NCBI RefSeq assembly: GCF_023380025.1
Contig: NZ_CP097253.1
Coordinates: 1,116,001-1,180,000 of the forward strand
Direction: 5' to 3'
Origin: Sphingomonas glaciei
GTDB lineage: Bacteria; Pseudomonadota; Alphaproteobacteria; Sphingomonadales; Sphingomonadaceae
DNA: 64,000 bases
Shown here: one piece after another, positions 1 through 64,000 of the stretch
Numbering within the stretch: position 1 is the first letter of the stretch
How the letters are laid out: each line of letters starts with the position of its first letter
Notes under the pieces: generated by a model
What the model saw: only the letters and a program-made list of their open reading frames with translations
The model's database searches: none
What the model was told of the DNA's origin: nothing
Position numbers and translations under genes: made by a program

Positions 1-14
1 GTAAACATGGCGCC

Positions 15-2321
15 ATGACGCCGTCCCAGCCCCGCTCCATGCACGACGCATCGGATGAGCCCCTCGAGCTGACGGAGGCGGTTGGCGCCCCGGTCGTGGA
101 GGATCGGTCAGAAGAATTGTCCTGGGTGGACGAGCCCGTTCCCGCGGTCGAGAGCGGCGCCGACGGCAGGCGCGTGCTGGGCTGGACGCTGGGATTGCTG
201 GCGCTGGCGTGGATCGGTTTTTCCGGATGGAGCGCCGGCCAGGCGCTGGGTCAGGCGGCGAGCGCGCCTCTGCTTGCGCAATGGCTGGCGGTCGCGGCGG
301 CGCCCCTGGTCCTGCTCGGCCTCGCCTGGCTGATCTTCGGTCGCACCCGGCGGCGCGAGGCAGAGAGCTTCACCCGGTCGGTGCAGGTGATGCGCTCGGA
401 AGCGCGCAGCCTGGAGCAATTGCTCGGCGTGCTGCGCCAGCGGCTCGACGACGAGCAGGCGGCGCTGTCCAGCCATGCCGACCGGCTGATGGGGCTAGGA
501 GACGAAGCGGGCCACCGGCTCGGTAACGTCACCCGCGAACTGGCGTCCGGAAGCGAAGCGCTGAGCCGCCATGCGGCAGTGCTCGACCGCGCGGCGGAAA
601 GCGCACGGAACGACATTGGCGTCCTGCTCGACGACCTGCCACGGGCGGAGGCGAGCAGCCGCGCGATGGCCGAGGAGTTGCGCCAGTCGGGGCGCGAGGC
701 GAGCGCGCAGGCCGCCAGCCTCGAAGCGCAACTAGCGGCGATCAGCGGTCGCGCGCGCGAAGCGGAAGACCAGGTCGGCGGCGCTTCGCAGCGGCTGGTC
801 GCCCATCTCACCCAGATTGAAAGTGCCGGCGCGGCCGCCGCGCTGCGGGTCGGGGAGTCCGGAACCACGGCGTCGGCGCAGATCGACGCCCTTCTCGAGC
901 GCACGGCCGAGGCGCTGGGCGTCATCCGCTCGGGCATCGACGAACAGGCCGCAGCGGTTCGCGGGCTGGTGGACCAGAGTTCGGCGGCGCTAGGCGTCGC
1001 CGGGCAGGAAGCCGCGATCCAGCTCGGCGGGCGCCTCAGCACCGCCGGCCAGGCGCTCGACGGCCTGTCGTCGCGGATCGCGGAGCAGGATCGCGCGGTC
1101 ACTGCTTTGGTGTCGAGCCTCGAACGCCAGCTTGGCGATGTCGATCAGCGCTTCGTCGATCTTGCGGCCGAAGGCGACCTGCGGGCGCAGGCGGTGGCGA
1201 CGGCGATCGACCGGGTCCGCCGCGAACTCGACGGCCTTGGCGCCCAGCAGGCGGCAAGCGGCGGCACGCTGGACGACCTCAGCCACCGCACCGAGCATCT
1301 GCGCACCGCCATCGCCGGCTTGCAGCGCGAGTGCGGGACCGAACTGATCGGCGCGCTCGAAGCCGCCGAAGGCGGGGCGGAACGGCTCCTGGCGGCGGTG
1401 CAGGCCGCACGGCCCGACGTCGAATGGATGAGTCAGGCCGCCGACGGGGTGACCACCCGCCTCGAGCAGGGCACTTCGGGCCTTGCCGGACAGCAGGAGC
1501 GGCTTGCGGGCCTCCTGGCAAGCGTCGAGAGCGGCGTCGGCGGGGCCGAGCAGCGGCTTGGTGAGCTCCGCACCGCCCTCTCCGCTGCAGGTGAGGAAGC
1601 GACCCGGCTGCAGGCCGAAACCGGCCCCGCACTGGTCCAGGCGATGGTCCAGGTCCGCGAGGCCGCGGCGCAGGCGGCGACCCGGGCGCGCGAGGCGCTC
1701 GCCTCGGTGGTGCCGGAAACCGCGCAGCAGTTGTCGGTCGAGGCACAGGCGGCGCTCAGCCGGGCAATCGAACAGAGCGTGTCACAGCAACTGGGCGAAG
1801 TCGAACGGGTCGCCGCCCGCGCGCTGGAAGCGGCGCGTCACGCCTCGACCGGGCTGTCGCAGCAGATGCTCAACATTGGCCGCACCGCCACCGCGCTCGA
1901 ACAGCATATCGAGAAGACCCGAGAAGACGGCCGGGTAGCGGACAGCGAAGCCTTTTCCCGCCGTGCCGCGGTGTTGATCGATTCGCTTCACTCGGCCTCG
2001 ATCGACGTCGGCCGGATCCTCAGCGACGAGGTCGATGACCGAGCCTGGGCCGCCTATCTCAAGGGCGATCGTGGCGTGTTCACCCGCAAGGCGGTACGGC
2101 TGCTGTCGGCAGGCGAGCTTCGGCTGGTCGAGCAGCAACTCGGGAGCGACCCGGAATTCGCTTCGTCGGTCACCCGCTACGTGGGGGACTTCGAATCGAT
2201 GCTGCGCCGCGCCTCGGCCGAACAGGAGGGCGGCATGATGGCCGTCACCCTGCTGTCGAGCGACATGGGCCGGCTCTACACCGCGCTTGCCCAAGTACTG
2301 GAACGCCGCCGCGCCTTCTGA
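15..2321 (+). CDS. Membrane-anchored, very long coiled-coil protein of unknown function
   Basis: The protein has 768 residues and I do not recognise a named family. An acidic N-terminal tail of about 50 residues is followed by two hydrophobic segments (about 53-73 and 84-107). Next comes a long Ala/Glu/Gln/Arg-rich region (about 110-640) with coiled-coil character, reminiscent of chemoreceptor or EzrA-like stalks. The last 120 residues or so look globular and less repetitive (a stretch around DRAWAAYLKGDRGVFTRKAV). This suggests a membrane-anchored cytoplasmic or periplasmic filament-like scaffold; I see no catalytic motif. The ATG at 15 is the first usable start, because an ATG at 8 stops after three codons. 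The gene converges on the DUF1467 gene with a gap of only 14 bp. The real upstream context lies outside the window. Confidence 0.75.
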   Translation: MTPSQPRSMHDASDEPLELTEAVGAPVVEDRSEELSWVDEPVPAVESGADGRRVLGWTLGLLALAWIGFSGWSAGQALGQAASAPLLAQWLAVAAAPLVLLGLAWLIFGRTRRREAESFTRSVQVMRSEARSLEQLLGVLRQRLDDEQAALSSHADRLMGLGDEAGHRLGNVTRELASGSEALSRHAAVLDRAAESARNDIGVLLDDLPRAEASSRAMAEELRQSGREASAQAASLEAQLAAISGRAREAEDQVGGASQRLVAHLTQIESAGAAAALRVGESGTTASAQIDALLERTAEALGVIRSGIDEQAAAVRGLVDQSSAALGVAGQEAAIQLGGRLSTAGQALDGLSSRIAEQDRAVTALVSSLERQLGDVDQRFVDLAAEGDLRAQAVATAIDRVRRELDGLGAQQAASGGTLDDLSHRTEHLRTAIAGLQRECGTELIGALEAAEGGAERLLAAVQAARPDVEWMSQAADGVTTRLEQGTSGLAGQQERLAGLLASVESGVGGAEQRLGELRTALSAAGEEATRLQAETGPALVQAMVQVREAAAQAATRAREALASVVPETAQQLSVEAQAALSRAIEQSVSQQLGEVERVAARALEAARHASTGLSQQMLNIGRTATALEQHIEKTREDGRVADSEAFSRRAAVLIDSLHSASIDVGRILSDEVDDRAWAAYLKGDRGVFTRKAVRLLSAGELRLVEQQLGSDPEFASSVTRYVGDFESMLRRASAEQEGGMMAVTLLSSDMGRLYTALAQVLERRRAF

Positions 2322-2335
2322 GCGGACCGGACAAA

Positions 2336-2596
2336 CTAATTGTAGAAGTCGAGCGTCTCGGCGGTGATCCAGCCCTGGGTCCAGTTGGCGTAGAACAAGG
2401 CAAACAGCAGCGCCGAGATGACGGCCGCCCGCAGCAGGTGCCGCTTGAGGTCGAACCGGTGCGGCGCGCTGTCGGCCTGGCCGGGAACCCGGGGCGCGCC
2501 CGCCTCCTCATCCGTCCGCATGCCGAACGGCAGCATCAGGAATGCCGTGAAGACGAAGATCAGGAAGTAGACGGCAAGGGCGCTCCCGGGGTTCAC
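2336..2596 (-). CDS. DUF1467 family small membrane protein
   Basis: 86 residues with two hydrophobic segments (about 5-24 and 58-77) joined by a polar loop. The LPFGMRTDEEAG stretch after the first helix is typical of the alphaproteobacterial DUF1467 family, whose function is unknown. I chose the GTG at 2596 because it overlaps the rnj stop as GTGA, a translational-coupling arrangement, and because translation from it begins directly with the first membrane helix. It is the last gene of the long nuo-birA-coaX-rnj gene train. A longer open frame extends upstream inside rnj but has no family support. Confidence 0.8.
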   Translation of the reverse strand: MNPGSALAVYFLIFVFTAFLMLPFGMRTDEEAGAPRVPGQADSAPHRFDLKRHLLRAAVISALLFALFYANWTQGWITAETLDFYN

Positions 2597-4227
2597 AGGC
2601 GGGTCACCAGCACTTCCACGTTGGGCTTCTTGCCCGTCCACAGCGTCGCGCAGCGGCGGACCGCGAGCCGGATGTTCTCGCGCAATCTGTCCTCGTCGCG
2701 GATCGGCTCGACAGCCTTCGCCGCGGTGGCCTGCGCATCGCGGATGAAGTCTTCGCGATCCTCCTCGACCGGCACGCCGACTGCCCGCACTACCGGGTCG
2801 GCGGCGAGCGAGCCGTTGCTGCGCAGCACCACGCTGACCGCGATCACGCCCTGCTGGGAGATGCGGCGGCGCTCGTTGATTGTCGTGCCGTCGGCCGGAA
2901 GGATGACGTCGCCGTCGAGCACCAGTCGGCCGACACGCTCCTCGCCAACCTTCTTGGCATTGCCGGGCGCGAGGCGGATGAGGTCGCCATTCTCCTGCAC
3001 CAGGGCAGCGGGGATGCCACTGTCGGTGCCGAGGCGGGCCTGTTCGAGCATGTGGCGGCGCTCGCCATGGACGGGGATCAGCAGCTTGGGCCGGATCCAC
3101 TCGTACATCTGCTGGAGCTCAGGCCGGCCCGGGTGGCCCGAGACGTGGACATGCGCCTGCCGCTCTGTGACCGTGCGGACGCCGAGCTCGGCCAGCTGGT
3201 TCATCACCCGGCCGACGGCATTCTCGTTGCCGGGGATCTGGCGCGAGGAGAAGATGACGGTGTCGTTCTCGCCGAACTTAATCTCGTGCTGCCCTGCCGC
3301 AATCCGCCCAAGTGCAGCGCGCGGTTCGCCCTGCCCGCCGGTGGCGACCACCAACAGCTCGCGACGTGGCATCCGCATCGCTTCGTCATAACGAATGGTG
3401 TCGGGAAAGTCGGTGAGGTAGCCGGTGGCGCGGGCGACCTTGAGGTAGCGCTCGATCGAGCGGCCCGCGACGGCCACCCGGCGCCCGGTCGCTTCGGCGA
3501 CCTTGCCGATGGTGTGCAGCCGCGCAGCGTTGGAGGCGAAGGTCGTGACCAACACTCGGCCGGTCGATTCTTCAACCGCCGCGCGCAGTCCGTCGAACAG
3601 CTCGGCCTCGGAGCCCGACGCCTTTTCGGTAAAGGCGTTGGTCGAATCGCAGACCATCACATCGATTCCAAGGTCGCCGATCGCCTTCAGCTTCTCGGGG
3701 CTGGTCGGGTTGCCGAGCACCGGGGTGGGATCGAGCTTCCAGTCGCCGGTGTGGAAGATCCGGCCGTGGCGCGTCTCGATCAGCAGGCCGTTGGCCTCGG
3801 GGATCGAGTGGGCGAGCGGCACCGGTGTGACCTTGAACGGCCCGAGGTCGAGGACGTCACCCGGATGGATGAGCTTGAGCTTGACCTGGCCGGTAAGGCC
3901 TTCCTCCTCCAGCTTGTGGGCGATCAGCCCTGCGGTGAACGGCGTCGCGTAGAGCGGCACCTGGAGGTCGGCGGCGAGATACGGGATCGCGCCGATATGG
4001 TCTTCGTGGCCGTGGGTGAGGACGAGCCCGACGAGGTCCCTGCGGCGCTTTTCGATGAATTCGAGGTCGGGCAGGACGAGGTCGATGCCGGGATAGTCGG
4101 CCTCACCGAAGGTCATGCCGCAATCGACCATCAGCCACTTGCCTTCGGTGCCGTAGAGATTGACGTTCATGCCAATCTCGCCCGAGCCGCCGAGCGCGAG
4201 GAAGAGCAGTTCGTTTCCTGGTGTCAC
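2593..4227 (-). CDS. rnj: Ribonuclease J (metallo-beta-lactamase/beta-CASP RNase)
   Basis: 544 residues, close to the usual 550-560 for RNase J, the 5'-exo/endoribonuclease that matures and degrades RNA in many alphaproteobacteria. The metallo-beta-lactamase signature HGHEDHIGA sits near residue 73. Further metal and beta-CASP motifs follow (HTGDWKLD, CDSTNA, HVSGHPGR, PVHGERRH). The N-terminus (GGSGEIGMN) is also typical. Genes nearby on the same strand are coaX 106 bp upstream and the DUF1467 gene overlapping its stop codon. The 106 bp gap leaves room for a separate promoter. Confidence 0.96.
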   Translation of the reverse strand: MTPGNELLFLALGGSGEIGMNVNLYGTEGKWLMVDCGMTFGEADYPGIDLVLPDLEFIEKRRRDLVGLVLTHGHEDHIGAIPYLAADLQVPLYATPFTAGLIAHKLEEEGLTGQVKLKLIHPGDVLDLGPFKVTPVPLAHSIPEANGLLIETRHGRIFHTGDWKLDPTPVLGNPTSPEKLKAIGDLGIDVMVCDSTNAFTEKASGSEAELFDGLRAAVEESTGRVLVTTFASNAARLHTIGKVAEATGRRVAVAGRSIERYLKVARATGYLTDFPDTIRYDEAMRMPRRELLVVATGGQGEPRAALGRIAAGQHEIKFGENDTVIFSSRQIPGNENAVGRVMNQLAELGVRTVTERQAHVHVSGHPGRPELQQMYEWIRPKLLIPVHGERRHMLEQARLGTDSGIPAALVQENGDLIRLAPGNAKKVGEERVGRLVLDGDVILPADGTTINERRRISQQGVIAVSVVLRSNGSLAADPVVRAVGVPVEEDREDFIRDAQATAAKAVEPIRDEDRLRENIRLAVRRCATLWTGKKPNVEVLVTRL

Positions 4228-4333
4228 GATGTTTCCTGTCTGGGCCCGTCACGCGGGCCGATCTACGCAGTCCATTGGTCAGGTCAGGAGAAGCGGCTGG
4301 ACTGACTTTGCCGCTTTGCTCCTCGCATTTGGG

Positions 4334-5116
4334 TCAGGCGGGCCGGTGGCTCCGCTGGTGGAGCAGCGCCAACCCGCGAATGGTGAGGTCGGGCTCGACC
4401 GCATCGAACAGGTTGTGCTGCTGAAAGAGGGTGGCAAGGCCGCCGGTGGCGATGCAGGTAACCGGGCGGCCGATTTCCGCCTTCACCCGGGCCAGCAGGC
4501 CTTCGATCATCGCGACATAGCCCCAGTAGATGCCGGACAGCATCTGACTGGCGGTGGTGCGGCCGATGACGGTCTGGTCGGTCGGCGCCTCGATCGCGAT
4601 GCGCGGCAGCTTGGCGGCGGCGGCGACCAGGGCGTCGAGGCTTAGGTTGATCCCCGGGGCGATGATCCCGCCCTTGTAGGCGCCGTCATAGTCGACGACG
4701 TCGAAGGTGGTGGCAGTGCCGAAGTCGATCACTACCAGGTCGCCGGGATAGGCCGCGTGGCCGGCGATGGCGTTGAGCACCCGGTCCGCGCCGACATTGT
4801 GCGGCTCGTCGACGTCGAGTCGAATGCCCCAGTCGGCCGCGCCCTGCCCCGCGACCATCGCCTCCTGGCCGAAATATTTGCGGGCGAGGACCTGGAGATT
4901 GTGGAGCGCGCGCGGGACGACGGTGCCGATGATCACTCCGGTCACGTCGCTGCGGGCATAACCTTCGAGGCTCAGCAACTGGTGGAGCCAGACGGCATAT
5001 TCGTCAGCGGTGCGGCGCGGGTCCGTGGCAATCCGCCAGCGCGCGGCGATGCTGCCGTCCTCCGCCAGCAGCGCGAAGACGACATTGGTGTTACCGGCAT
5101 CGACCGCGAGCAGCAT
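4334..5116 (-). CDS. coaX: Type III pantothenate kinase
   Basis: 260 residues, normal for CoaX, which phosphorylates pantothenate in the first step of coenzyme A synthesis. The ASKHA-fold phosphate motif is visible at the start ([11 protein letters not shown]). The pantothenate-site GADRVLNA and the second phosphate motif DFGTATTFD follow at about residues 103 and 127. It starts 4 bp after the birA stop, so the two are almost certainly co-transcribed. The nuoN-birA-coaX-rnj order is a common alphaproteobacterial arrangement. Confidence 0.96.
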
Positions 5117-5120
5117 GAGG

Positions 5121-5822
5121 TCAGGCGTTCCCGAGCATTACGTCGGCCGCATGAATGCGCCGTTCCTCGCCACCCGGCAAGGCAAGGCGGAGCGCTCCAT
5201 CGGGGGCAAGGCCGGCGAAGGTGCCTGCGAGCTTCTCGTCGGCGGCGACATGGACCGACAGGGCGGTGCCAACCGGGTGGGCACTCTCTAGCCATAAAGC
5301 GGCGAGCCCCAGCGGGTCGTCCCGCCAGCGCTGCAGTTCGCGGGCAAAGGCGGCGGCGAGTAGCGGGGCAAAGGCTTCCGGGCTGACCAGCGCAACCGAG
5401 GAGAGGGCAACTGTCTCACGGCCTTCGATGGCGGGCGCCTGGGCGAGATTGACCCCGAACCCCGCGACCACCCGGTCCTCCTGCCGCTCGAGCAGGATGC
5501 CAGCCAGCTTGGCCGATCCCAGCAACAGGTCGTTGGGCCATTTTAGGATGAGTCCGGTCGCCGGGGCGGCGGCCTCGACGGCGCGGATCAGCGCCAGCCC
5601 GGCGGCGAGCGCGAGCGTGCCGGCCTGCGGATCGGTCGGTGCCAGGCGGACCAGGGTGGAGCCGTGGAAATTGCCGCTCGGGCTTTCCCACGTTCGGTTC
5701 TGCCGGCCCCTGCCCTGTTCCTGCCGGGCGGCGATCAGCCATTCGCCCTCGGGCGCGTGGCGTTCGGCCAGTAGGTCGCTGTTGGTCGAGCCGGTACGCT
5801 CGACAAAGCGGATGCGGGTCAA
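5121..5822 (-). CDS. birA: Biotin--[acetyl-CoA-carboxylase] ligase (monofunctional BirA)
   Basis: 233 residues. This enzyme activates biotin to biotinyl-AMP and transfers it to a lysine of biotin-dependent carboxylases. Motifs are TGSTNSDLL near the N-terminus, the adenylate-binding loop [15 protein letters not shown] (about 37-52), and KWPNDLL (about 99). There is no N-terminal helix-turn-helix domain, so unlike the E. coli protein it should not act as a repressor. It lies 19 bp after nuoN and 4 bp before coaX on the same strand. Confidence 0.95.
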
Positions 5823-5841
5823 CAGCGCGGCCCGCGCAGCA

Positions 5842-7269
5842 TCAGAAAACGCTGGCCGCGTCGGCTGCGGCGGTGGTCAGCGGGCTGATGAGAAGATAGC
5901 CGAGCGGGCTGATGGCGATCGCGCAGGCGGCGATCAGGGCCGTCTCCGTCTTGCCGCGGGCCGGGGCGAACGGCTCGGCCGGGGTGTCGAAGTACATGAC
6001 CTTGACGACCTTGAGATAGTAGAAGGCGCCGATCACGGTCAAGACGGCCGCGGCCACCGCCAGCCAGACGAAGCCCGCATTTACCGCCGCGAAGAACACC
6101 ATCAGCTTGGGCCAGAAGCCGAACAGCGGCGGAATGCCGGCGAGGCTGAGCATGAACATCGCGATGGCCAAGGCCAGCAGCGGGCGAGTCTGCGAAAGCC
6201 CCGACAGGTCGCTGAGCTTCTCCAGCGGACGCCCATCGGCATCGCGCATCCGCATGATGCAGAGGAAGGCGCCCAGAGTCATCACGACATAGACCGCCGA
6301 ATAGACCAGCACCGCAGTGGCGCCTTCACGGCCACCGGCGGCAAGGCCGACGAGGGCAAAGCCGACGTTGTTAATCGATGAATACGCCAGCAGCCGCTTG
6401 ACGTTGGTCTGGCCGTAGGCGGCGACCGCACCCAGCACGATCGAAGCCAGCGCAGCGAAGATCACGATCTGGCGCCACTGGTCGGTCACGGGTCCGAGCG
6501 CTTCGAGGCAGACCCGGGTGGCGAGGAGGATGGCGGCGGCTTTCTGACCGGCCGCGAAGAAGGCGGTGACGGGCGTCGGCGCGCCTTCGTAGACGTCGGG
6601 CGTCCACATGTGGAACGGCACGGCGGCGATCTTGAAGGCGATGCCCGCCAGCGTGAAGACCAAGCCGAACAGCAGACCGAGGCTGGCGCCGTTCGGGCCG
6701 GCGAAGGCGGCTGCGATACCCTCGAAGCCCGTGGTCCCGGCAAAGCCGTAGAGCAGGCTGATGCCGTAGAGCAGGATGCCGCTGGCAAGCCCGCCGAGCA
6801 CGAAATATTTGAGGCCCGCCTCGGCCGAGCGTTCGTCATGCCGGCGGTAGGAGGCGAGGACGTAGGCCGACAGGCTCTGCAGCTCGAGGCCGACGTAGAG
6901 CATCATCAGGTCGGACGCGCTGACCATCACCGACGCGCCCAGCGCCGAGAGCAGGATCAGCACCGCATATTCGGCGCCATGCTCATGATTTTGGTCGAAC
7001 CAGCCGTGGGCCATGACGATCGCCACCGCGGCGGCAAGGTAGATGATGACCTTGCCGAAGGCGGCGAAGCCATCCGCGGCCCACATGCCGTCGAACACTC
7101 GGCCCGCTTCCTGCGCTGCGCCGATCAGCGCGAAGCAAGCGGCCACCAGCAGCGCGATGGCGGCGACATGGGTGATGGTCGAAGACCGGCGCACGAAGGC
7201 GGCGACCATCATCAGCGCGATGGCGCCGAGGCCGAGGATGATCTCGGGAAGAATCGGGGCGAAATTCAT
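5842..7269 (-). CDS. nuoN: NADH-quinone oxidoreductase subunit N
   Basis: 475 residues, with many hydrophobic helices throughout. NuoN is one of three antiporter-like proton-pumping subunits of complex I in the inner membrane. The Proton_antipo_M core is recognisable, with the conserved helix-7/8 region around FKIAAVPFHMWTPDVYEGAP and the lysine-containing AYSSINNVGFAL stretch. Its ATG overlaps the nuoM stop by one base (TGATG), indicating coupled translation. It is the last nuo gene. Confidence 0.97.
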   Translation of the reverse strand: MNFAPILPEIILGLGAIALMMVAAFVRRSSTITHVAAIALLVAACFALIGAAQEAGRVFDGMWAADGFAAFGKVIIYLAAAVAIVMAHGWFDQNHEHGAEYAVLILLSALGASVMVSASDLMMLYVGLELQSLSAYVLASYRRHDERSAEAGLKYFVLGGLASGILLYGISLLYGFAGTTGFEGIAAAFAGPNGASLGLLFGLVFTLAGIAFKIAAVPFHMWTPDVYEGAPTPVTAFFAAGQKAAAILLATRVCLEALGPVTDQWRQIVIFAALASIVLGAVAAYGQTNVKRLLAYSSINNVGFALVGLAAGGREGATAVLVYSAVYVVMTLGAFLCIMRMRDADGRPLEKLSDLSGLSQTRPLLALAIAMFMLSLAGIPPLFGFWPKLMVFFAAVNAGFVWLAVAAAVLTVIGAFYYLKVVKVMYFDTPAEPFAPARGKTETALIAACAIAISPLGYLLISPLTTAAADAASVF

Positions 7270-8813
7270 CAGTGCGCCTCCCCGGCGCCATGTTCACTGG
7301 CCTTGGCCGCGGCGGCTGCGGCAGGATTGCCGGCGGTCGGACGGCTGTCGCCGGCCGGCTTCGCTCGCTCGATCCGCGTCAGCAGACGGCCGACATCCTC
7401 ACGCATCGGCGCCATGAAACTTTCGGGATAGACGCCCATCCACAGCACGATCGCGGCGATCGGCGCCAGCAGCGCCCATTCGCGGCGGTCGAGGTCGATC
7501 ATCGCCGAGGCTTCCTCGGTGCGGGCTGCGCCATAGGAAATGCGCCAGTAGAGCCACAGCATATAGGCGGCGCCGAGGATGATGCCGGTGGTGGCGAAGA
7601 TCGCACCCCAGGTCGACACTTCGTAGGTGCCCATCATCGCCAGGAATTCGCCGACGAAACCGCTGGTGCCCGGAAGGCCGACCGCGGCCATGGTGAACAG
7701 CAGGAACAGCAGCGCATAGGCCGGCATGTTGTTGGCGAGGCCACCATACTTGGCGATCTCGCGGGTGTGCATCCGGTCGTAGATCACGCCGACGCAGAGG
7801 AACAGCGCGCCCGACACCAGGCCGTGGCTCAGCATCACGATCAGCGCGCCTTCGATGCCCTGCCGATTGAAGGCGAACAGGCCGAAGGTGACGAACGCCA
7901 TGTGCGCGACTGAGGAATAAGCGATCAGCTTTTTCATGTCGCCCTGCACCAGCGCGACGAGGCTGGTATAGACGATCGCGACGCTCGACAGGCCGAACAC
8001 CAGGGGCACGAACTGCGCGCTGGCTTCGGGGAACATCGGCAGGCTGAAGCGGATGAAGCCGTAGCCGCCCATCTTAAGCAATACGCCGGCCAGGATCACC
8101 GAGCCCGCGGTCGGGGCCTGGACGTGAGCGTCCGGCAGCCACGTGTGGACCGGCCACATCGGCATCTTCACCGCGAAGCTGGCGAAGAAAGCCAGCCACA
8201 GCCAAGTCTGCAGCCCCGGCGCGAAGTCGGTCGCCATCAGGGTCGGGATGTCACCGGTGCCGGTCTGGCCGATCATCACCAGCATCGCGACCAGCATCAG
8301 CACCGAGCCGAGCAGGGTATAAAGGAAAAACTTGTAGCTCGCCTTGATCCGCTCGACGCCGCCCCAGATGCCGATGATCAGGTACATCGGGATCAGGCCG
8401 GCTTCGAAGAAAATGTAGAACAGCAGCAGGTCCTGCGCCATGAACACGCCGAGCATCAGCGCCTCCATGAGAAGGAAGGCGGCCATATATTCGGGCACGC
8501 GCTTGTCGATCGAGCGCCAGCTAGCGCCGATGCAGATCGGCATCAGGAACACGCTGAGCATGATCAGCATCAGCGCGATGCCGTCGATGCCGAGCGCCCA
8601 GTTGAGGAACGGCGTGCCGAGGCTCACCCGCTCTTGGAACTGCCACTGCGCGCCGCCGACGTCATAGCCCGCCCACAGGACGCAGCCGAGGACGAACAGC
8701 GCCAGCGTGGCGCCGAGCGCCAGCCAGCGCGCGCCGTTCGCCTTGAGGAACAGGCAGCAGAGCGCCGCCAGCAGGGGCAGCGCGATCATCAGGGAAAGAA
8801 TGGGAAAGCTCAT
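7269..8813 (-). CDS. nuoM: NADH-quinone oxidoreductase subunit M
   Basis: 514 residues, polytopic. It is the second antiporter-like subunit of complex I. Family landmarks include the [11 protein letters not shown] segment, [23 protein letters not shown] with the conserved Lys, and the [11 protein letters not shown] helix. The C-terminal tail is Ala- and His-rich and probably cytoplasmic or periplasmic. The start lies one base after the nuoL stop. Confidence 0.97.
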
Positions 8814-8814
8814 A

Positions 8815-10860
8815 TCAGCTGGTCATCGCCCAGGTCGCCAGGCCGACGAGGCCGAGCATCATGACGAGGGCATAGGAGTTGAGGTAGCCCGACTGCAGGG
8901 CCGCGGTCATGCGATTGCCGACACCCACCGCATGGGCCGCGCCGTGCGGGCCGAAACGGTCGATCGTCTGCACATCGCCGCGCTTCCAGAAAAAGCGGCC
9001 GAGGGAGAGCGAGGGCCGGACGAACAGGAAGGCGTAAAGCTCGTCGAAATACCACTTTTTCATCAGGAAGGCGTGGATCGGACCGGTCGCGGCGACCCAT
9101 TTGGCGGGCGTGTCGGGCCGGCGGATGTAGTGGTTCCAGGCGATGCCCAGCCCGACCAGCATGACGAGGCCGGGAGTGAGCTTGACCCACAGCGGCACCT
9201 CATGCGCCGCGTGCATCAGATGCTCGTTGAAGACCAGCGAGCCGCCCCAGAATTCGGCGCCGCCTTCAGGCTCGATGAACCAGTGGTGGAAGCCGAAGCC
9301 GGCGAACACCGCGCCGAGGCTGAGGACGGCGAGCGGCACCAGCATCGACCAAGGGCTTTCGTGCGGGTGATAACCCGCGGTGCCGGTCACCGGCTGCGCG
9401 GTCGAATGGCTGCTGTCGCCATGCTCCTCGTCGGGATGGTCGTGGTGATCGCCGTGGACCGCATGCTGGATATGCTCCGAACTCGCCCAGCGCGCTTCGC
9501 CGAAGAAAGTCAGGAAGATCAGCCGCCAGCTGTAGAAGCTGGTCAGCAGCGCGGCGAAGGCGCCGACGAAGAAGGCCATCGTCCCATGCACGCTGCCGCT
9601 GGCGAACGCGCTCTCGAGGATCGAATCCTTGGAATAGAAGCCGGCGAAACCGAACACCCCGATGATCCCGACACCGGTGATCGCCAGCGTGCCGAGCACC
9701 ATCGCCCAGAAGGTCAGCGGGATCTCCTTCCGGAGCGCGCCATAGTAACGCATGTCCTGTTCATGGTGCATGGCATGGATGACCGAGCCCGCGCCGAGGA
9801 ACAGCAGCGCCTTGAAGAAGGCGTGGGTGAACAGGTGGAACATCGCCGCGCCATAGGCGCCGACGCCAGCCGCGAAGAACATGTAGCCGAGTTGGCTACA
9901 GGTCGAATAAGCGATCACGCGCTTGATGTCGTTCTGTACCAAGCCGACCGTCGCCGCGAAGAGCGCGGTGGCCAGGCCGACATAGGTCACTACCGTCATC
10001 GCGGTGGGGCTGACCTCGAACATCGGCGACAGGCGACAGACCATGAACACGCCGGCGGTGACCATGGTCGCGGCATGGATCAGTGCGCTGACCGGAGTCG
10101 GGCCTTCCATCGCGTCGGGCAGCCAGGTGTGGAGGCCCAATTGCGCCGACTTGCCCATCGCGCCGACGAAGAGCAGCAGGCAGAGCAGGGTCATGGTGTC
10201 GACCCGCATCCCGGCAAAGCCGATGGTCGATCCGGCCATCCCCGGCGCCGCGGCGAGGATCGCGGGGATGGAGACGGTGCCGAACACCAGGAAGGTGCCG
10301 AAGATGCCGAGACTGAAGCCGAAGTCGCCGACCCGGTTGACCACGAACGCCTTCATCGCCGCGGCGTTGGCCGAAGGCTTGTGGTACCAGAAGCCGATCA
10401 GCAGGTAGGAGGCGAGACCGACCCCTTCCCATCCGAAGAACATCTGGATCAGGCTGTCGGCGGTCACCAACATCAGCATGGCGAAGGTGAACAGCGACAG
10501 GTAGGCGAAGAAGCGAGGCTGGCTCGGATCCTCGTCCATATAGCCCCAGCTGTAGAGGTGGACGAGGCTGGACACGGTGGTGATCACCACCAGCATGACC
10601 GCGGTCAGCGCGTCGACCCGGAGGCTCCAGTCGACCTGGAGGTCGCCCGAGCGAATCCACTCCAGCACCGGCACGACGGTTGCTTCGTTGGCGCCCGACA
10701 TGAAGCCGAGGAAGATCGGCCACGACAGTGCGCAGCTGATGAACAAGGCGGCGGTGGTGACGGCCTTGGCCGGGACCTTACCGATGATCCGCCCGCCAAG
10801 GCCGGCGACGAGCGCGGCCAGCAGCGGCAGGAAGACGATGAGGATGATGGAGGACTGCAT
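8815..10860 (-). CDS. nuoL: NADH-quinone oxidoreductase subunit L
   Basis: 681 residues, the largest antiporter-like subunit of complex I. It carries the long lateral helix in its C-terminal third. Landmarks are the N-terminal Proton_antipo_N region, the [19 protein letters not shown] helix, and [21 protein letters not shown] with the pumping lysine. A His/Asp-rich loop (about 460-490, rich in [14 protein letters not shown]) precedes the last helices; it is an acidic, histidine-rich linker of unknown significance. The start is one base after nuoK. Confidence 0.97.
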
Positions 10861-10861
10861 G

Positions 10862-11167
10862 TTACCCGCGCATCTGGTCGGCGGCGTCGACCGCGATGGT
10901 CCCGCGGCGGCGGAAGAAGATCACCAGGATCGCCAGCCCGATCGCAGCCTCGGCGGCGGCGACGGTCAGGACAAACATGGCGAAGATCTGCCCCTTCATG
11001 TCGCCGAGGAAGGCACTGAAGGCGACGAGGTTGATGTTGACGCTGAGCAGCAGCAATTCGATCGCCATCAGCATCAGGATGACGTTGCGGCGATTGAGGA
11101 AGATGCCGAGCACGCCGATCACGAACAGGATCGCCGACACCGTCAGATAATGCGCCAGGCCGATCAT
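10862..11167 (-). CDS. nuoK: NADH-quinone oxidoreductase subunit K
   Basis: 101 residues with three membrane helices, exactly the size of NuoK. The conserved membrane glutamates are visible in [14 protein letters not shown] (helix 2) and in [11 protein letters not shown] (helix 3). I chose the ATG at 11167 (MIGLAHYL). A longer reading starting at 11245 adds an arginine-rich stretch that overlaps the end of nuoJ and is not part of the family. The gap to nuoJ is 28 bp. Confidence 0.96.
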
Positions 11168-11195
11168 GATCGGCACCCCTCGAGAAAGCGCCCGA

Positions 11196-11798
11196 TCACA
11201 GCTCGATCCCCTCGCCGACAGGCTGGTTGACGTTGCGCACCGCATCCTGCGGGCGGCGGCCGATCTGGCGGCTGGCGTTCTGGCCGCGGGCGTCGCCGCG
11301 GCTGCGGTGGGTCAGCACGATCGCGCCGATCATCGCCACCAGCAGGATGAAGCCGGCAAGCTCGAACGGCAGCAGGTAGCGGGTGTAGAGCTCGGCGCCG
11401 AGCGCCTCGATGTTGTGGACCGCCTGGACCGGAGGCGCGCCGGCCATCGCCGGACCCGCCTTATAGGCCGACATGGCGATCACGATCTCGGCCAGCAGGA
11501 CGATCGCGATCAACAAGCCGAACGGCAGGTTGCGGTTGAAGCCCGAGCGCAGCTGGCTGAAGTCGATGTCCAGCATCATGACCACGAACAGGAACAGGAC
11601 TGCGACTGCGCCGACGTAGACGATCACCAGCAGCATGGCGATGAATTCGGCCCCGACCAGCAGCATCAGCCCGGCCGCGTTGAAGAAGGCCAGGATCAGC
11701 CACAGCACCGAATGCACGGGGTTGCGGGCGAAGATCACCAGCACGGCGGACGTGATGGTAACGGTCGCGAACAGGTAGAAGGCAAGAAGGGCGATCAT
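11196..11798 (-). CDS. nuoJ: NADH-quinone oxidoreductase subunit J
   Basis: 200 residues with five membrane helices in the first 165 residues, followed by a hydrophilic tail. The family signature around the pi-bulge helix is present ([20 protein letters not shown]), followed by [10 protein letters not shown]. It lies between nuoI (15 bp upstream) and nuoK in the standard order and forms part of the E-channel of complex I. Confidence 0.96.
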
Positions 11799-11813
11799 GG
11801 GTTGGCCGGGCGC

Positions 11814-12299
11814 TTAACGGTAGGGCGCATCGGCGGCAAGGTTCGCCGCGATCGCCGCTTCCCAGCGGTCGCCGTTGGCGAGCAGCTTGGACTTGTCGTA
11901 GAGCAGTTCCTCGCGGCTCTCGGTCGAAAATTCGATGTTCGGACCCTCGACGATGGCGTCGACCGGGCAAGCCTCTGCGCACAGCCCGCAATAGATGCAC
12001 TTGACCATGTCGATGTCGTAGCGGGTGGTCCGGCGGCTGCCGTCCTCGCGCGGTTCGGCCTCGATGGTGATCGCCAGCGCCGGGCACACCGCCTCGCACA
12101 GCTTGCACGCGATGCAGCGCTCTTCGCCATTGGGATAGCGGCGCAGCGCATGTTCACCCCGGAAGCGCGGGCTCTGCGGCGTCTTCTCATAGGGGTAGTT
12201 GATCGTCGCCTTGGGCTTGAAGAAATACTTCAGGGTCAATGCGTGACCCTTCACCAGCTCCCACAGCGTGAACGACTTGATGATCTGCGCGGCATTCAT
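11814..12299 (-). CDS. nuoI: NADH-quinone oxidoreductase subunit I (2x[4Fe-4S])
   Basis: 161 residues. It carries clusters N6a and N6b that pass electrons toward NuoB and the quinone. The two ferredoxin motifs are intact: [12 protein letters not shown] (about residues 61-72) and [12 protein letters not shown] (about 100-111). The N-terminal region [19 protein letters not shown] matches the amphipathic membrane-contact helix of the alphaproteobacterial proteins. It starts 6 bp after the nuoH stop. Confidence 0.97.
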
Positions 12300-12305
12300 G
12301 GCCGG

Positions 12306-13358
12306 TCAGGCTCCATAACGGGTCAGCATCAGCCACAGGCTGATGGCGAAGACGAAGAACAGCGACAGCGGAAGGAAGATCTTCCAGCCAAGCCGCATCA
12401 GCTGGTCGTAGCGGTACCTCGGCACGGTCGCGCGGACCCAGCCGAAGATGAAGAAGAAGATGGACATCTTGAGCAGCAGCCAGAGGATGCCGGGGATGTC
12501 GAACCACGGAATGAGGTCGATGTTGAGCGGCGGCAAAAACCCGCCCCAGAATAGGATGGCGTTCAAGGCGCACATCAGGATGACGTTGCCATACTCGCCA
12601 AGCCAGAACAGCGCGAAGCTCATCGACGAATATTCGGTCTGGAAGCCGGCGACGAGCTCACTCTCCGCCTCGGTCAGATCGAACGGGGTGCGGAAGGTCT
12701 CGGCCATCGACGAGATCAGGAAGACCACCGCCATAGGGAAAAGCAGCGGGTTGAACCCGAAGCCGTTCAGCAGGCCGAAGATGTGACCTTCCTGGGCCAT
12801 GACGATGCCGGTCATGTTGAAGGTGCCGGCGTAGAGCACGACGCAGATCAGGACGAAGCCGATCGACACCTCGTAGCTGACCATCTGCGCGGCCGCACGA
12901 AGCGCCGAGAAGAAGGGGTATTTCGAGTTGGACGCCCAGCCGGCGATGATGATGCCGTAGACGCCAAGGCTCGACGCCGCGAGGATGTAGAGCAGGCCGA
13001 CGTTGATGTCCGCCAGCACCACGCCGACGTCGAACGGCACCACCGCCCAAACGATCAGCGCAACCGTGAAGCTGATGATCGGTGCCAGCAGGAACAGGCC
13101 CTTGTTGGCGCTGGTCGGAACGATGGTCTCCTTGAGGAAGACCTTGAGGCCGTCGGCGAAGCTTTGCAGCAGGCCGAACGGGCCGACCACGTTGGGCCCG
13201 CGGCGGAGCGCCATGGCAGCCCAAATCTTGCGCTCGGCATAGATGATCATCGCCACCGCCAGCATCAGCGGAAGCGCGATCAGCAGGATGCCGGCAATGG
13301 TCGCCAGAAACCACGACCAGTCGTAGTTGAGGCCCCAGCCCTGGAAGGTAGCGGTCAT
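12306..13358 (-). CDS. nuoH: NADH-quinone oxidoreductase subunit H
   Basis: 350 residues with eight or so membrane helices. It forms much of the quinone-binding pocket and connects the peripheral and membrane arms. Signatures are [17 protein letters not shown] near residue 40 and [21 protein letters not shown] near 220. I chose the ATG at 13358 ([10 protein letters not shown]), which overlaps the nuoG stop by four bases (ATGA). The frame stays open further upstream, but only within nuoG. Confidence 0.96.
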
Positions 13359-15367
13359 TCGGCGGCCTCGGCGAAGGTCTGGCCATGGATCAGCTCGGCG
13401 GAGCAGCGCTGCATCACAGGGCTGGCGCGGCTGATGGCGTTGGTGAGGTAGAAGTCCTTGACCGGCAAATTGACTGGGCCGCTCGCCTCCGCAGAGAGCG
13501 AAGGCGGCGACCACGCCAGGTCGACGAGGCCGAGCTCACCCAGCGCGGGCACTTCGGCGATCATCGCGGCGCGCAGCTGGTCGAAGCGGTCAAAGGAAAG
13601 CGGCTTGCCGATGAGGTCGGACACGGCACGCAGTATTGTCCAGTCCTCGCGCGCCTCGCCCGGGGCGAAGCTGGCCTTTTCGGATTGCTGCACCCGGCCT
13701 TCAAGATTGACGAAGGTGCCGTGCTTCTCGCTGTAGGCGGAACCGGGGAGGACCAGGTCGGCCTGCTTGGCGCCCTTGTCGCCATGGTGACCGATATAGA
13801 CCTTGAACGCACCGGCGAAGCGCTCAGGAGCGACTTCGTCGGCACCGAGCAGCACCACTAACTCGGGCGATGCAGCCTCGAGGTCAGCGATTCCGCCCGG
13901 CTGCGCAAAGCCCAGCATCAGCGAGGCCATGCGGCTGGCGGCGGTGTGGATGACGTTGAAGCCATTCCAGCCGTCCTTGATGAGGCCGAGCGGTCCGACC
14001 AACGCCAGCGCGGCGCCGAGCGCCCCGGCGCCAAGCGCGCCCGGACCGACTATGACCGCCGGACGCTCCGCCTTGGCGAAGGCATCGGTGACCGCCGACG
14101 GCAGCTTGCCCAGCAGCGACAGGTCGTCGCCGATGTCGGTGACCGGATAGGTGAGGTCGACCGCCGGGCCGATGCTGAACACCGCCGCGCCCGCACGACG
14201 CGACGCCTTGAGCAGGCGGGTGTTGACCAGCGGCGCTTCCCACCGCGGGTTGGTCCCGATCAGCAGGATGGCGTCGGCGGTCTCGATTCCGGCCAGGGTC
14301 GAATTGAACGCCACCGCGCTGAGTGAGGTCACGTCATAGTCGAGGCCGGTCTGGCGCCCTTCGAGCAGGGTCGAGCCCTGCCCTTCGAGCAGCTTCTTGG
14401 CCGCAAACATGGTTTCGGCGTCAAGCAGGTCGCCAGCGATTGCCGCGACCTTGGAGCCCGCGCCCTTAAGCTTGGCGGCGAAGACATCGAGCGCCTCGGC
14501 CCAGGTCGCCGCGCGGAGCTTGCCGCCCTCGCGCAGCCACGGACGGTCGAGGCGATTACGGACTAGCGCGTCGGCATGGTGCCGCGTCTTGTCGCTGATC
14601 CACTCCTCGTTGACGTCCTCGTTGATGCGCGGAAGGATCCGCATCACCTGCGGCCCGCGCACGTCGAGGCGGATGTTGCTGCCGACCGCGTCCATCACGT
14701 CGATCGACGGGATCTTGCGCAGCTCCCACGGGCGATATTCGAAATTCTGCGGCGCCTGCAGCAGCGCGCCCACCGGGCACAGGTCGGCAAGGTTGCCCGA
14801 CAGCTCGCTGGTCAGAGCGCGCTCCAGATACGCCGTGATCTGCGCATCCTCGCCGCGGTACAGCATGCCGAGTTCGGGCGTGCCCGCCACTTCCTCGGCA
14901 AAGCGCACGCAACGGGTGCACTGGATGCAGCGGGTCATCGCGGTCTTGATGACCGGACCCATGTATTTGTCGTCGACCGAGCGCTTGTTCTCGTCGAACC
15001 GGCTGGACGAGCGGCCATAGGCCATCGCCTGGTCCTGCAGGTCGCATTCGCCGCCCTGGTCGCAGATCGGGCAGTCGAGCGGGTGGTTGATGAGGAGGAA
15101 CTCCATCACCCCTTCGCGCGCCTTCTTGACCATCGCGGTGTCGGTGCGGATCACCTGGTTGTCGGCGGCCGGGAGCGCACAGCTGGCCTGCGGCTTGGGA
15201 GGGCCCGGCGACACCTCGACCAGGCACATGCGGCAATTGCCGGCAATGCTCAGCCGTTCATGATAGCAGAAGCGCGGGATCTCCTTGCCGGCAAGCTCGC
15301 ACGCCTGCAGCACGGTCGCCCCTGCGGGGACCTCGATCTCTTCGCCGTCGACGGTAACCTTGGGCAT
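13355..15367 (-). CDS. nuoG: NADH-quinone oxidoreductase subunit G
   Basis: 670 residues, the iron-sulfur and molybdopterin-oxidoreductase-like subunit of the peripheral arm. Cluster ligands are visible: the [2Fe-2S] set [15 protein letters not shown] plus a later Cys, the His/Cys motif [18 protein letters not shown], and the [4Fe-4S] motif CIQCTRC with a later DLCPVGAL. The rest is the degenerate molybdopterin-type domain. I chose the ATG at 15367 ([11 protein letters not shown]) since the longer frame adds unrelated basic sequence. There is a 61 bp gap to the secreted protein gene upstream. Confidence 0.96.
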
Positions 15368-15428
15368 CAGTCCTTCTCTCGATCGGTCAGTTCGGGCAGC
15401 AAGGCCAGTAAGGCCTGGACGTTGCCAA

Positions 15429-16088
15429 TCACGATTGCGTCCCCGTTGGGTCGAGACGAAGCAGGGCTTCGGCAAGAAGGAAGCGAATCCACGGCGCGTT
15501 CAACCGGACGGTGAAGCCCGGCATACAGGTCCGGAAACCCGGCCAGATCGCAGCGACTGCCCTCACTTCTTCCGGTGTCCCGAGCCGGGTTTTCAAGACC
15601 GAAAGCACCTGTTGGCGGTTGCCTGCGGCATAACAGCGAGCGACTGCGTGGAGGTTGCGCGTCTCGGTCGCTGCTGGTGCCGCCAAACGGAATGTGTCCG
15701 GAATTCCTTCACTGCTTCGCAGCAGGCCTTCGGCAATCGCGCCCCGCGCATAAAGCAGCGACATCGTCATGTTCGATCCGGCGCTCAGGCAACTGCCTCC
15801 TTCGCCAAAAACGTACTTGTCGAACGCTTTCTCTTCTTCCTTCGAGTCCGGTGTCGTCTCGATCAGCAGCAATGCCACCTTGCGCTGACTCTTTGCGATG
15901 CACTCGCCAAACAGCTGAAGGTCGCGATAAGCGGCGATTAACGGCACCGGCGTCGACGAAGAGAGGCCGGAACGGCCAGGGGCTATCTGAGCGGATGCCG
16001 GGGAGCCGAAAGCCGACAGGAGAAATGCTGCCGCGACGGCAGCCCGAAGGCCGCTAACCTGTAGCCGCCCATGTGGTCGAATGGACAT
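15429..16088 (-). CDS. Secreted hypothetical protein inserted between nuoF and nuoG
   Basis: 219 residues and not a complex I subunit; I do not recognise the family. The N-terminus has a basic stretch, a hydrophobic core (AAVAAAFLLSAFG) and a likely signal peptidase site after ASA (about residue 35), so export to the periplasm is expected. The mature part has four cysteines (in GECIAK, GGSCLS, ARCYAAG and FRTCMPG), suggesting two disulfides, and is mostly helical. I chose the ATG at 16088, 8 bp after the nuoF stop. It is on the operon strand with tight upstream spacing, so co-transcription is likely. By eye its base composition is less GC-rich than nuoF and nuoG, which could indicate a later insertion. 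Confidence 0.8.
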   Translation of the reverse strand: MSIRPHGRLQVSGLRAAVAAAFLLSAFGSPASAQIAPGRSGLSSSTPVPLIAAYRDLQLFGECIAKSQRKVALLLIETTPDSKEEEKAFDKYVFGEGGSCLSAGSNMTMSLLYARGAIAEGLLRSSEGIPDTFRLAAPAATETRNLHAVARCYAAGNRQQVLSVLKTRLGTPEEVRAVAAIWPGFRTCMPGFTVRLNAPWIRFLLAEALLRLDPTGTQS

Positions 16089-16096
16089 CGTCGGTC

Positions 16097-17407
16097 TCAC
16101 TCCGCTGCCTCGAGCATCGCGCCGCCGTTGCGTTCCGTCATGCGCCGCTCGAGCTCGGGGCGGAAGTGCTTGATAAGGCCCTGGATCGGCCACGCCGCCG
16201 CGTCGCCGAGCGCGCAGATGGTGTGGCCTTCGACCTGCTTGGTGACGTCGTACAGCTTGTCGATCAGCTCGGGGCTGCCGTCGCCTTCGCGAAGCCGCTC
16301 CATGATCCGCCACATCCAGCCGGTGCCTTCGCGGCACGGGGTGCACTGGCCGCAGCTCTCATGCTTGTAGAAATAGCTGATGCGGCTGATCGCGCGGACG
16401 ATGTCGGTCGACTTGTCCATGACGATCACCGCCGCGGTGCCGAGGCCGGAGCCGACCGCCTTCAAGCCGTCGAAGTCCATCGGCGCGTCCATGATCTCGG
16501 CGGCCGGAACCAGGGGGACAGAGGAACCGCCCGGGATCACCGCGAGCAAATTGTCCCACCCGCCGCGGATGCCGCCGCAATGGCGGTCGATCAGCTCGCG
16601 GAAGGAGATGCTCATGCTCTCCTCGACGACGCACGGCTTCTCGACATGACCGCTGATCTGGAAGAGCTTGGTGCCCTCGTTCTTCTCGCGGCCGAAGCCG
16701 GCGAACCAGCTGGCGCCGCGGCGCAGGATGGTCGGGACGACCGCAATCGATTCGACGTTGTTGACCGTCGTCGGGCAGCCATAGAGGCCGGCACCGGCCG
16801 GGAACGGCGGCTTGAGGCGCGGACGGCCCTGCTTGCCTTCGAGGCTTTCCAGCATCGCGGTTTCTTCGCCGCAGATGTAGGCGCCCGCGCCGCGGTGGCA
16901 GAAGATGTCGAAGTCGTAGCCCGATCCCGCCGCATTCTTGCCGACCAGGCCGGCTGCATAAGCCTCGGCGATGGCCTTTTCGAGCGCCTGCGCCTCGCGG
17001 ATATATTCGCCGCGAATGTAGATGTAGCAGGCCCGCGCGCGCATCGCGAAACTGGCAATCAGCGCGCCTTCGATCAGCTTGTGCGGATCGTGGCGGATGA
17101 TCTCGCGATCCTTGCAAGATCCGGGCTCGGATTCGTCGGCGTTGATGACCAGGAAGTTGGGTTTGCCGGGCTTGGGCTCCTTGGGCATGAAGCTCCACTT
17201 CATGCCGGTCGGGAAGCCCGCCCCGCCGCGCCCGCGCAGGCCCGAGGCCTTGACGATGTCGATCAGCGCGTCGGGCCCGGCGGCCATCAGCGCCTTGGTA
17301 TTGTCCCAGTCGCCGCGCGCCTGCGCCGCCTTCAGATCGGGCGACTGGAAGCCGTAGACGTTGGTGAAGATGCGGTCCTTGTCGAACAGCGGTCCTGTGT
17401 AGCCCAT
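16097..17407 (-). CDS. nuoF: NADH-quinone oxidoreductase subunit F (NADH/FMN-binding)
   Basis: 436 residues. NuoF oxidises NADH, holds FMN and cluster N3. The glycine-rich nucleotide-binding segment [16 protein letters not shown] is at about residues 57-72. The second binding region (around [19 protein letters not shown]) is intact. The [4Fe-4S] motif [13 protein letters not shown] and the distal CALGD cysteine are also present. Its ATG follows the stop of the small 47-residue ORF with only a 1 bp gap. Confidence 0.97.
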
Positions 17408-17408
17408 C

Positions 17409-17552
17409 TTAGAGCGAGCCCTGGCTGAGGAAGTAGATGACCGCGATCACGATCGCCGCGAGCACGGCAAACTTGATCACGCCCTTGATGAACTTGAGCG
17501 CGAGAAACGCGGCGATCACACCGACGATGATCAGGATGACGGAGCCGTCCAC
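17409..17552 (-). CDS. 47-residue single-helix membrane peptide between nuoE and nuoF
   Basis: A GTG-initiated frame of 48 codons lies exactly between nuoE and nuoF. The GTG directly follows the nuoE TGA (TGA then GTG), and its TAA is one base before the nuoF ATG. The product begins with an acidic residue, then a strongly hydrophobic stretch with two lysine-marked breaks ([10 protein letters not shown] in the middle), and ends FLSQGSL. One or two short membrane helices are likely. The perfect fit into the gap, the absence of stops and the hydrophobic pattern make a real gene likely. I know of no assigned function; an accessory complex I peptide is an inference from position only. Confidence 0.7.
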
Positions 17553-18239
17553 TCAGGCGCCCTCGCCCGCTTCGGCCCACATCGGCCGATAGTCGTAGTT
17601 GCGCTCGGTCATCTTCTTGAGGCTGGTGGGACCGCCCTCGGGGCAGCTGGTCTGCCGCCCGATCTGCGAGCCCGGCTTGACCGGCTTTCCGGACGCCAGC
17701 GCGTCGAGCACGGCGGTCATGCTGGCCTCGGTCAGATCCTCGAAATTGTCGTCGTTGATCTGGACCATCGGTGCGTTGGCGCAGGCGCCCAGGCACTCGA
17801 CCTCGGTCAGCGTCCACAGCCCGTCGGGCGAAGTCCCGCCCTTCTTCATGCCCTTGGCGTAGCAGGCCTTGAGCACGTCGTCGGATCCGCGCAGCATGCA
17901 CGGCGTCGTGCCGCACACCTGCACATGGTACTTACCGACCGGCACCAGGTTGAACATGGTGTAGAAGCTGGCGACCTCCATCGCGCGAATCGGGGGAAGT
18001 CCGCATTCCGCCGCGACGAATTCGATAACCGGGATTGGCAGCCAGCCCTGCGTACCGGTCTCCGCGCCGACCTGGCGCTGGGCCAGGTCGAGCAACGGGA
18101 TCACGGCCGAGGCCTTGCGGCCGTCCGGATATTTGCCGAGCGCACGCGCGGCTTCGGGCGCATGCGCCTTGTCCCAGGTGAAGGTGCCCCAGCGCTCGCG
18201 CAGCTCGGGAATGTCGGGGGCGAAATGACGCTCGGCCAT
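17553..18239 (-). CDS. nuoE: NADH-quinone oxidoreductase subunit E ([2Fe-2S])
   Basis: 228 residues, longer than the E. coli protein (about 166) because of a C-terminal extension common in alphaproteobacteria. The thioredoxin-like [2Fe-2S] domain has its four ligands: CGTTPC (about 89) and ECLGAC (about 130). NuoE supports NuoF in the NADH-oxidising module and carries cluster N1a. Its ATG overlaps the nuoD stop by one base. Confidence 0.96.
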
Positions 18240-19513
18240 TAGCGGTCACACTCCCCGAACACGATGTCCATCGCGCCCAGCACCGCAGTCGTATCGGCCA
18301 GCATGTGACCCTTCATCATGAAATCCATCGCCTGCAGGTGGCTGAACGCGGTCGGCCTGATCTTGCAGCGGTAAGGCTTGTTGGTGCCGTCGGCGACCAG
18401 ATAGACGCCGAACTCGCCCTTGGGGCTTTCGGTCGCGACATATACTTCGCCCGCAGGCACGTGATAGCCCTCGGTGTACAGCTTGAAGTGGTGGATGAGC
18501 GCTTCCATCGAGGTCTTCATCTCAGCCCGCTTGGGCGGGAATACCTTGCGGTCGCTCGAACCGATCTCGCCCGACGGCATCTCGTTCAGGCATTGGCGGA
18601 CGATCCGCCAGCTTTGGCGAACCTCTTCGACCCGCACCATGAAGCGGTCGTAGCAGTCGCCGCGCGTGCCGACCGGCACGTCGAACTGCATCCGGTCGTA
18701 GACTTCGTAAGGCTGGCTCTTGCGGATATCCCACGGAATGCCCGAGCCGCGGATCATCGGGCCCGAGAAGCCCCAGGCGATCGCGTCTTCCTTGGTGACT
18801 GTGGCGATGTCGACGTTACGCTGCTTGAAGATGCGGTTGTCGGCGACCAGGCTGATCGCGTCCTCGAACAATTGCAGGCGGGTATCGAGGAAGGTGCCGA
18901 TCTGGTCGAGCACCTTGGGCGGGATGTCCTGGTGGACGCCGCCGACGCGGAAGTAATTGGCGTGCATCCGCGCGCCCGACACGCTTTCGTAGATCTGCAT
19001 CAGATCTTCGCGCAGCTCGAACATCCACAGGTTGGGCGTCATCGCGCCCACGTCCATGACGTGGCTGCCGAGATTCAGCATGTGGTTCTTGATGCGGGTC
19101 AGCTCCGCCATCATCACCCGGATATACTGGGCGCGGATCGGGACCTCGAGGCCCATCAATTTCTCGGCCGCGAGCACGAAGCTATGCTCCATGCACATCG
19201 GCGAGCAGTAATCGAGGCGATCGAAATAGGGGATCGCCTGCGCGTAAGTCTTGTATTCGATCAGCTTCTCGGTGCCGCGGTGGAGCAGGCCGACGTGCGG
19301 ATCGACCCGCTCGACGATCTCGCCGTCGAGCTCGAGGATCAGGCGCAGCACGCCGTGGGCGGCCGGGTGCTGGGGGCCGAAGTTGATGGTGTAATTCTGG
19401 ATCGTCTCGTCGCCGGGGTTCTGGTCGCCCAGTTCCGGCATCACGCCGACCTCGACGCGGGTTGTCTGGCGCTTCTCGTCGACGACGACGCCATTCTCTT
19501 CGCTGATTGCCAT
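18239..19513 (-). CDS. nuoD: NADH-quinone oxidoreductase subunit D
   Basis: 424 residues. It is the 49 kDa-type subunit that forms the quinone site with NuoB. Typical sequences are [14 protein letters not shown] near residue 47, [12 protein letters not shown], and the C-terminal [14 protein letters not shown] with FGECDR at the end. The first 35 residues form a charged tail before the conserved region. Its ATG shares a base with the nuoC stop. Confidence 0.97.
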
Positions 19514-20397
19514 TACTGCGCCTCCCCGCTGTCGCGGGTCACCTTGCTGCTGTCAGGCACCGGCTCATCGATCGCCGTGGCCTTGCCACCGACCTGGGCC
19601 GACTTGTCGCCGTTCGACTTGCGCGCTTCGGCCGAGGCTTCGGCCATGCCTGCAGTCTTCCGGTCTTCATTGTCGGTAATGTAGGGCTTTTCGCCGCCGC
19701 GCGGACCGGCACCGGCGGCCGGAGCGACCTTGGCCGGCTCGGCGGTGGCAGGCGCCGGCGAGGCACCGCCCGGAGCGCCCGGCTCAGCCTTTTCGTCGCC
19801 CGGCAGGCGATATTCGGGCCCGTTCCACGGCGTCAGGAAATCGAACGCGCGGAAATCCTGGGCCAGGCTGACCGGCTCGTAAACGACCCGCTTCTCGGCT
19901 TCCGAATAGCGCATCTCGGTATAGCCCGTCAGCGGGAAGTCCTTGCGCAGTGGGTGCCCCTCGAACCCATAGTCGGTGAGTATGCGGCGGAGGTCCGAGT
20001 TGCCGGCGAAGGTCACGCCGTAGAGGTCGAACACCTCGCGCTCGAGCCAGCCGGCGACCGGCCACAGATTCGTGACGGTCGGCACCGGTGTGACCTCGTC
20101 GGTCCGCACCTTGACGCGGATGCGGCGGTTCCGGGTCAGCGAGAGCAGGTGATAGTTGACCTCGAACCGCTCGGGGATCTCGGGATAATCGACCCCGGCG
20201 ATCTCCATCAGCTGCTGATATTCCAGCCCCGGCGTGTCGCGCAGCAGGCGGCAGGCGTCGGCCACCCCCTCGCGCGCGACAGTCAGCGTAATCTCGTCAG
20301 CGGCGTGCTTTTCCTCGAGGATCAAGGCACCGAGCGCGGCCCGCGCAGCCTCGATCACGCCCTCATCGGAAGCGGTCCTAGGAGCCGAATGAGTCAC
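19513..20397 (-). CDS. nuoC: NADH-quinone oxidoreductase subunit C with disordered C-terminal extension
   Basis: 294 residues. The first 200 or so match the 30 kDa-type subunit, with the signature around [12 protein letters not shown] and [23 protein letters not shown], ending near [13 protein letters not shown]. The last 95 residues or so are Pro/Ala/Gly/Ser-rich and then charged, and look disordered; they are not part of the usual domain. The ATG overlaps the nuoB stop by four bases. It is separate from nuoD, unlike the fused form of enterobacteria. Confidence 0.95.
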
Positions 20398-20975
20398 CGC
20401 TCGAACGTCCCCTCGCGGCGGATCTTCCGCTGCAACTGCATGATCCCGTAGAGCAGGGCCTCGGCGGTCGGCGGGCAGCCCGGGACATAGATATCAACCG
20501 GAACGATCCGGTCGCAGCCGCGCACCACCGAATAGCTGTAATGATAATAGCCGCCGCCATTGGCGCAGCTGCCCATCGAGATGACGTAGCGCGGCTCGGC
20601 CATCTGATCGTAGACCCGGCGCAGGGCCGGAGCCATCTTGTTGCACAGGGTGCCGGCGACGATCATCACGTCCGACTGGCGCGGTGACGCGCGCGGGGCG
20701 ACGCCGAACCGCTCAAGGTCGTAGCGCGGCATGTTGACGTGGATCATCTCCACCGCGCAGCAGGCGAGCCCGAAGGTCATCCACCACAGCGAGCCGGTCC
20801 GGGCCCACGTGAACAGGTCCTCGGCCGAGGTGACCAGAAAGCCCTTCTCGTCGAGGTCCTTGCCCATCTCGGTCAGGCGGGCATGTTCGGGCGAACCCGG
20901 AACCAGGCCATAGGCGCGGGCGAGCTCCTCCTCGGTAGGATAGGGATTCACCGCGGGGTCAAGCATCACTCCCAT
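20394..20975 (-). CDS. nuoB: NADH-quinone oxidoreductase subunit B ([4Fe-4S] N2)
   Basis: 193 residues from the chosen ATG at 20975. NuoB holds the terminal cluster N2. The ligands are visible: tandem cysteines in GLACCAVEM, then GSCANGGG and VPGCPP. Two starts compete. The ATG at 20975 has a GGGAG ribosome site seven bases upstream and overlaps nuoA by ten bases. The ATG at 20966 would share one base with the nuoA stop (TGATG). I prefer the first because of the better spacing. A further open extension upstream overlaps nuoA in another frame and is not real. Confidence 0.96.
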
Positions 20976-21343
20976 TCGAGCGCTCCCTTCTTCCAGGCAT
21001 AGGCAAGGCCGAGCGCGAGTTCCGCAAGGAACACCATCATCGCGCCCCAGCCCAGCCAGCCGGTGGTGTCGAGCGTGACCGCCCAGGGGAACAGGAACGC
21101 CGCTTCCAGGTCGAACACGATGAACAGGATCGCGACCAGGTAGAAGCGGACGTCGAACTGCGAGCGCGAGTCCTCGAAGGCCGGGAAGCCGCACTCGTAT
21201 TCGGTCAGCTTCTCGGCATAGGGCCGGTCGGCGCCGGTGAATTTGGACGCAATGATCGGCGCGATCACGAACAACAGGCTGAGACCGAGGGCAACGCCCA
21301 GGAACAGCAGGATCGGCAGATATTGTGCGGCAACTGAGGCCAC
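20966..21343 (-). CDS. nuoA: NADH-quinone oxidoreductase subunit A
   Basis: 125 residues with three membrane helices. The conserved cytosolic loop ([20 protein letters not shown]) and the following [21 protein letters not shown] helix identify the family. It is the first gene of the nuo operon, so the operon promoter should lie in the 113 bp between it and the next gene upstream (21344-21456). Confidence 0.96.
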
Positions 21344-21400
21344 GCGAGACTCTCCGGAATTAGGTTGGCCGCGCTCTAGAGCAGGGCTGGTGCGGAAACA

Positions 21401-21422
21401 ACCATCAGAAGGACCTTCTGGT
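21401..21422 (-). terminator. Possible terminator after the inositol-phosphatase-like gene
   Basis: A short hairpin built on CAGAAGG and CCTTCTG, extended by ACC/GGT, followed on the minus strand by a T-containing run (TTGTTT). It sits about 35 bp after the stop of the gene at 21457 and ahead of nuoA. The stem is short, so this is a weak call. Confidence 0.35.
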
Positions 21423-21456
21423 CCCCCTTTGTCCCTTCATCGAGAAGCCCTCGGCC

Positions 21457-22272
21457 TCAGCCGCGCAATGCGCTCGCGACGAGCTTGTGGAGGCGGCTGT
21501 GGAGGTCGCCGTTGGCGGCGAGATACTCGCGCCGTTCCATCATCCGGTCCTGGCCACGATAGTCGGACACGAAGCCGCCCGCTTCCTTGACCAGAAGCAT
21601 GCCCGCAGCGCTGTCCCACGGATCGAGATCTTCTTCCCAGAAGCCGTCCATCCGCCCGGCCGCGACCCATGCGAAATCGAGGCTGGCGGCGCCGAAGCGG
21701 CGGATTCCGGCGACTTCAGGCGCGATCGCATTGTAGATCTTGGTCCACTGCGCCGCGTCCGACCGCCCGAGATGCGGGATGCCAGTGCCGATCAGGCTTT
21801 CGTCGAGATAGCGGCGGGCCGACACCCGGAGGCGGCGGTCGTGAAGCCAGGCACCACGGCCCTTTTCAGCCCAGAACGTCTCGTCGGTCAGCGGCTGGTA
21901 GACCAGGGCATGAGTGATGTCGGGCTGGCCGTTCGGCTTCTTCTCTTCGACCGCGATCGAGATGGCGAAGTGCGGGATGCCGTGGAGGAAGTTGCTGGTT
22001 CCATCGAGCGGATCGACGATGAACCGCGGCTTGGCCGGGTTGCCCTCGATCGTGCCGCCCTCCTCCAGCAGCATGCCCCAATCGGGACGCGCGGCGCGAA
22101 GTTCGCTGACGATCGTCTCTTCCGACGCCTTGTCAGCCATGGTGACGAAGTCGCCCGGCCCCTTCTTCGAGACCTGCAGCTCGGCCACTTCGCCGAAGTC
22201 GCGACGAAGCTTGGGCGCGGCCTTGCGCGCGGCCTTTTGCATAACGGCGATCAGGCCGGAGTGGGTTGCCAT
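21457..22272 (-). CDS. Inositol monophosphatase family protein (SuhB-like)
   Basis: 271 residues. The metal-binding motifs of the lithium-sensitive phosphatase family are present: LEEGG (about 70), DPLDGTSNFLHG (about 88-99) and the C-terminal DPWDSAAGMLLVKEAGG. The likely substrate is myo-inositol-1-phosphate or a related sugar phosphate; exact specificity cannot be read from sequence. I chose the ATG at 22272 (MATHSGLIAVM). A longer frame begins inside the palindromic repeat upstream and is not credible. Confidence 0.93.
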   Translation of the reverse strand: MATHSGLIAVMQKAARKAAPKLRRDFGEVAELQVSKKGPGDFVTMADKASEETIVSELRAARPDWGMLLEEGGTIEGNPAKPRFIVDPLDGTSNFLHGIPHFAISIAVEEKKPNGQPDITHALVYQPLTDETFWAEKGRGAWLHDRRLRVSARRYLDESLIGTGIPHLGRSDAAQWTKIYNAIAPEVAGIRRFGAASLDFAWVAAGRMDGFWEEDLDPWDSAAGMLLVKEAGGFVSDYRGQDRMMERREYLAANGDLHSRLHKLVASALRG

Positions 22273-22283
22273 ATCTTTTCTCC

Positions 22284-22373
22284 CCCCTCCTGCTTGCGGG
22301 AGGGGACGGGGGTGAATCGGTCGTGCGGGGTGGTCGATGCCCACCCCTGCCCCTCCCGCCAGCGGGAAGGGAA
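22284..22373. repeat. Dispersed palindromic intergenic repeat, copy 1
   Basis: Two GC-rich hairpins flank a middle part. The left is CCCCTCC with GGAGGGG (22284-22305); the right is CCCTCCCGC with GCGGGAAGGG (22351-22371). The right arm is also complementary to the left. The layout and wording match the copy at 30291-30381. It fills the gap between efp and the inositol-phosphatase-like gene. It resembles REP/BIME-type intergenic repeats. Confidence 0.75.
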
Positions 22374-22379
22374 TTGAGG

Positions 22380-22943
22380 TCAGTCCGCGCGGCGGACGTA
22401 GGTCTGTTCGTAAACGTCGACCACGATCTTGGTGCCGGCACCAATGTGCGGCGGGACCATGACGCGGACGCCATTCTCGAGGATCGCGGGCTTGTAGCTC
22501 GACGACGCGGTCTGGCCCTTCACCACGGCATCGGCCTCGACGATGGTGGCTTCGACCGTGTCGGGAAGCTGGACGCTGATCGGGCGCTCGTCATACAGCT
22601 CCATCACCACGTCCATGCCGTCCTGCAGGAAGGCCGCGGCATCGCCCAGCGTGTCGCGCGACAGAGTGATCTGCTCGTAGGTTTCCTTGTCCATGAACAC
22701 CAGGTCTTCGCCCTCGGCGTACAGGTAGGAGAAGTCCTTGGTGTCGAGGCGAACGCGCTCCACCGTCTCGGCGGAACGGAAGCGGACGTTGTTCTTGCGG
22801 CCGTCGATGAGGTTCTTGAGCTCGACCTGCATGTAGGCACCGCCCTTGCCGGGCTGGGTGTGCTGGATCTTCACCGCACGCCAGATGCCCTTCTCATATT
22901 CGATGATATTGCCGGGACGAATTTCGACGCCGCTGATCTTCAT
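22380..22943 (-). CDS. efp: Elongation factor P
   Basis: 187 residues, the standard length. EF-P rescues ribosomes stalled on polyproline. It has the three-barrel architecture. The loop that enters the peptidyl-transferase centre reads TQPGKGGAY, with the lysine that is post-translationally modified in many bacteria (about residue 33). The C-terminal part ([20 protein letters not shown]) is typical. No EpmA or EpmB modification gene is visible nearby. Confidence 0.97.
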
Positions 22944-23039
22944 GGATCCGCTGTTCCGCTTCTACAGGTTGAAAGAGCTTGCCGGACCAGGGTCCGACCC
23001 ACGGCAGCGCCACTAGCCGCGATCGCGCCGAACGGCAAG

Positions 23040-23708
23040 CTACCGGGCGGCCGACCGCCTGCTCGCGAGCTGCGGATAGGGGTTAATCGGAGCGCCCTGC
23101 CACCAGCGTTCGCCCGGGCTCATCCGGTAGATGGCATAGTGGAGATGCGGGCCAGACGGGTTGGCGTTGCCACTGATCCCGACCGTGCCGACCGGGTCGC
23201 CGCGACGGATCCGCTGCCCTTCCCTCAGCCCCGGCGCATAGGAATCGAGGTGGGCGTAATAGTGCAGCCACTGGCCGTCGGGGGAACGGACATAGGCAGT
23301 GATCCCGCCGCCGCCGTGCGAATAATAGAGCTTCTCGACCGTTCCCTCGGTCGCCGCGACGACCGGGGTCCCGCGCGGAGCCATGATGTCGATCGCATTG
23401 TGCACCCGGCTGCCTCCGCCGCGGCTGGCGGTGAAGGTATCGGTCAGCTGGTCGAACCCAATGCCGGCGACCGGAATGGCCAGCCCAGAAGCGGAGACGA
23501 TCAGGGGCCCGGCCGGACCGCCCGTCCGCCGCGGTGCGCCGCGGCTGCTGTCGACCCCGACCTTCTCGGCGGATTCGGCGAGGATCGCGACGGCGGCGGA
23601 CGGCGGGTCGGCCGTCCGCGACACGTTGCGCCACCACAGCCAGGCGCCGAATGCCAGCAAGGCGAACACCAGGGAATTGCCGAACAAGCTGAAGCGGCTG
23701 ACCCTCAT
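23040..23708 (-). CDS. M23 (LytM-type) metallopeptidase, membrane-anchored
   Basis: 222 residues. An N-terminal signal anchor (about 8-26) is followed by a linker and a C-terminal LytM domain. Zinc ligands are visible as HNAIDIMAPRG (H...D) and HLHYAIYRM (HxH), so the active site looks complete and the enzyme should cleave peptidoglycan peptides in the periplasm. It starts 6 bp after the stop of the L,D-transpeptidase gene upstream, so the two form an envelope-remodelling pair. Confidence 0.92.
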   Translation of the reverse strand: MRVSRFSLFGNSLVFALLAFGAWLWWRNVSRTADPPSAAVAILAESAEKVGVDSSRGAPRRTGGPAGPLIVSASGLAIPVAGIGFDQLTDTFTASRGGGSRVHNAIDIMAPRGTPVVAATEGTVEKLYYSHGGGGITAYVRSPDGQWLHYYAHLDSYAPGLREGQRIRRGDPVGTVGISGNANPSGPHLHYAIYRMSPGERWWQGAPINPYPQLASRRSAAR

Positions 23709-23714
23709 CTTGGT

Positions 23715-24845
23715 TCAGGCCTGGAAGATCGCCGTGAAGCCCGGCTTCATGATCCGGCTGAGGCGGATCACGTCCCAGTTGGCAAGCCGGATGCAGCCCG
23801 AGCTTTCGGCCCTGCCGATGGTCTCGGGCGAATCGGTGCCGTGAATGCCGTAATGCTCCTTGGTAAGGTCGAGCCAGGCGATTCCGACCGGGCCGTTGGG
23901 CCCGGGCGGAAGCATCTGCTCGGGCTCGTTGGGATCCTTGCCCTTGAGCAGGCGCGGCTGATATTTGAATGGCGGCTCGAAGGCGTAGGTGGTGACCTTC
24001 CAGCGCCCGATCGGCAGCGGATATTGCGACGAGCCCATAGTTACCGGGAACTGGGCGACCAGCTTGCCGGGGTCGTCGTCAAGCTTGGGCGCCGGTCCGG
24101 GATTCGAGTTGGTGCTGAACTCGCCCTTCGGCACTTCCCCCTCATAAACCCGCATCACCCCTTCCGACTTGTCGACGACGATGAAGTCGCCCTTGGGCTG
24201 AGTGGCGTCGACGTTGAAGAAGTTGAGCAGCCGCCCCTGCTTCTCGTCAATCGCCCCGGCATAGTCGCGCGACGCAGGGAGGACGTTGGGAAGCCGAAGC
24301 ACGGCGCCCGGCCCGATCGGCTTGTCGGGACCATTAAGAGCCACGATCGTCTGCGGCGTGGTGTGGAAACGCTCGGAAAGCTGCTCGAGCGAATTGCGGT
24401 AGTGAAGTCCGTCGAGCTTGGCCTGGTCGGCGGCGTCCTTGGGGAACGGGAAGACGAACGGCCCGCGCAGATCGTTGTCGCCAAGCCGAAGCATCCGCGT
24501 CGATGGGCGGCTAAGCTGCAGCAGCGCTTGGCGCGTGGCGCCGTCGAGCTCGCCCGTGACCGGGAGGTTGCGGCTTTGCTGGAAGCCCTTGACCGCCTGG
24601 GCGAAGACCATGCCCTTCTTGCCGTCGATTACCCCGCTCGGGAATCCGGCGGCGTCCAGCAGCACCTGGGCATGGAAGATCGTACCGTCGATCGGGGAGC
24701 CCGGTGTGCCCGGCGCGACCCACGGCCGGGCGGCTGTCTGAGCATTGGCTGGAGCGGCCGAATTGCCGGCCGGTTGCTGCGCCAGGGCGTGGCCGGCGAC
24801 AGCAAGCCCGGCGCTCGCAGCAAGAAGAAGAACGACCTTACGCAT
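23715..24845 (-). CDS. Exported L,D-transpeptidase (YkuD family) with peptidoglycan-binding domain
   Basis: 376 residues. A signal peptide (cleavage after AHALAQ, about residue 22) is followed by a peptidoglycan-binding-like helical segment (about 65-100) and the YkuD domain (about 195-375). The catalytic motif HGTDSPETIGRAESSGCIRL contains the HGT start and SSGCIRL cysteine. The enzyme makes 3-3 cross-links in peptidoglycan or attaches proteins to it. It is the first gene of a two-gene unit with the M23 peptidase, divergent from the HAD gene. Confidence 0.93.
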   Translation of the reverse strand: MRKVVLLLAASAGLAVAGHALAQQPAGNSAAPANAQTAARPWVAPGTPGSPIDGTIFHAQVLLDAAGFPSGVIDGKKGMVFAQAVKGFQQSRNLPVTGELDGATRQALLQLSRPSTRMLRLGDNDLRGPFVFPFPKDAADQAKLDGLHYRNSLEQLSERFHTTPQTIVALNGPDKPIGPGAVLRLPNVLPASRDYAGAIDEKQGRLLNFFNVDATQPKGDFIVVDKSEGVMRVYEGEVPKGEFSTNSNPGPAPKLDDDPGKLVAQFPVTMGSSQYPLPIGRWKVTTYAFEPPFKYQPRLLKGKDPNEPEQMLPPGPNGPVGIAWLDLTKEHYGIHGTDSPETIGRAESSGCIRLANWDVIRLSRIMKPGFTAIFQA

Positions 24846-24949
24846 GGAACTGGCACCTCGATGACCAATAGGGTTGCAGCCCGAAACGACCGACGGACGG
24901 CTTCTTTCCCACCTCGGGCGGAAACGCTGGTCTCCTGCCTCGTTGGGCG

Positions 24950-25624
24950 ATGATGCTCCAGGCCATTCTCTTCGATGTCGACGGCACCCTTGTCGACAGC
25001 AACCAGTTCCATGTGCTCGCCTGGGCGGAGGCGTTCCATGCGGCGGGACATGATCTCCGCCTGGCCGATATTCACGCGCAGATCGGCAAGGGTGCGGACA
25101 ACTTCGTGCCCGCCCTGCTGCCGGACGTCAGCGAAGCGGAAGCGAAGGAGCTGGGCGAGGCGCACAAGGCGCTGTTCGCCCGGCACTATTCGCACCGGCT
25201 CAAACCCTTTCCCCGTGCGCGCGAAATGCTCCGGCGATGCCGCGACGCGGGGCTCAAGGTGATGCTCGCCACTTCGGCGAGCGGGCGCGAGCTGGAGCGG
25301 AACCTAGACGTGCTGGACGCGCGCGGGATCGTCGACGGCTGGACCAGCGCCGACGACGTCGGTCACTCGAAACCCTCTCCGGACCTGTTCAAAGCTGCGG
25401 CCCGCAAGGCCGGTGTCCGGCCGGAAGAGAGCCTGGTGGTGGGCGATACGCCTTACGACATCGACGCGGCGACGGCGGCGGGGATCCGAACCGTCGCGGT
25501 CCGTTCCGGGCTGTTCGACGACGAAGTGCTGGCGGGCGCGATCGCCATCTATGACAATGTCGCCGACCTGCTTGCGCGGTTCGACGACAGCCCGCTCAGC
25601 GGCCGCTCAGCCACCGGCGACTAG
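24950..25624 (+). CDS. HAD family hydrolase (phosphatase/phosphoglucomutase-like)
   Basis: 224 residues with all four HAD motifs: DVDGTLVDS at the N-terminus, ATSASG (about 104), the lysine in HSKPSPD (about 139) and VGDTPYDIDAA (about 163). A helical cap of subclass I lies between motifs I and II. Candidate activities are phosphoglycolate phosphatase or beta-phosphoglucomutase-like; the sequence does not decide. Two ATGs are adjacent (24950 and 24953) and either could be the start. Confidence 0.9.
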   Translation: MMLQAILFDVDGTLVDSNQFHVLAWAEAFHAAGHDLRLADIHAQIGKGADNFVPALLPDVSEAEAKELGEAHKALFARHYSHRLKPFPRAREMLRRCRDAGLKVMLATSASGRELERNLDVLDARGIVDGWTSADDVGHSKPSPDLFKAAARKAGVRPEESLVVGDTPYDIDAATAAGIRTVAVRSGLFDDEVLAGAIAIYDNVADLLARFDDSPLSGRSATGD

Positions 25625-25635
25625 GTCGCCCGGCC

Positions 25636-26325
25636 TTAGGGGCTCCGCTTGAGCAGGGGCTGGAAGGCCGCGACGACCTGCGCCGGGTCTGGCTCGTTCC
25701 ACACGGCTCCGCAGACCGCGAGGAAGTCGGCGCCCGCCTCGACCAGCGGCCGGCCGTTGGCCGGGGTGATTCCGCCAATCGCCACGCAGGGTAGTTCGAA
25801 CAGGGTGCCCCACCAGCCGAGGATGCCCAGTTCGGGGACGTGGCTGACCTGTTTGGTAGCGGTCGGGTAGAACGCCCCGAAGGCGACATAGTCCGCGCCT
25901 TTCTCGCCCGCTTCCATCGCCAGGTGGCGGCTGTCGTGGCAGGTGACGCCGATCTGCGCCATCGGCCCCAGCAGGGCGCGGGCTTCGCGCGGATCGCCGT
26001 CCTTCTGCCCGAGGTGAACGCCGTCCGCGCCCAGCCGCTTAGCGAGGCCCATGTCGTCGTTGACGATGAACGCCAGCTCATGGTCGGCGCAGATGCGCTG
26101 CAGCGGCTCGGCCGCCTTGGCCAGCGCATGCTGGTCGAGGCCCTTCACCCGAAACTGGAAGGCCGCCACCCCGCCCCCGCCGAGTGCCGCGCGCAGGCGG
26201 TCGGGGAAGTCGCCTTCCACCTCCTGCGGGCTGATCAGGTACAGCGAAGCGTCGCCGCGGGATTCTCCGTGGAAGCGCTCGGCGAAGCCTTCCACCGTCA
26301 GTTCGTCGTCTTCATGTTCAATCAT
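25636..26325 (-). CDS. thiE: Thiamine phosphate synthase
   Basis: 229 residues. ThiE joins HMP-pyrophosphate and thiazole phosphate to give thiamine monophosphate. TIM-barrel motifs are FIVNDDMGLAKRLGADGVHLGQ (about 86-108), GAFYPTATK (about 149) and AIGGI (about 182). There is an N-terminal extension of about 25 residues before the barrel. It starts 9 bp after the stop of the upstream membrane protein gene, so it appears to be the second gene of that unit. No other thi gene is in the window. Confidence 0.9.
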   Translation of the reverse strand: MIEHEDDELTVEGFAERFHGESRGDASLYLISPQEVEGDFPDRLRAALGGGGVAAFQFRVKGLDQHALAKAAEPLQRICADHELAFIVNDDMGLAKRLGADGVHLGQKDGDPREARALLGPMAQIGVTCHDSRHLAMEAGEKGADYVAFGAFYPTATKQVSHVPELGILGWWGTLFELPCVAIGGITPANGRPLVEAGADFLAVCGAVWNEPDPAQVVAAFQPLLKRSP

Positions 26326-26334
26326 CGCGCCGCC

Positions 26335-26865
26335 CTAGCGGACCGCGCGGCGGTCTCCAACGGCTGCGCTCCAGAACAGCGCGGCGGCGATCAGCCACAG
26401 GAAGGCGAAGAAGGAGCTGAACCGTGCGCCGCGCATATCGACGCCCATTCCGCCGAGTGCGAGGCCGAGTTGCACGGCGGCTGCCGCAGCCATGATGATG
26501 GCGGTCCGGCGCGGATCGAACCGCACGGCGGCCGCGGCGATGAACGCCAGCACCGGCACGCCCATGAAAAACAGGTTGTAGGGATTGTCCTCCGATCCGA
26601 TCATCCCGACCGCCAGATTGGCCCAGACCGTCATGAACGCGGTCAGCACCGCCACTACGGCGCCCAGGCGGAAGGCATTGCTTCCCGAACGCCGCACCAG
26701 GAACTCAATCCCAAGCCCGACACTGCCGAGCATGATCCCCATGATGACGAAATCGGAGGCGGTCCAGGGAAAGCGAAAAATGGCCGGTAGCGAGAGCAGG
26801 GTCGCGAGCGTCCCCCACATGGCGAGGCGCCACAGGGCGGATCGTCCGCCGGTCGATCGGGTCAT
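26335..26865 (-). CDS. Five- or six-helix membrane protein of unknown function
   Basis: 176 residues, mostly hydrophobic segments separated by short charged loops (helices near 12-28, 34-52, 67-87, 95-115, 120-140 and 148-168). I do not recognise a family. I chose the ATG at 26865 (MTRSTGG), which has AGGAG eight bases upstream; the longer frame would run into the divergent regulator's promoter. It is divergently transcribed from the winged-helix/membrane regulator at 26960 and followed closely by thiE. Confidence 0.75.
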   Translation of the reverse strand: MTRSTGGRSALWRLAMWGTLATLLSLPAIFRFPWTASDFVIMGIMLGSVGLGIEFLVRRSGSNAFRLGAVVAVLTAFMTVWANLAVGMIGSEDNPYNLFFMGVPVLAFIAAAAVRFDPRRTAIIMAAAAAVQLGLALGGMGVDMRGARFSSFFAFLWLIAAALFWSAAVGDRRAVR

Positions 26866-26959
26866 CCTTGTCACTCCTGGAAAGCGGTTGCGATGCTTGT
26901 CTCCTGCCCCACCCTTCTGCTCAAAGGCATGACGAAGGGGTGAGCATTTGCTGAGCGGG

Positions 26960-28171
26960 ATGAGCAATGAAGTGCTGGAGTTCGAGGGCTTCACGCTGGA
27001 GCCCGCCGAGCGCCGCCTGACCCGCGACGGGGCGCCGGTGGAGATCAGCGGCCGCTACCTCGATGCGCTGCTGCTTCTGGCCGGTCGCCCGGGTGAACTC
27101 ATCACCAAGGACCGCTTCATGGGCGAGGTCTGGCGCGGGGTGCCGGTGACCGATGAGGCGCTGACCCAATGCATCCGCAACCTGCGCAAGGCGCTGGGCG
27201 ACCAGGCCGGCCGCCCGCGCTTCATCGAGACGGTGCCGCGGCATGGGTATCGGTTCGTCGCGGAGGTCCGGGTGCGGGGTGCGGCATCTGAGGCGGACGC
27301 TATCGGTGATGCGGCGTGGCAAAGCGGTCCGGCAATGAGGGCCGAAGCGACAGTTGCAGGCTTTACTTCGGCAGCGTCACCTGACGGGGAAATCCCCGTC
27401 CTCCATGGTGCTGCCCCCATCCCGAACACACGAACCGACCGCCCGAACAATTTGAAACCTGATTCATCTTTCAAGTCCCAGTCAGCTCGTTCGCAGTTCT
27501 TGCTGATTGCGGCGGCGGGGCTGGTTGGCGGGGCGGGTTCGGGGCTGGTCGGCGGGATCGGTTATGGGCTGATTGCGGCGACGGAGCCGCCGGCCGGGAC
27601 CGGGGCGATTTCGATCCTGCTCGTCATGACCTGCCTGTGCGTGCTGATCGGCCTGATCGGCGGGCTCGGCGTGGGCGGCGGGAGTGCGCTTGGGCGGCTG
27701 GTCGCCCGCGGACGGCTGTTTCCGCTTATGGCGGGCGGGGCGTTCGGGGGACTGGCGGTCGGGGCGCTGGGCCGGCTGATCGGGCTCGACGCCTTCTCGC
27801 TGCTGATCGGCAGCCGTCCGCTGGCGATCACGGGTGGCAGCGAGGGACTGATCATCGGCGCGATCGCGGGGGCCGCGCTGTGGCTGGCCGAGCGCGATGG
27901 CGACACGCCGCCCGCGACCACCGCGGGCAAGGGAGCGCTGCTCGGCGCGATCGCCGGACTGCTGATGACGCTGGGCGGCGGCAAGATGATGGCGGGCAGC
28001 CTCGCCGGCCTTGCCGCGGTGCATCCCGACGCCCCGCTCGGACGCCTGCTGACCGAACTGACGCCCCCGCTCCTGCTGGCGGCCGGAGCGGCGGAGGGGG
28101 CGATCTTCATCGCCGCCCTCACGCTCTCCTACGCGCTGGTGCTGCGGAGCCGGAGCGCTCCCGGCCTGTAG
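26960..28171 (+). CDS. Winged-helix transcriptional regulator fused to a glycine-rich membrane domain
   Basis: 403 residues from the ATG at 26960, which has a GAGCGGG ribosome site just upstream. Residues 3-100 or so form an OmpR/CadC-type winged-helix DNA-binding domain (Trans_reg_C), with the recognition region around TDEALTQCIRNLRKALGD and the wing FIETVPRHGYRFVAEV. A linker of about 70 residues follows. The rest (about 170-400) is a set of hydrophobic, strongly Gly/Ala-rich segments, probably six or more helices, instead of the usual periplasmic sensor. This makes it a membrane-integrated one-component regulator. The divergent membrane protein gene is the obvious candidate target. Confidence 0.85.
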   Translation: MSNEVLEFEGFTLEPAERRLTRDGAPVEISGRYLDALLLLAGRPGELITKDRFMGEVWRGVPVTDEALTQCIRNLRKALGDQAGRPRFIETVPRHGYRFVAEVRVRGAASEADAIGDAAWQSGPAMRAEATVAGFTSAASPDGEIPVLHGAAPIPNTRTDRPNNLKPDSSFKSQSARSQFLLIAAAGLVGGAGSGLVGGIGYGLIAATEPPAGTGAISILLVMTCLCVLIGLIGGLGVGGGSALGRLVARGRLFPLMAGGAFGGLAVGALGRLIGLDAFSLLIGSRPLAITGGSEGLIIGAIAGAALWLAERDGDTPPATTAGKGALLGAIAGLLMTLGGGKMMAGSLAGLAAVHPDAPLGRLLTELTPPLLLAAGAAEGAIFIAALTLSYALVLRSRSAPGL

Positions 28172-28173
28172 GT

Positions 28174-29061
28174 TCAGGCCACCGAAGCGGCGTGGATCTC
28201 GTCGATCGCGGTGCCGAGCGTCTTGTCGAACTCCTCGTCCGACTGCCCGTGGCGAAGGTCGCTCAGCAGCGCGCGGCTGAAGCTGGCGATCATCCCGGGG
28301 TTGCGGGCGAGCTGCTCGCAGGCGTCGGCACGGCTGAAGCCGCCCGACAGTGCAACGACGCGAAGCACGCGGGGATGCTCGGTGAGCGGCTGGAACAGGC
28401 CGGCCTCGGCCGGGATCGAGAGCTTGAGCATGACCTGCTCGCTCTCCGGCAAGCGGTCGAGATGACGGAGGATTTCATCGCGCAGGATCGCGTCGGAGGC
28501 AGCGCGGTCGGTGCTCTTAATGTTGACCTCGGGCTCGATGATCGGGACCAGGCCGTGGCGCAGGACCTGGATCGCCAGCTCGAATTGCTGGCCGACGACG
28601 GCGGAGATGCCTGCTTCGTTGGCCTGATTGACAACCGAGCGTTCCTTGGTGCCGAACACGCCGAGGCCCTTGGCGCGGGTCAGCAGTTCGTCGAGGCCTG
28701 AGATCGGCTTCATCAACTGGACGCCGTCGCGCTCGTCCTCGAGACCCTTGTCGATCTTGATGAACGGCACGATCCCGCGCTCGATCAGCGCGGCCGGGGT
28801 CGGACGCCCATCGACCTCGCCGTCCATGGTCTTTTCGAACAAGATGGCGCCGATCACCTTTTCGCCCGAAAAACAGGGCGAGGTGATGATCCGGCTGCGC
28901 ATCTGGTGAATGAGGCCGAACATTTCCTCGTCGCCCGAGTAAGCGTCTTCCTCGACGCCGTAGCCCTTGAGCGCCTTGGGGGTCGAGCCACCCGACTGGT
29001 CGAGCGCCGCAATGAAGCCCTGGCCAGCGGCGATCTTGTCACGCATGTCATTGAACTGCAT
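28174..29061 (-). CDS. fda: Fructose-bisphosphate aldolase class I
   Basis: 295 residues, the length of the bacterial class I (Schiff-base) aldolases. The N-terminal AALDQSGGSTPKAL segment, the IERGIVPFIKIDKGLE region with its lysines, and the Glu-containing VPIIEPEVNIKS strand match the family. It interconverts fructose-1,6-bisphosphate with dihydroxyacetone phosphate and glyceraldehyde-3-phosphate. It is last in a tkt-gap-pgk-fda cluster, 3 bp after pgk. Confidence 0.94.
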   Translation of the reverse strand: MQFNDMRDKIAAGQGFIAALDQSGGSTPKALKGYGVEEDAYSGDEEMFGLIHQMRSRIITSPCFSGEKVIGAILFEKTMDGEVDGRPTPAALIERGIVPFIKIDKGLEDERDGVQLMKPISGLDELLTRAKGLGVFGTKERSVVNQANEAGISAVVGQQFELAIQVLRHGLVPIIEPEVNIKSTDRAASDAILRDEILRHLDRLPESEQVMLKLSIPAEAGLFQPLTEHPRVLRVVALSGGFSRADACEQLARNPGMIASFSRALLSDLRHGQSDEEFDKTLGTAIDEIHAASVA

Positions 29062-29064
29062 CTT

Positions 29065-30276
29065 TTATCCTCTTGGCTGCAGGAGCGCGGAGACGCCCGG
29101 AAGGTCGCGTCCTTCCATCCATTCCAGGAATGCCCCCCCGGCGGTTGAAACAAAGGTGAAGTCGGCGGCCACCCCGGCATGGTTGAGCGCGGCGACCGTG
29201 TCCCCGCCTCCCGCGACCGACACCAGGCTGCCGTCGGTGGTCAGCGCTGCGGCGATCCGGGCGAGCGCGACGGTGGCGGTGTCGAACGGCGGCGTCTCGA
29301 ACGCGCCGAGCGGACCGTTCCAGACCAGGGTCCGGCAGGTCTTGAGCGCATCGCCGAGCGACTCGACCGCCGACGGGCCGACGTCGAGGATCATCTCGTC
29401 CGAGGCGACCTCGTGCACGTTGACGGTGCGCAAGGACGGCGGATTGGCGGCGAATTCCTTGGCGACCACCACGTCATACGGCAGGTGGACAGTGCAATTC
29501 GCCTTGTCGGCGGCGTCGAGGATCGCCTCGGCCTGGCCGGTCAGCTCATGCTCGCACAAAGACTTGCCGACATTCACGCCTCGCGCGGCAAGGAAGGTGT
29601 TGGCCATGCCGCCGCCGATGATCAGGTGATCGACCTTGCCGACGAGGTGAAGCAGGACGGCGAGCTTCGTCGAGACCTTGGCCCCCCCGACCACCGCCGC
29701 CACCGGCCTCTCGGGCGAGCCGAGCGCGGCCTGCAGGGCTTTCAGTTCGGCTTCCATCGCCCGACCGGCAAAGCTGGACAGCAGGTGGGCCACACCCTCG
29801 GTCGAGCTGTGCGCGCGGTGCGCGGCGGAGAAAGCGTCGTTGACGTAATAGTCGCCGAGCGCCGCGATCCCGCGGCTGAGTTCGGGGTCGTTCTTTTCCT
29901 CGCCGGCGTGAAAGCGGGTATTCTCCAGCACCGCGATCGAGCCCGCGGTCATCGTCGAAATCGCCCGCGCCGCATGCTCGCCCTGGCAATCCTCGACGAA
30001 GCGGACCGAGCGGCCGGTGAGGTCGGTCAGCGGTTTGACCAAGAGGGCGGTCGACATGTCGGGCCGCGACTGGCCCTTGGGCCGGCCGAAATGGCTGAGC
30101 AGCAGCACGATCGACCCGCGGTCCGACAGTTCGAGGATCGTCGGCAGCGCGGACTTGAGGCGCGTCGCATCCGACACCGCCCCGTCCTGCATCGGCACGT
30201 TGAGGTCGACGCGGACGAGCACGCGCTTGCCCGTCAGGTCGGCCGGGAGGTCGTCGAGGGTGTGGAAATCGGGCAA
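29065..30276 (-). CDS. pgk: Phosphoglycerate kinase
   Basis: About 403 residues. It makes ATP from 1,3-bisphosphoglycerate. The substrate-binding [19 protein letters not shown] and the nucleotide-side [10 protein letters not shown] and GGGDTVAAL motifs are all intact. There is no ATG at the start. Two TTG codons are possible: 30288 and 30276. I prefer 30276 because a GGAG box sits six bases upstream and the protein then begins MPDFHTLDD like other family members. It follows gap across a palindromic repeat. Confidence 0.95.
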
Positions 30277-30290
30277 GTGGCGCTCCAATT

Positions 30291-30381
30291 CCTCTCCCGC
30301 TTGCGGGAGGGGTCAGGGGTGGGTGTGACCGGCAGGGGCTCGAAGGCCCACCCCCGGCCCCTCCCGCGAGCGGGAGGGGAG
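30291..30381. repeat. Dispersed palindromic intergenic repeat, copy 2
   Basis: Same layout as the copy at 22284-22373. The left hairpin (TCCCGC with GCGGGA) starts near 30294. The right hairpin is a perfect 10 bp stem CCCCTCCCGC / GCGGGAGGGG with a two-base loop (30358-30379). The middle again carries GGGGTGGG and CCCACCCC arms that can pair. It separates gap from pgk and would form strong secondary structure in their shared transcript, possibly stabilising the gap mRNA or attenuating pgk. Confidence 0.8.
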
Positions 30382-30385
30382 AAGA

Positions 30386-31393
30386 TCAGCCCAGCTTGGC
30401 CATGGCCGAGGCGGTGTCGACCATGCGGTTCGAGAAGCCCCATTCATTGTCGTACCAGCTGACCACCCGGACCAGCTTGCCTTCGAGCACGGCGGTCTCG
30501 AGGCTGTCGACGGTCGAGCTGGCGGGCGTATGGTTGAGGTCGATCGAGACGAGGGGATCGGTCGAATAGTCGAGAATGCCCTTTAGCGGGCCGCTCTCGG
30601 ATGCTGCCTTCAGCACGCCGTTGACCTCGTCGAGGCTGGTGTCGCGCTTGGGGGTGAAGGTGAGGTCGACCATGCTGACGTTGGGGGTCGGCACCCGGAT
30701 CGCCGACCCGTCGAGCTTGCCCTTGAGCTCCGGAAGCACCTCGCCGACCGCGCGGGCGGCGCCGGTGGTGGTCGGGATCATGCTCATTCCGGCGGCACGG
30801 GCGCGGCGCATGTCGGAGTGGATCTGGTCGAGGATCTTCTGGTCGTTGGTGTAGGCGTGGATCGTCGTCATCAGCCCGCGCTCGATGCCGATGGTGTCGT
30901 TCAGCACCTTGGCGATCGGGGCCAGGCAGTTGGTGGTGCAGCTGGCGTTGGAGACGACCCGATGCTCGGCGGTGAGCTTGTCGTGGTTGACGCCATAGAC
31001 GACGGTCAGGTCGGCCCCCTTGGCCGGGGCCGAGATCAGGACGCGCTTGGCGCCCGCCGCGATATGCTTCTCGCCGCCTTCCTTGTCGGTGAAGAAACCG
31101 GTGCACTCCAGCGCGATGTCGACGCCGTGCTGCTTGTGCGGCAGGTTCGCCGGGTCACGCTCGGCGGTAACGGCGATGCGCTTGCCGTTGACGATGATCG
31201 CGTCGCCCTCGGCGGTCACTTCGCCAGGGAATTTGCCATGGACGCTGTCGCGCTGGAACAGCCAGGCGTTGCTCTTGGCGTCCGCGAGGTCGTTGATCGC
31301 GACCAGCTCGAGCCCGCAATCGGGACGCTCGAGGATAGCGCGGGCGACGAGGCGGCCGATGCGCCCGAAACCATTGATGGCGACCTTTGTCAT
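30386..31393 (-). CDS. gap: Glyceraldehyde-3-phosphate dehydrogenase
   Basis: 335 residues. The NAD-binding N-terminus INGFGRIGR, the catalytic cysteine in [12 protein letters not shown] (about 153) and the C-terminal [12 protein letters not shown] are all present. The start at 31393 (MTKVAINGF) is clear; a longer frame begins inside an inverted repeat upstream. It is in a glycolytic/gluconeogenic cluster with tkt upstream and pgk downstream. Confidence 0.97.
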
Positions 31394-31422
31394 TTTCTCT
31401 TCATTCCTCTCTTCGGTTCGCC

Positions 31423-31471
31423 CCGAGCGAAGTCGAGGGGCAGTGCGCTCGGGTGCCTCGATCTCGCTCGG
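31423..31471. repeat. Inverted repeat of the REP type between tkt and gap
   Basis: The 16-base arm CCGAGCGAAGTCGAGG (31423-31438) is matched by CCTCGATCTCGCTCGG (31456-31471) on the other side of a 17-base loop. The arms are complementary except for two bases. The GAGCGAAGTCGAGG core resembles a very common intergenic repeat of sphingomonads. It lies in the 96 bp gap ahead of gap. Confidence 0.65.
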
Positions 31472-31489
31472 CACGGACGGCGCGGGTTA

Positions 31490-33535
31490 TCAACTTGGAT
31501 GGGCTTCGACCTCGGCAAGGTCGGCTGATGGTTCGGCGATCTGGCGCCGATCTGAATTCAATTCGGCCAAGCGGGCCAGAACCTGCGGAACGATCTTCTC
31601 CACCGTCAGGCCGAAATGATCGTACAGGTTCTTGGCCGGCGCGCTGGCGCCGAAGCCGTCGAGGCCGAAGCGAAGACCCTGGACCATCGTCAGCCGCTCC
31701 CACCCGAAAGCGGTCCCGGCCTCGATCGAGACGCGCAGGATCTGCTCGGGCGCGGCGCTCGGTAGCACGGATTCGCGGTAGTTTTCGTCCTGCGCCTCGA
31801 ACCGGCGCCAGTTGGGCAGGCTGACGACGCGGACGGCGACACCCTCCCCATCCAGTTTCGCCGCGATGTCGAGCGCCAGTTCGACTTCCGAGCCGGTGGC
31901 GATCAGGATGACCTGCGGGTCGGCGCACTCGCGAACGACGTAGCCGCCGCGGGCCGACAAATTGTCATTCGCCTTTTCGGTGCGGACCGGGCGGAGGTTC
32001 TGGCGCGACAGACACAGCACCGACGGGCCGTCGTGCCCTAGGGCATCTGCCCAGGCTTCCGCCGTCTCCACCGCGTCGGCCGGACGCCACACCTCGAGGT
32101 TGGGTATCAACCGCAAGCTCTGGATGTGCTCGACCGGCTGGTGGGTCGGGCCATCCTCGCCAAGCCCGATCGAATCGTGGGTCATGACGTAGATGACCCG
32201 GGCATTCTGCAGCGCCGACAGGCGGATCGCGGCGCGGCAATAGTCGGAGAAGACCAGGAAGGTCCCGCCATAGGGAATGACCCCGCCATGCAGCGCCATG
32301 CCGTTCATCGCCGCCGCCATGCCGAACTCGCGGATGCCGTAATAGATGTAGCGGCCGGAATAATCGTCGGCAGTCAGCGGGCCGGTCGACTTGGTTTTGG
32401 TGTTGTTGGAGCCGGTCAGGTCGGCCGAACCGCCGATGGTGGCCGGCACTGCGACGTTGATGACCTCCAGCGCCATTTCGCTCGCTTTGCGGGTGGCGAC
32501 GGTGGGCGGATTGTCGAGCAGGGCGTCGAGATAGGGCTGAAGCCAGCGCCCGTCGGTCTCGCCGGCCATGCGGCGGGTGAATTCGTCGGCCTTGCCGCTC
32601 TTGGCGAGGCGCTTCTCCCAAGCCGCCCGTTCGGCGGCGCCGCGACTGCCGGCCTTGAGCCAGGCTTCGCGCACGTCGGCGGGGATGGTAAATTCCTGCG
32701 GGTCGAGGCCGAGGCCCTTGCGGGCGGCTTCGACTTCATCCTTGCCGAGCGCGGCGCCGTGGGTTGCCGAGGTACCCTGCTTGTTGGGCGCGCCATAGCC
32801 AATGATCGTCTTGCAGCGGATCAGGCTCGGGCGGTGGTCGGCCTTGGCCTTTTCGAGCGCCTGGGCGACCTTGCCCGCATCGAGGCCGTCGCATTCGATC
32901 GTATGCCACCCGCTGGCCGCGTGGCGGGCCATCACGTCTTCCGACCGGCTGAGCTCGGTCGACCCGTCGATGGTGATCTTGTTGTCGTCCCACAGCACGA
33001 TCAACCGGCCGAGCTTCAAGTGCCCGGCAAGGCCCACCGCCTCGTGGTTGATGCCTTCCATCAGGCAGCCGTCGCCGGCGATGACATAAGTGTGATGATC
33101 GACCAGGCCGTCGCCGTAGAGGGCATTCAGGTGGCGCTCGGCGATCGCCATGCCGACCCCGGTGGCGAGACCCTGGCCGAGCGGACCGGTGGTGGTCTCG
33201 ATCCCGTCGAGTTCGAAATTCTCGGGGTGGCCGGCGCACGGGCTGCCGAGCTGGCGGAAGTTCTTGATGTCGTCGAGCGTCGGCCGCTCGAACCCGGTCA
33301 GGTGAAGGAGCGCATAGATCAGCATCGATCCGTGGCCGGCCGACAGCACGAAGCGGTCGCGGTCGGGCCATTTGGGATCGGCCGGGTCGAACTTCATGAC
33401 CTTGGTGAAGAGCGCGGTGGCGGCGTCCGCCATCCCCATCGGCATTCCCGGGTGGCCGGAATTGGCGGCCTCTACCGCGTCCATGGCCAGTGCCCTGATG
33501 GCATTGGCTAGACGGCGCTGGGTCGGCTGCATCAT
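31490..33535 (-). CDS. tkt: Transketolase
   Basis: 681 residues, within the usual 650-690. Thiamine diphosphate motifs are intact: GHPGMPMGMADAATAL (about 28), the GDGCLMEGINHEA motif (about 155) and HDSIGLGEDGPTHQP in the pyrimidine domain. It shuttles two-carbon units in the pentose-phosphate pathway. Two adjacent ATGs (33535 and 33532) are possible; the second has GGAG five bases upstream and may be the real one. It is the first gene of the tkt-gap-pgk-fda cluster and is divergent from the zapA unit. Confidence 0.96.
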   Translation of the reverse strand: MMQPTQRRLANAIRALAMDAVEAANSGHPGMPMGMADAATALFTKVMKFDPADPKWPDRDRFVLSAGHGSMLIYALLHLTGFERPTLDDIKNFRQLGSPCAGHPENFELDGIETTTGPLGQGLATGVGMAIAERHLNALYGDGLVDHHTYVIAGDGCLMEGINHEAVGLAGHLKLGRLIVLWDDNKITIDGSTELSRSEDVMARHAASGWHTIECDGLDAGKVAQALEKAKADHRPSLIRCKTIIGYGAPNKQGTSATHGAALGKDEVEAARKGLGLDPQEFTIPADVREAWLKAGSRGAAERAAWEKRLAKSGKADEFTRRMAGETDGRWLQPYLDALLDNPPTVATRKASEMALEVINVAVPATIGGSADLTGSNNTKTKSTGPLTADDYSGRYIYYGIREFGMAAAMNGMALHGGVIPYGGTFLVFSDYCRAAIRLSALQNARVIYVMTHDSIGLGEDGPTHQPVEHIQSLRLIPNLEVWRPADAVETAEAWADALGHDGPSVLCLSRQNLRPVRTEKANDNLSARGGYVVRECADPQVILIATGSEVELALDIAAKLDGEGVAVRVVSLPNWRRFEAQDENYRESVLPSAAPEQILRVSIEAGTAFGWERLTMVQGLRFGLDGFGASAPAKNLYDHFGLTVEKIVPQVLARLAELNSDRRQIAEPSADLAEVEAHPS

Positions 33536-33666
33536 GTCTCCGTGATCGTGACGGCGCCGCACCGGAGTCGGGTGCGCCGGTAGTGCGGCCCCTTTGGGCG
33601 GTGAGCCGTTGAGCGTCAACACCCGCGCCGCTTGTGGCGGTCCATCAAGAGGCATAGGTCAGGGTC

Positions 33667-33840
33667 ATGACACAGGAAGCATTGGAAACGGCACTGACGC
33701 GGGCCGAACGCGCGCTTGCCCGGATCGAGCGGGTGGCCGAACAGGTCGGCCGGCGCGGCGATGGCGAGGAACGGCTGCGCGAAAAGGTTCGGACGGCGAT
33801 CGCCGAACTCGACCAGATCATTCGCAAGGTGGAGGCCTGA
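33667..33840 (+). CDS. 57-residue coiled-coil protein upstream of zapA
   Basis: A 58-codon frame starting ATG at 33667 and ending TGA three bases before the zapA ATG. The product is almost wholly helical and charged (AERALARIERVAEQ, then EERLREKVRTAIAELDQIIRKVEA), with heptad-like spacing. Small coiled-coil genes are frequently found directly ahead of zapA in alphaproteobacteria. A role with ZapA at the division ring is an inference from position and coiled-coil form. I see no specific family motif. Confidence 0.8.
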   Translation: MTQEALETALTRAERALARIERVAEQVGRRGDGEERLREKVRTAIAELDQIIRKVEA

Positions 33841-33843
33841 CGC

Positions 33844-34167
33844 ATGGCCGAGATCGACATCGAGATCGCCGGACGACGCTACAAGGTCGCCTGCCGCGAC
33901 GGCGAGGAGCAGAATCTGCGCCACGCCGCCGAGATGGTGGACGCCAAGAGCCGCGAGGCGCTGGCCGGGCTTGGCGCTCTGTCCGAAAGCCGGACCCTGC
34001 TGTTCGCCTCGCTGCTGCTGGCCGACCAGTTGATCGACAAGCGCGGCGTCGCGACCCCGCTGCCGACGATGCCGCCCGACCCTCAGGTCGTGCGCCGGGT
34101 CGACGCGCTGGCCGAACGGCTCGAGCATCTTGCCGCCAACCTTGAGAAAGAGATCGCAAGCGCCTAA
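33844..34167 (+). CDS. zapA: Cell division protein ZapA
   Basis: 107 residues. The N-terminal beta-strand domain (IDIEIAGRRYKVACRDGEE, then LRHAAEMVDAKSREA) and the C-terminal helix used for tetramerisation are typical. ZapA bundles FtsZ filaments at mid-cell. It starts three bases after the small coiled-coil gene and is followed by a likely 6S RNA and the 5-formyl-THF cyclo-ligase gene, the classic zapA-ssrS-fau order. Confidence 0.93.
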   Translation: MAEIDIEIAGRRYKVACRDGEEQNLRHAAEMVDAKSREALAGLGALSESRTLLFASLLLADQLIDKRGVATPLPTMPPDPQVVRRVDALAERLEHLAANLEKEIASA

Positions 34168-34169
34168 GT

Positions 34170-34335
34170 ATGAGGGGACGGGTACTGCCTGGCACGCGCC
34201 TCATAAATCCCTGAGGCTATTCCCGATCCATGGGGGCTGTCCCTGGCTGCGTCACTAGGGTCTCCTAGGGGCACGGCACACATGGCTCCCACCTGACGTT
34301 ACAGGCGTCAGAGGATTACAAGGCATCGACCTCAT
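34170..34335 (+). ncRNA. ssrS: Probable 6S RNA
   Basis: The 166-base stretch between zapA and fau has no coding character and can close on itself. ATGAGG at 34170 pairs with CCTCAT at 34330-34335, and TGCCT (34186-34190) pairs with AGGCA (34321-34325). This gives the long interrupted terminal stem of 6S RNA. The 3' part holds a small TGACG/CGTCA hairpin, and the middle holds a CCATGG...CCTGG-type arm, consistent with a central bubble and apical stem. Its position between zapA and fau matches 6S RNA in many proteobacteria. Ends are approximate. 6S RNA binds sigma70-type RNA polymerase. Confidence 0.7.
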
Positions 34336-34927
34336 GGTGGTCCCGTCAACCTCCCCTCCCCTCGCCGACAAGGTCGCCCGGCGAGCCGCGCTTCGTGCCC
34401 GGCGGCGGGACTATGCCGCCAGCTTGGCGCCGGACACCCGCAAGGCGCTCGAAGAGGCCCTCAGCGCAGCGCTCGAGCCGTTGCTGTTCGCGGCCCGGAT
34501 CGTCGCCGCCTACCAGCCGATGAAGGACGAGATCAGCCCGCTCGGCGTGCTGTTCCGGGCCCAGGCGCTGGGTAAGTCCACCGCCTTGCCCGCTTTTGCC
34601 GAGCGCGATTCCCGGATGACCTTCCGCAGCGGCGACGCGATCGAAGCGGGACCGTGGGGCCTGCTCCAGCCGCCGTTGAGCGCACCGCCCGTGCAGCCCG
34701 ACCTGATCCTCATCCCGCTGGTCGGCTGCGACCGGTCGGGTAATCGCATCGGCATGGGCCAGGGACATTACGATCGCGCGCTCGAAGGGCTACGGAACAA
34801 TGCCCGGCTGGTCGGGATCGGTTGGGACTTCCAGTTGCTGGACGAACCGGTCGGCGCCGACCCCTGGGATCAAAGGCTCGACGCATTTGCCTCGCCAGCC
34901 GGAATAACGGAGTTCGAAGCCACGTGA
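34334..34927 (+). CDS. fau: 5-formyltetrahydrofolate cyclo-ligase
   Basis: 197 residues. It converts 5-formyl-THF to 5,10-methenyl-THF using ATP. Diagnostic sequences are AYQPMKDEISPLG, LPAFAERDSRMTF and the C-terminal GMGQGHYDRALEGL. The ATG at 34334 overlaps the 3' end of the likely 6S RNA; GTG codons at 34337 and 34340 are alternatives. Its TGA overlaps the next gene's GTG (GTGA). Confidence 0.94.
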   Translation: MVVPSTSPPLADKVARRAALRARRRDYAASLAPDTRKALEEALSAALEPLLFAARIVAAYQPMKDEISPLGVLFRAQALGKSTALPAFAERDSRMTFRSGDAIEAGPWGLLQPPLSAPPVQPDLILIPLVGCDRSGNRIGMGQGHYDRALEGLRNNARLVGIGWDFQLLDEPVGADPWDQRLDAFASPAGITEFEAT

Positions 34928-35160
34928 ATCACGAAGAACAGCCTCGCCCGCGGCCCACCGCGGGCGTATTCATGATCATCGGAATCATCATCGTCTGGGC
35001 GGCGCTGATCGCGTCCGTGTCGGACACGGTGACCCGCTGGCCAGGACTGGTTCAGCTGAATTTCTATATCGTCGCCGGCGTCGTCTGGATTCTGCCGCTG
35101 CGTCCGATCCTGCGTTGGAGTGAGACCGGACGCTGGCGGGCCGACCCACCCAAACCTTGA
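34924..35160 (+). CDS. DUF2842 family small membrane protein
   Basis: 78 residues with two membrane helices (about 16-34 and 43-62) and a short tail ending RADPPKP. The WILPLRPILRW stretch is characteristic of this alphaproteobacterial family of unknown function. I chose the GTG at 34924, which overlaps the fau stop by four bases. An in-frame extension upstream lies wholly inside fau. Confidence 0.82.
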   Translation: MNHEEQPRPRPTAGVFMIIGIIIVWAALIASVSDTVTRWPGLVQLNFYIVAGVVWILPLRPILRWSETGRWRADPPKP

Positions 35161-35197
35161 AAAACGCGACTGAGTTAGCTACCTCATACACTCTTCC

Positions 35198-36331
35198 ATG
35201 ACCTCTTTGACCCTCCCCTCCGGCCGGCTTCACCCGGCGAAGCAGGCCGCAGCCTTGCTCCGTGCCCGACCGCGCGAGAGCGCCGGCGCCGGGTTGCTGG
35301 TACTCGCTGCCTGTCTGTCGGTGGCAGCGGTGGCGAACGACAGCGGCGCCGTTCCGGTGCGTGCCGAGGGAGTCGCAGCGCCGGCCGCCCCCGCGGTACA
35401 GGACATGACCCCGTTCGCGGTTCGCCAGATCGCGCCGAGTGACGCGCAGAAGCTGAATGCGGCGGTGCCGCTCGCCGGCGGTCCCAACCCCGCCGCCGCG
35501 CCGTTCGTGCTGAAGGCGGACAGCAAGACCTATGGCCGGGCGCTCGAATGCCTGACCCAGGTGATCTATTACGAAGCCGCGCGCGAGCCCGAGGAAGGCC
35601 AGCGCGGGGTCGCGCAGGTGGTCCTGAACCGTATGCGCCACCCGGCCTATCCGGCCAGCGTCTGCGCAGTGGTCTATCAAGGTGCCGAGCGCCCGACCGG
35701 CTGCCAGTTCAGCTTCACCTGTGATGGCTCGCTGGCCCGGGCACCGATGCGCGATTATTGGGACCGTGCCCGCCGCATCGCCGACGAGGCGCTCAAGGGA
35801 TATGTCGTCGCCCCGGTCGGCAACGCCACCCATTACCATGCTGATTATGTCGCGCCCTACTGGGCGCCGACGCTGACCAAAAATGCCGTGATCGGCGCGC
35901 ACATCTTCTATCGCTGGCGCGGCAATTGGGGCCAGTCGGGCGCCTTCACCCAGAAGTGGGCCAAGCGCGAGTCCGATCCCGCCTTCCTGCGCAGCGCGGC
36001 GCTTGCCGCCGAGGCGCGCTACGCCGTGACGCCCAGCATCTCGACGACGGTCGCCGAGGCACGCCAGAACCTGCCTCCCGAGCTCGCCAGGCTGGTCGAA
36101 CCGGAGATTGCCGCCGGGGGTGCCAAGCGCGTCGCCCTGCGCCTGGAGGCCCGTCGCCGGGTCGAGGAAGCCACGCGTGAGCCCAGGGCGGCCGCTAGCG
36201 GCTCCAGCAGCCTCAACTGGGGGCTGACCGGCACTCCTGCGGGCGAAGCCGAACAGGCGCCGCTTGGCCGCAAGCCGGCCGAGCCTGCGGTCGCTGCCGG
36301 TGGTGAAGCCGCGCCAAGCGCGACCGAATAA
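35198..36331 (+). CDS. Cell wall hydrolase of the SleB (Hydrolase_2) family
   Basis: 377 residues. An N-terminal hydrophobic stretch (about 28-48) acts as a signal or anchor. The SleB-type domain spans about 120-235: LECLTQVIYYEAAREPEEGQ with the catalytic glutamate, NRMRHPAYPASVC, GCQFSFTCDG and THYHADYVAPYW. These enzymes cleave peptidoglycan glycan strands; in non-sporulating alphaproteobacteria they serve envelope turnover. The last 130 residues are low-complexity (Ala/Glu/Arg, then Pro/Gly). A GC-rich inverted repeat without a T-run lies just after the stop. Confidence 0.9.
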   Translation: MTSLTLPSGRLHPAKQAAALLRARPRESAGAGLLVLAACLSVAAVANDSGAVPVRAEGVAAPAAPAVQDMTPFAVRQIAPSDAQKLNAAVPLAGGPNPAAAPFVLKADSKTYGRALECLTQVIYYEAAREPEEGQRGVAQVVLNRMRHPAYPASVCAVVYQGAERPTGCQFSFTCDGSLARAPMRDYWDRARRIADEALKGYVVAPVGNATHYHADYVAPYWAPTLTKNAVIGAHIFYRWRGNWGQSGAFTQKWAKRESDPAFLRSAALAAEARYAVTPSISTTVAEARQNLPPELARLVEPEIAAGGAKRVALRLEARRRVEEATREPRAAASGSSSLNWGLTGTPAGEAEQAPLGRKPAEPAVAAGGEAAPSATE

Positions 36332-36400
36332 GCGCGCGCATGGGCCAGCCGCGGCGCGGCGGCCCCGCGGCCATGCCGCACTTCCAGCGATGACGGGAAA

Positions 36401-36477
<77 letters not shown>

Positions 36478-36567
36478 GTTTGGTGTGGGCGGCCAACTAG
36501 GAGACAAGCGCGGGAGCGTCAACCGCAATAACGCACGTGCCGCCCGACTTTCGCTATGCGGCCGCCG

Positions 36568-37755
36568 TCAGGCCTCCTGCGCCGGGGCGGGATGTTCTTC
36601 ATCTTCCTCGCCGGCATGGGTCAGCGTACCCTGTTCGAACAGGAACCCGGCGATGTCGGGCGTGCCGGCCGCGGCGAAGACGGTCTTGAGGATGATCAGC
36701 AGCGGGATCGCCAGCAGCGCGCCGGTGGTGCCCCACACCCACGCCCAGAAGCTCAAGGACAGCAGGATCAGCAGCGGATTGATCCTGACCCTCTTGCCGA
36801 CCACCAGCGGAGTGATGGCATTGGCCTCGACCATGTGCATCCCGATAAAGATTAGCGGCGGGAGCAGGGCGGTCCACGGATCGGAAAAGCTGATCAGACC
36901 ACCGAGCGCCAGCAGGAGGGCGGCGGCGATCGGCCCGAGGTAGGGTATGTAGTTGAGCACTGCGACGATGCCGCCCCACATCAAGGGCGAATCCATCCCC
37001 ATCCACCACAGGATGCCGGCCACCAGCGTACCGAGGGTGACGTTAATGAGGGTGATGGTGCCAAGATAGGTGGAGGTCGCCGCGACCACTTGCTGGATGA
37101 CCCGCGCGGTAGTCAGCGCCCCTTCGAAGCTGCCGCGGCTGGTGATCGTCTGCTTGCGCATGGCGGTCCAGCCGGACAGGAAAAAGTAGATCACCAGAAG
37201 CGCGAAGAACAACTGGATCAGGGCGTGCGGCGCGCTGCTGGTCAGCAGGTCGAACATCGAATTGGGGGTTTCGACCTGGACCGTCCGGGCGCCACCCTCA
37301 GCGCTGCTGGGAAGCTGGCGGAGGATGCGATCAACGAACCGCTCGAGATCCTTGACCATCGCCAGGATCGGCTCGAGCGCTTCACGGACGCGGCCGATCC
37401 GCTCGGGCAGGAGCGCGACCCAGTCGATCGCCGGTATGACGATCGACAGCAGGGCAAAGGCCATCACGCCCAGGAAAATGATCACGCAGGACAGCGCCGA
37501 CAGCGCCGAGGGCAGGCCGCGGCGTTCGAACCATTCGAGCAGTGGCACCAGGGCGACGGCGATGACCAGGGCGGCGGTGACGGGCAGGAAGAATTCGGCT
37601 CCCGCCCGCAAGGCGAAGGGAATGGCAAAGACCAGCCCGATCCCGGCGATCAAGGTCAGCGAGGCGAGAAGCCGGTCGCGCTTGATCGTGATGTGCTCGG
37701 CAATGACGGCCGCTTCGTCCTCGGCATGATCGGGTCGTGAGGTGGGCGCGTCCAT
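36568..37755 (-). CDS. AI-2E family transporter (permease)
   Basis: 395 residues with eight or so membrane helices. Family signatures are the long periplasmic/cytoplasmic region between helices 3 and 4, GGIVAVLNYIPYLGPI (about 265) and GMHMVEANAITPLVVGKRVRINPL (about 310). The family includes autoinducer-2 exporters and Na+/H+ antiporters; the substrate cannot be assigned here. The start is at 37755. Downstream lies tRNA-Asp on the same strand. Confidence 0.92.
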   Translation of the reverse strand: MDAPTSRPDHAEDEAAVIAEHITIKRDRLLASLTLIAGIGLVFAIPFALRAGAEFFLPVTAALVIAVALVPLLEWFERRGLPSALSALSCVIIFLGVMAFALLSIVIPAIDWVALLPERIGRVREALEPILAMVKDLERFVDRILRQLPSSAEGGARTVQVETPNSMFDLLTSSAPHALIQLFFALLVIYFFLSGWTAMRKQTITSRGSFEGALTTARVIQQVVAATSTYLGTITLINVTLGTLVAGILWWMGMDSPLMWGGIVAVLNYIPYLGPIAAALLLALGGLISFSDPWTALLPPLIFIGMHMVEANAITPLVVGKRVRINPLLILLSLSFWAWVWGTTGALLAIPLLIILKTVFAAAGTPDIAGFLFEQGTLTHAGEEDEEHPAPAQEA

Positions 37756-37768
37756 CGCCCCACCCTAG

Positions 37769-38122
37769 TCAGCCGCGCGTCACTCCGCCAGCGCTCACGC
37801 CGGCAGCCGTCAAATGAGGACTGAGCCGGCCGCTCACCGCCAGGAAGAACATCCGAAAGTCGCTGAACAGCGACCACAGGGGATAGGTAAAGGTCGCCGG
37901 CCGGTTCTTTTCAACGAAGAAGTGCGCGAACCAGGCGAAGCCATAGCCGGCCAGCGGCATGGCAAGCGCCCACCACGCATTGCCGGTGACAAGCAGGGCG
38001 ATGAAGGCGGCGAGCACCAGCGCCGTCCCGACATAGTGGATCAGGCGGGTACGCCGACCCGAATGCTCGCGCAGGTAATAGGGCCAGAATTCGCGGAAGG
38101 TCTTGTAGCTGCGCTCTGCCAT
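37769..38122 (-). CDS. Mpo1-like (DUF962) membrane protein
   Basis: 117 residues. It begins with an amphipathic FREFWPYYLREHS segment and two to three helices. It then has the conserved WFAHFFVEKNRPATF and YPLWSLFSDFRMF motifs. Yeast Mpo1 is a dioxygenase acting on 2-hydroxy fatty acids, and sphingomonads make 2-hydroxy fatty acids for sphingolipids. A role in their turnover is plausible but inferred from the family. It lies 9 bp after the antiporter gene's stop and 13 bp before the transporter start. Confidence 0.88.
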   Translation of the reverse strand: MAERSYKTFREFWPYYLREHSGRRTRLIHYVGTALVLAAFIALLVTGNAWWALAMPLAGYGFAWFAHFFVEKNRPATFTYPLWSLFSDFRMFFLAVSGRLSPHLTAAGVSAGGVTRG

Positions 38123-38131
38123 GACCGCAGA

Positions 38132-39421
38132 CTAGCTTGGCGCCCCTGCCCCCTCAACCCGTTTCGGCGGAGCCTCGTCCGGGTCCGCCTGCTCCTCCCC
38201 CGTGACCTCATCGAGCGCGATGCCGGCGGTGAGGCCGTGGACCAGGGTCGAGAACAAGATAGTGCCGACGATCGTCGCCCACAGCTCATATTCGTTGGTC
38301 AGCTCTACATGGTGCCCGGCATAGGCGAGGTAGTAGATCGAACCGATCCCCCGCACCCCGTAGAAGGCGACCACCGCCCGCTGCCGACCGCGCAGGCTGG
38401 TGCCGAGCAGCGAGGCCCAGGCGGCGGCGGGACGGATGACCAGGATCAGCACCCCGGCGATCAGCGCATTGGCGGCGGTGAAATGCGGCCACAGCACTGG
38501 CAGGATGGCGCCCAGGCCGACCAGCAGGATCGAGGTCAGCGCGTGCTCGAGCGATTCGGAGAAATCGTGCAGCTTCTTGTGGAAGTCGTGGGTGCTTTCC
38601 GAACGCCGGAGGGTCAGGCCGGCGACGAAGGCAGCGATAAAGCCATAGCCCTCGACCAGCTCGGTCGCGCCATAGGCGAGCAGCACCCCGGCAAAGGCGA
38701 TCACGCCGCTTTCGGTCCGGGCCAGCGCATTCTCGCGCGGCCAGTCGAACAGCAGCTTGCCGAGCAGCCAGCCGACCGCCGCACCGGACAATCCCCCGAC
38801 CGCTACGCGGTAGACGAGGTCGCGAAGCACCCACTCCCCGGCCATTTCCCAGCTGATCATGCCAGCGCCGGCGATCAGGATGCCGAGGTGGACGAAAGGG
38901 AAGGCGAGGCCATCGTTGAGCCCGGCTTCGGTGGTGAGGGTGAAGCGGACCGGATGCTCGCCCCCTTCCAGCGGCGGCCCGACCGCGACGTCGGCGGCCA
39001 GCACCGGATCGGTCGGGGCCAGCACTGCGCCCAGCAGCAGGGCGCCGGCAAAGGTCATGCCAGCCGCGAACCAGCCGAACAGCGCCAGCGCGGCAATACA
39101 CAAGGGCATGGCGATCAGCAGCAGCCGCAGCGTCGGCCACCACTGCCCCCGGTCCATCAGCCGGTCGATCCTGAGTCCCGTTCCGAACAGCCCGACGATC
39201 ACGCAGATCTCGGCCATGATCTCCCACCCGCGCGGCTGGCTGACGGGGTCGAGCACCGCCCTGGCTTCGGGAAAGGGCAGAAAGGCGAGCAGCCCCGCGA
39301 CGATCAGCAGTGCCGAGGCCGCCGGCTCGCGCCCCGAGATGAAGCGCGGAAGCCAGAAAGCGACGAGGATCGCAAGGCCGACCCCGGCGAGGCCGATGTG
39401 ATAGGTTTCAAATCCGAACAT
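38132..39421 (-). CDS. Cation:proton antiporter (CPA1/NhaP type)
   Basis: 429 residues with about 12 membrane helices. The ion-binding region shows APTDPVLAADV (about 145) and TTEAGLNDGLAFPFVHL (about 175), the Asn-Asp-type centre of Na+/H+ exchangers. I chose the ATG at 39421 (MFGFETYHIG). The C-terminus is an acidic hydrophilic tail. It is likely co-transcribed with the Mpo1-like and AI-2E genes downstream. Confidence 0.92.
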   Translation of the reverse strand: MFGFETYHIGLAGVGLAILVAFWLPRFISGREPAASALLIVAGLLAFLPFPEARAVLDPVSQPRGWEIMAEICVIVGLFGTGLRIDRLMDRGQWWPTLRLLLIAMPLCIAALALFGWFAAGMTFAGALLLGAVLAPTDPVLAADVAVGPPLEGGEHPVRFTLTTEAGLNDGLAFPFVHLGILIAGAGMISWEMAGEWVLRDLVYRVAVGGLSGAAVGWLLGKLLFDWPRENALARTESGVIAFAGVLLAYGATELVEGYGFIAAFVAGLTLRRSESTHDFHKKLHDFSESLEHALTSILLVGLGAILPVLWPHFTAANALIAGVLILVIRPAAAWASLLGTSLRGRQRAVVAFYGVRGIGSIYYLAYAGHHVELTNEYELWATIVGTILFSTLVHGLTAGIALDEVTGEEQADPDEAPPKRVEGAGAPS

Positions 39422-39485
39422 GTGCCGCCCAATGCTTGGGAGCGAGCAGTCGTTGCGCTTGATCAACTATGGCGCATCAGCCCAC

Positions 39486-39517
39486 GAAAAAGGGGAGCGG
39501 CCGCAGCCACTCCCCTT
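39486..39517 (-). terminator. Intrinsic terminator of the PEP-CTERM gene
   Basis: On the minus strand, AGGGGAG...GGC, a three-base loop and GGCC...CTCCCCT form a strong stem, followed directly by TTTTT. It lies 23 bp after the stop of the gene at 39540 and separates it from the antiporter gene. Confidence 0.85.
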
Positions 39518-39539
39518 CCACGCAATATACAGGCTCGGA

Positions 39540-40349
39540 TCAAGCCATCTGGAGCAGGTGAGCCGAGCGGCGCTGACGGCGCATGGCACCACCGATGACG
39601 CCGAAACCGAGCAGCATCATCGCCCAGGTGCCCGGCTCCGGCACGGCCGCAACCGCCGCGAAGTTGAACGAGCGCGACCCGAACGTACCCGATGCCGCGA
39701 CATTGTCCGCATAGCCGACGAAGCTCGCACCGGCACCGCTACCGTTGCCAACGCTGAGTCCGCTGACGAACGCGCTGTCGGTGTAGAAGGACGAAGCGCC
39801 CCACCCGCTGATGGTGTTGAAGACGTAGGAGCCAGGGCTCGCCGGATCGAAGGTCGGACCCTGCCCGGCAACGAACCGCCAGAAGACGGCGTTCGGGTTG
39901 CTGTTGTACCAGGTGTCCAGATCATAGAACCCCGCGCCGGCGCCATTGGCGTCATTGTAGGCCGCTTCCCAGATCAGTTCGGAACGCTGATCGCCGTCCT
40001 GGACCAGCAAACGCAACGCGGGCGAGGCATTGCCGTTGGGTCCGCCGTTGGCGACCATCCACTCGAACGTCAGCGTGCTGACTTGGTCGAGCGTGGCACC
40101 GGTCGGCGTGCCGCCGCCATATTGAACGCCGGTCTGGACGCGAGTGCGGTCACCGGTCAGCATCAGGGCGCCGTCGCCGTCCTTCGACGTCTCACCCTGG
40201 ATCGACACAGTTCCGGTGTTCTCGCCCGGAATAACGCCCCAGTTCTCGCCCGCCGGCAGCGGCGAATCGAGATCGGTGATCGTGTATTGCTGCGCGGCTG
40301 CAGGCGTCACGAAAAGGGCCGCAGCAGCGACCGCCAAGATCTTACGCAT
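39540..40349 (-). CDS. PEPxxWA-CTERM sorting domain protein, secreted
   Basis: 269 residues. A signal peptide (MRKILAVAAAALFVTPAAA, cleaved after about residue 19) is followed by a beta-rich extracellular domain of about 215 residues. The C-terminus carries the sorting signal: VPEPGTWAMML, a hydrophobic helix and an RRQRR basic end. Such proteins are processed by an exosortase and usually go to the cell surface or exopolysaccharide matrix. No exosortase gene is in this window. It is a single-gene unit with its own terminator. Confidence 0.93.
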   Translation of the reverse strand: MRKILAVAAAALFVTPAAAQQYTITDLDSPLPAGENWGVIPGENTGTVSIQGETSKDGDGALMLTGDRTRVQTGVQYGGGTPTGATLDQVSTLTFEWMVANGGPNGNASPALRLLVQDGDQRSELIWEAAYNDANGAGAGFYDLDTWYNSNPNAVFWRFVAGQGPTFDPASPGSYVFNTISGWGASSFYTDSAFVSGLSVGNGSGAGASFVGYADNVAASGTFGSRSFNFAAVAAVPEPGTWAMMLLGFGVIGGAMRRQRRSAHLLQMA

Positions 40350-40642
40350 GTTTGATTAGGTCCCCTCGAAGCCAAGACCCACTCGCGTCCTGGCAATTGT
40401 TGCTTCCGCCCCACCGGGTGACCCCAATGACCAGCAGCGCGTTAACCTTTAGGTAGGGACCTTTGTTAACGCAAGTATCTGTTCGAAATAATTCTGCTTT
40501 TTAGTCCGAGGTGCAATTTAGTTTGGTCCAGAATGAGACAGTGTTGCCTGTTCGACTGTCGGGGTGCAGACATACGGAGCCAACAGCCGCAGAAATACTA
40601 CCGCCGACTTGGCAATTACTATTCGAAACAGCAGTTTTTGGA
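40350..40642. other. Intergenic region, less GC-rich than its surroundings
   Basis: 293 bp between the PEP-CTERM gene and tRNA-Leu with no credible gene. It holds the PEP-CTERM gene's promoter and a striking inverted repeat at 40439-40472. By eye 40440-40640 is clearly richer in A and T than the flanking genes. Confidence 0.6.
40439..40472. promoter_or_regulatory. Nested inverted repeat upstream of the PEP-CTERM gene
   Basis: Outer arms GCGTTAAC (40439-40446) and GTTAACGC (40465-40472) are perfectly complementary, with inner AGGT / ACCT arms between them. It is 90 bp upstream of the PEP-CTERM start codon, where an operator would lie. A dimeric regulator site is an inference. Confidence 0.5.
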
Positions 40643-40726
40643 TGGTGCCCCCGGTCCGACTCGAACGGACACGTCTCTCGACAACCGATTTTGAGTCGGT
40701 CGCGTCTACCATTCCGCCACGGGGGC
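40643..40726 (-). tRNA. tRNA-Leu (CAA)
   Basis: 84 bases on the minus strand. The acceptor stem GCCCCCG pairs with CGGGGGC, the anticodon loop CTCAAAA carries CAA, and there is a long variable arm (GTCGAGAGAC region) as expected of a class II tRNA. The CCA end is encoded (40645-40643). Confidence 0.95.
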
Positions 40727-40877
40727 AACGTCGGCGCTTCTATGCAAACCCGTCGCGCCGAGCAAGGCGGGCTCACCAGTCGTTTTTGTATCGATGAGTT
40801 CGGTCGTGGCTGCGACCGCCGGCGCCCGTCACCGATATGCCGGCTCACTGCGCTCCAAACTGTTGCATCCGCCTCCC

Positions 40878-42386
40878 TCAATTGCGCGGCGCGACCCGGC
40901 GATAGCTCAGCGCTTCGGCGACATGGATGCGGCCGACAGTCTCGGCGCCGCCCAGGTCGGCGATGGTGCGGGCGACGCGGAGCACGCGATGGTAGCCCCG
41001 GGCGCTTAGGCGCATCGCTGCGGCCGCATCGGCCAGCAGCCGCCGGCCGGGCTCGTCGGGGGTCGCCACCTCGTCGAGCAGCTCGCCGTCGGCCTCGGCA
41101 TTGGTGCGCGGGCCGTGGCCGTTGAAGCGCCGCGTCTGCACCGCCCTCGCCCGCGCCACCCGCTCGGCCACGGCTTCGCTGCCTTCGGCCGGCGGGGGCA
41201 GCGACAGGTCGGCGGCGCTGACCCCGGCGACCTCGACGTGGAGGTCGATCCGGTCGAGCAAGGGGCCCGAGATCCGCGCCTGATAGTCGGCGGCGCAGCG
41301 CGGGGCGCGGGCGCAGGCCAGCGCCGGATCGCCGAGATGGCCGCAGCGGCACGGGTTCATCGCCGCCACCAATTGGACCCGCGCGGGAAAGGTCAGGTGG
41401 CTGTTGGCCCGCGCCACGCTTACCGTCCCAGTCTCAAGCGGCTGGCGAAGGCCGTCGAGGACCGCGCGCTGGAATTCGGGCAGCTCGTCGAGGAACAGCA
41501 CGCCGAGGTGGGCGAGGCTGATCTCGCCCGGACGCACCTTGAGCCCGCCACCGACCAGCGCGGGCATCGAGGCACTGTGGTGGGGCGAGCGGAACGGTCG
41601 CCGCCGCTTGATTTGCCCGCCCTCCATCTCGCCCGCGACCGACGCGACCATCGACACTTCCAGTGCTTCCGAGGGAGAGAGGGGCGGAAGGATGCCCGGC
41701 AGACAGGAAGCGAGCAGCGACTTGCCCGCGCCCGGCGGGCCGCTCATCAGCATATTGTGGCCGCCCGCCGCGGCGATCTCCAGCGCCCGCTTGGCGACTT
41801 CCTGGCCCTTCACCTGCCGCAGGTCGGGGCCGGCGACCATCGCCTCCGCCTCGCCCTGCCGCGGCGCCGCGAGCAGCGTCGTTCCCTTGAGGTGCGCAAG
41901 AAGCGACAGGAGGTCGGCGGCGGCGAGCACCTCGACCTGTCCCGCCCAAGCCGCCTCCGACCCTTGCGCGGCAGGACAAATCAGGCCCTTTTCTTCCCCC
42001 CCGGCATGGAGCGCGGCCAGCAGCACGCCGGGCGAGGCATTGATCCGGCCGTCGAGCGACAATTCACCGACCGCGACATAATGGCTCAGCATCTCGGCAT
42101 CGACCGCGCCGACCGCCGCCAGCAGCCCGAGCGCGATCGGCAAGTCGAAGTGACTGCCCTCCTTGGGCAGGTCGGCGGGCGACATGTTGACGGTGATGAC
42201 CTTGGGTGGAAGCGCCAGGCCGATCGCGGTCAGCGCGGCGCGGACCCGCTCGCGGCTTTCAGCGACGGCCTTGTCGGGCAGGCCGACGATGACGAAGCGC
42301 GGGATGCCGGTGGACAGCTGGACCTGCACCTCGACGGCGCGCGCCTCCAGTCCGAGATAGGCAACGGTGGACACGATCGCGACCAT
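40878..42386 (-). CDS. comM: YifB/ComM family Mg-chelatase-like AAA+ ATPase
   Basis: 502 residues. The N-terminal Lon-protease-like ChlI domain (about 20-140, with SPADLPKEGSHFDLPIALG) precedes the AAA+ domain. Walker A is GPPGAGKSLLA (about 215) and Walker B is LFLDELPEF (about 295). A C-terminal Mg_chelatase_C domain follows. ComM is a hexameric helicase that promotes branch migration during natural transformation. The MVAIVSTVAYLGLEARAVEV start is typical. Confidence 0.93.
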   Translation of the reverse strand: MVAIVSTVAYLGLEARAVEVQVQLSTGIPRFVIVGLPDKAVAESRERVRAALTAIGLALPPKVITVNMSPADLPKEGSHFDLPIALGLLAAVGAVDAEMLSHYVAVGELSLDGRINASPGVLLAALHAGGEEKGLICPAAQGSEAAWAGQVEVLAAADLLSLLAHLKGTTLLAAPRQGEAEAMVAGPDLRQVKGQEVAKRALEIAAAGGHNMLMSGPPGAGKSLLASCLPGILPPLSPSEALEVSMVASVAGEMEGGQIKRRRPFRSPHHSASMPALVGGGLKVRPGEISLAHLGVLFLDELPEFQRAVLDGLRQPLETGTVSVARANSHLTFPARVQLVAAMNPCRCGHLGDPALACARAPRCAADYQARISGPLLDRIDLHVEVAGVSAADLSLPPPAEGSEAVAERVARARAVQTRRFNGHGPRTNAEADGELLDEVATPDEPGRRLLADAAAAMRLSARGYHRVLRVARTIADLGGAETVGRIHVAEALSYRRVAPRN

Positions 42387-42523
42387 CAGCCGCGAGCCCC
42401 CGTCACCAGCAATGCACGACGCAATGGGCCCCCTAGCTCGGCATGGGCGAGGCTAAGCGCATTGCCGGCGCTGGGCAAGCGCCTCCCCTTGCCGAGCCGT
42501 CTTAGTTCCCTACATCACCGTCC

Positions 42524-42967
42524 ATGTCCCTGGGCTCCCGCCTTCTCGCGATCCGCGACACGCGAGCGGCGCAGACCCTGCTCTTCGGGCTGGGCATCTT
42601 CCTGATGTTCGTCGCCGCGCCGCTGGCCAGCCCCCTGCCCGGCCCCGGCGGACTGCTAATTGCCGCCGCCGGGCTGACCCTGGTCCTGCGCACCAGCTTG
42701 TGGGCCAAGCGCCGCTATGTCCATTTCAAGCGCTGGCAGCCGAAGGCCGGCACCTGGTTCGACTGGGGCCTGCGTCGCGGCAGCGCGCGCCGGCGAGAAG
42801 CCCTGCGCAAGGAGCGCGAGCGGCAGGAGGCCCCGCCCCCTTCCGAAGTGCCGCGCACCGATGACCCGCTGCCCAAAGCGGGACTTGAAGTCATGCCGAT
42901 CGATCCGACCCCGACCGAGGTCGCTCCGGCCGAACCGCCGGTCACCGGCGAGGCCTCGCGGCATTGA
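42524..42967 (+). CDS. Small membrane protein, putative PGPGW-type
   Basis: 147 residues. Two hydrophobic segments (about 17-35 and 40-57) are joined by SPLPGPGGLLI, which resembles the PGPGW motif of a family of putative transmembrane proteins. The rest is basic then Pro/Glu-rich and probably cytoplasmic. Function unknown. It is followed by a terminator-like hairpin before rpmH. Confidence 0.75.
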   Translation: MSLGSRLLAIRDTRAAQTLLFGLGIFLMFVAAPLASPLPGPGGLLIAAAGLTLVLRTSLWAKRRYVHFKRWQPKAGTWFDWGLRRGSARRREALRKERERQEAPPPSEVPRTDDPLPKAGLEVMPIDPTPTEVAPAEPPVTGEASRH

Positions 42968-43007
42968 CTTGGGAGCCTGCCTTGAGTAACGGCCCCCCAA
43001 GCAATGC

Positions 43008-43040
43008 GGCTGCCCCTGATTGGGCGGCCCTTTTTGTTCT
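43008..43040 (+). terminator. Intrinsic terminator or attenuator ahead of rpmH
   Basis: GGCTGCCC and GGGCGGCC form an eight-pair stem (one G-T) around a six-base loop, followed by CTTTTTGTTCTT. It ends about 20 bases before the rpmH ATG. That leaves almost no room for a promoter between hairpin and gene, so it may act in the rpmH leader as well as end the upstream gene. Confidence 0.7.
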
Positions 43041-43060
43041 TAACTCGAAGGCCATGAGCG

Positions 43061-43195
43061 ATGAAGCGCACTTTCCAGCCCAGCAATCTCGTCCGCAAGC
43101 GGCGTCACGGCTTCCGCTCGCGCTCGGCGACGGTGGGCGGCCGCAAGGTGCTGGCGGCGCGCCGGGCGCGCGGCCGCAAGAAGCTCAGCGCTTAA
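43061..43195 (+). CDS. rpmH: 50S ribosomal protein L34
   Basis: 44 residues beginning [19 protein letters not shown] and ending RGRKKLSA, the entire L34 sequence. A GAAGG ribosome site lies about ten bases upstream of the ATG. A second ATG at 43054 in another frame opens the long frame that contains rnpA. It heads the rpmH-rnpA-yidD-yidC-engB group. Confidence 0.98.
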
Positions 43196-43518
43196 TCACC
43201 CTTACCAGGCGCGCTGACTTCCTGGCCGCGAACAGCGGCCGGCGCGCGCCGATGCCCGGCTTCGTCCTGCTGGTCCGCCCTCGCGGCGACGGGGAGCAGG
43301 CGATGCGGATCGGCTATACCGTCAGCAAGAAGGTCGGCAATGCGGTGGTTCGCAACCGCATGAAGCGGCGCCTGCGCGCGCTTGCCGCCGAACTGTTGCC
43401 CGTAGCGGGAATCGCCGGCGCCGACCATGTGCTGATTGGTCGCCAGAGCGGGATCGAACGCGACTATGCGCTGCTTCGCGCCGAGCTGGCCAAGGCGCTG
43501 GCGAAAGTGACCCGGTGA
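43195..43518 (+). CDS. rnpA: Ribonuclease P protein component, with no canonical start codon
   Basis: About 107 residues. The protein subunit of RNase P helps the RNA subunit mature tRNA 5' ends. The conserved N-terminus [12 protein letters not shown] and the signature [16 protein letters not shown] (about 52-67) are clear. There is no ATG, GTG, TTG or CTG in frame between the end of rpmH and this N-terminus. The codon in the right place is ATC at 43195, which overlaps the rpmH TAA by one base. The only upstream canonical start is the ATG at 43054, seven bases before rpmH, giving about 154 residues with rpmH read in another frame. An ATG at 43251 would remove the conserved N-terminus. Confidence 0.85.
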
Positions 43519-43727
43519 TCGCGCGGATGCTGATCCTGGTGGCGCGCGGCTGGCAGCTTGGGCCAAGCGCGATTCTGCCCCCTTCCTGCCGCTTCACGCC
43601 GTCCTGCTCGGCCTATGCAATCACCGCCTGGACCCGCTATGGGGCGCTGCGCGGAAGCTGGCTGGCCCTGCGAAGGATCGGCCGCTGCCATCCCTGGGGG
43701 GGCCAGGGTCACGACCCGGTCCCGTGA
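43515..43727 (+). CDS. yidD: Membrane protein insertion efficiency factor YidD
   Basis: 70 residues. The conserved [18 protein letters not shown] segment with three cysteines and the [18 protein letters not shown] end identify the family. It assists membrane protein insertion together with YidC. The GTG at 43515 overlaps the rnpA stop by four bases (GTGA). Confidence 0.94.
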
Positions 43728-43763
43728 GCCGGGCTTTGGGAACACACGAGGACATGGACTGAC

Positions 43764-45494
43764 GTGAGCGAAGATACCCGCAACATGATCCTCGCCATCG
43801 TGCTGAGCGCTGCTGTGCTGCTCGGCTGGGGCCTCTTGTCGGAGCGCTACTTCCCGACTCCGAAGCCAGCGGTCACCGCGAGCAAGAACGGTTCGCCGGC
43901 GGTCCCGGCCCAGACCCCGGGCGCACCCGCCGCAGCGGCGGCCCCGGCGCTTTCGCGGGCGCAGGCGCTGCAGGGCGTCCCGCGGGTCAGGATCGAGACC
44001 CCCAATCTCGTCGGCTCTCTCAGCCTCAAGGGCGCGACCTTCGACGACTTGCGGATGGTCAACCAGACCGATCGCGTCGGCAAGGACGCCCAGCCTGCCC
44101 GCCTGCTCAGCCCGGCCGGTGCAGCGGGTGCCTATTTCGCGCGCTTCGGCTGGACCGGCCAGGGCGTCGCGGTGCCCGACGCCAATACCGTCTGGACCCC
44201 CAGCGCCGCCACCCTCACCCCGGGCAAGCCGGTCAACCTGAGCTGGACCAACCCGACCGGCCAGCGCTTCGAACTCACCGTCGCGGTCGACGACGGCTAC
44301 CTGTTCACCGTGACGCAGCGCGTGTCGAACCTCGGCGGCGCGCCGATTGCGGTGCGCCCGTTCGGCCTCCTCAGCCGCGCCAACGCCGGTCCTGACGCCA
44401 AGTCTGACGGCTGGACGCACCACGTCGGCCCGATGAGCGTGATCGACGGACGGTCCGACTATGAGGTCAATTACGGGACCCTCGACGACGAAGGCTCCAA
44501 GCGCTTTACCGGCAGCAATGGCTGGGTTGGGTTCACCGACAAATATTGGCTGACCGCGCTTGCGCCGGTCGGCAATGCCCCGCTCAGCGCCAGCCTGCGC
44601 CGTGGCCAAGGCACCAGCTACCAGGCCGATTATGCGCTTGAGCCGACCATCGTCGCGCCGGGCCGGGCGATCCAGGCCAGCACCCACCTGTTCGCCGGGG
44701 CCAAGGAGAAGAAGTGGCTCGACGCCTATGAGGCTTCGGGCGCGGTGCCGGTGATCTCCGACTCGATCGACTGGGGCTGGTTCGAATTCGCCATGCGGCC
44801 AATCTTCGCGCTGCTGATCTGGCTGTTCGGCGCCATCGGCAACTTCGGCTGGGCGATCATCGCGCTGACCTTCATCGTCCGCCTGCTGATGTACCCGATC
44901 TTCGACCGTCAGTTCCGCTCGATGGCGGGAATGCGCGCGATGCAGCCCAAGATGAAGGAGCTGCAGGAGCGTCACAAGGACGACAAGACCAAGATGCAGC
45001 AGGAGCTGCTCGAGCTGTACAAGCGCGAGAAGATCAATCCTGCCGCCGGCTGCCTGCCGATCCTGATTCAGATCCCGGTCTTCTACGCGCTCTACAAGGT
45101 GCTGACCGTGACCGTCGAAATGCGCCATCAGCCGTGGGAACTGTGGATCAAGGACCTGTCGGCGCCCGACCCGCTGACTCCGATCAACCTGTTCGGCCTG
45201 CTGAACTTCGACCCGCCGGGCCTGCTTCACCTGGGCGTGCTGCCGATCCTGCTCGGCATCACCATGTGGCTGCAGTTCAAGCTCAATCCGGCGCCGATGG
45301 ACGACATCCAGAAGCAGATCTTCTCGATCATGCCGTGGGTGATGATGTTCGCCATGGCGCCGTTCGCCGCCGGCCTGCAGCTCTACTGGGTGGTCTCCAA
45401 CCTCCTCGGCATCGCGCAACAGAAGTATCTCTACTCCAAGTATGATGCGGAGAAGATCGCGGCGCGGGCCGGCGTGGCGACGGCCAAGACCTGA
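43764..45494 (+). CDS. yidC: Membrane protein insertase YidC
   Basis: 576 residues. An N-terminal helix (about 7-25) is followed by a periplasmic beta domain of about 300 residues, then the insertase core with five helices. The core includes FGWAIIALTFIVRLLMYP (about 370) and the AGCLPILIQIPVFYALY region (about 430). The start is a GTG at 43764 (MSEDTRN). Its TGA overlaps the engB ATG (TGATG). Confidence 0.97.
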   Translation: MSEDTRNMILAIVLSAAVLLGWGLLSERYFPTPKPAVTASKNGSPAVPAQTPGAPAAAAAPALSRAQALQGVPRVRIETPNLVGSLSLKGATFDDLRMVNQTDRVGKDAQPARLLSPAGAAGAYFARFGWTGQGVAVPDANTVWTPSAATLTPGKPVNLSWTNPTGQRFELTVAVDDGYLFTVTQRVSNLGGAPIAVRPFGLLSRANAGPDAKSDGWTHHVGPMSVIDGRSDYEVNYGTLDDEGSKRFTGSNGWVGFTDKYWLTALAPVGNAPLSASLRRGQGTSYQADYALEPTIVAPGRAIQASTHLFAGAKEKKWLDAYEASGAVPVISDSIDWGWFEFAMRPIFALLIWLFGAIGNFGWAIIALTFIVRLLMYPIFDRQFRSMAGMRAMQPKMKELQERHKDDKTKMQQELLELYKREKINPAAGCLPILIQIPVFYALYKVLTVTVEMRHQPWELWIKDLSAPDPLTPINLFGLLNFDPPGLLHLGVLPILLGITMWLQFKLNPAPMDDIQKQIFSIMPWVMMFAMAPFAAGLQLYWVVSNLLGIAQQKYLYSKYDAEKIAARAGVATAKT

Positions 45495-46135
45495 TGGAAG
45501 AGCATGATGCCGAACTGACCGAGCGGGCGCGCAAGCTGTTCGCCGGTCCGGTCGAGTTTCTGAAGTCGGCCCCCGGGCTCGAGTTCCTGCCCGGTGCCGA
45601 CGCGCCCGAGGTCGCCTTCGCTGGGCGCTCGAACGTCGGCAAGAGCTCGCTGCTCAACGCCATCACCGGCCGCAACAAGCTGGCACGGACGTCGAACACG
45701 CCGGGCAGGACGCAGGAGCTTAACTTCTTCGACGTCGGCAACCCGCTCGTCCTGCGGCTGGTCGACATGCCGGGTTATGGCTTTGCCGAAGCGCCCAAGG
45801 ACATGGTCAAGCGCTGGCGCTTCCTGGTGAACGACTATCTGCGCGGGCGGCAGGTGCTGAAGCGCGCGGTGGTGCTGATCGACAGCCGGCACGGCGTGAA
45901 GCCGGTCGACCAGGAGATCATGGCCATGCTCGACGCCGCCGCGGTCGGCTACCGGCTGGTGCTGACCAAGGCCGACAAGATCAAGGCCAGCGAGCTTGCC
46001 GCGGTGCGCACCGCGACCGAGGCCGAGGCGCGCAAGCATCCGGCCGCCTTCCCGCAGCTGATCGCCACCTCGTCCGAAAAGGGCATGGGCATCGCCGAGC
46101 TGCGGACAGCCTTGCTCGAAGATGCGTTGAGCTAA
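45494..46135 (+). CDS. engB: Ribosome biogenesis GTPase YihA/EngB
   Basis: 213 residues. GTPase motifs are visible: G1 GRSNVGKSSLLN (about 39), G2 region SNTPGRTQELNFF, G3 DMPGYG (about 92) and G4 TKADK (about 156). It is needed for 50S subunit assembly. The first ATG is coupled to yidC by a one-base overlap. Confidence 0.95.
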   Translation: MEEHDAELTERARKLFAGPVEFLKSAPGLEFLPGADAPEVAFAGRSNVGKSSLLNAITGRNKLARTSNTPGRTQELNFFDVGNPLVLRLVDMPGYGFAEAPKDMVKRWRFLVNDYLRGRQVLKRAVVLIDSRHGVKPVDQEIMAMLDAAAVGYRLVLTKADKIKASELAAVRTATEAEARKHPAAFPQLIATSSEKGMGIAELRTALLEDALS

Positions 46136-46158
46136 TTCAACCGACGGCGGAGACCCCA

Positions 46159-46830
46159 TTGCTCAAGCTCATTCTCGGCAACAAGGCCTATTCCTCCTGG
46201 TCGATGCGCGGCTGGCTCGCGCTCAAGGCGTCGGAGCTGGAGTTCGAGGAACTGGTCGTACCGCTCTACGACAGCGGCTGGAACGAGCGGCGCGAGGGCG
46301 ACGAATTTGCCCCGTCGTCGGGCAAGGTGCCTTTGCTGTGGCATGACGACCTGGTGGTGTGGGACAGCATGGCGATCATCGAATATTGCGCCGACCTGAC
46401 CGAAGTCATCCGCTTCTGGCCCGAGGATATCGCGGCTCGCGCCATGGCCCGCTCGATGGCGGCGGAGATGCACTCGGGTTTTGCGGCGCTGCGCCGCGAG
46501 TGCCCGATGAACGTGCGCCGCAACGTGCCCAGGCCCGACCTGTCGCGCGACACGATCGCCGACATCAACCGCATCCTCGTCCTGTGGGCGCAGGCCAGGG
46601 CCCGGCACGGAGGCAGTGGTCCGTTCCTGTTCGGCGACTGGACCGCGGTCGACATGATGTATGCCCCGGTGGTCACCCGCTTCCTGACCTATTCTATCCC
46701 GGTCCCGCCCTTCGCCCGCCAGTATATGTCCGACGTGCTTCGGCATCCGCATGTCGCCGCATGGATCGAAGCGGCGCAGGACGAACCGTGGGTTATCGAA
46801 CAATATGAAGGCGATCACGGAACCGCCTGA
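46159..46830 (+). CDS. Glutathione S-transferase family protein
   Basis: 223 residues. The thioredoxin-fold N-terminus reads LILGNKAYSSWSMRGWLAL, with a serine in the position of the GST active residue. It is followed by VPLLWHDDLVVWDSMAIIEY with the Glu-Ser/Asp-Ser-type glutathione contact, then an all-helical C-terminal domain. The substrate is unknown. The start is a TTG at 46159 with GGAG seven bases upstream; no ATG is in frame before the conserved region. Confidence 0.9.
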   Translation: MLKLILGNKAYSSWSMRGWLALKASELEFEELVVPLYDSGWNERREGDEFAPSSGKVPLLWHDDLVVWDSMAIIEYCADLTEVIRFWPEDIAARAMARSMAAEMHSGFAALRRECPMNVRRNVPRPDLSRDTIADINRILVLWAQARARHGGSGPFLFGDWTAVDMMYAPVVTRFLTYSIPVPPFARQYMSDVLRHPHVAAWIEAAQDEPWVIEQYEGDHGTA

Positions 46831-46851
46831 CTCCCCGTTCGTCTCGGGGAT

Positions 46852-47208
46852 GTGCGTAAACTTTTCCTTATCGCCGCGGTAGTTACCGTCTCGGCTTGTG
46901 CCACTCCCAAAGCGCAAATCGCGGAGGGCCTGACCGGTTATGGGGTCGCTGAGGGCCCCGCCAAATGCGTTGGCGAACGACTACAAAGCAATCTTTCGCT
47001 CGGCCAGTTGCGGGAGCTTGGCCGCGTCGCCAGCGCCACCCGCGCGCGTGATCCCGACCCCTCGCGGCTGACCATCGACGACTTCCTTCGCGCTGCCAGC
47101 GAAGTGCGCGACCCGCAGATCGGCATCGAGGTCGCCAAGGCCGCCGGGCGCTGCAACCTGGTGCCGCTGGGCTTTGCCCCGGCCAAGTATGAGATGGACG
47201 ACGCCTGA
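46852..47208 (+). CDS. Small lipoprotein of unknown function
   Basis: 118 residues with a GTG start. The lipobox VSAC at residues 13-16 follows a short hydrophobic signal, so it is probably a lipoprotein. The mature part is helical and contains two cysteines (AKCVGE and GRCNLV). I do not recognise the family. It lies between the GST and dapE genes on the same strand, 21 bp after GST. Confidence 0.72.
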   Translation: MRKLFLIAAVVTVSACATPKAQIAEGLTGYGVAEGPAKCVGERLQSNLSLGQLRELGRVASATRARDPDPSRLTIDDFLRAASEVRDPQIGIEVAKAAGRCNLVPLGFAPAKYEMDDA

Positions 47209-47247
47209 GCCTGTCGGACTGCCCCGCGGGCTGCTAGCAAGCGGCCC

Positions 47248-48381
47248 ATGCCCATCATCGACCCCGTCGACCTTGCCGCCCGGCTGATCTCCGTCTCTTC
47301 GGTCACGCCCGCCAGCGGCGCGGTATTCGATGTGCTCGACGAAGCGCTGGGCAGCCTCGGGTTCGCCATCCACCGCTTCACGCTTGGCGAGGCCCCCGAC
47401 GGACCGACCGAGAATATGGTCGCCATCCGTGATCGCGGCCCGGGGCCACACGTCGGCTTTGCGGGCCACCTCGACGTCGTGCCTGCCGGGGAGGGATGGC
47501 AAGGCGATGCCTTCACCGCCCGCATCGAGGATGGACGCCTGATCGGTCGCGGCGCCAACGACATGAAGAGCGCGATCGCCGCCGCAGTCGCCGCCGTGTC
47601 CGGGATCGACCAATCGAACGGCACGCTATCCTTCCTCATCACCGGCGACGAGGAAGGCTATGCCACCTACGGGACGCCGCGAATCATCGATTGGCTGAAC
47701 GAGCGGACGATCCGCCCCGACATGATCCTGATCGGTGAACCGACCAGCGAGACCCGGCTTGGCGACACGGTAAAGATCGGCCGGCGCGGCTCGCTCAATT
47801 TCTGGATCAAGACCAAGGGAATCCAGGGCCATGTCGCCTACCCGCACAAGGCCGACAATCCGGTGCCCCGCCTGGCCCGGATCGTCGCTGCCCTGTCGGC
47901 GCTCCACCTCGACGACGGTACCGACGCGTTTCCGCCCTCCAACCTCGAATTCGTCGCGCTCGGCACGCCGACCGCCGCAAGCAACCTTATTCCCGGCGAG
48001 GCAAGCGCGCAGGGCAATATACGCTTCAACAACCTGCACTCAGGCGAGCAGCTGATCGGCCTGCTGACCGAGACCGCCCAGGCGATAGACCCGACCTGCG
48101 AGCTGCGGACGCGGATTTCCGGCGAGGCATTCCTGACCCCGCCGGGCAGGCTCTACGACCTCGTCACCGAGGCGATCAGGGAGGAATGCGGGATCGCGCC
48201 CGCGCTTTCGACCGGCGGCGGCACCTCGGACGGCCGGTTCCTGATTAAGCTCTGCCCGGTGGTCGATTTCGGGCTGCCCAACGCCAGCATGCACAAGGTC
48301 GGCGAAAGCGCGGCCGTGGGGGACATCGAGGGTTTGGCCCGGATCTATCGTCGGGTCTTCGAAGGCGGCCTGAAAGCCTAG
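47248..48381 (+). CDS. dapE: Succinyl-diaminopimelate desuccinylase
   Basis: 377 residues. DapE removes succinate in the lysine/meso-diaminopimelate pathway. M20-family metal motifs are present: GHLDVVPAG (about 72), GRGANDMKSAIAA (about 98) and TGDEEGYA (about 132), with STGGGTSDGRF near the C-terminus. It overlaps the convergent GGDEF-EAL gene tail-to-tail by four bases. Confidence 0.95.
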   Translation: MPIIDPVDLAARLISVSSVTPASGAVFDVLDEALGSLGFAIHRFTLGEAPDGPTENMVAIRDRGPGPHVGFAGHLDVVPAGEGWQGDAFTARIEDGRLIGRGANDMKSAIAAAVAAVSGIDQSNGTLSFLITGDEEGYATYGTPRIIDWLNERTIRPDMILIGEPTSETRLGDTVKIGRRGSLNFWIKTKGIQGHVAYPHKADNPVPRLARIVAALSALHLDDGTDAFPPSNLEFVALGTPTAASNLIPGEASAQGNIRFNNLHSGEQLIGLLTETAQAIDPTCELRTRISGEAFLTPPGRLYDLVTEAIREECGIAPALSTGGGTSDGRFLIKLCPVVDFGLPNASMHKVGESAAVGDIEGLARIYRRVFEGGLKA

Positions 48382-50060
48382 GCCGCGCTTCGGTCTTCGC
48401 TCACCGCGTGCGAGGTCCAGGCCAGGAATTCCTGCTCCAGCATCGGTTGTGCGAAGACGAAGCCCTGGATGGTCTCGCAGCCCATGGTACGCAGGATATC
48501 GGCCTGAGCGACCGTTTCGACCGCTTCGGCCACCAGTTCGCAGTCGACTCCGCGGACCAGCTGGATCACTGCCTGGACGACGTTGCGCGCCTGTTCGCTG
48601 GTGGTGATGTCGTGGATCAGCGACTGGTCGAGCTTGACCCGGTCGAGCGGCAACTGGCGCAGCCGGGCGATGTTGGAATAGCCGGTGCCGAAATCGTCCA
48701 GCGCGATGGTCGCGCCGTCGCGGCGGATATCGGCCATTTCGGCCAGCGTCGCCTGGGAGCATTCCATCGCCGTCGATTCGGTGATCTCGATCTCGATCCG
48801 GTCGAGGCCGACCCCGGCCTCGGCGAAGATTTGGCGCAGCTTGGGGAAAAAGTCCTGCCGTTCCAGCTGGCGCGGGGAGACGTTGAAGGCGACCCGCTTC
48901 GGCCCCTCCTGCGTTTCGCTCCAGCTGGCCAGCATGGCGGCCACCTCGGCCATCACCCATTCGCCAATCTCGCTGATGATCCCGGTCTGCTCGGCGATCG
49001 AAATGAACTGGTTGGGCGGGACCATGCCGCGCAACGGATGCTTCCAGCGCAGTAGGGCTTCGGCGCCCGTCACCGCGCCGCTGACGAGGCTGAGCTGCGG
49101 CTGGAGGACGAGGCGGAATTCACCGCGCTCGACCGCATCGGCCAGCGCTTTCTCGGTGTCGATCCGATGCTGGTGCTCGGCCGCCAGCGAATCGCTGAAC
49201 AGGCAGTGCCCGTGGCCACCACGCGACTTGGCGCGGTACATGGCGATGTCGGCCGCGCGCATCAGCTCTTCGACCGAGCGACCGTGCCGAGGCCCGAGGG
49301 CCAGGCCGACCGAGGCGCCGACGTCGATGCTGTGGCCGTGCAATTCGAAGGGCTCTCCGATCGCCAGCACCACGCGGCGAGCGATCCGCTCCGCCTCCGT
49401 TTCTCCAGCGACGTCAGGAAAGAACAGCGTGAATTCGTCGCCCGCGAGCCGTGCGAGCAAGGGCCGCCGCGCGGCGCCGACCGCCTCGCTGTTGATCAGC
49501 ACGCGAAGCCGGTTGGCGACCATCACTAGCAACTGGTCGCCGCGGGCATGGCCGAGGCTGTCGTTGACCGCCTTGAACCGGTCGAGGTCGACGAACAGCA
49601 TGGCGGGAGTGCGGTTCTCGGACTTGGCGAGCAGCCGCTCCGCCTCGGCCCGGAAATTGAGGCGATTGGGCAGGCTGGTGACGGGATCGTACATCCCCAG
49701 CGCCTGCGCATTGTCGATCGAGCTGCGAACCTCGGCGAACAGGGTATCCACCGCCGCCGCCACCTTGGGCATCGCCCTCCGCACCGCTTCGGGCGCCGGG
49801 CTGGTGAGGTCGCCCTCCTCAACCGCCAGCAAGCGGTCGCGCAGCGCCGCAAGCGCCCGGGCACCGGCGCTGTTCGGGCGCTCGGCGGCGATATAGCAGA
49901 CCACGAGGCAGAAGCCGCCAGCGACCACCGCGGCAGTGATCTGCTGCGGCAGCTGAGTGATGGTCACGAAGACGTACAGCGAGAAGACAAAGGACGCGAC
50001 GCCAGCCAGGCCGGACAGGACCATGTTGCTGATCTTTTGCGCAGTGCCGACCTTCATCAC
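48378..50060 (-). CDS. Bifunctional GGDEF/EAL cyclic-di-GMP signalling protein, membrane-bound
   Basis: 560 residues. Two N-terminal helices (about 10-30 and 38-58) precede a GGDEF domain with the active variant LAGDEFTLFF (about 213) and an EAL domain (about 305-550). EAL catalytic residues look intact: EALLRW, FNVSPRQL, EITES, DDFGTGYSN, KLDQSLI and AEAVET. Both cyclase and phosphodiesterase activity are therefore possible, with the EAL side well preserved. There is no extra sensor domain beyond the membrane helices. Confidence 0.93.
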   Translation of the reverse strand: MMKVGTAQKISNMVLSGLAGVASFVFSLYVFVTITQLPQQITAAVVAGGFCLVVCYIAAERPNSAGARALAALRDRLLAVEEGDLTSPAPEAVRRAMPKVAAAVDTLFAEVRSSIDNAQALGMYDPVTSLPNRLNFRAEAERLLAKSENRTPAMLFVDLDRFKAVNDSLGHARGDQLLVMVANRLRVLINSEAVGAARRPLLARLAGDEFTLFFPDVAGETEAERIARRVVLAIGEPFELHGHSIDVGASVGLALGPRHGRSVEELMRAADIAMYRAKSRGGHGHCLFSDSLAAEHQHRIDTEKALADAVERGEFRLVLQPQLSLVSGAVTGAEALLRWKHPLRGMVPPNQFISIAEQTGIISEIGEWVMAEVAAMLASWSETQEGPKRVAFNVSPRQLERQDFFPKLRQIFAEAGVGLDRIEIEITESTAMECSQATLAEMADIRRDGATIALDDFGTGYSNIARLRQLPLDRVKLDQSLIHDITTSEQARNVVQAVIQLVRGVDCELVAEAVETVAQADILRTMGCETIQGFVFAQPMLEQEFLAWTSHAVSEDRSAA

Positions 50061-50116
50061 CTCCGCTGCATTAAGGATGCGGAGTTAAGAAGCGGTATAG
50101 CCGTGCGGACGCCCGC

Positions 50117-50665
50117 TCAGCGCCGCAGGATGAGGTACAGGCTGCCGCCTCCACCGTGGCGGCGATGCGCGCTGCGGACGGCGGCGATCCGCTCGGCATG
50201 GCGCGATACCGCAAGCCAGTCGTGAACGGCGGCGCGGATCTTGCCGCGCTGGATCGGCGGCTCGCCGGGTCGGTGGTGGCCGGTGATCAGCAGCAGCACG
50301 CGGTCGCCGGTCAGGACCGCCCGCTCGAGCGCCGCGTCCAGCGCTTCATAGGCGCGCTCGAGGTTATGGCCGTGGAGATCGATCGTGCGGTCGACGGGAA
50401 TGTTGCCGCTCTTCAGCCGCCGTTCCCAATGGCTGTCAAGATTGCCGTGGATGGTCGCGCGGCGGACCGGCGCGGCGGTCACTTCACGCGGCGGCGGAAC
50501 CCGCCCCTTGGCTGGCCGGCCGGGCGGGGTCACGGAGGGCAAGGCAATCGCCGGTTGCACCGCCGCGACTTGCCGGGGCCTCACCGGCCCATCCCTGCTG
50601 AGCGGCGTAATGGACGCGGTCACCCGCGCCCACAGCGCCGCTTCGTCAGGGCTGAGCGACCGCAC
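50117..50665 (-). CDS. Smr/MutS2-type endonuclease domain protein
   Basis: 182 residues. The N-terminal half is Pro/Arg-rich linker sequence. The C-terminal half (about 85-182) is an Smr domain with IDLHGHNLERAYEAL, VLLLITGHH and the final GGGGSLYLILRR. Smr domains nick or bind DNA and RNA. Its start lies inside the end of mltA (20 bp overlap), so the two are translationally linked. Confidence 0.88.
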   Translation of the reverse strand: MRSLSPDEAALWARVTASITPLSRDGPVRPRQVAAVQPAIALPSVTPPGRPAKGRVPPPREVTAAPVRRATIHGNLDSHWERRLKSGNIPVDRTIDLHGHNLERAYEALDAALERAVLTGDRVLLLITGHHRPGEPPIQRGKIRAAVHDWLAVSRHAERIAAVRSAHRRHGGGGSLYLILRR

Positions 50666-51845
50666 GTTGGCTCAGCAGTCGATCGACGCTGACCCGGGGA
50701 AGCAGCAGTAGCGCCTCGCCCTTGGAGGACATGCCTCCGGCGATGCGCCGCGCTTCCTCGCCGGCACCCCAGAAGGTGTCGAAGCGATTGGCACCCTTGA
50801 TCGCGCCGCCGGTATCCTGCGCCACCCACAAGCCGTCGGCGTCGTTGGTCGCCATGTCGAGCCACACCGGGGCGCCTAGCGGCACGAACATCGGGTCGGT
50901 CGCGACGGTCCCGCGCGCGGTAACCGGCAGGCCGAGCGCGCCGAGCGGTCCGGGGCCGGTCAGTTCCTTGAAGAAGATCTTCGACAGGTTCTCGCGCATC
51001 AGGCCCATCCCGCCGTCGGGCTGCGCGCGCATCCAGCGCTTGATCGAATCCATGTCGGCGCCGCCCGGCGGCAGGATACCGCGGTCGCGCAGCAGCTTCC
51101 CGACCCCGACATATTCGCGGCCGTTCTGGTTGTCGTAGCCGATTCGCATGACCGAGCCGTCCGGCAGCTTGAGCCGGCCCGAGCCCTGGATCTCGAGGAA
51201 GAACATGTCGATCGGATCGGCGGCGTAGGCAAGTTCGAGCCCGCGTCCGGCCAGCGCTCCGTCGTAGATCTCGACGCGTGTCCAGTAGGGGACGCATTGC
51301 CCCGTCTCGTCCAGCCGCCCGCGTCCGGCAGTCCCGTCGGTGCGCGTGCAACGGACGAGGTCGGCCGGGGTGCGATAGATCGGCAGCGCATAGCCGGGTC
51401 CGGGCACCCGCGAGCCGAGGATCTCGGGCTCCCAATAGCCGGTCGCGAACGCCGGCTCGGCGCCGACTTTCACCCACGAAAAGCCTGTCTCGAAGAAGCG
51501 CTTCGCGTCGGCAGAGGTGTCGGGCACCAGCCGGGCCTGGTTGCAGACCGCGCGCCAGTCCTCGCCCTGGGTCAGGCCGGAGGTGTCGGGACGGCGGACC
51601 ACCGACGGGCAGGAAATGCGGAACGCCGCCAGCGCGCGAAGCGCGGCCTCGGCGGTAAACGGGCGCGGCGCGGCGGGCGTGATCCCGCTCAGCGCCGCGG
51701 TCGCGGGCTTGGGCGGGGTCGGCGTCGGCACTGGCTCGGGCGTGGCCACCGGCGGTGTCGGCTCAACCGTCGGCAACGGGCGAGTGGCACAGGCGGCCAG
51801 CGACAGGGCGAGCAGCGCTCCAAGCCCGAACTTAAGGGACGTCAC
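50646..51845 (-). CDS. mltA: Membrane-bound lytic murein transglycosylase A
   Basis: 399 residues. A lipobox LAAC near residue 20 makes it an outer-membrane lipoprotein. A Pro-rich linker precedes the MltA domain (about 120-285, with GYWEPEILGSRVPG and FFLEIQGSGRLKLPDG). The C-terminal 3D domain contains FVPLGAPVWLDM and WVAQDTGGAIKGANRFD with its aspartates. The start is a GTG at 51845, one base after the upstream gene's stop. Confidence 0.92.
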   Translation of the reverse strand: MTSLKFGLGALLALSLAACATRPLPTVEPTPPVATPEPVPTPTPPKPATAALSGITPAAPRPFTAEAALRALAAFRISCPSVVRRPDTSGLTQGEDWRAVCNQARLVPDTSADAKRFFETGFSWVKVGAEPAFATGYWEPEILGSRVPGPGYALPIYRTPADLVRCTRTDGTAGRGRLDETGQCVPYWTRVEIYDGALAGRGLELAYAADPIDMFFLEIQGSGRLKLPDGSVMRIGYDNQNGREYVGVGKLLRDRGILPPGGADMDSIKRWMRAQPDGGMGLMRENLSKIFFKELTGPGPLGALGLPVTARGTVATDPMFVPLGAPVWLDMATNDADGLWVAQDTGGAIKGANRFDTFWGAGEEARRIAGGMSSKGEALLLLPRVSVDRLLSQRAVAQP

Positions 51846-51846
51846 C

Positions 51847-52509
51847 TTATTCGTCGTCGGTTTCGACCAGGATCCAGTTGGGATCGCTGCTGCCAAGGTC
51901 GCGGCGGAAGGTCCACCGGTCGCGGGTCTGGACCGCATCGCTGACCGAACCGGCAAGCACGTTGCCCTCGGCGTCGCGGGTGATCGCCACGATATCGGCC
52001 TCGAAGCGGACGGTGATCGTCGCGACCTTGCCGGCGGTGTTGGCGGCGGCGATGATCGCCTGCTCGATCGCGATCAGGCGATTGTCGAGCCGCTGCCCGG
52101 CCGCCTCGCGCTCGGCGATCGCCTCGTCGAAGGCGCCCGCGATCTCGGGATCGAGGAAGCTGCGGACCTCGTCGATCTGGCCCTTCCAAAAAGCATCCAG
52201 GATCATCCGGTAGGCGCCCTGCGCGCCTTCCAGGAACCGGGCCACGTCGAAGCTCGGGTCCGCCGCCAGCAGCGCGCGGACGCCGGGTCCGGCGGTCGGC
52301 AGGTAGGCGGTGTCGAGCGGCTCGACCTGAGCACCGTTGGCCTGGGCCGGCGAGACCTGCGCAAGCTCGTTCTGCTGCGCGAGTTTCGGCCGCGGCTCAT
52401 TCGGGTTGCGGGGCAGCTGCTGTTCATGCCCGGTGCGTTCGCCCAGAACGCTGTACAGGCGAAAACCGACAAACAAGGCAACCAGTGCGAGGATGATGAT
52501 CGAAACCAA
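51847..52509 (-). CDS. Tim44-like domain protein, membrane-anchored
   Basis: About 220 residues. One N-terminal helix (about 2-17, ending RLYSVLGERTGHE) is followed by a linker and a Tim44/TIM14-like C-terminal domain (about 80-218). That domain includes EGAQGAYRMILDAFWKGQ, FLDPEIAGAFDEAI and a WTFRRDLGSSDPNWILVET end. The family is common in alphaproteobacteria next to secB, and a link to protein translocation has been proposed. The start is a TTG at 52509; a longer frame up to 52611 lacks family support. Confidence 0.85.
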   Translation of the reverse strand: MVSIIILALVALFVGFRLYSVLGERTGHEQQLPRNPNEPRPKLAQQNELAQVSPAQANGAQVEPLDTAYLPTAGPGVRALLAADPSFDVARFLEGAQGAYRMILDAFWKGQIDEVRSFLDPEIAGAFDEAIAEREAAGQRLDNRLIAIEQAIIAAANTAGKVATITVRFEADIVAITRDAEGNVLAGSVSDAVQTRDRWTFRRDLGSSDPNWILVETDDE

Positions 52510-52714
52510 GAGTGTCGCCTTCTTTCCCGTCGGGAGTGTATCACAGCAACGCCTAACATAGGCACTGGTGTCCAAGCCGCAAACCCTGGCCCCAAGCATA
52601 TCTCGCGCCATTGCACCGCTTCGGCCCGGCTGCTAGTCGCCCGCCCCGAACAAGCCGCGGGAAGCAGCCAATTTCCCGTGCCTTTCCTTGTAGCATGTTT
52701 GAGGGCATTTGATC

Positions 52715-53236
52715 ATGGCCGCTTCCGATCCCGTTTCCACCGGCGCCAACGGCTCCGCCGAGCCGACCGCCGACGCTCCCCAAGTCGCCGCGCTGGCGCA
52801 ATATGTGAAGGACCTCTCGGTCGAGAACCCCTCGGCGCCGCAGGTCTTCCAGTGGAACGAGCAGCCCCAGCTCGACGTCCAGTTCAACATCGCGGTCAAC
52901 AAGATCGCCGACGACGTCCATGAAGTCGTGCTGAAGATCGATGCTTCGGCGCGCTCGGCCTCGGGCGTGCAGTTCGTGCTCGACCTCAGCTACGCCGGCA
53001 TCTTCGGCCTCCGCAACATTCCGGAAGATCAGCTTGCGCCCTTCATGCTGGTCGAAGCGCCGCGCCTGCTGTTCCCGTTCGCCCGCCAGGTGGTCGCCGC
53101 CGCGACCCAGGACGCCGGCTTCCCGCCGCTGATGCTCGATCCGATCGACTTCGCCAGCGTCTACCTGAGCCAGCTCGAAACGGCGCAGGCGATGGCCGAC
53201 GCCGGCGAACTGCCGCAGGGCGACACCGTTCAGTAA
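52715..53236 (+). CDS. secB: Protein-export chaperone SecB
   Basis: 173 residues. A Ser/Ala-rich N-terminal tail is followed by the SecB core: VKDLSVENPSAP, PQLDVQFNIAVNKI, then the SecA-contacting ELDYAG-like DLSYAGIFGL (about 90) and CPxxLFP-like APRLLFPFARQVV. The chaperone keeps preproteins unfolded and delivers them to SecA. It is divergent from the tim44-like/mltA/smr unit; the 205 bp between them should hold both promoters. Confidence 0.95.
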   Translation: MAASDPVSTGANGSAEPTADAPQVAALAQYVKDLSVENPSAPQVFQWNEQPQLDVQFNIAVNKIADDVHEVVLKIDASARSASGVQFVLDLSYAGIFGLRNIPEDQLAPFMLVEAPRLLFPFARQVVAAATQDAGFPPLMLDPIDFASVYLSQLETAQAMADAGELPQGDTVQ

Positions 53237-53243
53237 GAGCGCT

Positions 53244-53276
53244 CCTCCCCTTGCCGGGGAGGGGAACGGGGGAAGG
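53244..53276. repeat. Partial palindromic repeat, copy 3
   Basis: A hairpin CCTCCCC / GGGGAGG with loop TTGCC (53244-53262), followed by GGGGAACGGGGG, is like the left arm of the copies at 22284 and 30291. The right arm is missing. It lies between secB and murJ and could also act as a weak transcription stop. Confidence 0.5.
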
Positions 53277-53284
53277 CTAGGCCG

Positions 53285-54856
53285 ATGAATCTCCTCAAGG
53301 CCACCGGCACCATCGGCGGGCTAACCATGGTCAGCCGGGTGCTGGGCTTCGTCCGGGACATGATCGCTGCGCGCCTGCTGGGCGCAAGCCATGCCAATGA
53401 CACCTTCAACCTCGCATTTCTGCTTCCCAACATCTTCCGCCGGCTCTTCGCGGAAGGGGCTTTCTCATCGGGGTTCGTACCCCTGTTCAGCCGCCGCCTG
53501 GCCAAGGGCGGAGAGCAGGACGCCGAAGCCTTTTCCAACGAGATCCTCGCGGTGTTCATGCCGGCGTTGCTGCTGGTCACCGTGGTGTTCGTCATCTTCA
53601 TGCCCGGGGTCATCGCGCTGGTTGCCGGCAGCTACCGCGATGTGCCGGGCAAATATGAGCTGGCGGTCGAGCTCACCCGCTGGACGTTCCCCTACCTATT
53701 CTTCATCAGCCTGGTCGCGCTCCTATCGGGCATCCTCAACTCCCTGACCCGCTTCGTTGCGGCCGCCTTTGCGCCGGCGCTGCTCAACCTAGTTCTGATC
53801 GCGGCGCTGGTGATTGCCCCGCGCAACGACGACATTGCAACGGTCCGGATCATGGCGATCGCCGTGCTGATCGGCGGCGTCGTCCAGTTCGCCCTGTGCT
53901 GGATGGCCGTCCGCCGCGCCGGGGTTCGCCTCTCCCTCCGCCGCCCGCGGATGACCCCGGCGGTCAAGGAACTGGTCGTCCTGATCCTGCCGGCCACCAT
54001 CGCGGCGGGCGCCTACCAGATCAGCCAGCTGTTCTACGCCTTCTTCTCCGCCCGCCTCGGCGAGGGCGCGTTGACGATGCTGAGCTATGCCGATCGTCTT
54101 AATCAGCTTCCTCTGTCGATCATCGGCACGGCGCTGGGCGTCGCCATCCTGCCCGCGATCAGCCGGGCCATCGCCACCGACAACGAGGCCGAGGCAGCCG
54201 ACGTCCAGGCCCGCGCGTTCGAGCTGTCGATGCTGCTGACCATCCCTGCCACGCTGGCATTGATGGTTGCTGCCTTTCCGATCATCGGCGCCCTGTACCG
54301 GGCCGGCGACTACAGCCTCGAGGCGGCCACCACGACCGCCAACATCCTTGCCCTGCTGGTAACCGGCCTGCCCGCCTATGTGCTGGTTAAGGTCCTGACC
54401 CCCGCCTTCTACGCCCGCAAGGACGTGAAGACCCCGGTGTGGATCGCGATGGGCATCCTGATCGCGTCCATCCCCGCCAACTTCCTGCTGATCGATCGCA
54501 TCGGCATCTACAGCCTAGCGGTTGTGACCTCCACCGGAGCATGGCTCAATTTCATTAGCCTGCTGGCCATCCTCTACGCCCGTCGTCAGTTCCGGATGCC
54601 GGTCTGGTTAGTCAGCCGCGTCGCGCGGCAACTGGTGGCGGCGCTGGCGATGGCAGGCTCCTTGTTCTTTCTTTGCTCGGCGCTCGCCGACTGGTTTCTG
54701 GGCAGCTCGATCGAGCGTGCGGTCGGCCTTGCCATCCTGTGCGGTACCGGCGGGATCGTCTATTTCGGCGTCGCCTTCCTGATTGGTGGGGTCGATCGGG
54801 ACGCACTGGCCGCGCTGCGTCGCCGTCGCCCCGTGACCGAGGCTGAGCCGTCATGA
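53285..54856 (+). CDS. murJ: Lipid II flippase MurJ
   Basis: 523 residues with 13-14 membrane helices. The N-terminal TMVSRVLGFVRDMIAARLLGA and NIFRRLFAEGAFSSGFVPLF are signatures of the MviN/MurJ family. It moves lipid II across the inner membrane for peptidoglycan synthesis. Its stop overlaps the trpS ATG by four bases (ATGA). Confidence 0.96.
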   Translation: MNLLKATGTIGGLTMVSRVLGFVRDMIAARLLGASHANDTFNLAFLLPNIFRRLFAEGAFSSGFVPLFSRRLAKGGEQDAEAFSNEILAVFMPALLLVTVVFVIFMPGVIALVAGSYRDVPGKYELAVELTRWTFPYLFFISLVALLSGILNSLTRFVAAAFAPALLNLVLIAALVIAPRNDDIATVRIMAIAVLIGGVVQFALCWMAVRRAGVRLSLRRPRMTPAVKELVVLILPATIAAGAYQISQLFYAFFSARLGEGALTMLSYADRLNQLPLSIIGTALGVAILPAISRAIATDNEAEAADVQARAFELSMLLTIPATLALMVAAFPIIGALYRAGDYSLEAATTTANILALLVTGLPAYVLVKVLTPAFYARKDVKTPVWIAMGILIASIPANFLLIDRIGIYSLAVVTSTGAWLNFISLLAILYARRQFRMPVWLVSRVARQLVAALAMAGSLFFLCSALADWFLGSSIERAVGLAILCGTGGIVYFGVAFLIGGVDRDALAALRRRRPVTEAEPS

Positions 54857-55866
54857 GCACCACGCCCGTCACCCGGGTCCTGTCGGGCATCCAGCCGACC
54901 GGCAACCTCCATCTCGGCAATCTGCTGGGCGCGATCCTGCGCTGGGTCAGGATGCAGGACGAGGCGCCGTGCCTGTTCTTCCTCGCCGACCTCCATTCGC
55001 TGAGCGATCACACCCCCGCCGACACCCGCCGCGCGCAGATCCGCAGCATGGCGGCGGCGTTGCTCGCCAGCGGGATCGATCCCGACAAGGCGGTGCTGTT
55101 CGCCCAGTCCGACGTCCCCGCCCATGCCGAGCTGTGCTGGATGCTCAACGGCACCGCCCGCATGGGCTGGCTCAGCCGGATGACCCAGTGGAAGGACAAG
55201 TCGGGCAAGAACAAGGAGGGCGCAAGCGTCGCGCTGTTCGACTATCCGGTCCTCCAGGCCGCCGACATCCTGCTCTATCGCCCTAGCCACGTGCCCGTCG
55301 GCGAGGACCAGAAACAGCATATCGAGCTGACCCGCGATATCGCGACCAAATTCAACCTCGACACCGGGACCGAGACCTTCGTCCTGCCCCAGCCCTTCAT
55401 CGGCGGCGGCGTCGCGGCGCGGGTCATGTCCCTGCGCGACGGCAGCGCCAAGATGAGCAAGTCCGACCCGTCGGACATGAGCCGCATCAACCTTATCGAC
55501 AGCGACGACGAGATCGCCGCCAAGATCCGCAAGGCGCGGACCGATCCCGAGCCGCTGCCGGGCGACCCCGATCTGCTCAAGGAGCGACCCGAAGCGCGCA
55601 ACCTGGTCGGGATCATGGCCGCGGTCACGGGAGAGAACGAGACCACGATCCTCGCGCGATTCGAGGGCCAGGGCTTCGGCGCGTTCAAGCCGGCGCTGGC
55701 CGACGCCCTGGTCGCCGCGCTCGCTCCCATCCGCACCCGCTACGAAGCGCTTCAGGGCGACCATGCCGAACTCGACCGGCTGCTCGACGAAGGCGCTGAA
55801 AAGGCGCGGCAATTGGCCGCCCCAACCCTACTTGCGGCCAAGCGCGCGCTGGGTCTCGGGCGCTAA
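54853..55866 (+). CDS. trpS: Tryptophanyl-tRNA synthetase
   Basis: 337 residues, class I. The HIGH-like motif GNLHLGNLLGA (about 17-27) and the KMSKS motif (about 204-208) are intact. The GEDQKQHIELTRDIA region lines the adenylate site. murJ-trpS overlap suggests a single transcript. Confidence 0.96.
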   Translation: MSTTPVTRVLSGIQPTGNLHLGNLLGAILRWVRMQDEAPCLFFLADLHSLSDHTPADTRRAQIRSMAAALLASGIDPDKAVLFAQSDVPAHAELCWMLNGTARMGWLSRMTQWKDKSGKNKEGASVALFDYPVLQAADILLYRPSHVPVGEDQKQHIELTRDIATKFNLDTGTETFVLPQPFIGGGVAARVMSLRDGSAKMSKSDPSDMSRINLIDSDDEIAAKIRKARTDPEPLPGDPDLLKERPEARNLVGIMAAVTGENETTILARFEGQGFGAFKPALADALVAALAPIRTRYEALQGDHAELDRLLDEGAEKARQLAAPTLLAAKRALGLGR

Positions 55867-55980
55867 GGGTCGGGCACGGCTGGTCGCTTGGCTGGCACCC
55901 TTCATCGACGGTTCAACTCGCTCGGTGTTATAAGCCACTCGTTTACCGGGACTTTCCCCCGATTCGAGGGTTTCCGCATC

Positions 55981-56697
55981 ATGACGTTCCTTAAGAAGAT
56001 TGCCGCCGCCGCCATGATAGGCGCGGCCAGCGTGGGCCTCTCGGCCTGCGCCATGGGCCTTCCCGCCAAGGTCACCCGCTTCCAGGCCATGCCCGCGCCG
56101 CAGGGTCAGAGCTTCTATGTCGTCCCCGGCCAGGGTCGCGCGCAGGGCGGCGGGCTGGAGTTCAACCAATATGCCGCTTTGGTCGCCCAGCAGCTGCAGG
56201 CGCAGGGCTATGCCCCGGCCGCCAGTCCCAGCCAGGCGAGCATGATCGTGCAGCTCGGCTACACCGTCGACCAGGGGACCGAACGCCAGGTCGTCGATCG
56301 CTTCGGACCGGGGGGCTACGACCCCTTCTATCGCGGTTTCTACAGCCCCTACGGGCGCTTCGGCAGCCGTTTCGACCCGCGCTTCGGCATCTATTACGGG
56401 CGGCCCTATTACAGCCGCTACGGCGGCTATCGCTCGGCCTTCTACTACGGTTGGGACGACCCGTTCTGGTTCGGCGGCCCGAGCGTCCGCCAATATACCG
56501 AGTATAAGTCGGAGCTCGACCTCGACATTCGTCGCCGGGTCGACAATCAGCAGCTGTTCGACGGCCGTGCGCAGGCGCGCTCGACCACCGACAATGCGCA
56601 GGTGCTGGTCCCCAACCTGATCCAGGCCATGTTCACCGGCTTCCCCGGCCGCAATGGCGAGACGATCAAGATCACGGTGCCGGCGCAGAAGCGCTAA
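55981..56697 (+). CDS. DUF4136 family lipoprotein
   Basis: 238 residues. The signal MTFLKKIAAAAMIGAASVG and lipobox LSAC (19-22) mark a lipoprotein. The domain is beta-rich. The middle section (about 95-175) is unusually rich in Tyr, Gly, Phe and Arg (FYRGFYSPYGRFG and similar). I chose the ATG at 55981; the longer frame lacks a signal. Function unknown, outer-membrane location likely. Confidence 0.85.
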   Translation: MTFLKKIAAAAMIGAASVGLSACAMGLPAKVTRFQAMPAPQGQSFYVVPGQGRAQGGGLEFNQYAALVAQQLQAQGYAPAASPSQASMIVQLGYTVDQGTERQVVDRFGPGGYDPFYRGFYSPYGRFGSRFDPRFGIYYGRPYYSRYGGYRSAFYYGWDDPFWFGGPSVRQYTEYKSELDLDIRRRVDNQQLFDGRAQARSTTDNAQVLVPNLIQAMFTGFPGRNGETIKITVPAQKR

Positions 56698-56718
56698 ACC
56701 CACGGTTGAACGAGATAG

Positions 56719-56750
56719 AAGGCCGTCCCTGCCAGCGCTGGGACGGCCTT
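56719..56750. terminator. Bidirectional intrinsic terminator
   Basis: A perfect 11-pair stem AAGGCCGTCCC / GGGACGGCCTT around a ten-base loop lies between the convergent lipoprotein and PadR genes. It can end transcription in both directions. Confidence 0.8.
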
Positions 56751-56758
56751 GTTCGCGT

Positions 56759-57397
56759 CTACTTCGCGCGCTCGATCCGCTTAGCCGCCTCGTCGATGAT
56801 GTCGACCACGTCGTTCAGGAGCTCTTCGTTCCAGCCGCCGTGCGCCGCGCGGTTGCGGAGCGCGGTCATCAAATTGCCGACCGCCCGGCCAAGCTCGGGG
56901 CGGCTCGATTGGCGGCGCCCTTCCCCGCTCGCCTGCAATCGCTCGAACAGCGCGGTCACTTCGTCGGCACGCTCCTCCAGCATGGCGCGACCCTCATCGG
57001 TGATGGCAAAGCTCTTCTTCGAGCCGCTGCTCGCCTGCCGCTCGATCAGGCCCATGTCTTCCAGCAGTTCAAGCCGGGTGTAGAGGATGCCCGCACTCGG
57101 CGTGTAGTCGCCGTGGGTCAGCTCCTCGAGCGCCTTGATGATCGCATAACCGTGGCGCGGCTCGTCGGCGATCAGCTTGAGGATGATGAGCTGAAACTCC
57201 TCCGAGTTGAACATCCGCCGGCGCCGGCCGCGGGGCGGACCGCCGAACCCACCGCCACGAGGCCCGCCTTCGACCGGTCCGCCGCCATGTTCGAAGTGGA
57301 TGTTTCCCCACGGAAATTCCCAGTCGCGGCTGCCGAACTGGAACACCGGCGGCCCATCGCCGCAACCGTGCCGCCTGCCATGAAAATGGAATCGCAT
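56759..57397 (-). CDS. PadR family regulator with His/Gly/Arg-rich N-terminal extension
   Basis: 212 residues. The PadR winged-helix domain begins near residue 62 (MFNSEEFQLIILKLIADEPRHGYAI), followed by the TPSAGILYTRLELLEDMGLI recognition region and a helical C-terminal dimerisation part. Before it are 60 residues that are not part of the family core: rich in His, Phe and Gly, ending in an RGRRRR patch. This could bind metal or nucleic acid. Two overlapping palindromes lie right upstream of the start codon, suggesting autoregulation. Confidence 0.9.
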   Translation of the reverse strand: MRFHFHGRRHGCGDGPPVFQFGSRDWEFPWGNIHFEHGGGPVEGGPRGGGFGGPPRGRRRRMFNSEEFQLIILKLIADEPRHGYAIIKALEELTHGDYTPSAGILYTRLELLEDMGLIERQASSGSKKSFAITDEGRAMLEERADEVTALFERLQASGEGRRQSSRPELGRAVGNLMTALRNRAAHGGWNEELLNDVVDIIDEAAKRIERAK

Positions 57398-57410
57398 GAC
57401 TCCCTCCTGT

Positions 57411-57435
57411 CTTGAGCGCTCAAGATATATCTTGA
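57411..57435. promoter_or_regulatory. Overlapping palindromic operators in the padR-rarA interval
   Basis: CTTGAGCGCTCAAG (57411-57424) and TCAAGATATATCTTGA (57420-57435) are perfect palindromes sharing five bases. They lie 14-38 bases upstream of the PadR start codon and about 60 bases before rarA. The second has the AT-rich core seen in other PadR sites. Confidence 0.6.
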
Positions 57436-57493
57436 AAGAACTTCGTCAAGACAGGCATGGCGCTTGGGTTCGCTTCTTTCTACGAGCCGACGA

Positions 57494-58810
57494 ATGGCCG
57501 ATCTGTTTGCAGCCGAGCCCGATGCCGCGGTCCCCGCAGAAACCCCGCTCGCCGAGCGACTCCGCCCGGCCAGCCTCGACGAGGTCATTGGCCAAGAGCA
57601 TCTTACCGGCCCCGACGGCCCGATCGGCCGGATGGTCGCGGCCGGCCGTCTGTCCAGCCTGATCCTGTGGGGACCGCCCGGCACCGGCAAGACGACGATC
57701 GCCCGCCTGCTCGCTGGAGCGGTGGGCTACCGCTACGTCGCCATCTCGGCGGTGTTCAGCGGCGTCGCCGACCTCAAGAAGGTGTTCGCCGAGGCCGAGA
57801 TGCAGTCGCGGTCGGGCAAACGCACCTTGCTGTTCGTGGACGAGATCCACCGCTTCAATCGCAGCCAGCAGGACGGCTTCCTGCCCTATGTCGAGGCGGG
57901 CGCGGTGACGCTCGTCGGTGCGACCACCGAGAACCCCAGCTTCGAACTCAACGCCGCCCTGCTGTCGCGGGCGCAGGTGCTGGTCCTCCACCGCCTCGAC
58001 GAAGCCGCGCTGACAACCCTCCTCGAGCGCGCCGAAGAAGTCGAAGGCGCTTCCCTCCCACTCACCGACGACGCCCGCGCCGCGCTGGTCACCAGTGCCG
58101 ATGGCGACGGCCGCTTCCTCCTCAACCAGGCCGAAATGCTGTTCGCCGCCGGGATCGAGGAACCGCTCGATACCGCCGCCCTGCGCGACCTCATCCAGCG
58201 CCGACTGCCGGTCTACGACAAGGACCGTGAAGGCCATTACGGCCTGATCTCCGCGCTCCACAAGTCGATCCGCGGCTCCGATCCCGACGCCGCCCTCTAT
58301 TATCTCGGGCGAATGCTGACCGCCGGCGAGGAGCCGCTCTACCTCCTCCGCCGACTGACCCGCGCCGCGGTCGAGGACATCGGCCTCGCCGACCCGCAGG
58401 CGCTGGTGCAGTGCATGGCGGCCAAGGACACCTACGACTTCCTTGGTTCTCCGGAGGGCGAACTGGCGATCGTCCAGGCCTGCCTTTACCTCGCCACCGC
58501 GCCCAAATCGAACGCGCTCTACATGGCCCAGAAGGACGCCTGGAAGAGCGCCAAGGAACATGGCTCGCTGTCCCCGCCCAAGCATATCCTCGGCGCCCCG
58601 ACCAAGCTCATGCGCGAGCAGGGTTACGGCAAGGGCTACGAATATGATCACGATGCGCCCGACGCCTTTTCCGGCCAGTCCTACTGGCCCGAGGAAATGG
58701 CGCCGCAGACCTATTACCGTCCCACCGACCGCGGCTTTGAAAAACGGCTTGCCGAGCGGCTCGCGTGGTGGAACGAGAAACGCCAATTGCAGCAAGGGGA
58801 GCAGTGCTGA
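57494..58810 (+). CDS. rarA: Replication-associated recombination protein A (RarA/MgsA)
   Basis: 438 residues. AAA+ clamp-loader-like ATPase with Walker A GPPGTGKTT (about 57), Walker B LLFVDEIHRF (about 112) and sensor 1 GATTENPSFELNAALLSR. The C-terminal MgsA tetramerisation domain (about 250-430) includes LYLLRRLTRAAVEDIG and HGSLSPPKHILGAPT. It acts at stalled replication forks. I chose the ATG at 57494 (MADLFAAEP). Its TGA overlaps the next ATG. Confidence 0.95.
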   Translation: MADLFAAEPDAAVPAETPLAERLRPASLDEVIGQEHLTGPDGPIGRMVAAGRLSSLILWGPPGTGKTTIARLLAGAVGYRYVAISAVFSGVADLKKVFAEAEMQSRSGKRTLLFVDEIHRFNRSQQDGFLPYVEAGAVTLVGATTENPSFELNAALLSRAQVLVLHRLDEAALTTLLERAEEVEGASLPLTDDARAALVTSADGDGRFLLNQAEMLFAAGIEEPLDTAALRDLIQRRLPVYDKDREGHYGLISALHKSIRGSDPDAALYYLGRMLTAGEEPLYLLRRLTRAAVEDIGLADPQALVQCMAAKDTYDFLGSPEGELAIVQACLYLATAPKSNALYMAQKDAWKSAKEHGSLSPPKHILGAPTKLMREQGYGKGYEYDHDAPDAFSGQSYWPEEMAPQTYYRPTDRGFEKRLAERLAWWNEKRQLQQGEQC

Positions 58811-60132
58811 TGTATCCACCGTCCACGACCGACGAATGGCGGGCCGACATCATCGAATGGGCGCCGCGCATCGCCATCGCGCTGGTCATCATCCTCGCCA
58901 CCTGGGCGATCGCCCGCGCGGTCAAATGGGCGCTCGCCAAGGCCATCAGCCGCACGCCCGCGCTGCAGCGCCATACCCCAGGCAACGACCATGAAACCGT
59001 TGGCCAGCAGATCGGCACCGTCGCCAAGCTGCTGGTCTGGCTGGTCGGGATCATGGCCGCACTCAATTTCCTGCAGATCGGCCAGATCCTCGCCCCGGTG
59101 AACACCCTCACCGCCGAGATTTTCGCCTTCCTGCCGCGGCTGCTCGGCGCCGGGCTGCTGTTCTTCGTGATGCTGATCGTCGCCCGCATCGTGCGGCGCC
59201 TGATCGAGACCCTGCTTACCGCCCTCAACGTCGATGGCTGGCTTGCCCGGATCGGGCTGGGCGATCATCCGCCCACCGTCCGCACCAGCCCCGAGGCGGT
59301 CCCGGCCGGTACCACCCCGCCCGCGACCCGTGCCACGGTCGCCCGCGCCGGCGGGATCCTAGCCTTCGCGGTGATCATCATCCCGTCCGCCATCGCCGCG
59401 CTGCAGGTACTCGGCATCGACGCGATCAGCGGGCCCGCGGTCGCCATGCTCAACGAGATCCTCGCCGCGATCCCGCGCATCCTCACCGCTGCGCTGTGGC
59501 TCGGGATCGCCTTCATCGCCGCGAAGTTCCTGAAGTCGATCCTCGAGGCGATCCTGCCCCCGACCGGGTTCGATGACGCGCTGCGCTCGACCGGCGTGCT
59601 TCCGGTCACCACCACGCCCAGTCGAATCGTCGCCAACATCGCCTTTATCGCGATCATGCTGGCCGCCGCGATCGAGGCCGCGCACCAGCTCGGCGGCGAC
59701 ACCGTCGCGATCTTCCTGGTCCAGGTCACCAGCCTCGGCTCAAAGGTGATCTTCGGCACCTTGATCATCGTCGCCGGCATCTTCCTCGCCCGGCTGCTCG
59801 CCAATCTGGTCGGTTCCTCGACCGGCGAAGGCGGCTTTGCGCAGACCATCGTCCGCTACGCCATCATCGCCCTGTTCACCGCCATTGGCCTCACCTTCAT
59901 GGGGCTGGCCGACGTGATCGTCTACATGGCATTCGGGCTGATCCTGGGCGCCGGCGCGATCGCCACCGCGCTGGCCTTCGGGCTCGGCGGGCGCGAGGCG
60001 GCAGGCCGGGTCCTCAACCATTATGCCGACCGCATCACCGGTCCGCGCCCGCCGGCAGCACCCCCGCGGCGCCCGGCCCGGCTCGAAGGGACCAAGGAAA
60101 CCCCGACCGGCGACGGGGGATCGCTGATCTGA
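58810..60132 (+). CDS. MscS-like mechanosensitive channel family membrane protein
   Basis: 440 residues with about nine to ten hydrophobic helices. They include the glycine/alanine-rich pore-like segment MAFGLILGAGAIATALAFGLGGREAAG near the C-terminus, which resembles the MscS pore helix and following beta entry. The repeated helix pairs earlier in the protein resemble the conserved TM-helix repeat found in some small-conductance channel relatives. The tail is Pro/Arg-rich. I chose the ATG at 58810, coupled to rarA (TGATG). Confidence 0.82.
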   Translation: MYPPSTTDEWRADIIEWAPRIAIALVIILATWAIARAVKWALAKAISRTPALQRHTPGNDHETVGQQIGTVAKLLVWLVGIMAALNFLQIGQILAPVNTLTAEIFAFLPRLLGAGLLFFVMLIVARIVRRLIETLLTALNVDGWLARIGLGDHPPTVRTSPEAVPAGTTPPATRATVARAGGILAFAVIIIPSAIAALQVLGIDAISGPAVAMLNEILAAIPRILTAALWLGIAFIAAKFLKSILEAILPPTGFDDALRSTGVLPVTTTPSRIVANIAFIAIMLAAAIEAAHQLGGDTVAIFLVQVTSLGSKVIFGTLIIVAGIFLARLLANLVGSSTGEGGFAQTIVRYAIIALFTAIGLTFMGLADVIVYMAFGLILGAGAIATALAFGLGGREAAGRVLNHYADRITGPRPPAAPPRRPARLEGTKETPTGDGGSLI

Positions 60133-60977
60133 CGGCCTTCACCCGTACCGTCGCGATCGACTGGTCGGGCGCCAAGGGACGACGCCACAAGGGCATCGCG
60201 GTCGCCGCCTGCGGCCGCGATGGCCCGCCGCGGTTGGTCCGCCCGGGCCACGTCTGGAGCCGGACCGCGGTCGCCGACTGGCTGGTCGCCGAAGCCGCGC
60301 GCGAGCCGACTTTGTTCGGCTTCGATTTCTCCTTCGCCCCGCCGTTCGCCGAACGTGGCGCCTATTTGCCGGGCGAGACGGGCGTGCCGGAAAACGCGCG
60401 CGACTTCTGGGCCTATGTCGAGGCCCGGGCTCCCGACGAGGATCTCGGCGCCGCCAGTTTCCTCGAGCAGGTCCATCGCCCGCATTTCTATTTCGGGATC
60501 GCCGACGGAGTGAAAGCCGACTTCGTCCGCTTCCGCCAGTGCGATCATCGCCTGAACGCATCCGGCGGCCGCAAGACCGCCAGCGCTTACGATGCGATCG
60601 GCGCGGCGCAGGTCGCCAAGGCGAGCTTCGCGGGCATGCGCCTGTTGCACCATATCTCGGGAAAGGTCGCGATCTGGCCGATGGATCCGATTCAGCCGGG
60701 GCAGAGCGCCGTCGCCGAAATCTACACCCGCATCTATCTTCGCAACGCCGGGCTATCGGGCACCAAGCTGCGCACCCGCACCGATCTCAACCTCGCGTTG
60801 AAGGCTCTCGGCAGCCCGCCGGCCCGACTCCGCTTTGAGCCTGACGACCATCAGACCGACGCACTGGTCACCGCTGCCGGCATGCGGGCTCACCTTGCGC
60901 ACCCCGAAGCCTTCGCCCCGCAAGGCCTGACACCCGAGCTCGCCCGAACCGAGGGCTGGACCTTCGGCATCGTCTAA
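60129..60977 (+). CDS. Conserved protein with a probable RNase H-like fold, non-ATG start
   Basis: 282 residues if started at the CTG at 60129, which overlaps the previous gene's TGA (CTGA) and has a GGGGGA box eight bases upstream. The N-terminal VAIDWSGAKGRR and later FGFDFSFAPPF resemble the aspartate-bearing strands of RNase H-like (DUF429-type) predicted nucleases. DHQTDALVTAAGMRAHLA near the C-terminus gives a third acidic motif. No ATG, GTG or TTG is in frame between the upstream gene and the first conserved strand; the first TTG (60234) would remove the VAIDWSGA motif. Function is inferred from weak resemblance only. Confidence 0.7.
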   Translation: MTAFTRTVAIDWSGAKGRRHKGIAVAACGRDGPPRLVRPGHVWSRTAVADWLVAEAAREPTLFGFDFSFAPPFAERGAYLPGETGVPENARDFWAYVEARAPDEDLGAASFLEQVHRPHFYFGIADGVKADFVRFRQCDHRLNASGGRKTASAYDAIGAAQVAKASFAGMRLLHHISGKVAIWPMDPIQPGQSAVAEIYTRIYLRNAGLSGTKLRTRTDLNLALKALGSPPARLRFEPDDHQTDALVTAAGMRAHLAHPEAFAPQGLTPELARTEGWTFGIV

Positions 60978-61009
60978 GCCAAGAGGCGCTCCGCACGACA
61001 TGATCGTGG

Positions 61010-61085
61010 GCCGGTTTAGCTCAGTTGGTAGAGCAGCGGTTTTGTAAACCGAAGGTCGCGGGTTCGACTCCTGCAACCGGCACCA
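61010..61085 (+). tRNA. tRNA-Thr (TGT)
   Basis: 76 bases. The acceptor stem GCCGGTT pairs with AACCGGC, the anticodon loop TTTGTAA carries TGT, and there is a T arm with TTCGACT and an encoded CCA end (61083-61085). Confidence 0.95.
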
Positions 61086-61107
61086 TCAGACCGCTGCCCC
61101 AACCGGG

Positions 61108-61419
61108 TCAGGCGGCGTGGGCTAGTTCGACCTGCTCGTTCAACGCGGTCGGCAATTCCTCGACCTGGACCGCCGGCTCGGCGACCTGCTCGATCTTGTC
61201 CGGGAAGAAGGTGCGGCTGACGAAGACGATGACGCCCAGCGCCACGTAGATGCCAAGCATCGCCACCGGCGCGAAGATGATCCCGGCGCCCAGCGGCACG
61301 CGCAGGAAATTGGGGTTGAAGCCGAGGTCGTGACCAAGCGCTTCGCACACGCCAAGGATGGTGTCGTTGCGGAAGGCGACGTTGTTGCGGAAATAGTCGC
61401 GGCTCGGAATCAGGCTCAT
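61108..61419 (-). CDS. PspC domain protein
   Basis: 103 residues. The PspC domain comprises an N-terminal amphipathic stretch (RNNVAFRNDTILGVCEALG) and one or two membrane helices (about 40-68). It is followed by an acidic Glu/Val-rich tail. PspC-type proteins take part in membrane-stress responses. I chose the ATG at 61419 (MSLIPSRDYF). No other psp gene is in the window. The 239 bp upstream to the threonine synthase stop hold no clear gene. Confidence 0.85.
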   Translation of the reverse strand: MSLIPSRDYFRNNVAFRNDTILGVCEALGHDLGFNPNFLRVPLGAGIIFAPVAMLGIYVALGVIVFVSRTFFPDKIEQVAEPAVQVEELPTALNEQVELAHAA

Positions 61420-61658
61420 CTTGTCTCTCCAGGGCGGTCGGCCAAGCGACGCTCGACAGGGATGCACACACCGTGCCACCTGAGGCTTTCGCTTGCTTTT
61501 CCGATGGTTGGCTGCGTTGGGCAGCCTCGCCGTTCATTCGTTCCGGGCCTATGTTGGGACAATGCACCACTTTGTGAAGGTGCGATCGGCCAAAGCGTCT
61601 GGAAATCGGACCGGCGGCGTACCGTTTCTGCCAACCGTCGTTACGCAGCGACCGGCGG

Positions 61659-62861
61659 CTAGACGCTCGCCCCATGGCTGTCGGCCAGCCCGATGTGCGG
61701 CGCGGTCGGGACCAGCGGATATTTGTTGCCCGCCGCGCAGTTGAACAGCAGCACCCGCTCGTCGCGCCCGACCAGCCCCCGCTCCAGCGCGGCGCGCCAG
61801 CCGGCCAGCACCGCGGCACCTTCCGGACACAGCAGCAGCCCATCGTCGCGCGCCGCCGCCGCCAGCTCGGTCGCGATCTGCTCCTCCCCGACCGCGATCG
61901 CAAAGCCGCCGCTTTCCCGCACCGCGCGCAGGATCAGGAAGTCGCCCACAGCCTTGGGCACGCGAATCCCGGTCGCGATCGTCGCCGGATTGTCCCACCG
62001 CTCGGCGAATTCGTCGCCAGCTTCCCAGGCCCGGACCATCGGCGCGCAGCCGGTCGCCTGGACCGCCACCATCCGCGGCCGCTCTGGGCCGATCAGCCCT
62101 GCCGCTTCCATCTCGGCGAACGCCTTCCACATCCCGATCAGGCCGGTCCCGCCGCCGGTCGGATAGAAGATGACGTCCGGCAGTTCCCAGCCATATTGCT
62201 CGGCCAGCTCCAGCCCCATTACCTTCTTGCCCTCGGCGCGATACGGCTCCTTGAGGGTCGAGACGTCGAACCAGCGGCCCGCCGCGGCGCCCTCGCCGAC
62301 CAGCCGGCCGCATTCGTCGATCTGCCCGTCGGCGACCAGCACCCGGGCGCCATAGGCCTCGGCCTCGGCGATGTTGATCGGCGGGGTTTCCTCAGGGCAG
62401 ATCACCGTCGCTTCGATCCCGGCCGCCGCGGCGTAGGCCGCCAGCGCCGCCCCGGCATTGCCATTGGTCGGAAGCGCCATCGCCGTCGTTCCGAAGTGCC
62501 TGGCCATGCTGACCGCCATCGCGAGCCCGCGCGCCTTGAACGATCCGGTCGGCAGCCGCCCTTCGTCCTTGACCATCAGCGGGCGCACCCCGGCCCGATG
62601 CGACAGGCGGGTGAGCGGAAGGATCGGCGTCTCGATCTCGCCCAGGCTGACCGGCTCGGCGCCCTCGGGCAGCGGGAGCAGTTCGCGCCATTTCCACATC
62701 CCCGGCGCACGCCCGGCAAGAATTTCCCGGCTCAATGCCTTGCCGACCCGGTCGAGGTCGTAGCGCACCAGCAAGGGCCGCCCCGCGCGGCTGAGATTGT
62801 GGATTTCGCCGGCGGCATAGGGCTCCCCGGTCAGCGAGCATTCGAGATGGGTGACGAACAT
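61659..62861 (-). CDS. thrC: Threonine synthase
   Basis: 400 residues. Pyridoxal-phosphate enzyme: the cofactor lysine is in LPTGSFKARG (about 105), the phosphate loop is in FYPTGGGTGLIGMW (about 230), and NGNAGAALAAYAAAAGI (about 133) is characteristic. It converts O-phosphohomoserine to threonine. The N-terminus begins FVTHLECSLTGEPY, as in the shorter threonine synthases. A related PLP-dependent lyase cannot be fully excluded. Confidence 0.88.
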   Translation of the reverse strand: MFVTHLECSLTGEPYAAGEIHNLSRAGRPLLVRYDLDRVGKALSREILAGRAPGMWKWRELLPLPEGAEPVSLGEIETPILPLTRLSHRAGVRPLMVKDEGRLPTGSFKARGLAMAVSMARHFGTTAMALPTNGNAGAALAAYAAAAGIEATVICPEETPPINIAEAEAYGARVLVADGQIDECGRLVGEGAAAGRWFDVSTLKEPYRAEGKKVMGLELAEQYGWELPDVIFYPTGGGTGLIGMWKAFAEMEAAGLIGPERPRMVAVQATGCAPMVRAWEAGDEFAERWDNPATIATGIRVPKAVGDFLILRAVRESGGFAIAVGEEQIATELAAAARDDGLLLCPEGAAVLAGWRAALERGLVGRDERVLLFNCAAGNKYPLVPTAPHIGLADSHGASV

Positions 62862-62991
62862 GCCGGCCGACTAGCGCAAGCCACTCGACAAGACGACCCC
62901 GCCCGGCGACCAATGGCCGGCGCGACCTTGCGATGTTGTATCATCCGGCCTACGTGCCCGACAGCTTTTCCCAACCGGATCGACCTTCTTC

Positions 62992-64000
62992 ATGTTCGAA
63001 TTGCCCCTGGCCGTGCTGCTTGCCGCCACCGCCTCGCCCACCGTTCTCGCCTCTGCGCAAACGGCGGCCCAGCCGGCCGCTCGCAACAGCGACCATGACG
63101 CCACGCAGAACCAGGACATCGTGGTCACCGGCATCCGCCGCAATCGCGAGGACGTGCTCGGCGGGATCAGCGTGGTGTCGGGCGAGGAGCTTCAGCGCGA
63201 CCTCCGCTCGACCATCGGCGAGACCCTGATTCGCCAGCCGGGCGTGTCGGCGACCAGCTTCGGCCCCAACGCTTCGCGTCCGATCCTGCGCGGTCTCGGC
63301 GGTGAGCGCGTCCGCGTGCTCACCGACGGCATCGGCAGTCTCGACGTATCGACCTCCAGCGTCGACCACGCCGTCGCGATCAATCCGCTGACCGCCGACC
63401 GGATCGAGGTCCTTCGCGGCCCCGCGGCGCTGCTGTTCGGAAGCTCGGCGATCGGCGGCGTCGTCAATGTCATCGACAGCCGCATTCCGCGCAGCATGCC
63501 GGAAAGCCCGCTTCACATCGACGTCCTCGGAACGCTCGGCAGTGCCGCCGACGAGCGCTCGGCCAATGCCCGTATCGACGTGCCGGTCGGCCAGAACATC
63601 GTGCTTCACGCCGATGGCAGCCTGTTCAAGAGCAACGACGTGCGCACCGGCGGCTACATCCTGTCGCCCGCCCTGCGCGCCGAAGCGGCGGCCAGTGCCG
63701 ATTCCGAGATCCGCGAACTCGCCACCCTGCGCGGCGACCTCCCCAATTCGGCGGCCAAGTCCTCCGAAATCGCTGGCGGCGTCGCCTATATCGATGGCGG
63801 CTTCAACATCGGCGCCTCGATCGCTCGCTTCGACAATCTCTATGGCGCCCCGGTCCGTTACTCGCTCGATCCCGAAGCCGAGGCGGAGGAGGTTCGCCTC
63901 GACCAGAAACAGACCCGCTTCGACATCCGCGCCGAAATTCCGGTCGGCGGGTTCCTTGACCAGGTGAAGCTGCGCGGCGGCGCCGTCCGCTATCGCCATG
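62992..64000 (+). CDS. TonB-dependent receptor, ZnuD-like, 3' end outside the window
   Basis: At least 336 residues; the frame is open to the window end, so the gene is partial. A signal peptide (about 1-22) precedes a QDIVVTGIRR TonB-box-like start and a plug domain with GETLIRQPGVSATSFGPN, RPILRGLGGERVRVL and IEVLRGPAALLFGSSAIGG. The pattern SSVDHAVAINPLTADRIEVL is close to that of the ZnuD zinc/haem receptors. Beta-barrel strands have begun by residue 170. An AT-rich imperfect palindrome lies about 50 bases upstream. Confidence 0.9.
   Translation, partial: MFELPLAVLLAATASPTVLASAQTAAQPAARNSDHDATQNQDIVVTGIRRNREDVLGGISVVSGEELQRDLRSTIGETLIRQPGVSATSFGPNASRPILRGLGGERVRVLTDGIGSLDVSTSSVDHAVAINPLTADRIEVLRGPAALLFGSSAIGGVVNVIDSRIPRSMPESPLHIDVLGTLGSAADERSANARIDVPVGQNIVLHADGSLFKSNDVRTGGYILSPALRAEAAASADSEIRELATLRGDLPNSAAKSSEIAGGVAYIDGGFNIGASIARFDNLYGAPVRYSLDPEAEAEEVRLDQKQTRFDIRAEIPVGGFLDQVKLRGGAVRYRH

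Follow-up and report, generated by a model that had tools for sequence, protein, structure and literature searches.

Genes that lie wholly inside another gene on the same strand are rare in bacteria, and the junction between rpmH and rnpA in Sphingomonas glaciei raises the question of where translation of rnpA begins and whether it runs across the whole of rpmH. For the window, by which we mean the entire stretch of 64,000 nucleotides that was analysed, the initial annotation had stated that no in-frame ATG, GTG, TTG or CTG lies between the rpmH stop codon and the RnpA domain, that an ATC (43195-43197) shares the A of the rpmH TAA, and that the ATG at 43054 opens a longer frame across all of rpmH. 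These three statements were confirmed on the window sequence, and the longer frame encodes 154 amino acids and reaches into RnpA. Of the two start models offered there, a Thermus-like start at ATG 43054 turned out to be well supported by relatives, and a start at ATC 43195 was not supported, because this codon is not conserved. We consider it highly probable that rnpA starts at ATG 43054 and reads through rpmH, and that both genes have the leader, and most likely also the Shine-Dalgarno site, in common.

Genes and reading frames at the junction

The identity of both genes is clear from domain matches. The rpmH product matched ribosomal protein L34 over its full length in Pfam (PF00468, 78.2 bits, E = 4.4e-22, residues 1-44 of 44), and the 154-amino-acid frame matched RnpA (PF00825, Ribonuclease_P) with 72.2 bits against a cut-off of 22.3 (E = 4.3e-20, residues 49-152) as well as TIGR00188 (54.1 bits against a cut-off of 38.35). 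A whole-genome search found only this one RnpA match. The starts of rnpA and rpmH, ATGAGCGATG, are 7 nt apart, which places rpmH in the +1 frame of rnpA. The only in-frame starts of the RnpA frame in the window are TTG 42964, TTG 42982 and ATG 43054; after ATG 43054 the frame contains no ATG, GTG, TTG or CTG as far as codon four of the RnpA domain, and the next in-frame CTG is that at 43222. Downstream of rnpA lie yidD, whose GTG at 43515 overlaps the rnpA stop codon, and then yidC (43515-45494).

Table 1. Features of the rpmH-rnpA junction in the window
Feature	Position	Strand	Remarks
Terminator-like hairpin and T run	43008..43035	+	Just upstream of the start region
GAAGG, Shine-Dalgarno-like	43047..43051	+	2 nt upstream of ATG 43054 and 9 nt upstream of ATG 43061; putatively serves both starts
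rnpA, full-length frame (154 aa)	43054..43518	+	ATG 43054 to TGA 43516-43518; proposed true gene
rpmH (ribosomal protein L34, 44 aa)	43061..43195	+	Wholly within rnpA, +1 frame; stop codon 43193-43195
ATC codon overlapping the rpmH stop	43195..43197	+	Candidate start of the initial annotation; judged not to be a start
RnpA domain	43198..43515	+	Pfam match
CTG within DFLAAN	43222..43224	+	First codon of the listed protein P0122 (98 aa); judged a wrong start

Loci compared

The junction was compared in four sets of loci. An even sample of the Sphingomonadaceae comprised 119 genomes, of which 116 had an RnpA match and 110 were used (G007, G030, G052, G079, G101 and G113 had a match and were left out of the counts). 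A set of named genomes contributed the 80 nearest loci, which were picked by similarity to the window and are therefore not a fair sample. The order set consisted of 30 loci from 60 genomes searched, and the class set of 30 loci found by an rpmH pattern, for which 240 genomes were searched and 77 had a match. Loci without a usable rpmH (L041, L139, L144, L150, L153, L155, L162, L170, L171 and L188) or without an RnpA match (L239 and L240) were excluded, five loci were removed as repeats and six as identical junctions, and L253-L257 stood outside the counts. This left 229 distinct junctions with both genes: 177 from the family, 24 from other families of the order and 28 from the rest of the class. 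The family junctions were classed as 110 nested (105 with ATG seven bases before the rpmH ATG, hereafter position -7, and 5 with GTG or TTG there) and 67 not nested. In one of the genomes left out, the RnpA match (G052:C1:581697-582134) was split (query 2-31 and 18-106), as if there were an insertion in the gene. In four loci from other families of the order (L194, L202, L213 and L222), rpmH reads VKRT... and seems to have a GTG start.

An ATG seven bases upstream of rpmH

In 105 of the 177 distinct Sphingomonadaceae junctions, an ATG lies precisely 7 nt ahead of the start codon of rpmH. The initial annotation had proposed that comparison of the junction in relatives would help to decide between its models, and the outcome was uniform: in all 105 loci the frame opened by this ATG runs across rpmH to the RnpA domain without a stop and is the RnpA frame. 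Among the 110 nested junctions, ATG occurs 105 times at -7 and once in total at all other offsets from -4 to -16, which argues that the -7 ATG is more than chance. GTG or TTG takes its place in 8 further family loci, in 5 of which the frame is open and in register with RnpA.

No other ATG, GTG or TTG occurs up to the fourth domain codon in 65 of the 105 loci with ATG at -7, and in 28 of the 105, the window among them, there is no downstream CTG either. When upstream codons are counted too, the -7 codon is the sole in-frame ATG, GTG or TTG in 31 of the 110 nested loci, and in 15 of the 110 it is the sole in-frame start even with CTG counted (the window is not one of these 15). Starts at the upstream TTG codons 42982 and 42964 were rejected as a general solution on the basis of the 31 loci.

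It could be supposed that the -7 ATG serves rpmH only, as a part of its ribosome site or as the start of a short regulatory frame, and that rnpA is expressed otherwise. In favour of this, the ATGA found here includes a TGA, at -6, that is in frame with rpmH, and the ribosome site is well placed for rpmH. However, such a role would not call for a stop-free frame that coincides with RnpA in every one of the 105 loci, and the two -7 ATGs found outside the family behave differently, since one opens a frame closed by stops (1 of the 24 order loci) and the other (G506) is not in the RnpA frame. We regard this explanation as very improbable.

The open frame itself is weaker evidence than the position of the -7 ATG. 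A stop in the nested frame arises when an rpmH codon with T as its third base precedes AA, AG or GA. In nested loci, T was found at 0 of 517 such stop-making sites and at 560 of 3638 other sites, where the zero follows from the definition of openness; the corresponding figures were 15 of 383 and 487 of 2087 for the not-nested family loci, and 95 of 352 and 648 of 1551 for the order and class loci. Synonymous resampling gave an expectation of 60.8 open frames for the 110 nested loci, all of which are open, and of 18.8 for the 67 not-nested family loci, of which 50 are open. As the not-nested loci exceed expectation too, resampling does not discriminate as a test of nesting, and in those loci the frame stays open for some other reason or because of recent loss; the frame is open over rpmH in 47 of the 64 family loci without a start at -7. 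Furthermore, conservation of the N-terminal extension is forced by RpmH, so that selection on the extension is inseparable from selection on RpmH.

Frame of the spacer between rpmH and the RnpA domain

The spacer from the rpmH stop codon to the RnpA domain is locked in frame across the relatives. Its length in the loci with ATG at -7 ranges between 5 and 86 nt and takes 18 values, all of them 2 modulo 3. The RnpA tree has few columns and is weakly supported (26 of its 197 inner branches are starred), so that counts of changes on it are approximate and gains are indistinguishable from losses; on this basis, the loci with ATG at -7 show at least 43 changes of spacer length and 0 changes of frame, the 65 of them without a downstream ATG, GTG or TTG show at least 23 changes of length, and the 64 loci without a start at -7 show at least 54 changes of length and 22 changes of frame. 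Since the length varies and the frame never does, the spacer is translated in a frame that is set at or before the rpmH stop codon. On the same tree, the label nested or not-nested changes 14 times, compared with 66 times in shuffles, and it is therefore clustered. Independent-pair tests on the starred branches yielded 2 pairs only and were uninformative.

Frame locking alone fits either the -7 ATG or a start on the rpmH stop codon. The latter would be a case of translational coupling, in which ribosomes that have finished rpmH restart at a non-AUG codon at the stop (ATC 43195 in the window, or in relatives a CTG that overlaps a TGA stop) and produce a short RnpA. Coupling of this kind would likewise lock the spacer to rpmH, ATC or ATT is present at the rpmH stop in 31 of the 110 nested loci, some database entries begin nearby (for instance P0121, with 107 amino acids), and a few genes are known to use non-AUG starts. 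What separates the two is the variety of triplets at the stop codon together with the conserved ATG at -7. The codon that shares a base with the rpmH stop is ATC in 28, AGC in 22, ACC in 14 and AAC in 10 of the 110 nested loci, and ATG in none, so that neither ATC nor ATG is conserved there in relatives; the resemblance to a TAATG junction comes merely from the A of the stop codon, and we rejected ATC 43195 as a start. Coupling would also leave unexplained both the -7 ATG and the presence of a downstream ATG, GTG or TTG in most loci that lack a start at -7, and we judge it to be improbable.

Database records and the CTG at 43222

The RnpA proteins recorded for this family do not agree on a start. 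Among the 120 relatives listed for the 154-amino-acid protein, 91 begin exactly at the -7 methionine, a proportion that is favoured by the use of a long query. A query with the domain only brings up other annotated starts, such as P0122 from this genome (98 amino acids) and the 107-amino-acid P0121, and Sphingomonas humi has both a 154-amino-acid record (P0002) and a 98-amino-acid record (P0208). The two 98-amino-acid records begin at an internal codon, which is CTG in the window, and are without the conserved N-terminal residues. One RnpA record, P0174, also carries a resolvase domain (PF00239), perhaps as an artefact.

That RnpA is a 98-residue protein starting at CTG 43222 is what P0122 and P0208 imply. 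This start would remove R53, D55 and F56, which are invariant in an alignment of 48 sequences (the window plus 47 relatives, each of them retrieved by the long query). CTG starts are rare, and Sphingomonas humi has the long record as well. We rejected this start, which has next to no chance of being correct. A sequencing error that hides an ATG at 43195 is unlikely too, as relatives share the layout (P0001, for instance, is 90% identical and has 154 amino acids).

Start codons downstream of position -7

If rnpA is read from position -7 in the nested loci, the not-nested loci must be read from elsewhere, and the distribution of downstream start codons is consistent with this. An ATG, GTG or TTG further down was found in 60 of the 67 not-nested and 42 of the 110 nested loci (Fisher p = 3.8e-12, a value that is too small because the rows are related), and in 57 of the 64 family loci without a start at -7. 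The 16 loci with an open frame and a non-start codon at -7 follow the same pattern, with a downstream ATG, GTG or TTG in 14 and none in L132 and L158. Of the five open loci with another start at -7, the three with TTG (L026, L119 and L122) have none downstream and the two with GTG have one. Individual loci beside nested kin can be read in the same way: Rhizorhabdus histidinilytica (L036) has AGA at -7 and a GTG downstream, and Sphingobium fontiphilum (L086) has TAG at -7 and an ATG downstream. Seven not-nested loci (L113, L115, L132, L145, L158, L161 and L175) have no ATG, GTG or TTG between -7 and the domain; six of them have CTG and L113 has none, and L158 also has an ATG at -22. It is possible that these seven use rare starts, and they run counter to any simple rule.

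The downstream starts in the 42 nested loci also bear on the form of the protein. Translation may begin both at the -7 ATG and at a start further down, giving RnpA in two sizes, or the longer product may later be trimmed to the domain, as could be imagined from the position of the extension outside the Pfam domain. The window, however, offers no downstream start before the domain. We consider two forms rather unlikely, on the understanding that this reading is compatible with a start of rnpA at ATG 43054 and that its odds overlap with those given to that start.

Leader region

A single purine-rich site, GAAGG, is seen before both starts in the window. The end of the best-pairing hexamer is 6 or 7 nt away from the rpmH ATG in 96 of 103 nested relatives and is more scattered in not-nested loci (7 nt in 22 of 53 and 4 nt in 13 of 53). 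We had expected the Shine-Dalgarno site to be displaced in nested loci, but its position did not differ overall between the two groups (p = 0.74). Because the site lies so close to the rnpA ATG and its distance to rpmH is unchanged, it looks tuned for rpmH, and the fact that it has not visibly moved for rnpA fits a strong rpmH start beside a weak rnpA start.

Upstream of rpmH, a hairpin followed by a T run was found within 100 nt in most family loci, both nested (93 of 109, compared with 9 in letter shuffles) and not nested (46 of 65, compared with 7). Of the 93 nested loci that have it, 66 have the end of the stem 26-35 nt ahead of the rpmH ATG. The window contains the motif GGCGGCCNTTTT a single time. 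The hairpin would be either a terminator of the upstream gene or an attenuator acting on rpmH-rnpA. Searches for a sigma-70 promoter in 42700-43800 and for Rfam families up to E = 1 in 42400-43900 gave no match.

Distribution of the nested layout and comparison with Thermus

The nested layout is common in the family, and the remark in the initial annotation that it would be unusual for a sphingomonad was mistaken. In the even family sample it was present in 37 of 101 distinct junctions, and by genus code 29 genera were nested, 54 were not nested and none was mixed. It was also present in 70 of 73 junctions of the named near relatives, a set chosen by similarity to the window. Sphingomonas (46) and Sphingobium (11) made up most of these 70, and there were single cases under the names Stakelama, Hephaestia and Allosphingosinicella. 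Outside the family, the layout was found in 0 of the 24 loci from other families of the order and in 0 of the 28 other class loci. With a strict rpmH pattern, which fitted 77 of the 240 class genomes, an ATG at -7 was found in 2, both of them in the family; in the phylum, it was found in 7 of 299 genomes searched, an uncounted share of which have an rpmH that fits the pattern, and these were 6 family members and G506.

Thermus (Feltens et al. 2003, PNAS, as cited in PMC9841429) is, according to PMC9841429, the only described case of rpmH nested in rnpA. As in the sphingomonads, the same two genes are involved, rpmH lies wholly inside rnpA, and two close AUGs stand behind one apparent Shine-Dalgarno site. 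The AUGs in Thermus are 4 nt apart (AUGGAUG), whereas they are 7 nt apart here (AUGANNNAUG), and both offsets place rpmH in the +1 frame. The present case further differs in that it belongs to another phylum, that its site is about 2 nt from the rnpA AUG, and that it is predicted from sequence. The paper also describes ambiguous start sites in pqiA, tamA and narQ of E. coli (AUGUG or GUGUG; PMC9841429), which resemble the present case in that adjoining start codons open two frames from one leader; those start codons overlap, whereas here the offset is 7 nt and each frame belongs to a known gene.

The 4-nt offset of Thermus was seen in 0 of the 299 genomes of the phylum searched with the strict rpmH pattern, and no literature on nested rpmH and rnpA in sphingomonads was found among open-licence papers, as judged by titles and abstract openings. 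As none of the loci sampled beyond the family had the nested layout, nesting in the sphingomonads appears to have arisen separately from that described for Thermus. We regard the sphingomonad junction as most probably a counterpart of the Thermus arrangement in another phylum, a conserved pair of nested genes that is predicted from sequence and probably of separate origin.

Possible mechanism and significance

According to the explanation that we favour, initiation of rnpA would take place at ATG 43054, seven bases ahead of the rpmH ATG, and translation would cross all of rpmH in another frame to give an RnpA that is longer by about 48 residues at its N-terminus, with this long protein as the probable working form. 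Both genes would be served by one leader and most likely by one Shine-Dalgarno site. A 30S subunit bound at this site may pick either the first AUG, for rnpA, or the second, for rpmH, and the two choices would be mutually exclusive, so that the two AUGs would compete for one 30S subunit, as suggested by analogy with Thermus and the AUGUG sites (PMC9841429). With a spacing of 2 nt to one AUG and of 9 nt to the other, most initiations would be expected to yield L34 and few to yield RnpA. A strong rpmH start beside a weak rnpA start might therefore act as a built-in device for a high ratio of L34 to RnpA.

L34 is abundant in the cell and RnpA is scarce. It is somewhat more probable than not, in our estimation, that nesting of rpmH and rnpA arose two times, once in Thermus and once within the Sphingomonadaceae, in one of their branches, because the choice between adjacent AUGs on a single ribosome site is well suited to fixing a high ratio of L34 to RnpA, that the start and the frame are kept by selection in sphingomonads, and that a lost start is usually replaced by one downstream.

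The finding also matters for annotation: the listed RnpA proteins disagree, and the one recorded for this genome is without conserved residues. A second case of nesting, which is widespread and variable and occurs in bacteria open to culture and genetic manipulation in the laboratory, would provide a comparative system in which nested and not-nested kin carry the same genes. Such a system also touches on the question of how a ribosomal protein that is abundant can remain paired with an RNase P subunit that is scarce.
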